Of a stretch of 35,809 nt of DNA, positions 1 through 35,809 are shown one piece after another; the stretch's first letter is position 1, and each line of letters begins with the position of its first letter. The stretch spans positions 176,322 to 212,130 of the forward strand of contig CAUDNR010000001.1 in the NCBI GenBank assembly GCA_958430865.1, written 5' to 3'. Below the pieces are notes generated by a model. The model ran no database searches, was not told the origin of the DNA, and worked only from the letters and a program-made list of their open reading frames with translations. Made by a program: the position numbers and the translations under genes. This DNA comes from Entrophospora sp. SA101 (taxonomy: Eukaryota; Glomeromycota; Glomeromycetes; Entrophosporales; Entrophosporaceae).

Positions 1-101
1 GATTTGGTATCTGCTAATTTAAAAATGTAAGGAGCAATTTTCTCACCTTGTTCCTTTTTCAAAATACTTCTAATGGTAACTGTAATTCTTGGGTTGACCA
101 T
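1..101 (-). CDS. 5' end of unrecognised gene, runs off the left edge
   Basis: An open minus-strand frame starts at an ATG at 99-101 and continues past base 1, giving 33 codons. It begins MVNPRITV and contains the string KKEQGEKIAPYIFK. The same string occurs in a plus-strand reading frame at 27170-27370, so this is one member of a dispersed family. I do not recognise the family or a domain. The open frame to the window edge makes this copy look intact here, unlike the one near 27.2 kb. Only the N-terminus is visible, so function cannot be stated. Confidence 0.45.
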   Translation of the reverse strand, partial: MVNPRITVTIRSILKKEQGEKIAPYIFKLADTK

Positions 102-638
102 CAATCAAAATTATTTAACAGAACATTATTACCACTGCTGCCAACTATTACCATGAGTACTGGTGTTAATATTACTATTTTAAATTAATATTTTAAGCAA
201 GCATTATTTTTATTATGGGCTTGCCAAATTATAATGTAAATACTCAATAATGATAATGATAAAATTGTATAGAACATTCATCAATAGCAAATATTCTATC
301 ATTATGGGTAAAGCCTGTTTTACTGGAAGAAGTATCAAAAGATCATCATTTCTATACCACAAGGTATTAAATCAAATTAAAAAAAATAATTGAAGATTAT
401 GGGAAATGGTTTGAAGGGTTAGATGGATTTATCCTTTTCCAGTTCTATCTAATCATTGATCTAAAATGAAATCTTTATATATGTATATTTATACTTTTTT
501 TTTGATTAAATAACATTTAAGAAACCATATGAGCATAATCAACCAATGATAAGGTACATCTAAATATGTTGTTACCTACAAAAAAAAATCTTACGTAGTA
601 ATAGGTTATCATTTTACAAAGAAAAATTTGCATTGAAA
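102..638. other. intergenic, no gene seen
   Basis: AT-rich spacer between the divergent partial gene at 1-101 and the SRR1 gene. It probably holds both promoters. No coding frame, repeat or RNA gene could be supported. Confidence 0.5.
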
Positions 639-1935
639 ATGGAAGAAAATAAATTTAAATATAAAAGTTATAATAACAACAAACATAAAAAATTTATTGT
701 TAAACAAAATTCTTTTGAAAAATTAATAAGTTTTATAGAAAATAAAAAGTATTATTTTATTATTTTATATTAAATATGAGAAAAATTTTTTTTTACAAGA
801 CTTGATTTGGTTTGATTGATTTTTTAGAATGATTTTGTTAGAAAGTAATCCTTTTAATGAATTAAAAGGTAAAAGAAAAAAGGAAAACAAATTTATATAT
901 TTTGGATTTAATGTATAATAATATTTATAGCCTTATTATTGTTAATGCTAATATTAACTTATTAGAGAATATTAAAAGAAACCTTTTACATCCAAACCAC
1001 CCAGGATTCATCAATATAATCAGTTATGGAGTTGGATGTATAGAAAAATCAATAGTATCACAATATCAATTTGCTTTGTTATTACTTTTAAAAGATTTAT
1101 TTCAGGTAAAAAAAAATAGATATATTTTCATTTTGGACACAAATAAAAAATATTTATTATTATTTTCAAATTTTCAAGATAATTGGGAAAATATCTTATT
1201 ATGACCCAATTCAATCTGATTTAGATTTAAAAATTATATCATATTATAATGTTGAATCAATAGAAATCAATGAGGCAAGTTTATCTATTAATATTTATCA
1301 ACATATAATATTACACTTTTGTAAAATTACTTATCAATATTATTATGATTAGAAAGCAAAACATTCTATCTCAAATAATACACTTTTCTATATGCCACAT
1401 TGCCCAATTGGTCTATATAATAATGTTATTTCAGCCAATTGGAATAAATCTAAGCTGGAAAAAATTATGATTATTGGAAATAAACTAGATTATTACAATG
1501 AAAGGTATAATGATAATAAATTCAGAATTCATTAATTCAATTATCTTTTATTCAACAAAATAATTGATAAGTAAATTCCTTCCAATTAAGTATGGCAAGT
1601 TCTTTGTTAAAAAAAAAAGCACCATTTGTAAATTTAATATCCTTTTTTTTTAAAAAAACAAAAAATATAATTAAAATCTCTCAATAATATCATTGTTATT
1701 ATTATCATAGTTGTTAATATTCCTTGACCAGTAAAATTACGCATTAACAACTGTTAAAAGCTTTTCTTTTCCAGATTTTTCAAACAATCAAGACATTCCA
1801 TACAATGCATTCAATGATTTGTGTTGTCAATGGTTTCATGTTCAAGGCAATGAAACAATTGATGAAAATTTTTGGAATTTAAATGATGATAACATTCATG
1901 ATGATGGTGATGATGATGACCTTGAAATAATTTAA
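639..1935 (+). CDS. SRR1-like domain protein
   Basis: The SRR1 domain family is known from plant SENSITIVITY TO RED LIGHT REDUCED 1 and yeast Ber1, linked to circadian or cytoskeleton-related roles; the biochemistry is unclear. Seen here: the motif YGVGCIEKSIVSQYQFALLL (exon from 931), then ISYYDP, then the hallmark FYMPHCPIGLYNN...ANW and a C-terminal AFNDLCCQWF, ending in an acidic tail. Phase-consistent exons are 639-748, 931-1105, 1179-1274, 1353-1504 and 1761-1935, giving about 235 aa. The intron at 1275-1352 starts with GCAAGT, a GC-AG intron. The last exon joins in phase only from 1761, not from the nearer CAG at 1774. A further possible exon at 828-868 (reads ESNPFNELK, plausible for the family) breaks the phase by one base, so the N-terminus is uncertain. 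Confidence 0.8.
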
Positions 1936-2054
1936 TAACAACAACTTTAATTATTATGTCAATGATATTAAAAATAATAATTGATATTTTATTTATATTG
2001 ACGGTAGTGATATCAGTAATACTAGTAATTTTTCAATATTATAAAAAAAATTAT

Positions 2055-2578
2055 TCACCAAACTCTACATTCTCTAACCATTAATTCAACTTGTTCTAAT
2101 AAATACTTTCCTCCGATTATTTCTTCTCCTTCTTGTTCATTCATTGATTCTGTACCCTTTTTCATTAATGCAATTCCAACAATTATTGATCTTCCTTCAT
2201 TAGGATTTTCTTGTACTATTGTATTGGCAATTTGTGACGCATATATTTGATATAATGAAGAATATGATCCAAGTAAAAAAATTTCATTTGTTGATATGGT
2301 ATTTGTTGATGACACTCTAAGTGGTGACATCGTGTCTACTGTTACATGAATCTATATATATATATATATAAATATATATAAATTAATTAACTACTATCAT
2401 TAATTAATTAAATTTTTATCCTATTTACCAAACTACCAATTTTTCCATACTGTGTTATCACCACAAAAATCTTATTTCGAAAACCACTAATCAACACTTC
2501 TGTATGTATTCCATCAATTATTTTTGCAGATTGTTTTGTTTGTATGGGAAATGTGGTTTCTTCTTGTGAACTTGTCAT
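2055..2578 (-). CDS. PSMG3: proteasome assembly chaperone 3 (PAC3/PSMG3), copy 1
   Basis: PAC3 pairs with PAC4 to help build the alpha ring of the 20S proteasome. Two exons: 2429-2578 (50 codons, phase 0) and 2055-2351, giving 148 aa. The intron ends at the TAG just before 2351; the ORF-internal ATG at 2330 is not the real start. Recognised from the N-terminal half (GIHTEVLISGF, then IFVVITQYGKIGSL), which matches the PAC3 strand pattern of VTQFGKMGTLV, and from the C-terminal RECRVW, which matches the human RVCQVW ending. It is longer than human PSMG3 (122 aa) because of loops near the Thr-rich middle. The intron carries a TA-dinucleotide run (about 2353-2385). It is divergent from Twinkle, sharing a short promoter. 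An apparently identical second copy lies at 3602-4125. Confidence 0.85.
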
Positions 2579-2762
2579 TTGAAAATTGAATTTTTTTTAG
2601 AAATTATGATGTGCAATAACTAAAATAAAAACTGTAATATTTGTGAAGATCAAAAAATACAATAATAATGACATCATTCATTCATTGATGATTGATTGAC
2701 GCGTAATATTTTTTAACTTTATTAAAAATCATCTTTCTTTACACATTAAAACTAAATTTAAA
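2579..2762. promoter_or_regulatory. bidirectional promoter between PAC3 and Twinkle (copy 1)
   Basis: Only 184 bp separate the two divergent ATGs, so both genes must be driven from this interval. The same sequence is repeated at 4126-4309. No defined factor site is claimed. Confidence 0.55.
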
Positions 2763-3191
2763 ATGTTTAAAAAAGCTAGAACTTTTACAACAAATAAAGG
2801 AACGTATCAGAAAAGATTTTTTTCATCAATACAAATAAATCCATTAAAACAACCACATCATCTAATAAATCAAAAATCAAAACCAAATTTACAAATACCA
2901 AAATTGCTATTATTATTTTTACTCAATAAAGTGGAGCAATACCAACAGCAACAAAAATCAAATAGTAGTAATTTTATCTTTAAAAAGCATTATAATCGAG
3001 AAACTTCAACATATTTCAATGATGCCTACTCAAAATACTATGTTCCACGACCCGAAGAAATTATTGAATTTCTTGTTCACCATCATCAGTATCCAAAAAA
3101 AACAGATAAAGATGATTATCTAAAAGTTAAATGCCCAGTCTGTCGTCCAAAGAGAGAACATTATTATTCCACAAATAATACAATACAATAA
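2763..3191 (+). pseudogene. truncated 5' copy of Twinkle-like helicase
   Basis: Identical in reading to the first part of the Twinkle gene at 4310. It has the same presequence-like N-terminus and runs in frame through the poly-A stretch into the first zinc-ribbon cysteine pair (KCPVCRPKREHYY). It then joins foreign sequence at 3172 and stops at 3189-3191 after a few unrelated residues. It lacks the second cysteine pair, the TOPRIM and the helicase domain, so it cannot be functional. It is useful because it preserves the uninterrupted frame (8 A) that the full-length copy has lost (9 A). Confidence 0.9.
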
Positions 3192-3590
3192 AATAATTGT
3201 AGAAGAATAATTAATGGTGGTAGATCTTTTTGACTTCTTTATACTGAGATATTTTAATTATTGATGATAAAACGATATTTTCAAAACTATGAGCATCCAC
3301 ATTATTACTAGTCTGAACATTCATACAATTAATATTATTACTAGTTTGAAAATTCACTATTATTACGTGAACGTTCATACTATTGTTAGGTTGAAGATGT
3401 TTGAAAGATTGATCATATCACCTATTTTCAACCTCTTTAGATATAAGCGAGTATGAAATCTCGTGTTGAGCCATCTGTTAATAATGAAAGATTTGACTTC
3501 TTCTTCATCTTCATTCATAATAACTATTTCCAAGATGATCAATTTTCTCGAGCGGTCCGTCAACGTCATCTTTTCTTTCAAAATATTATA
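3172..3590. repeat. insert copied from 8194-8610, between the two PAC3/Twinkle blocks
   Basis: The sequence from ACAAATAATACAATAC to CTTTCAAAATATT matches 8194-8612 at a constant offset of 5022, in the same orientation. It carries the last about 80 bases of the gene at 8533-9096 plus its 3' flank. Its minus-strand ORF (3375-3608) is only a shadow of that gene's tail. The junctions show short shared bases: CA at the left, AATATT at the right. Confidence 0.9.
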
Positions 3591-4719
3591 AAAAAAATTA
3601 TTCACCAAACTCTACATTCTCTAACCATTAATTCAACTTGTTCTAATAAATACTTTCCTCCGATTATTTCTTCTCCTTCTTGTTCATTCATTGATTCTGT
3701 ACCCTTTTTCATTAATGCAATTCCAACAATTATTGATCTTCCTTCATTAGGATTTTCTTGTACTATTGTATTGGCAATTTGTGACGCATATATTTGATAT
3801 AATGAAGAATATGATCCAAGTAAAAAAATTTCATTTGTTGATATGGTATTTGTTGATGACACTCTAAGTGGTGACATCGTGTCTACTGTTACATGAATCT
3901 ATATATATATATATATAAATATATATAAATTAATTAACTACTATCATTAATTAATTAAATTTTTATCCTATTTACCAAACTACCAATTTTTCCATACTGT
4001 GTTATCACCACAAAAATCTTATTTCGAAAACCACTAATCAACACTTCTGTATGTATTCCATCAATTATTTTTGCAGATTGTTTTGTTTGTATGGGAAATG
4101 TGGTTTCTTCTTGTGAACTTGTCATTTGAAAATTGAATTTTTTTTAGAAATTATGATGTGCAATAACTAAAATAAAAACTGTAATATTTGTGAAGATCAA
4201 AAAATACAATAATAATGACATCATTCATTCATTGATGATTGATTGACGCGTAATATTTTTTAACTTTATTAAAAATCATCTTTCTTTACACATTAAAACT
4301 AAATTTAAAATGTTTAAAAAAGCTAGAACTTTTACAACAAATAAAGGAACGTATCAGAAAAGATTTTTTTCATCAATACAAATAAATCCATTAAAACAAC
4401 CACATCATCTAATAAATCAAAAATCAAAACCAAATTTACAAATACCAAAATTGCTATTATTATTTTTACTCAATAAAGTGGAGCAATACCAACAGCAACA
4501 AAAATCAAATAGTAGTAATTTTATCTTTAAAAAGCATTATAATCGAGAAACTTCAACATATTTCAATGATGCCTACTCAAAATACTATGTTCCACGACCC
4601 GAAGAAATTATTGAATTTCTTGTTCACCATCATCAGTATCCAAAAAAAAACAGATAAAGATGATTATCTAAAAGTTAAATGCCCAGTCTGTCGTCCAAAG
4701 AGAGAACATTATTATTCCA
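3583..4719. repeat. tandem duplication, copy 2 (PAC3 + 5' Twinkle)
   Basis: Second copy of 2036-3171. Here the Twinkle part continues into the full gene. It differs by one additional A in the run at about 4642-4650. Confidence 0.9.
3602..4125 (-). CDS. PSMG3: proteasome assembly chaperone 3 (PAC3/PSMG3), copy 2
   Basis: Same two-exon structure as copy 1 shifted by 1547: exons 3976-4125 and 3602-3898, 148 aa, with no coding difference seen. Both copies keep start, splice sites and stop, so the organism may carry two active PAC3 genes, or the assembly holds the locus twice. The downstream flank (3' side, below 3602) is the 8.2-8.6-kb-derived insert, so the two copies should have different 3' untranslated regions. 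Because the duplicated block includes the shared promoter, both copies are expected to start from the same regulatory sequence. Confidence 0.85.
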
Positions 4720-6847
4720 TGATGATTAACATAAAAAATGGGACTTTTGATTGTCCATCTTGTTCAGTAAAGGGTGCTTGGAATGACTATCTGCAGATGC
4801 TAAATAAAACTGAATTGTATAAAATTATTTATTCGATAAAAAATGCATTTGAAGAATTAAGTATTGAATTTACAAAAAAATACAACGATTTAGTAAACTA
4901 TAAAAATGAATTAATGAATCATTCACAAGTTATCGCTAATATTTTAGACAAATTTAAAATTACTTATGATACATTAAGAGATTATGAAGTTGGTGTGGCA
5001 AGATACATCAATAACAATCCTACAGTTCCAAACATTCCTCAAAGTTGGTTGAAGAATCCCTCGGATCTAAGATATGGTGAATTATGTATAACATTTCCAA
5101 GAATTGCACCTTCTTTTAATGACTTAAAATATTGCACAGAATTAAAAACATCTATAGCAAGAATTAAAGCCTGTTCAATAAATAGGGATTTTGAATTAGT
5201 GGCATACGACCCACCATCATTTCAGGCAGGTCTTTTTGGTTATCACTTGGCATCATTAGAGACTGAAACGATCATTTTAGCTGGAAATGAATTTGATGCA
5301 ATGGCAGCATACCAGGAAACAAAAATACCTGCCTTTTGTCTACCTACTGAAAATAGCCAATTACACCTTCAAATTCTTCCTCTGTTACATAGGTTTTCTA
5401 AAATTTATGTTTGGTTGGATGATGATGTTATTGGTCAAGACATGTCAGAAATGTTTGTCAAGAAGTTGGGGATTGAGCGTTGTTTAATAGTGAATACACG
5501 TTGTGGCAGTTTAGATGGACCTCTTAATGCTAGTCAAGCATTAATAATGGGAAGAAATCTGATTCAAATACTTTCTAATTCTAAACCATTACCACATGAA
5601 CAAATTATTAATTTTGATCATATTAAAGATGGAGTATATAGAGAAATCATTAATCCAGACCAAGTTCGTGGTGTCATGTCTAACGATCTTCCTGCATTAA
5701 ACAAAACACTTAAAGGACATCGTCCAGGTGAAATGACCATTTTTAGCGGTGGGACTGGCACAGGGAAAACCACCGTTTTAAGTCAACTTTCTTTAGATTA
5801 TTGTATATCAGGTGTTAGTACATTATGGGGAAGTTTTGAAATTCCAAATGTAAGATTGGCAAAAAAAATGTTGCAACAATTTGCTGAAAAAGATTTATCA
5901 CAACACCCTGAAGAATTTTCTGAATGGGCTGCAAAATTTCAACAGGCAAAGTGGTTCTGAAATATATTTATATTTATTTATTTATCTATTTATATATTAA
6001 ATTAATCATTGTCTATTTTCATTATCACAAATGCTAGCTTCCGATGTATTTTCTAAAATTTTTTGGAAGTACAGAAATTGATACAGTCATTGAAGCAATG
6101 AATCATGCAACGTTTGCTTATGACGTTCGACATATAATCATAGATAATTTACAATTTATGACATCAGATTTATGTAGATTCAATGACAGGTGGGAATATC
6201 ATGATCGTACCATATCAAAATTTCGTAGCTTTGCAACCGAGAAAAATGTTCATATCACATTGGTGGTGCATCCACGAAAAGATAGCAGGGATTTGTTAGA
6301 TATTAATTCAATATTTGGATCTGCTAAAGTATCACAGGAAGCAGATAATATTGTTATCCTTCAAAAAATAGCAAAAGATGAGGGCGAATTTAGATATTTG
6401 GATATTAGGAAAAATAGGTAATCATTGGAAAAAAAAATTTGAAATCAATAATTAATAATAAATTTTTATTATTATTATAGATTTGATGGTACATTAGCAT
6501 CTATACCTATCGAATTTGTACCAGAAACTCTGAAGGTACACTTATTAATTAAATTCTATTACCATAATCACAACGTTAATGCTAATGTTCTCTTACTAAT
6601 AATAGATTAGACAAATAGATGATCATTTTAATCCTAATTCGCGAGGAAAACCACGTTGTAAGTAAAAGCTAAAAAAATTAGTTAACATCATTATCATTAT
6701 AATTTATTTAACCAACCATTTTATATTATGTACATGTATATTGAATTAATATGCACAGCACCTTACAAATCTAGACCAGTAAGAAAAGATCCATTTGCAT
6801 ACACTATAAAAGATGTAGATATGATCCCATTAGAGGGGACAATTTAG
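4310..6847 (+). CDS. Twinkle-like mitochondrial DNA primase-helicase, with a one-base frame break
   Basis: T7 gp4/Twinkle-type hexameric helicase of mitochondrial DNA replication. Exons 4310-5945, 6038-6417, 6481-6535, 6606-6657 and 6759-6847 give about 736 aa once the extra A near 4642-4650 is discounted. N-terminus is basic with RKRFFSS-like residues, fitting a mitochondrial presequence. Zinc ribbon: CPVC (about aa 124) and CPSC (about aa 147). TOPRIM: LAGNEFDAMAAY and VWLDDDVIGQD. RecA-like core: Walker A GGTGTGKTT (about aa 482), HIIIDNLQFM as Walker B, then VVHPRKD, GSAKVSQEADNIVIL and KNRFDGT. Intron 1 (5946-6037) is a GC-AG intron: joining FQQ to LPMYFLKFFG restores the family pattern, whereas reading through stops at once. 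As written the start frame ends at 4657 because of the 9-A run. This is a real frameshift or a homopolymer error. Confidence 0.88.
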
Positions 6848-7824
6848 TTTATTAAAAAAAATATCAAGAAAATCTCCGTGCAATAATAATATGTAAATTA
6901 ATTATATGTATACATTAATATTATATTCTTTTAACAAGTAGAAAGGTGATTGACTAGAGTTAAGTTAGCCAATGGCAGATTGTGTGAAAATATCTGGCTG
7001 CCTGTTTTCATTTAAGTTGCAATGAAATGAATATTCATGATATCTCTATTCCAGGCCGTGTCACAATTTTTGCATTTGAGCGCAAAATGCAGAGGATGTT
7101 AAGCCTTTCATCAATCTTTTCTTGCATGTCACCATGTTACACTTCAAGCAAACTTTGGAGGCTCTAAACTTCAAAATTACAAGATGGCCAAGGCGTTCCA
7201 GATAGCAAAGTTCTTTATAAGGATTCTACACACACTTGCCTATTTTCCTTTCATGCAAACATTAAACATTGCGACGATTATTCTTTTGTTTGGATCATAG
7301 TTGTTTGGTGATACAGGTCTCCATTTTTTGGCTGGTGGCAATTTCATCAAAGGTGGTAGTTGCATTGGAAGTAGTGACAGTAATTGCGTTGGTTATAATG
7401 AGCATTGGGGATAATGATAATGATGGTGATTGTGATTGTATTAGTTATAAAGGATTATATCATTGGTTGTAATAGTGACTGGTGGCGATGATGGTATATA
7501 TTTTTTACCTTTTATTTTAAATTTTGATTTCCTTCACCATTCGTCATAAAATTGGTCAAAGTAATATAGTTTTGGAGAATGTAGTGGATATAATTGTCAA
7601 GCAATACAACTTTAGATAGGAGTCCGTTTCTTTTCAAAATAATTCTGTAATATAGTAATTGTATAAACTTTTATTGTGTGACAGATTTTCAAGAATATTG
7701 ACTGGTTGTTGAGTTCTATTCCTTTTAGTACAATTTAATGTACTCACATGATAAGCATTTTTGATTTTACTCGAGAATTTATTGTTTTTCCTTATAAAGT
7801 TAATTTTGTTTTCTATAAACAGAT
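6848..7824. other. intergenic, no convincing gene
   Basis: About 1 kb after Twinkle. It is somewhat less AT-rich around 6950-7300 and 7270-7490, where a 67-codon plus frame (7269-7472) exists but has valine/isoleucine-rich, low-complexity content and no family resemblance. I see nothing definite. Confidence 0.4.
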
Positions 7825-7920
7825 ATGGATGCAAAACTGGTTAAGAAATTAAACGACTTAGTATTAGGTGACTTACACGACTTGAACGACTTGGATGACA
7901 AAAAACACTTCAAAAATTAA
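7825..7920 (+). CDS. possible 31-aa ORF with Asp-Leu repeats
   Basis: ATG at 7825, stop at 7918-7920. The peptide reads MDAKLVKKLNDLVLG followed by repeats of the type DLHDLNDLDD, reflecting a short DNA repeat based on GACTT. It could be a tiny gene, a fragment of a repeat-rich gene, or chance. No family recognised. Confidence 0.2.
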   Translation: MDAKLVKKLNDLVLGDLHDLNDLDDKKHFKN

Positions 7921-8112
7921 ATTAACACCAACGTTATTTTTGATACCTATAATAAATAATCAGATCCAATAATAACATATTTTAATTATATTTAATTTGT
8001 TGATCTTAATCTATTCCCTGTTGGTGCCATTAATAGACATAAAAAGAAATAAATCAAAGGTTATAATAACCTTTTATTGATTGAAACTCACTATTCAAAT
8101 TCTTGTTGTTAC

Positions 8113-8114
<2 letters not shown>

Positions 8115-8156
<42 letters not shown>
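8115..8156. repeat. TTA trinucleotide microsatellite
   Basis: About 14 uninterrupted TTA units in the gap before the minus-strand gene at 8533-9096. Expected to be length-variable. Confidence 0.9.
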
Positions 8157-8157
<1 letters not shown>

Positions 8158-8532
8158 AAATAAAGGTTAATCCTTTAATAAAATACATTATGGCAAATAA
8201 TACAATACAATAAAATAATTGTAGAAGAATAATTAATGGTGGTAGATCTTTTTGACTTCTTTATACTGAGATATTTTAATTATTGATGATAAAACGATAT
8301 TTTCAAAACTATGAGCATCCACATTATTACTAGTCTGAACATTCATACAATTAATATTATTACTAGTTTGAAAATTCACTATTATTACGTGAACGTTCAT
8401 ACTATTGTTAGGTTGAAGATGTTTGAAAGATTGATCATATCACCTATTTTCAACCTCTTTAGATATAAGCGAGTATGAAATCTCGTGTTGAGCCATCTGT
8501 TAATAATGAAAGATTTGACTTCTTCTTCATCT

Positions 8533-9096
8533 TCATTCATAATAACTATTTCCAAGATGATCAATTTTCTCGAGCGGTCCGTCAACGTCATCTTTTCTTT
8601 CAAAATATTCTAAAGTATCTTCAATTATATCCAAATATTGAGGATTAATGTTGATTCCACTTTTAAAGCCACATATTAATTCATCATATTCAATCATATC
8701 CCAAGATTCAGTCGGAATATTGAGCCCTCCGTTAAAGTAATTTGCTTTTTCAGGAGATTCAAAAGCATGTTCGACTATATCCAAAGATTCAGAATTATCA
8801 TTTTTCGTGTTGACTTCACTGTCAAAGTCTTTTATTAATTCACCATTATTTTCATGATTTACTTCTTTACTATGTCCAATCATATCCAAAAATTCAGAAT
8901 TATCATTTGTCGTGTTGATTTCACTGTCAAAATCTTTTAATTCATCATTTTTTTCATGATTTACTCCTTCGCCATGTTCACTCGTATCCAAAGATTCAGA
9001 ACCATAATTTTGGCATACCTTTTTTGACACAAACTTGCCTTCTGCATTTCTTGTTTGATTTTTGGCTCTCTTTTTTCTTTTTGAAATTGGTGGCAT
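8533..9096 (-). CDS. hypothetical protein with basic N-terminus and acidic ~34-aa repeats
   Basis: Single-exon 187-aa frame. The first about 30 residues are very basic (MPPISKRKKRAKNQ), which could serve as a nuclear localisation or nucleic-acid-binding tail. The rest is acidic and built of imperfect repeats of about 34 residues. Each starts SE(S/F)LD and passes through VNHE(K/N)N and DFDSE(I/V)NT(T/K)NDN; two full units and a decayed third are seen. No enzyme motif. Proteins with similar basic starts are common as orphan families in mycorrhizal fungal genomes (general impression, not a match I can prove). Its 3' end and flank were copied into 3172-3590. Confidence 0.55.
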   Translation of the reverse strand: MPPISKRKKRAKNQTRNAEGKFVSKKVCQNYGSESLDTSEHGEGVNHEKNDELKDFDSEINTTNDNSEFLDMIGHSKEVNHENNGELIKDFDSEVNTKNDNSESLDIVEHAFESPEKANYFNGGLNIPTESWDMIEYDELICGFKSGININPQYLDIIEDTLEYFERKDDVDGPLEKIDHLGNSYYE

Positions 9097-9210
9097 TTTT
9101 TCTTTTTTTTTTTTTTTATATACAACAATAAATTAATGATTGATCGTCATTGAAATATTTTATATAGTAAAATTGACTATTATTATTATACCTCCATAAA
9201 TTTGCTCACA

Positions 9211-9427
9211 GTCGAGCAATCAAAAAAATAAGCTGTAGCTATGAAAGAGGAAGCCATAATCTATCATTATTACGGTTTATTTTTTTTGCATAGCAAAAAT
9301 TGGGGAACTAGATACATTAAAATGTATCTAGTCATCCAAATTTTATCACTATTACGGTTTATTTTTTTTGTATAATGGGTTAGAACTTCCTATCTCAAAC
9401 TTACGGTTTATTCTTTGATTGCTAGAC
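9211..9427. mobile_element. MITE-like element with ~22-bp imperfect terminal inverted repeats
   Basis: Left end GTCGAGCAATCAAAAAAATA and right end (reverse complement) GTCTAGCAATCAAAGAATAA match apart from a few differences. Inside are two direct repeats of TATTACGGTTTATTTTTTTT and a near-perfect 12-bp-arm hairpin at 9307-9332. No coding capacity. Target-site duplication not clear. Confidence 0.5.
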
Positions 9428-9719
9428 TATGCGTAAGTTTTTTTAGGCAATGTCATAAGTTCACAGGTGACTTTAAAGCCAAGTTAAATTCAATTGCGCC
9501 GACACAAATTTAATTATTTAGTCGCACAACTGAAATGTTATTATTATATATAAAAAAAAACCCCAAAAAAAATTTTTTTAAATCCTCTAATAAATAAATT
9601 AATTCGTGATACGTGATAGAATTTGGCGCAAATTTTCGCAGATCACTAATTGAAATTTTCCACTTCATATTAATATTATTGTTGTATATACGTGAAAATG
9701 AAATTATGTGAATTCGCAA

Positions 9720-9784
9720 TTCACATATGTGAAATTCAAATTTACATGTGTGAAATCCAAATTTACATGTGTGAAATCCAAATT
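9720..9784. repeat. 22-bp tandem repeat, three units
   Basis: Units of the form TTTACATGTGTGAAATCCAAA: two nearly perfect and one more diverged (TTCACATATGTGAAATTCAAA). They abut the inverted-repeat element that follows. Confidence 0.75.
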
Positions 9785-9812
9785 AGCCAATCAGAATTTC
9801 ACCTCACTCCAT

Positions 9813-9963
9813 AATTATCATGTAGTTATCCACAAAAAATATCCGCAATCGCCAAATCGATTTCTAAATAAGGATAACACGCACCCAACCCACCGATAAA
9901 ATTGGATATTTTCATGATGCTGCGTAAAATTGCGGATATTTATGCAGATAACTACACGATTAT
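9813..9963. mobile_element. inverted-repeat (MITE-like) element with ~35-bp arms
   Basis: The left arm at 9813-9849 (ATGTAGTTATCCACA...ATATCCGCAAT) is the reverse complement of the right arm at 9929-9963 with about five mismatches. The centre of about 80 bp is non-coding. Size and structure fit a non-autonomous DNA transposon or a fold-back element. Confidence 0.55.
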
Positions 9964-11034
9964 ACTTTGTAATCCGTTACATTTTAGAATGTTGGAATAT
10001 TTATATTTCCAATATTTCCGTGAGTCAATTATTTTATTTGTGTCGAATAAATTGATCACTTGATCAGTTTTTCCGATTTTATTTGCGTGTAACTTCGTGA
10101 ATCATCTCCGATTTATATATCAGTTTCCCGTGATTTATAATTTACTATTTTACAATATCTCATTAAATTTGCATCACGTGACGTATCATTATTTTTCAGA
10201 TTTTTATGATGTAGAAATTAAAGTTGGAGTGAACCAACTTTTAAGGCTCATTTTGTAATATTAAAAGCTATGTCTTCATGCTCTAAAGCAACTTTATCAA
10301 ATAATTTGAATAAAGATCTGAGAATGGTACGGATTTATTTGAAAATGATAACATATCAAATTATTTGAAGTTGGGATAATTTTCTATAACAAAAATAATT
10401 TCATATATAATTGGCAGAACAAAGTTAATGATCTTTCATTGCAAGATTATTGGGAAGAATAGCACTAATGAATTCTCTTAAGGCTAAAAAAAAACTGCAT
10501 TTGATAAACTTTGGAATGAAAAATTACATTCAGCAGTTAGAGATGTAATAAGTGTTTTATTTTGTATTAAGTGAGAATATTACATTCACCATGCAAATAA
10601 GCATTGTGGAGTACTTTTGGTGTTTCTTGTTTCCCACCTTTTAATTATTAATCCACATAACGATTGTTGCATCATTTCTAGCTACCTTTTGAAAGGAGTA
10701 TAAAATAATTAAGAGAGAAATAAAAGTAAATAATTCATATCCGTTTTATTAAAATTTTTCTTTTAAATAGGTAAATAAATATCCAAAGTATTGATAAAGA
10801 GCAGAAAATAGAAAATTGGTTGAAAATGCAGTTTAAAAAAATTTAAAAATTCAAATTAGTGTTTTTATTGCAAAGCAGATTTAAAATATTTTTGATACAA
10901 AGGCTCTTTATTGATTTAAAATTTATAGCTAAATAAGAAAGCAAATCAGCATTTTCAACAATTATGAGCATCTGACAATATGAAACAATACACTAGTTTT
11001 CAGGGTACTTGGATTTTTTATATCCAATTTGGGT
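9964..11034. other. spacer with possible degraded coding scraps
   Basis: No intact gene. Short frames such as the one around 10495-10575 (contains AFDKLWNEKLHSAVRDVISV) have plausible amino-acid content but no start or continuation and may be decayed exons. Confidence 0.3.
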
Positions 11035-11285
11035 TTCTAATCATATGCGCTGATTTTGTTTGAACCCCAAAATCCAGTACGGTATGATCATAACGTTATG
11101 AATACTTTATACTAGCAAAAACCCATTGGTTTTGAGGTGGGGCCATTGGTTTGACGGGTTGTTGAATAGTAAAATAGTTTTTTTTAGCGGAGCAAATATT
11201 TTTTTTAGGGTTAATTATCATTCTACTGACTAGTTCACACATTAAAAATACTCGTGAAGACATAATAAGACATAAGGTTTGAAAA
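11035..11285 (-). repeat. dispersed repeat, copy 1 (inverted)
   Basis: The reverse complement of this stretch (from TTAACCCTAAAAAAA through CTATTTTACTATTCAA and ACCTCAAAACCAATGG to GCGCATATG) resembles 19240-19475 and 24325-24560, with scattered substitutions. It is an older, diverged copy of the repeat found upstream of the two microexon genes. Confidence 0.75.
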
Positions 11286-11911
11286 AAGGCCCCAAAAACC
11301 AAATCGGCTGATATGTACTATAGCATTGAAATCTGTAAGAAAAACAGTATACAGGAAAGCTTTCAATTGAAAGATTTAATTACTTTTTGACATATTCTCA
11401 AAAAGCTCTGGAAATTCAGGCTGATTTTTACAACTCCGCACCCAGCTGTGTACTGATAATTAATCTAAGTTAGGTAGTAAATCATTTTTCTTCAACTTTT
11501 TTAGGTTCTTTTATTAATTATCTTGTAAATTTCTGATCTTTTCTTTCCTTAGATATGCTTCAAGAATCTGAGCATCATTTATTTGATCTTCAAAACACGC
11601 CTAATCCTTGAGCTCCAACGTAAATGATGTTCTTTTTATTTATAAGATTAGTTTATTCGTACTAATACTAATTAGACATTAATATCATTTAATAATTTTA
11701 ATTCCTGAAATTACCAGTCATCTTTACTTTGCCAACAGTTCATTTCATCAACAGTCATTTCATTGACAGTTCATTTCATTGACAATTAGTTTACATGTGA
11801 TGATAGTGATGGTGATGATATTGTCACTGACTATTTTGGTGATTATAATAATTGAATTATTGTTTTTAATAGTGTAAATCAGACAAATTGACAATATGCT
11901 AATGAATAGTA
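11286..11911. other. intergenic, no gene seen
   Basis: AT-rich. A small GATGATGGTGATGATATTG tract and repeated CATTTCATTGACAGT-like words occur near 11735-11785. No supported gene. Confidence 0.4.
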
Positions 11912-12636
11912 CATAGGTAAACTCGATAAGTCGGACACAAATAGCTAGACATAGTGTCCGACTTATCAAGAGATCCGACTTATCAAAATATGCAATTTAC
12001 AAAAAAAAAAAAAATTAAGAAAATCGTTGTTTAAATCATATTTATTTATTTTTAATAATAATTGAAAAAATAATTTAATAAAACAGATAGAAGATAAAAC
12101 AAAAAAAATCTCTACTCTTTATCTAAATAAATATTCATACTGGTTTGTACTAAAGAATTATTTTGTTTTCTATTAATTTTCCATTTTAAATCTTTTAATC
12201 ATTTAATGATGAGACAACAAAACGTGAATTCATTTAATGATGAGATAATAAATGACATAATTGATAAATATAACAATAAAATACATTATTTGCAAAGACA
12301 AATTTTTTAAAATGATTATAATTGATAATAATATTATTCACGAAACAGATTTATTACAAATCATGAATAATGAAATTATTATTACAAAAATTTATTGGAT
12401 AATACATTACTAAAAATAGTAAAGATTATCTCTCAAGATTTACGAAAATCACGTGAACCGACTTATCAAGAGTCATTTATTATTATCTGGCTGGAGGAGT
12501 TGTCCGACTTACAGCTTAACAAGAGTTTACCGACTTATCAAGAAATTTTTAAATATAAAAAAAAGGGCTGGAAATTTTTGTCCGAGTTAGGCCAAATCCG
12601 ACTTATTGAGTGTCCGACTTATCGAGTTTACCTATG
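11912..12636. mobile_element. 725-bp non-autonomous Tc1/mariner-pogo-type element
   Basis: Perfect 27-bp terminal inverted repeats beginning CATAGGTAAACTCGATAAGT and ending CGGACAC, flanked by TA on both sides (11910-11911 and 12637-12638), the TA target duplication of the superfamily. The subterminal word CCGACTTATC(A/G)AG recurs at least five times inside, plausibly transposase-binding sites. No transposase frame, so it must depend on one elsewhere. An 86-bp relative lies at 28704-28789. Confidence 0.85.
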
Positions 12637-13174
12637 TATTAAGCAAAAATCAATCTTCATAATGATACTTGTGCTTTGTTTACAATTAATAATTTTATTA
12701 GCTTTAAAAGTCAAAGTAAAAAATTTTCAATTGATAATTTCCAAAGTTTTAACATGTGTGCCATGATTTGAATATATATATAATAAACTTATGTAATGAT
12801 TCATTATCCCTTAAAATGTAGCACAAATTTTGTGTAAGCGTGATGAAATTAAAGACAAAAGTCACTCATTATCTAATCCAAATAAATATATTTTTTTTGC
12901 ACATTATTATAATTCACATGATGTAATTTTATTATTTTTATTGGAATAATTTAATAATAGCAAACTTTTTGAATTATTTTAAGAAATTTTCACAACTTAT
13001 AAAAATTTTTATAGAATACAGTGACCTTATTAAAACTTATGGCGTTATTATTCTTCAAACTAGGAGTTTCAATAAAATCATTTTGAATATTTTTTTGTTA
13101 GTAGACTTTCAAGCTTTTGCAATTTTTACATAAATTTTTTTTTCGCATTTCTTATTTTAGATAATCCATACAAT

Positions 13175-13413
13175 TTAGTCTTTATTTGAATAAATATTTT
13201 CCTTTTCATGATAAATTTTGAACCAATTTCTATTACTATTACAACATAACGGAACATTACATGATGTACACCAAAAATTAGATATGGAGGTCTTTGCTCA
13301 GTTTTTGATAATAAGTACCTGCACAACATACATGAAAATCTTTTTTCTTTCCATTCTACAAAATGATTACCAGTAGTTAATTTATCATTAGGAAGTTGAG
13401 AATTAGATCCCAT
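13175..13413 (-). pseudogene. piggyBac-type transposase C-terminal tail, frameshifted
   Basis: From the minus-strand ATG at 13413 the frame reads through LTTGNHFVEW...RFSCMLCRYL. After a one-base shift near 13260 the adjacent frame reads CNVPLCCNSNRNWFKIYHEK and stops at 13175. The combined order, CxxC followed by CxVxLC and a final W/C-F-x-x-YH, is the cysteine-rich zinc-binding tail of piggyBac transposases. The catalytic Asp-rich core is absent nearby. This is a dead fragment. Confidence 0.6.
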
Positions 13414-13449
13414 TTTAATATTTTGATAATTAATTATTAATAACAATGC

Positions 13450-15289
13450 AAAAAAATAAAAAATTTTATTGTAGCTTTAAAAAAAAATTTTTTGACGTTA
13501 ATATAAAAATGATTGGCATTAGAAGAAAATTTCATTCATTCAATTATTTTATGTAATAATCATTGTATGATGTTTGATTTTTTTTTTTATTATGATAGTG
13601 GCGTGATCTCAAAAATCATTTTTCACTTAGTAAGTCATGTGTAAAAATTCATGTTACATGTGTTCCATCATTGGAAATAAATTTGCAACATATACAATTT
13701 AAATTAAACGTAAAACATTTATATCATTTTTTCATTCAATAATTAAACCCAATTGTCAAGTTTTAACACATCTTAACAGCATAATAAAAAATGTGTATAT
13801 GTAAAGAGCGGTCAAATATTTTATTGAGAAAAAAAAAAAATAAAAGATGCGAAGTTTTTGGATTATTAATTTTAGTATTATTAATAATTAGTTGGATAGC
13901 CTTTAGATTTTTTTACAGCATCTATTCTCCTAGACATACTATCAACTAAATTTGCCAATGTCTCTATGTCAATTTGGTACGCTCAACAACAGATAATTCT
14001 CTAATTTTAGTCATCTGATTTAAATATATGATTTTTTGTGAAAAACAATGTGAAGATCTAAAAACAATTTTGCTTAATACATAAAAGTGATTGTGATAAT
14101 AAAATTTTGAGTTATTTTTATTTCACTTTGTTCAATTATTTCCAGCGATCTGCAAAATTGCCAATGGCAGGTGAGTGTATAAAGTATACGGAATTTTTAT
14201 GGAAAAAATTATAAAGCAATATAATAATAATAATTTTTTATTGCCATGAGAAAAAACGTATCAAATTAACTGAAATTACCATAACTCAGTCAATATATGG
14301 CTGTTTTGGATAAAAAAAAACTGCCATTTGAATTCTCTCAATGAGGTGTCTAATTCATAAAATTCTAATCCCTAATTATTGAGATATTTTTGTTTACTGT
14401 ATATTGTTATGAAAATTAAAACACCATTATATTACCTTTATGATGCTATTCTAATAAGCCATGTTTCATTAAAGTTGGATTATTGGATATGACATAATTT
14501 CAACCATTTCAACTTCATGTATAGTATGAACATGTAAAGCAATTAATAATATTGTAGTCTTCGCCTCATATTTATCTGCTAATTCTTTAATTGAAGCTTG
14601 ATATCATCTAAAAATATAAGATAGCATCTAATAAAAAACAATGTTATGTAAAACAGTTAAATATAAAAAATACAATGATTTTTGTTTGATTTTTGTTCAA
14701 GTTAAATCATCAAGAATATAATAATAAGATCAGCAGTACGCAGTAAATATATATAAAAAATACAATATTTATTCACCAATTCCAAGTTATCATCTGATCA
14801 AGTATGAAAAATAATCTTAATACAGTGTAATAAGCCACAGAATCTGCAAGCGAATCTTTTCAATTGAAGATAAATCTTTCTATTAGAAACACATTATACA
14901 ATTAGAATAATAAATAAGAAGAAAAGAAGAAAGTATGTTTGTTAATAAGTAAATATTTATTAATATAATTTTTTTTTGATATGTTGCGGTGAATTTTCTG
15001 CACAAATCCTGCTAATAGATTATTGGCTACCTTTAATGTAACACGTGTGCCTGCACTCAATTTCACACACTGGATGTAACTTTATTAATCATTCCCATTT
15101 AAATTGACACATATAAATCTTTTCAAATTATAATAAACACTTATTGTATATGAATTGTTTTATTTTATTTTTACTTCTATGTTATAATATAAACATTATA
15201 ATTTGCATGAATCTTAAGCAACGTAAAATAAAGATAAATATAAGATGAAGTAAAAAAAGTTAGAGATAAATGAAGTTATCAAAGAGCCA
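13450..15289. other. long intergenic stretch, no gene seen
   Basis: Very AT-rich with many short homopolymers. No reading frame, inverted-repeat element or RNA gene could be supported on either strand. It lies downstream of microexon gene A and may hold its polyadenylation region. Confidence 0.4.
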
Positions 15290-18246
15290 AAGAGCAATAC
15301 AGCCTATTTACTCTATTTTCTATTTAAAATAAAATGAAAATCAATCAACAGTTAATATTTTTTCAAAAAAATTGACTGTAATAATGGTAAATGATGAGAA
15401 TACTTGCCTATTTATTATTTAAAACAAATTGAAAATCAAACAGTTAATATTTTTCAAGCTGTAATAATAGTAAACAATAAAAATACTTGCCTATTTATTA
15501 TTTAAAATAAAATAAAATGAAAATCAATCAACAGTTAATATGTTTACAAAAACAATGGTAATGGTAGTAAATAATAAAAATACTTACCTTTTATTTATTA
15601 TTTAAAATAAATGAAAATCAACAGTTAATATTTTTCAAGAATAATATTGGATGTAATAATAATGACAAGAATACTTACCTCTATATTTATTGTTTAAGAT
15701 AAAGTGAAAACCAACAGTTAATATTTTCAAAAAAAAACAACGATATTGACTGTAATAATAGTGAAATGATGAAAATACTTACAGGAGGAATTCTATATTT
15801 ATTATTTAAGATAAAATGAAAATCAACAGTTAATATGTTTTCAAAAATAATGATATTGACTGTAATAATAATGATGAAAATACTCACACCACCATTACAC
15901 TATTTATTATTTAAGATAAAACAAAAATCAATAGTTAATAAACAATGATATTGACTGTAATAATAGTGAAATGATAAAAATACTCACACACTATTTATTA
16001 TTTAAAACGAAAATCAACAGTTAATATTTTCAAAAAAACAATGATATTGACTGTAACAATAGTGAAATGATGAGAATACTTACAGTCTATATTTATTATT
16101 TAAAATAAAATGAAAAACCAACAGTTAATATTTTCAGAAAAACAATGATATTAACTGTAACAATAGTGAAATGATGATAATACTTACACACTATATTTAT
16201 TATTTAAGATAAAACGAAAATCAATAGTTAGTGTTTTCAGAAAAACAATGATATTGACTGTAACAATAGTGAAATGATGAGAAAGAATACTTACATACTA
16301 TATTTATTTATTAAGATAAAATGAAAATCAACAGTTAATATTTTTTCAAAAAAAACAATGATATTGACTGTAATAATAGTGAAATGTTGAAAATACTTAC
16401 ATCCTATATTTATTATTTAAAATAAAATGAAAATCAACAGTTAATATGTTTTCAAAAATAATGATATTGACTGTAACAATGGTGAAATGATGAGAAAGAA
16501 TACTTACATGCTATATTTATTATTTAAAATAAAACAAAAATCAACAGTTAATATGTTTCAAAAACAATGATATTAGTAGTGAAATGATAAAAACACTCAC
16601 ACACTATTTATTATTTAAGATAAAACAAAAATCAACAGTTAATATTTTCAAAAAAACAATGATATTGACTGTAACAATAGTGAAATGATGAGAATACTTA
16701 CGCTCTATATTTATTATTTAAAATAAAATGAAAAATCAACAGTCAATATGTTTTCAAAAGCAATGATATTGACTGTAACAATAGTGAAATGATGAGAATA
16801 CTTACAGACTATATTTATTATTTAAGATAAAACGAAAATTGATAGTTAATATGTTTTCAAAAACAATGATATTGACTGTAACAATAGTGAAATGATGAGA
16901 ATACTTACAGTCTATATTTATCATTTAAGATAAAACAAAAATCAACAGTTAATGTGTTTTCAAAAACAATGATATTAATAGTGAAATGATGAGAATACTT
17001 ACAGACTATATTTATTATTTAAGATAAAACGAAAATCAACAGTTAATAATATTGACTGTAACAATAGTGAAATGATGAGAATACTTACAGACTATATTTA
17101 TTATTTAAGATAAAATGAAAATCAACAGTTAATATGTTTTCAAAAACTATGATATTGACTGTAGTAATAATAATTATGAGAATACTTACATCCTATATTT
17201 ATTATTTAAAATAAAATGAAAATCAACAGTTAATAAACAATGATATTGACTGTGATAATAGTGAAATGATAAAAATACCCACACACTATTTATTATTTAT
17301 GATAAAATGAAAAACAACAGTTAATAAATATGTTTTCAAAAACAATGATATTAATAGTGAAATGATGAGAATACTTACACTCTATATTTATTTATTAAGA
17401 TAAAACAAAATCAACAGTTAATATTTTCAAAAAACAATAATATTGACTGTAACAATAATGAAATGATGAGAATACTTACAGTCTATATTTATTATTTAAA
17501 ATAAAATGAAAATCAACAGTTAATAAATATGTTTTCAAAAACAATGATATTGACTGTATAATAATAATGATGATAATACTTACATCCTATATTTATTATT
17601 TAAGATAAAATGAAAATCAACAGTTAATATGTTTTCAAAAACAATGATATTGACTGAAGTAATAATAATGATGAGAATACTTACATACTATATTTATTAT
17701 TTAAAATAAAATGAAAATCAACAGTTAGTATGTTTTCAAAAACAATGATATTACTTGCTATATTTATTATTTAAGATAAAATGAAAATCAACAGTTAATA
17801 TGTTTTCAAAAACAATGATATTGAGTGTAATGATAATGAAATGATGAGAATACTTACAGTCTATATTTATTATTTAAGATAAAACGAAAATCAACAGTTA
17901 ATAAATATGTTTTCAAAAACAATGATATCGACTGTAGTAATAATAATGATGAGAATACTTACCACCTACCCATTATTTAAAATAAAATGAAAACTAGCAG
18001 TTAATATGTTTTCGAAACAATGATATTGAGTGTAATAATAGTACAAAAAATACTTACACTATTTATTATTTAAAATAAAATGAAAATCAATAATTAATAT
18101 TTTTTCAAAAACAATGATATTGACTATAATAATAGTACAAAAATACTTACGGGCCTATTTATTATTTAAAATCAAATGAAACCCAATAGTTAGTATTTTT
18201 TCAAAAACAATGGTACCGAATATAATGATAATAATAAATGAAGTAC
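15290..18246 (-). repeat. tandem intron-unit array A
   Basis: About 29 units of 67-106 bp. On the minus strand each unit is GTAAGTATTCTCATCATTTC, a variable middle containing CAATATCATTGTTTTTGAAA, then the branch-point-like ATATTAACTG and a T-rich stretch ending AAATAATAAATATAG. Between the TAG of one unit and the GT of the next lie usually three bases that differ from unit to unit. The four lowest units (15394, 15486, 15583 and 15671) have the acceptor AG directly against GT/GCAAGT or separated by only AG. A plain satellite would not keep splice signals constant and exactly three bases variable. Confidence 0.85.
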
Positions 18247-18336
18247 TTCGCTTCGCCAAATTCTTGTTATCAATTGGGCTTGCTAAAGCCATAACAGCAA
18301 AGATAATCAAAAAAAGAAGAGAATATTGAATTTCAT
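15783..18336 (-). CDS. secreted cysteine-rich peptide gene A, built from single-codon microexons
   Basis: Exon 1 (18247-18336) encodes a signal peptide (MKFNILFF...LIIFAVMALASP) and pro-region NKNLAKR ending in a Kex2-type Lys-Arg site. Exon 1 as written is one T short in a T7 run, so the ATG and KR are out of frame. It ends in phase 1. Microexons (lowest coordinate): GCCC 18151, T 18058 (together completing Ser-Pro), GTG 17963, ACT 17858, CAA 17755, TAT 17685, GAT 17584, ACT 17480, AGT 17379, TGT 17283, GAT 17190, TCT 17089, TCT 17003, ACT 16909, TCT 16806, AGC 16702, TGT 16601, CAT 16508, GAT 16401, TAT 16295, TGT 16188, ACT 16084, TGT 15988, then a 12-base exon 15888-15899 (Cys-Asn-Gly-Gly) and 15783-15792 (Asn-Ser-Ser). 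No stop appears. Cys spacing is C-x6-C-x3-C-x-C-C. The end is either a TAG formed with the next AG, or read-through adding a sixth Cys. Confidence 0.75.
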
Positions 18337-19508
18337 TTTGATTTGTTCAGATAATTTTGTCAAGTTTTCACTTTTTTTTTGATTTTCAAATTGTATAGAA
18401 TTACTTACTGTAATAGTATTTATAAAAAAAATGAAAGCGAATTTTTGTTTTTAAATTGCATGCAGTTGTTATTGGAATTAAGATTTAAAGCTGATTTGTT
18501 GGTCGAAATACCCGAATCTTTTTATTTCTATTTATATCTTTATTTATTTATTCCTTATATTTCTTATTTCATTTCTTATCATAATAAACGTCATTTAATA
18601 CTTAATATTAATATTAATATCAAATTTAGGGAATTGTTATTCGCACCCCACGCGACTAAGTGTAGTAATGTGACCAATGAATGGCTTGACCAAATAAAAC
18701 GCTTAGCAAATGCCTTCGATCAAATAAATCGTTGGTACTAATACTACTAAGCTTGACAGTATTATTATTACTACTACTATCGTTATTATTATTACTATTA
18801 TTTACTATTGTTATTATAATATCTCGCATTTAATGGTTCAAATTATTTGTTTTTTTCATTATGAATTTGAGTATTCGAATTATATTGAAAGTTTTATTCG
18901 AATAAACGAATAAAACTAATAAAACTAATAGAACGAATAATTCGAATAGAACGAATAATAATTTGAATTAAAATATGACTTTTATCCTGCTACGATATAC
19001 ATATTGTATTTTGTTTTTTGAGCAAATGTATGTTTTTTTTTGTCATTCAAAGTAGTGTAGGCGGACCCATCTCAACTAAATGTCTATGCCATTGAATTCT
19101 GCACTAAAATCCCAGACGTTAAGAAAATTTTTTTTAGCCGGCTAACATCACTATCTGCAACTTTAAATACTCAAGTTTAGAAAATGATGTAACTTACTTT
19201 TATTATTATGTGCTAAAGAAGGATTAAAACGGGCATTATTATTATCAACTTTTAAATGATTTAAGTGTTTGTATGTCTTATTGTGTATGCGTAACTGGTC
19301 AGATTAACCCTAAAAAAATTTATTTACTCTACCAAAAAAAAAAAACTATTTTACTATTCAATAGCCCGTCAAATCAACGGCACTACCTCAAAACTAATGG
19401 ATTATAAGGTATTCATAACGTCATACTGAATTTTGAGGTTCAAAAAAAATCGACGCATATGCTAAAAGTACATTTTTTGAGAACCTAGGTTTTTAATGAT
19501 TTTATACA
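18337..19508 (-). promoter_or_regulatory. upstream region of microexon gene A
   Basis: About 1.17 kb between the signal-peptide ATG and the end of array B. It contains clusters of CGAATAA/TTATTCG words around 18880-18965 and the dispersed repeat at 19240-19475. A 120-codon plus frame (18379-18741) has low-complexity tyrosine/leucine content and only a TTG start, so I treat it as a shadow. Confidence 0.4.
19240..19475 (+). repeat. dispersed repeat, copy 2
   Basis: Same family as 11035-11285 (there inverted) and 24325-24560. It lies in the upstream region of microexon gene A. Confidence 0.7.
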
Positions 19509-22500
19509 ATACTTACATCCTATATTTATTATTTTAAAACGAAGCGAAAATCAACAGTTAATATCAAATATTGGCTGTAATAATAATGATGAAAATACTT
19601 ACATCCTATATTTATTATTTAAGATAAAACGAAAATCAACAGTTAATATGTTTTCAAAAAAACAATGATATTGATTGATTGTAACAATAGTGAAATGATG
19701 AGAATACTTACAGGCTATATTTATTATTTAAAATAAAATAAAAATCAACAGTTAATATGTTTTCAAAAAAACAATGATATTGACTGTAACAATAGTGAAA
19801 TGATGAGAATACTTACACCCTATTTATTATTTAAAATAAAATAACAATCAACAGTTAATATCAAATATTTTTCAAGAATAATATTGTAATAATAATGATG
19901 CAAATACTTACAGGCTATATTTATTATTTAAAATAAAATAAAAATCAACAGTTAATATCATCAAATATTTTTCAAGAATAATATTGTAATAATAATGATG
20001 CAAATACTTACCAGCTATTTATTATTTAAGATAAAGCGAAAATCAACAATTAATATGTTTTCAAAACAATGATATTGACTGTAATAATAGTGAAATGATG
20101 AGAATACTTACAGGCTATATTTATTATTTAAAATAAAATAAAAGTCAGCAGTTAATATGTTTTCAAAAAAAACAATGATATTGAGTGTAATAATAGTGAA
20201 ATGATGAGAATACTTACAGGCTATTTATTACATAAAATAAAACGAAAATCAACAGTTAATATGTTTTCAAAAACAATGATATTGACTATAGTAATAATAA
20301 TGATGAAAATACTCACACACTATATTTATTATTTAAAATAAAATGAAAATCAATAGTTAATATTTTCAGAAAAACAATGATATTGACTGTAACAATAGTG
20401 AAATGATGAGAAAGAATACTTACAAACTATATTTATTATTTAAGATAAAACAAAAATCAACAGTTAATATTTTTTCAAAAAAAACAATGATATTCACTGT
20501 AACTATAGTGAAATGTTGAAAATACTTACTTCCTATATTTATTATTTAAAATAAAATGAAAATCAACAGTTAATAAACAATGATATTGACTGTAATAATA
20601 GTGAAATGATGAAAATACTTACAGCCTATATTTATTACATAAAATAAAATGAAAATCAACAGTTAATATGTTTTCAAAAACAATGATATTAATAGTGAAA
20701 TGATAAAAACACTCACACACTATTTATTATTTAAGATAAAACAAAAATCAACAGTTAATATGTTTTCAAAAAAACAATGATATTGACTGTAATAATAGTG
20801 AAATGATGAGAATACTTACATCCTATATTTATTATTTAAAATAAAATGAAAATCAACAGTTAATATTTTCAGAAAAACAATGATATTAATAGTGAAATGT
20901 TGAAAATACTTACGTTCTATATTTATTATTTAAGATAAAATGAAAATCAACAGTTAATATTTTCAGAAAAACAATGATATTAATAGTGAAATGATAAGAA
21001 TACTTACAGCCTATTTATTATTTAAAATAAAACGAAAATCAACAGTTAATATTTTCAAAAAACAATAATATTGACTGTAATAATAGTGAATGATGAGAAT
21101 ACTTACTAACTATATTTATTACATAAAATAAAATGAAAATCAACAGTTAATAAATATGTTTTCAAAAACAATGATATTAGTAGTGAAATGATAAAAACAC
21201 TCACACACTATTTATCATTTAAGATAAAATGAAAATCAACAGTTAATATGTTTTCAAAAACAATGATATCGACTGTAGTAATAATAATGATGAGAATACT
21301 TACTCTCTATATTTATTATTTAAGATAAAACGAAAATCAACAGTTAATAAACAATGATATTGACTGTAATAGTGAAATGTTGAAAATACTTACTCCCTAT
21401 ATTATTTAAGATAAAATGAAAATCAACAGTTAATAAACAATGATATTGACTGTAATAATAGTGAAATGATGAGAATACTTACATCCTATATTTATTATTT
21501 AAGATAAAACAAAAATCAACAGTTAATAAACAATGATATTGACTGTGATAATAGTGAAATGATAAAAATACCCACACACTATTTATTATTTAAAATAAAA
21601 CAAAAATCAACAGTTAATATGTTTTCAAAATCAATGATATTAATAGTGAAATGATGAGAAAGAATACTTACATCCTATATTTATTATTTAAAATAAAATG
21701 AAAATCAACAGTTAATATTTTCAAAAAAACAATAATATTGACTGTAACAATAGTGAAATGTTGAGAATACTTACATCCTATATTTATTATTTAAAATAAA
21801 ATGAAAATCAACAGTTAATATGTTTTCAAAAATAATGATATTGACTGTAACAATAGTGATGAGAATACTTACAGCCTATATTTATTATTTAAGGTAAAAT
21901 GAAAATCAACAGTTAATATTTTCAAAAAAACAATGATATTGACTGTAATAATAGTGAAATGATAAGAATACTTACGGCCTATTTATTATTTAAAATAAAA
22001 CAAAATCAACAGTTAGTATGTTTTCAAAAGCAATGATATTGACTCTAACAATAGTGAAATGATAAAAATACTCACACACTATTTATTATTTAAGGTAAAA
22101 TGAAAATCAACAGTTAATATTTTTCAAGAATAATATTGGATGTAATAATAATGATGAGAATACTTACACCCTATATTTATTATTTAAGATAAAACAAAAA
22201 TCAACAGTTAATATGTTTTCAAAAACAATAATATCGACTGTAGCAATAATGATGAGAATACTTACAGGCTATATTTATTATTTAAGATAAAACGAAAATC
22301 AACAGTTAATAAATATGTTTTCAAAAACAATGATATTGACTGTAACAATAGTGAAATGATGAGAATACTTACAAACTATTTATTACATAAAATAAAATGA
22401 AAATCAACAGTTAATATTTTCAAAAGAACAATGATATTGATTGTAACAATCGTGAAATGATGAGAATACTTACATTCTATATTTATTATTTAAAATAAAA

Positions 22501-23331
22501 TGAAAATCAACAGTTAATATGTTTTCAAAAACAATGATATTAGTAGTGAAATGATGAGAATACTTACACACTATTTATCATTTAAGATAAAATGAAAATC
22601 AACAGTTAATATTTTCAAAAAAACAATGATATTGACTGTAACAATAGTGAAATGATGAGAATACTTACATCCTATATTTATTATTTAAGATAAAATGAAA
22701 ATCAACAGTTAATATGTTTTCAAAAACAATGATATTGACTGAAGTAATAATAATGATGAGAATACTTACATACTATATTTATTATTTAAAATAAAATGAA
22801 AATCAACAGTTAGTATGTTTTCAAAAACAATGATATTACTTGCTATATTTATTATTTAAGATAAAATGAAAATCAACAGTTAATATGTTTTCAAAAACAA
22901 TGATATTGAGTGTAATGATAATGAAATGATGAGAATACTTACAGTCTATATTTATTATTTAAGATAAAACGAAAATCAACAGTTAATAAATATGTTTTCA
23001 AAAACAATGATATCGACTGTAGTAATAATAATGATGAGAATACTTACCACCTACCCATTATTTAAAATAAAATGAAAACTAGCAGTTAATATGTTTTCGA
23101 AACAATGATATTGAGTGTAATAATAGTACAAAAAATACTTACACTATTTATTATTTAAAATAAAATGAAAATCAATAATTAATATTTTTTCAAAAACAAT
23201 GATATTGACTATAATAATAGTACAAAAATACTTACGGGCCTATTTATTATTTAAAATCAAATGAAACCCAATAGTTAGTATTTTTTCAAAAACAATGGTA
23301 CCGAATATAATGATAATAATAAATGAAGTAC
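19509..23331 (-). repeat. tandem intron-unit array B
   Basis: About 39 units of the same design as array A, with the same donor, branch-point and acceptor words on the minus strand. Its distal end abuts the upstream region of gene A with no spacer. The three-base inserts between units differ in order from array A except for the first five after the Ser-Pro junction. Confidence 0.85.
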
Positions 23332-23421
23332 TTCGCTTCGCCAAATTCTTGTTATCAATTGGGCTTGCTAAAGCCATAACAGCAAAGATAATCAAAAAAA
23401 GAAGAGAATATTGAATTTCAT
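19517..23421 (-). CDS. secreted cysteine-rich peptide gene B, built from single-codon microexons
   Basis: Exon 1 (23332-23421) matches gene A's, including the T7 run that breaks the frame. Microexons (lowest coordinate): GCCC 23236, T 23143, GTG 23048, ACT 22943, CAA 22840, TAT 22770, GAT 22669, TGT 22568, AAT 22474, TTT 22373, CCT 22266, GGT 22168, TGT 22076, GCC 21976, GCT 21873, GAT 21775, GAT 21672, TGT 21576, GAT 21483, GGA 21394, AGA 21304, TGT 21205, TTA 21107, GCT 21008, AAC 20914, GAT 20820, TGT 20717, GCT 20623, GAA 20530, TTT 20424, TGT 20317, CCT 20218, CCT 20112, CTG 20012, CCT 19912, GGT 19817, CCT 19712, GAT 19603, GAT 19517. No stop among 37 codons. Six cysteines are spaced C-x4-C-x4-C-x3-C-x4-C-x3-C, then a Pro-rich acidic tail. 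After the last GAT, read-through stops within five codons; splicing to the TAG near 19345 gives TAA at once. Confidence 0.75.
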
Positions 23422-24593
23422 TTTGATTTGTTCAGATAATTTTGTCAAGTTTTCACTTTTTTTTTGATTTTCAAATTGTATAGAATTACTTACTGTAATA
23501 GTATTTATAAAAAAAATGAAAGCGAATTTTTGTTTTTAAATTGCATGCAGTTGTTATTGGAATTAAGATTTAAAGCTGATTTGTTGGTCGAAATACCCGA
23601 ATCTTTTTATTTCTATTTATATCTTTATTTATTTATTCCTTATATTTCTTATTTCATTTCTTATCATAATAAACGTCATTTAATACTTAATATTAATATT
23701 AATATCAAATTTAGGGAATTGTTATTCGCACCCCACGCGACTAAGTGTAGTAATGTGACCAATGAATGGCTTGACCAAATAAAACGCTTAGCAAATGCCT
23801 TCGATCAAATAAATCGTTGGTACTAATACTACTAAGCTTGACAGTATTATTATTACTACTACTATCGTTATTATTATTACTATTATTTACTATTGTTATT
23901 ATAATATCTCGCATTTAATGGTTCAAATTATTTGTTTTTTTCATTATGAATTTGAGTATTCGAATTATATTGAAAGTTTTATTCGAATAAACGAATAAAA
24001 CTAATAAAACTAATAGAACGAATAATTCGAATAGAACGAATAATAATTTGAATTAAAATATGACTTTTATCCTGCTACGATATACATATTGTATTTTGTT
24101 TTTTGAGCAAATGTATGTTTTTTTTTGTCATTCAAAGTAGTGTAGGCGGACCCATCTCAACTAAATGTCTATGCCATTGAATTCTGCACTAAAATCCCAG
24201 ACGTTAAGAAAATTTTTTTTAGCCGGCTAACATCACTATCTGCAACTTTAAATACTCAAGTTTAGAAAATGATGTAACTTACTTTTATTATTATGTGCTA
24301 AAGAAGGATTAAAACGGGCATTATTATTATCAACTTTTAAATGATTTAAGTGTTTGTATGTCTTATTGTGTATGCGTAACTGGTCAGATTAACCCTAAAA
24401 AAATTTATTTACTCTACCAAAAAAAAAAAACTATTTTACTATTCAATAGCCCGTCAAATCAACGGCACTACCTCAAAACTAATGGATTATAAGGTATTCA
24501 TAACGTCATACTGAATTTTGAGGTTCAAAAAAAATCGACGCATATGCTAAAAGTACATTTTTTGAGAACCTAGGTTTTTAATGATTTTATACA
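22660..24593 (-). repeat. 1.93-kb segmental duplication, copy 2
   Basis: Second copy of 17575-19508. It carries the upstream region, signal exon and first seven microexons of gene B. Beyond 24593 the sequence is single-copy, so the duplication endpoint here is the original flank. Confidence 0.9.
24325..24560 (+). repeat. dispersed repeat, copy 3
   Basis: Third member of the family at 11035-11285 and 19240-19475, in the upstream region of microexon gene B. Confidence 0.7.
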
Positions 24594-25347
24594 TGGCATT
24601 TTATATAACAATTCATTATGTAGAGTAACGTTGGATATTTGCCATGGTGATTATTCTCTCAATTCTTTTTTATCACGATGAGAAGACAAAGGGTAATCAT
24701 TTTTTTGGTGACATCACTATACTGTTATATATAAAATCAATATTTGGCCATACCTTTGATCATTGGTTATGAAAATTTGGTCGTATAATTGGTCAACGTC
24801 AATTTTGTCACGTTTCGTCAAATGCAACGAAATTAACAACTGATTTGACGAAATAATTCCTCGCCCTGAAAAGTATTTCGCCAATATTCTTAGTATATAT
24901 AGTTAAAGTTAAAGCGTTGCCAAAATTTTTTTTAAAAAGATGGAAGTTCTAAGAAAGAAAAGATGTCGGACCAATAAAAAAAAGCTTAATCTGACTATGA
25001 ATTATATCCTTCCGTCCCTTTGATTTATATAATAATAGATAAACTTATGGTTCAACATTTTAATTAATTTATAAAAATTAATTTCTTAAAATAGAATTAA
25101 ATGCCTTCTAAATTCGAGTAATAAAATGGATATAAAATGAAGGAATGTTAATTGATTGATCAAATTCACAATATTCTTTCGTTAAAAAAAAAAAAAATCA
25201 AAAATAACTAATTAAATAAAAACATGTCATCCATTTTTTTTTATCTACGTGCTTCATTAAGACCATCCCCTCCATTGACAGTGTAATTAGTGGAAACGTC
25301 ATATATAAAAACAAGCCCAACCGCGTTATTGAGAACATATTTGCTGA
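24594..25347. other. intergenic, no gene seen
   Basis: AT-rich with a few inverted words such as ATTTCGTCAAAT/ATTTGACGAAAT around 24815-24860. No supported gene. Confidence 0.4.
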
Positions 25348-25494
25348 ATGACAAATATACGTTGCAATGAGTCGTTAAAAAACTTGCATATTCTCGGTTT
25401 TGAGTATGCTCAATTAAAGGTCTCTAAAGCAGCATTAGAAGAATATAAAAGATTGGAAAAAGTTAATACTGAAGTGAAGGGTTGCAAAATTTAA
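25348..25494 (+). CDS. possible 48-aa protein, unrecognised
   Basis: ATG at 25348 to TAA at 25494. The reading MTNIRCNESLKNLHILGF then a lysine/glutamate-rich helix-like stretch (ALEEYKRLEKVNTEVKG) has ordinary amino-acid composition, unlike the surrounding low-complexity frames. It may be a small gene or an exon of a larger one. No family known to me. Confidence 0.3.
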   Translation: MTNIRCNESLKNLHILGFEYAQLKVSKAALEEYKRLEKVNTEVKGCKI

Positions 25495-25875
25495 TAAGGC
25501 GGTAAAATTTTATTATGTGGAACAAATCAATCTTTTCTGCATTTGTAATTTTTTTTTTTTAAAAAAAAAAAGGTTTAACAAGCAATTTAATATTTAGTTA
25601 ATTGGCGTTTACTACTCCTTCTCCTGCGAAGAAAAACAATCCGTCGTTTTTGTTTTATTATAATATTAAAATACAAATAAATTCGTGCACGTGCCGCCGC
25701 TCACTCATTGCGACGTTTAACTTAAATCTTGTTAATATTAATAGTAAACAATGGCTCGAAAAAAAATAACGTCGTTCATCATAAATAACAATAATAACGT
25801 AATTCAATATTAATATTACAAAGGCTCCTAGTACTATTTTATTATTATTATTATTATTAAATAAAGGACCGGACT

Positions 25876-26181
25876 TTAATTCTCCATCCTTTTGAGTTTA
25901 TATCCAAATTTCCACAATGCTTGCAATGAACCAAAAAGGTCAGTCAGAAATGAAACAGCTGATTGGAAACCATTGATACTTTTTCTACATGGCACACAGC
26001 CACTCCAGTCACTATATGTGTCCCACTGGCTGACTTGATGAACATAGTTGATGACAAAATAATAAATGATCAAAATTAAAGAAATACAATCCAAAAAGCA
26101 AGAAAGTAAAAAATATTCGAGAGGTGAATCGGTTTGTTTTTCATTTTTTATTTTATTTATACATCCCAAATCAAAGGCCAA
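25876..26181 (-). CDS. unrecognised ORF or decayed exon
   Basis: A 101-codon minus frame. The first half is low complexity (a hydrophobic IL-rich run). The second half, from about 26035 down, has normal composition with Trp and Cys (WDTYSDWSGCVPCRKS) and ends KLKRMEN. An acceptor-like CAG lies just before that second half. It is probably an exon or a transposon fragment rather than a 101-aa protein. Confidence 0.25.
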   Translation of the reverse strand: MAFDLGCINKIKNEKQTDSPLEYFLLSCFLDCISLILIIYYFVINYVHQVSQWDTYSDWSGCVPCRKSINGFQSAVSFLTDLFGSLQALWKFGYKLKRMEN

Positions 26182-26210
26182 TTTGATCGACTAGATGTTT
26201 ATATCACTAT

Positions 26211-26619
26211 GGCTGTATTCACGAATTAATTGAGTTGAGTTGAAATGAGGGTCAGGGTTGTATTGAGTTGAGCTGGGGTTGATTAATCGAGTTGTACAAT
26301 CTACCTACATTCACAAATAATTTTTTTAATTGAGTCTGCTTAAATAAATTACTACGGTTTTGTTCCCATTATTATTTATGATGTTGTCGCTGCTTAGAAT
26401 ATGCATTAAAAAGAAATATGATTAAAAAAAAAAATCAAAGTTTAAAAAAAAAAAAATAATATTTAAAAAAAAATTGATGTTTAAAAAAAAATTTAATTTT
26501 TTATTTTTTTGAACTCAAATACTCAACCCTGGGTCCACCCAGGGTTGAAATTTTAATAGTGGTTTTCAACTCGATTACAACTCTAGAGTTGAGGGAACGC
26601 AACTCCATTAATTTGTGAA
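26211..26619. mobile_element. ~410-bp MITE-like insertion with 20-bp terminal inverted repeats
   Basis: Left TTCACGAATTAATTGAGTTG and right (reverse complement) TTCACAAATTAATGGAGTTG differ at two bases. The interior has further GAGTTG/CAACTC words and a GGGTTG/CAACCC hairpin. The sequence on both sides (26165-26210 and 26620-26655) is continuous with itself in a related copy at 26779-26870 that lacks the element, giving a filled/empty pair. Confidence 0.65.
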
Positions 26620-26778
26620 GAACAAATTTTGATTGTTAAAAAAATCAACTAAGCTTAATTAAAAAAAAAAAAAAGTTCCTTCGCAAAGAAATGAATCAAA
26701 AGCTATTTGCGAATTTTGATTTTTTTTTTAAAAAGATCTTTTGTCTTGATCTTTTCCTTGTGTTTATTTATTTTTATG

Positions 26779-26870
26779 CCAGATTAAAGGTCAATTTGAT
26801 CAATTAGATGTTTTTTTCACTATAGAAGAATAAGTTTCGATTGTTAAAAAAAAATCAACTAAACTTTTTC
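26779..26870 (+). repeat. related copy of the insertion site, without the element
   Basis: AAAGGTCAATTTGATCAATT...TTCACTATAGAAGAATAAG...GATTGTTAAAAAAAAATCAA parallels 26165-26210 joined to 26620-26655. Confidence 0.65.
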
Positions 26871-27009
26871 AGTTTCATATATTTTTTGATGTCTTTTATG
26901 TTTCAAATTGGTGAGCAGTTTGAGGTTGAATTGTTTCGTAAAATTTTCTACGTTTTATTTTTTTTTTCTCGTTAATTAATTTATCAAATGATCTAGAATT
27001 TTAGAAGTA

Positions 27010-27370
27010 GCTAGATTTAAACATAAGACGCATTTTTCACTTATACCACAAAGGTCGTTAGAACTTGCCATTGCAACAAAACCAGACAAAGTGAACATTG
27101 GTGTTACCAATGATTTCAGGGATCAATATTATTACAATCATGATATTTGTCTAGACAAAAATAGTTAATATGAAACTCATTTACATCAGATCTATTATGG
27201 AACCCAAAAATTATAGTGCTAACAGAAGTACTTTGAAGAAAGAACAAGGTGAAAAAATTGCTCCTTACATTTTCAAAATAAATGATACTCAGACACTTGA
27301 AACTTATCTAAGAAAAGAAAGGATTACCTATGAAATTTACCAAGAAGAAGGAAAAAGAAAAGCATCATGA
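27010..27370 (+). pseudogene. decayed relative of the left-edge gene
   Basis: The frame at 27170-27370 (66 codons) contains RSTLKKEQGEKIAPYIFK, close to the left-edge gene (RSILKKEQGEKIAPYIFK). It continues with a charged helix and stops. Just upstream, 27010-27165 is open in another frame with normal composition (HFSLIPQRSLELAIATK, then VNIGVTNDFRDQYYY) and runs into TAA. Either two exons or a frame-broken gene. Function unknown. Confidence 0.4.
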
Positions 27371-27495
27371 TGATGCATTATTACCTAATAAAAAAAGCAA
27401 AAATCTTTAAAAGGAAAATAACTACCATTTTCTTTGATAGTTGGAATTATGCAGAGGGGAATAACCAAAAATTACTTTCTTATTTTCAATCAAGG

Positions 27496-27722
27496 TCACT
27501 TAGTTTCTTTAATTTCAATTTGTGCAGTTAGTTGTCCATTCTGTTGTAATTATTCTAACTGGTTCTTTAATTTCTCATTCTCTCCCTCATAAGCATTTAA
27601 CCTATTGACCAACCCTTGAGGGGTTAAAGTTTTCAATTGTTCAATTTTCTGAGTCAATTTAATAATTTCTGCTTCTTGTTGTTTAATCTTATCTAACAAC
27701 TCTTGCTTATCAACAACTCTCA
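27496..27722 (-). pseudogene. coiled-coil gene fragment with internal stop
   Basis: Minus frame from VVDKQELLDKIKQQEAE through KIEQLKTLTPQGLVNRL and NAYEGENEKLKNQLE to a TAA at 27550-27552, then in the same frame LQQNGQLTAQIEIKETK and a second stop. The heptad-like Leu/Ile spacing indicates a coiled coil. The in-frame stop and missing start mark it as a relic. It may belong to the same family as the frame at 27170. Confidence 0.45.
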
Positions 27723-28457
27723 CATTTATTCATGAATTGCTGGTAAAAAATTGAATAAATAACAAAGTTTGATGAAACATTGCATTCATATATGTCAATA
27801 TTGAAGACAAGATGACATGGAGTCTACAACAAAATTTTATTTTTTAGAAGGAATTGTAATTACTCTTATGATAACAGCACACCACATCAACCCATATCTT
27901 AAGTGAAAGAAAAAAAATTAAAACATTATATCTTTAAAAGAACAACCCCTATAATTTGTGTCATCATGTTCATTTTGTCCGGTTTTGTTGTAGTATGCCC
28001 CATATTATAGAACTTATAGAGATGGTAGACCAACTTCACATTAAGATTTTTTTCAAGTCTTATTTGTTTACCCTGGCAAAAAATATGTCAAAATAAAGGA
28101 CTTTCCATATATTTTGATTTTTTATAATTCAAGGAACAATATTGGTTAAATCGGGTAGGTTTGAGTATACCAGAGTGATTTTTTACATATAAAATTATAC
28201 ACAAAGATCATCAATTTTATATGTGTGACACTTGACCCCCTGTATATCTGCAATGTCTGCATCTATCATTGCTTATTTTAGTAAAGCACTGATTTTTTGG
28301 TTTGCTGTCTTCATTTAAATATCTCAAAACTTTACTAATCAAAGTAGGTATAGTTCCTAAGCTAAAATTAACCCTTGTAAAGAATTGCACATAAGAATGT
28401 TGTTAACTCAAAATCGAGATTTTGCAGTTAGGGCTTTTTCTATTTTCTGTGCTCCAT
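27723..28457. other. intergenic, no gene seen
   Basis: No supported coding frame or repeat. Confidence 0.4.
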
Positions 28458-28583
28458 ATGGTATATTTGAATTTTGGGTATTTTTAAATTTTTTGGGGAT
28501 GGTATATTTAAATTTGGGTATAATTTTCTAAAAAAAAGTGGGCAGAGAAAAGGTGATTTACTATTAAACCTCAAATATACCAT
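28458..28583. repeat. short inverted repeat (13-bp perfect arms)
   Basis: ATGGTATATTTGA at 28458-28470 and its exact reverse complement at 28571-28583, with a third related word near 28499. It could be a small fold-back element. Confidence 0.45.
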
Positions 28584-28703
28584 CTACTAAGATCCCGTTT
28601 AGGCATTTTAACAAAAAAAAAAAGGAATACATTTGAATTAAAAAATTGTTAAAAATCGCGCTCCATAAAAGGAATGATTTTCATAGAAAAATTTCACTAT
28701 ATA

Positions 28704-28789
28704 CATATGTAAACTCGATAAGTCGGTCACTCGATAAGTCGGTCATATGAGCTCACCCCCACATGACCGACTTATCGAGTTTACATATG
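28704..28789. mobile_element. 86-bp TA-flanked MITE
   Basis: Perfect 26-bp terminal inverted repeats beginning CATATGTAAACTCGATAAGT and ending CGGTCA, flanked by TA on both sides (28702-28703 and 28790-28791). The motif CTCGATAAGTCGGTCA is repeated again next to the left arm. Same terminal design as the 725-bp element at 11912-12636, so probably mobilised by the same type of transposase. Confidence 0.88.
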
Positions 28790-29000
28790 TAGTTGGCGCA
28801 GCATTTGATGTGTTTAGATGATTGGCATCATAAAACTATTACGTCAAATTCGTTTCCATTAAGTCAAAAATGACAAGCAAAAACACTTGATGTGAGTAAA
28901 ATTGCTTTAAAGGCTAATAAAATATAAAAACATAAATATATATATTCAATTTTTTATTTTTATATTTTTCTTGTGCATCCCAGTCTTCCCAAAGAGCTAT

Positions 29001-30035
29001 TTAAGCTCTTGTTTTTCTCTAAAAAAAAAAGAATTTGAATTAGCATACACAACAACAACAACAATAACAACAACATTATTATAAACCACTTACTTCAACG
29101 ATTGATGTACCATCTCTAAACCTTGCAATAAACAAAACATTAGCATTATTAAATAATTCTTCTTTTAATGATATTACAATAAATTGCGATCCTTTAAATC
29201 TAGTTCGTAACAGTTGTCCAATGTTTTGTGTATGTGATAAATCAAGAGCTGCATCCACTTCATCAAGAATGTACATTGGTGCTGGTTTAAATTGTAATAA
29301 AGCTAAAATCAATGATAATGCAATAAGTGATCTAAAATAATGATTTATATTTATTAATTAATATATGCATATATATTTTAATTGATTCATTATAAAAAAT
29401 TAACATTACCTTTGTCCACCACTTAATTCATTTAAACCCTCTTTCCATACTGAGCCAAGTTGTACTTTAACTTCTAAACCATCTTTTAATTCTTTATTTG
29501 CTGGTGGTTGAAGTTTTGCAAAATTGTTTGGCAACAATTCACTGAAAATTGCCCCAAAATCACTAAAATTTATATAATGATATATTATTAAACAAAATAC
29601 ATACACAATAAATACATGTAAAATTGTAACTTACGTATTAACTTTTTCCCAGGTTTTTGATACTGCATCATTTTTATATTTATCAAGTTCAACAATAGTA
29701 TTCTCAATTTTTTTCTTATCTTTTTGTACAGTTGTCAACATTTTTTTTAAAGTAGCTTCATCTTGTTCCACCCTTATAAATAATAAAATTTGGACCTTTT
29801 ATAAATCTAATATCTTATATTTTTTAACTGAAAAAAATAATAACATACCCATCAATCATATTCATTACTTTAGTATTGATTTTTTTTCGTATACTATTAT
29901 GTTTTTCTTGTAATTGTTGTAACATTTTTTTACACTCATTTGGGCTATTATTCTCAAAATCATATGGAGAATTTACTTCACCAAAACGACTAGAAAAAAT
30001 TTTAAATCCATTAATGAAAAACCACTTTTTTACTC

Positions 30036-30066
<31 letters not shown>

Positions 30067-33000
30067 CCTACTGCTTTTGATGTGCAATCCAATCATTTTC
30101 TCTTTCCATTTGCTGAACAATTTGTTGAGACATTCCCTTTTCTCGAAGTACTTTGTCAACTTCATGATTAAGGTTTGTAATTTCCAATTGTATGTTGTTT
30201 AATTGATTAGTTTTGGCCCTAAATGCATTTTGAAGTTCTCCAAGTTCTTCATCAAAAGCAGATAACTTTTCTCTTTCCTTCTCTAACTCAATTAAAGCGT
30301 TATCATACATTTCCTAAAAAATATAGGCATGCATTCTGAATTTAATTAAACATAATTATAAACATAATACACTTTTAAAATTTTCAGAATAGTATCAATG
30401 ATAAACCTTATTTGTTGTCATTTCTGTTTTCATTGCATCAGCTTCATTCTCTAATTGCTTAATGTTATTATCATAATTTTCTATTTTTTTGTTTGCATTT
30501 TGTAAATCCTCTCCAAGTTGCTCTAAACAATTATATAAAGACGAATCCCCTTTAATCATTCTATTTTTTTAATACATTCCTTTATTGTAATAAAATTTTT
30601 ATAACTTACTAATTTCTAATTTTAAAGTTTGCACTTTTCGTTGCATATCTTTAACATATGCATTCAATTCTGGTAATTCAGATTTCCCTTTGGATACCAT
30701 CCTCTTTTTGTTTTTTTTTTTTTTTTAAAAAAAATTAAAACAAAGTAAATAAATAATAACAAAAACCAATTGATTTAAAATTTACCTTAATATCTTCTAT
30801 TTTTGAATCACGGTTATCATTAAGCTCTCTCATTTCATCTTCAATTCTTTGGCAATCTTGTAATGCATTATGATGTTTATTTTGTGAAGTTACAATTATA
30901 GCCTCTTGCTCACAAATTTGTGATTTTATGTTATCAACAATTTGAATAATCTAACAATAATAATCTTTTTTAAAAATTTAAACAATTATTTATTCAGATA
31001 ATTAATAATTATATATACCTGTGAGTTACTACTTTGTTTTATCTGTTCTTCCAATAATGTAATTGCATGTGATTTCAATTCTAATTCTTTCTTTATTTGA
31101 TTATATCTATTCATAATAGTTTGTGAGTTTCTTAATTCTGAATTTAAACTTTGTAAAACTTGCTTATGAGACTCCAATTCTTTTTTTATATCTTTAAGAG
31201 TTTGCATTTTTGTGAGAATCCCAGCCGAGGGGGGTTTAGATCCACCTTGAAGAGTACCAGATGGATCATAAACATCTCCATCCAAAGTAACAGATTTAGT
31301 ATGGACATTCCTGTTAAACGTGACTCGTTTTGCTGTTTCAGCATCCATGCAAATCAATGTATTGCCAAAAACGTATTCCATTGCTGCTTTTACTTCATTA
31401 GCATAACATATCAAGTTTAATGCCAAATCTACTTTGTCTGGAGCAATTTGTTTAGAAATTGCAAGTTTCTATTACAAAAATAAAAATAATTAATATATAA
31501 TTACATAAATTACAACATCCTTTCCTCTTTTACCTCAGATGACATTTTAGATACTTGGATTCGGTTTAGTGGAATGATAGTCACACGTCTTTTAAGTTGA
31601 CCTCTTTCTAAAAGTTGTGTACCAACATTTTCATTATCTACAACAACCTGAAATTTAATAAATAAACAAATGTTATTTTTTTTTACATTAAAACAAAGCA
31701 ATACAACTATCTATATGACAATAAATAAATAAATATTGTTGTACATTATATAATCTTCCACCAGCACAAATTTCTAAAGCTGTTGAACATTCGGCATATT
31801 TTGAATCTAAAGTAATCAATTCAACAACTAATCCTTTAACTTTATTTCTATTAAAATTTGATGTGGGGTCTTTATAAGTAAACTGAGTATTTCCTAATTG
31901 ACTGGAAATATATTCATATTTCTAACAAAAATAAATGATTAAAAAAAATTACATATATGCAAAAATAATTTTACTAAAAAATATTAAAAATAGGAAACAC
32001 AAACATCTGTTAATTCTTGTATCTTGGATTCTTCAAAGGACTTTTCACGCAATAAGTCTTCTTCTCTACTTGCATTCCAATCAATTTGTGATAAAGCTAT
32101 TTGTAACTGTTGTGCTTCCAATCTTGAAGACTCTAAATCAGATAAAATACCTGTACTATCTCTTGCAGCTTTGGTAGCCAATGGTTCTTTTTCTTTTAAC
32201 TCTTTTTTAAGATGTGAAATTTTTAATTTGGCTTGTTCGATTTCAGTTAATGCCTGAGTTGAATTACTTTTAGCCTCTAGTAAAATAACAAAATATATCT
32301 TGAGCAATTTTTTTTTATCCTCATATAAGTCATATATAAATAAATATGTACCTTGAAGTTGTTCCATATACCCATTTTCCTGACCTTCTTGAGCAGAAAC
32401 ACCAGTTGACAAAGTTTGCAAAAGTTCTTCAGATTTACGAACTTGTTCATTTTTTTGATCATGGATTTCTTTTGCCTCTTCATAATGAGTTTCATGCATT
32501 TTATACTCTTCAGTTTTTTGTATCAAACCTTGTTCTATCTATATAGAAAAGATTATTTATTTAATTGATTATACCCTAGTGAACTTTACTGAAAGAATTA
32601 GCAGTAGTTTTTTTTGAGAATCAAAAAAATTTTGGTTATTTGTTTATTAATTTACAAATACCTCTAATCTATCATCCAAGCATATATCTTTATTGTTTGT
32701 TTCTTCTTGAATGGAAGTTTTATTAAGTTCATATTTTGTATTAATTCTGACCATTTGGTTAGAATATTCAGTTACATTATTTTCCAATTCTTGTAATCTA
32801 CCACCATTAGCCCTTTCCTATAAAACTCTATTGATTAATAATAATAATAATATAAAAGTATTGGAGTGAAAAAAGAAGAATATATAGTTAATAAAAATTA
32901 TACCTTTTCTCTTTTTAAAGATGTTTGTCTGATATCATTTTCTAAAAACTTGAGTTCCTCCTTAAGTTCTTCAATAATTTCTTCTAAATCATTTATTCTG

Positions 33001-34087
33001 TTTTTGTTGTTCTCAATAATAGTATCGGATCTATCAAGCTTTTCCTTAATTATATGAAAAATTTAATTAAATAATTAAATAAATATATACACACATATAA
33101 AATTTCATATTAATATTGCAGGAAAAGAGCCATAATAATACTTGATTTTGTGTATACTCATATGCAATAATTAATCGACTTAGACGTTCAATGTCAACTT
33201 CTATTTTTTGAAATTCAAGATAAGAATTCTTTTCAGCTCTTAGTTTTTCCAATTTTGGTTCAATCACCTCCCTAAGTATCTAAATGCACATTAAAGAAGA
33301 ATTATTCATATAAATTCTGAATATTTTATTATTGACTAAAAATATTTATGTACCTGAGTAATTTCTTGAACTTTTTTCTCTTTTTTTTCAATAGTACTCA
33401 AGGCTCTTTTCTTTCTCTCTTCAAACATTCTAGTGCCAGCAGCTTCTTCAATCATGCTCAAGATTTCTGGTGGTTTCATATTTAAAACCTTTGTGATTTT
33501 ACCTTGCATAATTAAAAAATGTGGATTATTTATGTTAAGTTGAACTGATTCAAATAAATTTGCAACTTGTTTTTGCTGGGCTCGATGACCATTTACAATG
33601 TATTTGCTTTGACAATTCATAATCTATTTTATTAGAAGTTTTATTAATATATTTATATAAAGGTTATATTAACTGATAGATTTATAAACTTATAATGCAC
33701 TTACTTGTCTTGTCACACTTATTTGACTATATTGTTCAAACCCAATAGGGCTATTTTCTCTATCTTCATTATTAAACACAATAGTAACTGAAGCTTTAGT
33801 AACACCTGCCTGTCCACGTTTATATATCAAGTCTTGTAAACTATTTGCTCTAACCTAAAGAGCAAGACAAAATAAGATATAACTAATTGTCTAATTAAGT
33901 AACAATATTTTAAATTTACCTTTGACAAGTTTGTAATCCCCAAGACAAAACAAATGGCGTCCAATATATTTGATTTTCCTGAACCGTTAAGACCTGTAAT
34001 GGCATTAAATTCGGGATCCCAGCCGGTAATATGGGTACGAGTTGCATATGATTTGAAACCATCAATAATTAGTTCCTCTATTTTCAT
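29001..34087 (-). CDS. SMC2: condensin subunit SMC2
   Basis: Core ATPase of condensin, pairing with SMC4 to compact mitotic chromosomes. Twenty exons: 33920-34087, 33705-33854, 33354-33623, 33142-33279, 32904-33044, 32662-32817, 32352-32538, 32005-32276, 31745-31921, 31534-31647, 31019-31468, 30786-30950, 30610-30703, 30407-30522, 30072-30313, 29849-29989, 29635-29772, 29410-29562, 29094-29331 and 29001-29018; about 1175 aa, normal for SMC2. Walker [10 protein letters not shown] (about aa 32-40); SMC2-typical [18 protein letters not shown]; coiled coil; hinge about aa 495-680 with [13 protein letters not shown] and [13 protein letters not shown]; second coiled coil; signature ELSGGQRS; Walker [12 protein letters not shown]. 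The last exon (six codons) is inferred from a perfect GTAAGT donor after TSIVE and a T-rich acceptor. Without it the protein ends with VSGL. All phases close. Confidence 0.95.
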
Positions 34088-34195
34088 TTTTTAATTTTAT
34101 AATTTATTTTATTATTATTAACGCGTCAACACGTATTTTTTTTATTTATTTTTAAATCTAAATTAAGTAAATGATCGACAGGATGATAAAAAAAA

Positions 34196-35768
<1,573 letters not shown>

Positions 35769-35809
35769 CTGATTTATTTATATTTAAGAATTAAGAAAAG
35801 CTTTTTTTT
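35769..35809 (-). other. U2AF2: intron of U2AF65 gene at window edge
   Basis: The acceptor AG (CT at 35769-35770 on the plus strand) precedes the first visible exon, and the T/A-rich remainder continues past the end of the window. Confidence 0.6.

Follow-up and report, generated by a model that had tools for sequence, protein, structure and literature searches.

The window, that is the whole stretch of 35,809 nucleotides from Entrophospora sp. SA101 that we analysed, carries on its minus strand two predicted genes, A and B, each with a leader exon ahead of an array of intron-like units. Their features are the following:

23332..23421, minus strand: gene A exon 1, a leader with a hydrophobic stretch and a Lys-Arg codon pair, ending in phase 1; frame-broken
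19519..23331, minus strand: gene A array
23331-23240, minus strand: gene A intron 1
23239-23236, minus strand: gene A exon 2, GCCC
23143, minus strand: gene A exon 3, T
23050-23048 (GTG) to 19605-19603 (GAT), minus strand: 36 one-codon exons of gene A
19519, minus strand: further GAT of gene A, after its last acceptor
18247..18336, minus strand: gene B exon 1, a leader identical to that of gene A, with the same frame break
15313..18246, minus strand: gene B array
18154-18151, minus strand: gene B exon 2, GCCC
18058, minus strand: gene B exon 3, T
17965-17963 (GTG) to 15990-15988 (TGT), minus strand: 21 one-codon exons of gene B
15899-15888, minus strand: 12-nt exon of gene B
15792-15783, minus strand: 10-nt exon of gene B
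15680-15679, minus strand: 2-nt exon of gene B
15407..15588, minus strand: three zero-length sites of gene B (acceptor AG, then donor GTAAGT or GCAAGT), near 15588, 15491 and 15408
15000..15312, minus strand: start of the gene B terminal exon, at 15312, with the conserved 3' region
22660..24593, minus strand: copy, at gene A, of a tandem duplication of 1,934 bp that covers the 5' flank, exon 1 and the initial units as far as GAT; identity to 17575-19508 is 100%
17575..19508, minus strand: gene B copy of this duplication, with breakpoints inside array units

Counting the final GAT, which stands ahead of the last donor, gene A has 37 one-codon inserts; adding the 21 of gene B and subtracting the five shared first triplets, we recover the 53 independent triplets without a stop that the initial annotation had reported. 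Its account of the frame (phase 1 at the end of exon 1, read in frame with Lys-Arg, then GCCC, T and the triplets) holds as well. It was wrong in ending gene B at 15783, as this gene continues through the 2-nt exon and the three zero-length sites to the terminal exon at 15312. The segment 15000-15420 of the window has full-length matches at 100% on two other contigs (C1350 and C1136).

A leader exon had been claimed ahead of each array. It is present, with its hydrophobic stretch and its Lys-Arg, but an in-frame stop after nine codons breaks both window leaders, so that genes A and B may be dead copies. The 1,934-bp duplication is evidently recent, which accounts for the fact that gene A has no terminal exon of its own. 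These three observations (broken leaders, total identity of the duplicated parts, missing terminal exon) favour a reading to which we give one chance in two: the family would be coding and live elsewhere, while the two window copies would be recently duplicated pseudogenes whose triplets are still clean for want of time. Against it, the break may be a sequencing or assembly error, and a later ATG could serve translation, though without the hydrophobic stretch. The claim made below for the family is not touched by this reading, as the leader is open in 33 of the 37 models used, the exceptions being L040, L041 and the two window copies.

Dozens of related loci across the genome share one architecture: a leader exon, a 4-nt exon, an exon of 1, 4 or 7 nt and a series of 3-nt exons, about 37 at most, set between near-identical introns of about 97 nt each. 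The pattern acceptor-insert-donor has 479 matches in the genome and none in the reversed control, which means that the arrays with near-constant 3-nt inserts first described in the window are real and recur genome-wide. Among the matches listed, the insert measures exactly 3 nt in 187 of 200; the 13 others, in this same list, are ten inserts of 1 or 4 nt that match exons 3 and 2 in sequence, plus three of 7 or 10 nt whose sequences are those of 3'-end exons. The genome-wide scan for the unit beside leader exons, which had been proposed as a check, gave at least 486 unit matches, 57 leader-like places (E<=1) and 37 usable gene models out of 47, ten having been set aside prior to counting (cut off by the end of a contig, with broken chains or in another phase); models that end early, without a terminal exon, were kept with the units read. 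Of the 343 distinct internal exons in these 37 models, 324 measure 3 nt and some others 1, 2, 5, 7 or 10 nt. By contrast, the lengths of the 412 distinct introns spread over the three classes modulo 3 (97/142/173). Searches of Rfam at the gathering threshold and for tRNAs gave no match.

The introns had been called identical. They are near-identical, but most of the compared unit pairs differ at 5-12% of the aligned flank sites. They start with GTRAGT in 376 cases out of 412 (later introns being called from a fixed donor list, which restricts the donors that can be found in them), contain the branch point TATTAAC or TACTAAC in 345 and end with TAG in 392. The donor of intron 1 is weak in all 37 models (GTACTT in 21, GTATTT in 13, GTAAAT in 3), and the use of this intron may hence be regulated.

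When the exons of the family models are joined, no stop is found among 438 codons in the frame that the leader imposes, while the +1 and +2 frames have 17 and 97 stops in 413 codons and at least one stop in 8 and in 25 of the 25 runs, respectively; for the reverse strand the three figures are 2, 18 and 23. The joined exons are open solely in the frame of the leader. These controls, which support the claim that the one-codon exons are coding, were computed on the same data as the count of stop triplets: 0 out of 324, when 4.2% would be expected from the base composition at each position, and when 7.2% is the value measured within the introns. As the array units are related by duplication, such counts are not fully independent and any probability based on them is overstated. 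One array, that of L061, is shifted to phase 2; it contains a TGA triplet at which a phase-0 reading stops, while its real frame is open, although one choice of the parser gives a stop that is removed only under the TAG acceptor rule. Downstream of the arrays, the first in-frame stop lies at most 21 nt from the terminal junction in 16 of the 18 models extending to the terminal exon, the two others (L029 and L039) having no stop nearby.

The composition of the triplets points to splicing at these very boundaries, as had been claimed. Triplets ending with CA, which would form CAG with the G of the donor, are absent (0 out of 324, 44.8 expected); those ending with TA, which would form TAG, occur once (11.5 expected) and those ending with AG never (8.9 expected). 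Endings in AA (52 observed, 43.1 expected) and GA (7 observed, 12.8 expected), by contrast, are present. We read this avoidance of triplets that would make a competing CAG, TAG or NAG acceptor as the mark of splicing; the avoided triplets would then be a direct in vivo readout of the sequences which compete as acceptors.

These counts bear on two other explanations. The arrays are tandem and AT-rich, with a period of about 97 nt, and recombine in a satellite-like manner; they could thus be a non-coding minisatellite whose motifs resemble introns, with a variable slot of 3 nt by chance. A leader upstream, a stop downstream, a single stop-free frame and a codon-type fingerprint at the junctions make this so improbable that we rejected it. 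Alternatively, the genes could be real and the leader spliced straight to the terminal exon, or to a few long-range exons, leaving most triplets unused. The weak donor of intron 1 in every model would suit such a scheme, but idle triplets should gather stops as well as NCA, NTA and NAG, and no such accumulation is seen among the 324; we rejected it too, as quite unlikely if slightly less so than a minisatellite.

We consider it very probable, from sequence features, that these loci form a protein-coding gene family, whose introns are predicted to be excised individually, each splice adding about one codon to a short secreted peptide. An exon of 3 nt is too short for its two splice sites to be bound simultaneously, hence splicing is likely to be stepwise, with a 5' splice site probably restored at each joining in the manner of recursive splicing. 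Zero-length sites of the AG/GT type, where an acceptor abuts a donor, lie at the 3' end of the arrays in 10 of the 18 models reaching the terminal exon (two or three sites in 9 models, one in 1, none in 8). They could serve recursive splicing, or be passed over inside one longer last intron.

Gain and loss of whole units (codon plus intron), another of the early claims, is seen between near-identical copies: L011 and L012 differ over 3154 aligned bases by no mismatch and by one gap of 289 nt (3 units), L023 and L026 over 3156 bases by no mismatch and one gap of 101 nt (1 unit), and L011 and L013 over 2754 bases by 9 mismatches and one gap of 400 nt (4 units), with the caveat that near-identical repeats may be misassembled, so that such differences between contigs could be those of the assembly. 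Where the flanks diverge by 0.01-2%, the codons differ in 45 of 67 unit pairs, and none of these 45 differences is synonymous. Unequal recombination or slippage between near-identical introns would be likely to add or remove residues with the frame kept. The odds seem to us evenly balanced that the family diversifies residue by residue in this way, the introns being conserved recombining modules and each exon one interchangeable codon: the spliceosome would set the peptide, and the genome edit it, letter by letter, possibly with exon skipping as well. As all units are in frame and all sites alike (near-identical donors and acceptors, exons mostly multiples of three), transcripts might also take different subsets of codons, one gene giving many peptides, and the micro-exon genes of flatworms do vary through exon skipping (PMC7653826). 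Paralogues keep long blocks of residues in order (for instance L016 and L036, or L020 and L030), as expected if the full order matters, and we regard this combinatorial use as doubtful.

The exons of micro-exon genes measure about 6-36 nt, and those of bicycle genes are longer than the one-codon exons found here. By operational criteria, a micro-exon gene has seven exons or more, of which half or more are shorter than 70 nt and divisible by three, with four or more of these in a row (PMC7653826); 30 of our 37 predicted models have this structure, the length of the terminal exon being assumed and the exons predicted from sequence. In schistosomes and tapeworms they encode secreted proteins, have consecutive exons divisible by three and can alter single residues by skipping (PMC7653826, PMC5825161). 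The Entrophospora genes share with them a secreted product, here predicted, and the runs of such exons; they differ by a nearly whole mature peptide in 3-nt exons, by near-identical repeat introns and by their fungal host. In structure they fit the micro-exon genes, as an extreme variety that seems not to have been described before; we claim no homology for this likeness. The bicycle genes of gall-forming aphids, which evolve fast and are candidates for secretion, have numerous small internal exons that share one phase, and about 17 exons on average (PMC9168663), a layout similar to ours; their exons are mostly in phase 2, while the triplet exons of the analysed arrays, lying between repeated introns, are in phase 0, though a phase-2 array also occurs (L061). 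In recursive splicing, an acceptor directly abuts a donor and 5' splice sites are rebuilt at ratchet points (PMC8605326, PMC6224609), which resembles our zero-length sites; known cases subdivide long introns or remove the recursive exon, whereas here each step would add one codon. Within the same fungal group, the SP7-like effectors of Glomeromycotina are also of the secreted type and fast-evolving, with repeats and a conserved intron before the first repeat; the excerpted description mentions no microexon (PMC11333574). The AGL proteins of arbuscular mycorrhizal fungi, unique to Glomeromycotina, are likewise highly variable and secreted, with a short leader exon, and their genes have one or two introns only (PMC8786786).

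If splicing is confirmed, these genes show how far the size of exons can shrink. A transcript made of over 35 successive 3-nt exons would strongly test both stepwise splicing and the recognition of 5' splice sites without exon sequence. They would also offer a natural route by which a plant-symbiotic fungus evolves a secreted peptide by whole residues with the frame kept, and exons of one codon would explain why such genes escape annotation: protein-database searches with two family alignments matched only two metagenomic proteins and no annotated protein of the genus, for which this layout would account. One database protein, P0121, encoded on a contig of 1,024 bp, joins leader and Lys-Arg directly to a non-intronic tail of 25 residues; it resembles the product of a spliced mRNA, but could come from an intronless copy. 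The W-C-W order of its tail has no match in the arrays of this genome, where its source array can thus not be traced. In another protein, P0122, the leader runs on into the sequence of intron 1. In viral contigs, 29 stretches fit the peptide pattern, none of them a relative by tblastn, and the core of the intron has no match.

Aligned intact copies have a conserved leader (MKFNISLLFL..ALA) with mostly Lys-Arg after its hydrophobic part, other residues taking this place in L031 and L032. From this hydrophobic stretch and Lys-Arg we infer that the peptides are secreted: a hydrophobic leader followed by a dibasic site ahead of the mature part is a Kex2-type layout, the leader would be lost along the secretory pathway, and a Kex2-type protease would probably cut at Lys-Arg. 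As a guess, the peptides may act on plant roots, microbes or other hyphae. The peptides had been called cysteine-rich. This fits a part of the family only: 22 of the 30 distinct triplet strings have at least one Cys; the other 8 have none, among them an empty string and peptides of Gly/Pro/Lys type. We dropped the helix-like look of L032 as evidence, since amphipathicity was not unusual when compared with shuffles (the observed hydrophobic moment of five joined peptides was reached by 14733, 8981, 11992, 11848 and 19848 of 20000). The defensin/gamma-thionin profile has no match in two precursors of the family (L032 and L030) or in P0121. As a separate observation, the intronless gene L062, which has a similar leader, does match this profile.

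Genes A and B, the two minus-strand arrays of one-codon exons in the window, have the same layout: a leader exon (exon 1, encoding a hydrophobic stretch and Lys-Arg), a first intron whose donor is weak, an exon of 4 nt, one of 1 nt and, from there on, triplets alternating with introns, 37 triplets in gene A and 21 in gene B. A triplet and its intron of about 97 nt are called a unit. On the 3' side of its triplets, gene B continues with three predicted exons (12, 10 and 2 nt), then three zero-length sites (an acceptor AG abutting a donor) and a terminal exon at 15312, and its 5' flank is where gene A runs into. The two genes have 1,934 bp in common without a single mismatch, both breakpoints lying within array units, and in both an in-frame stop is found nine codons into the leader, which is open in other copies. 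The window also contains:

4416-5960: ORF of a Twinkle-type helicase (protein matches)
30986-31465 and 34931-35233: two minus-strand ORFs, ordinary neighbours with normal-sized exons, that match SMC hinge and RRM domains

The helicase ORF matches an Entrophospora candida protein (96% identity over 88%) and proteins of Entrophospora sp. SA101 (one match at 85%, another at 100% identity over 39%). Two pairs of repeats, identical over 300 bases (2035-2334/3582-3881 and 3172-3471/8194-8493), adjoin it.

We searched the genome (101,348,593 bases, 2,123 contigs), of which the window occupies C1:176322-212130, with a 201-base array stretch, which gave at least 486 matches, with the leader region as DNA (40 matches) and with P0121, a metagenomic database protein bearing the family leader (57 matches at E<=1, 43 at E<=0.001, an internal stop in 2 of the 57). 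From the regions taken (40, then 6, then 1 more), 47 models, i.e. predicted exon chains, were built and 37 used, the ten others being truncated, broken or in another phase. The leader is open in 33 of the 37 models, and 33 of the 37 have at least one triplet exon. One array unit at L043 (contig C1584) has an unrelated insertion within its intron. At L020 (minus strand, C1325:37500-44700) a Cys unit is present twice with a damaged donor, and the frame would survive its skipping; this is possibly a natural test of unit skipping.

Counting exons from the third up to the first zero-length one, we obtained 531, of which 343 are distinct when their flanks are included; 324 of these 343 measure 3 nt, while the remaining 19 measure 1, 2, 5, 6, 7, 9, 10 or 12 nt and lie, in many cases, at the 3' ends of arrays. 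The parser that called these chains does not use exon length, and its donors are restricted to a list of eleven hexamers. Independently of it, we searched the genome twice for an acceptor, 0-12 free bases and a donor: there were 219 and 260 matches, and none for the reversed pattern used as a control. The inserts are 3 nt long in 97 of 100 and 90 of 100 of the matches listed; of the 13 that remain, three are 3'-end exons (7, 10 and 10 nt) and ten are inserts of 1 or 4 nt with the sequences of exon 3 or exon 2.

The absence of stop triplets, first claimed for the window, extends to the models used: there are none among their 324 distinct triplet exons, when composition predicts 4.2% and introns contain 7.2%. 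Joining the exons gave 25 distinct runs, 438 codons in all; forward frame 0 has no stop, frame +1 has 17 (in 8 runs) and frame +2 has 97 (in all 25), and the reverse frames have 2, 18 and 23; as the units are related, we put more weight on this contrast between frames than on probabilities. The first in-frame stop comes within 21 nt of the terminal junction in 16 of the 18 models reaching a terminal exon (the exceptions are L029 and L039).

In five diverged arrays (L059, L060, L061, L063 and L065, on contigs C997, C1699, C65, C1837 and C200), the leader ends inside an Arg codon. TGA triplets are present in L060, L061 and L065; TGA makes up 7 of 200 inserts among the matches listed, all 7 on C65 and C200. 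The 3-nt exons of L060 are in phase 1, its TGA triplet included, and the frame stays open. The triplets of L061, read in phase 0, stop at TGA; in phase 2, from the leader, there are 24 open codons spanning this TGA, a frame which depends on a TAG acceptor rule and was broken by the acceptor that the parser picked at one exon.

Were each triplet an exon followed by GTAAGT, one with CA or TA as its last two bases would create CAG or TAG across the junction, hence a competing acceptor, and an NAG triplet would be one alone. As acceptors, CAG and TAG are stronger than AAG and GAG. With expectations drawn from the amino acids used and from how synonyms are chosen in window ORFs (1,289 reference codons; ORFs cut stop to stop and possibly including some non-coding ends), we observed 0 triplets ending in CA against 44.8, 1 in TA against 11.5 and 0 in AG against 8.9; those in AA are not avoided (52 against 43.1) and those in GA only mildly (7 against 12.8). 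This avoidance is a fingerprint of the predicted splicing; translation alone predicts no such pattern. The avoidance is not absolute, as the phase-shifted arrays contain TCA and ACA triplets.

Of 412 distinct introns downstream of intron 1, with a median length of 97 nt, 336 have GTAAGT and 40 GTGAGT as donor, 320 have TATTAAC and 25 TACTAAC as branch point, and 392 have TAG as acceptor. Intron 1, the sole intron to follow an exon of normal size, begins with GTACTT, GTATTT or GTAAAT in 37 of 37 models, a contrast partly built in because later donors were drawn from a list. The contrast fits the idea that strong intron signals would compensate for the missing exon. The weak donor of intron 1 might also be a gate on the splicing of the array.

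Units are gained or lost whole in closely related loci, as far as gaps in the seven pairs aligned are not assembly differences: L011 and L012 have no mismatch over 3,154 bases and a single gap of 289 nt, three units (TGG AAA TGT); L023 and L026 none over 3,156 and one gap of 101 nt, one unit (CGG); L011 and L013 have 9 mismatches over 2,754 and one gap of 400 nt, four units. The pairs L021/L022 and L023/L024 are identical, and the more diverged L040/L041 (203 mismatches over 2,038) and L034/L036 (228 over 3,753) show many small gaps plus unit-sized ones. Of 67 pairs of units with 0.01-2% intron divergence at aligned sites (intron gaps uncounted, pairs non-independent), 45 carry different codons, none of these differences being synonymous.

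The nearest known kind is the micro-exon gene, with which we class the arrays because 30 of the 37 predicted models fall under the operational criteria given in PMC7653826. In open-licence PubMed Central papers (subscription journals and preprints being outside this scope), we found no description of such arrays and no one-codon exons by name; a near-whole mature peptide laid out as single codons among repeated introns has no match in that literature.

Intact models (e.g. L012, L030, L032, L021, L039) predict short peptides after the leader, and the triplets encode all 20 amino acids. The strong excess of Cys noticed initially holds for the triplets (TGT 51 against 18.2 expected from base composition) but not for every peptide, Cys occurring in only 22 of 30 distinct triplet strings. 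Ten family precursors compared with about 5.8 billion proteins gave two matches, P0121 and a second metagenomic protein, P0122, and seven precursors in a second search gave the same two. After the leader, P0122 reads into intron-1 sequence. P0121 (1,024-bp contig, source jgi) has the leader with Lys-Arg and then 25 non-intron residues; known from its protein sequence alone, it looks like the product of a spliced mRNA. The leader may be common to the array family and ordinary defensin genes; the leader match at L062 (C106:23200-27200, leader at 181) is weak (E 0.044). L062 lacks introns, has Lys-Arg and a leader like that of the arrays, and its defensin-like product scores 25.9 bits for Pfam Gamma-thionin (cut-off 25.1).
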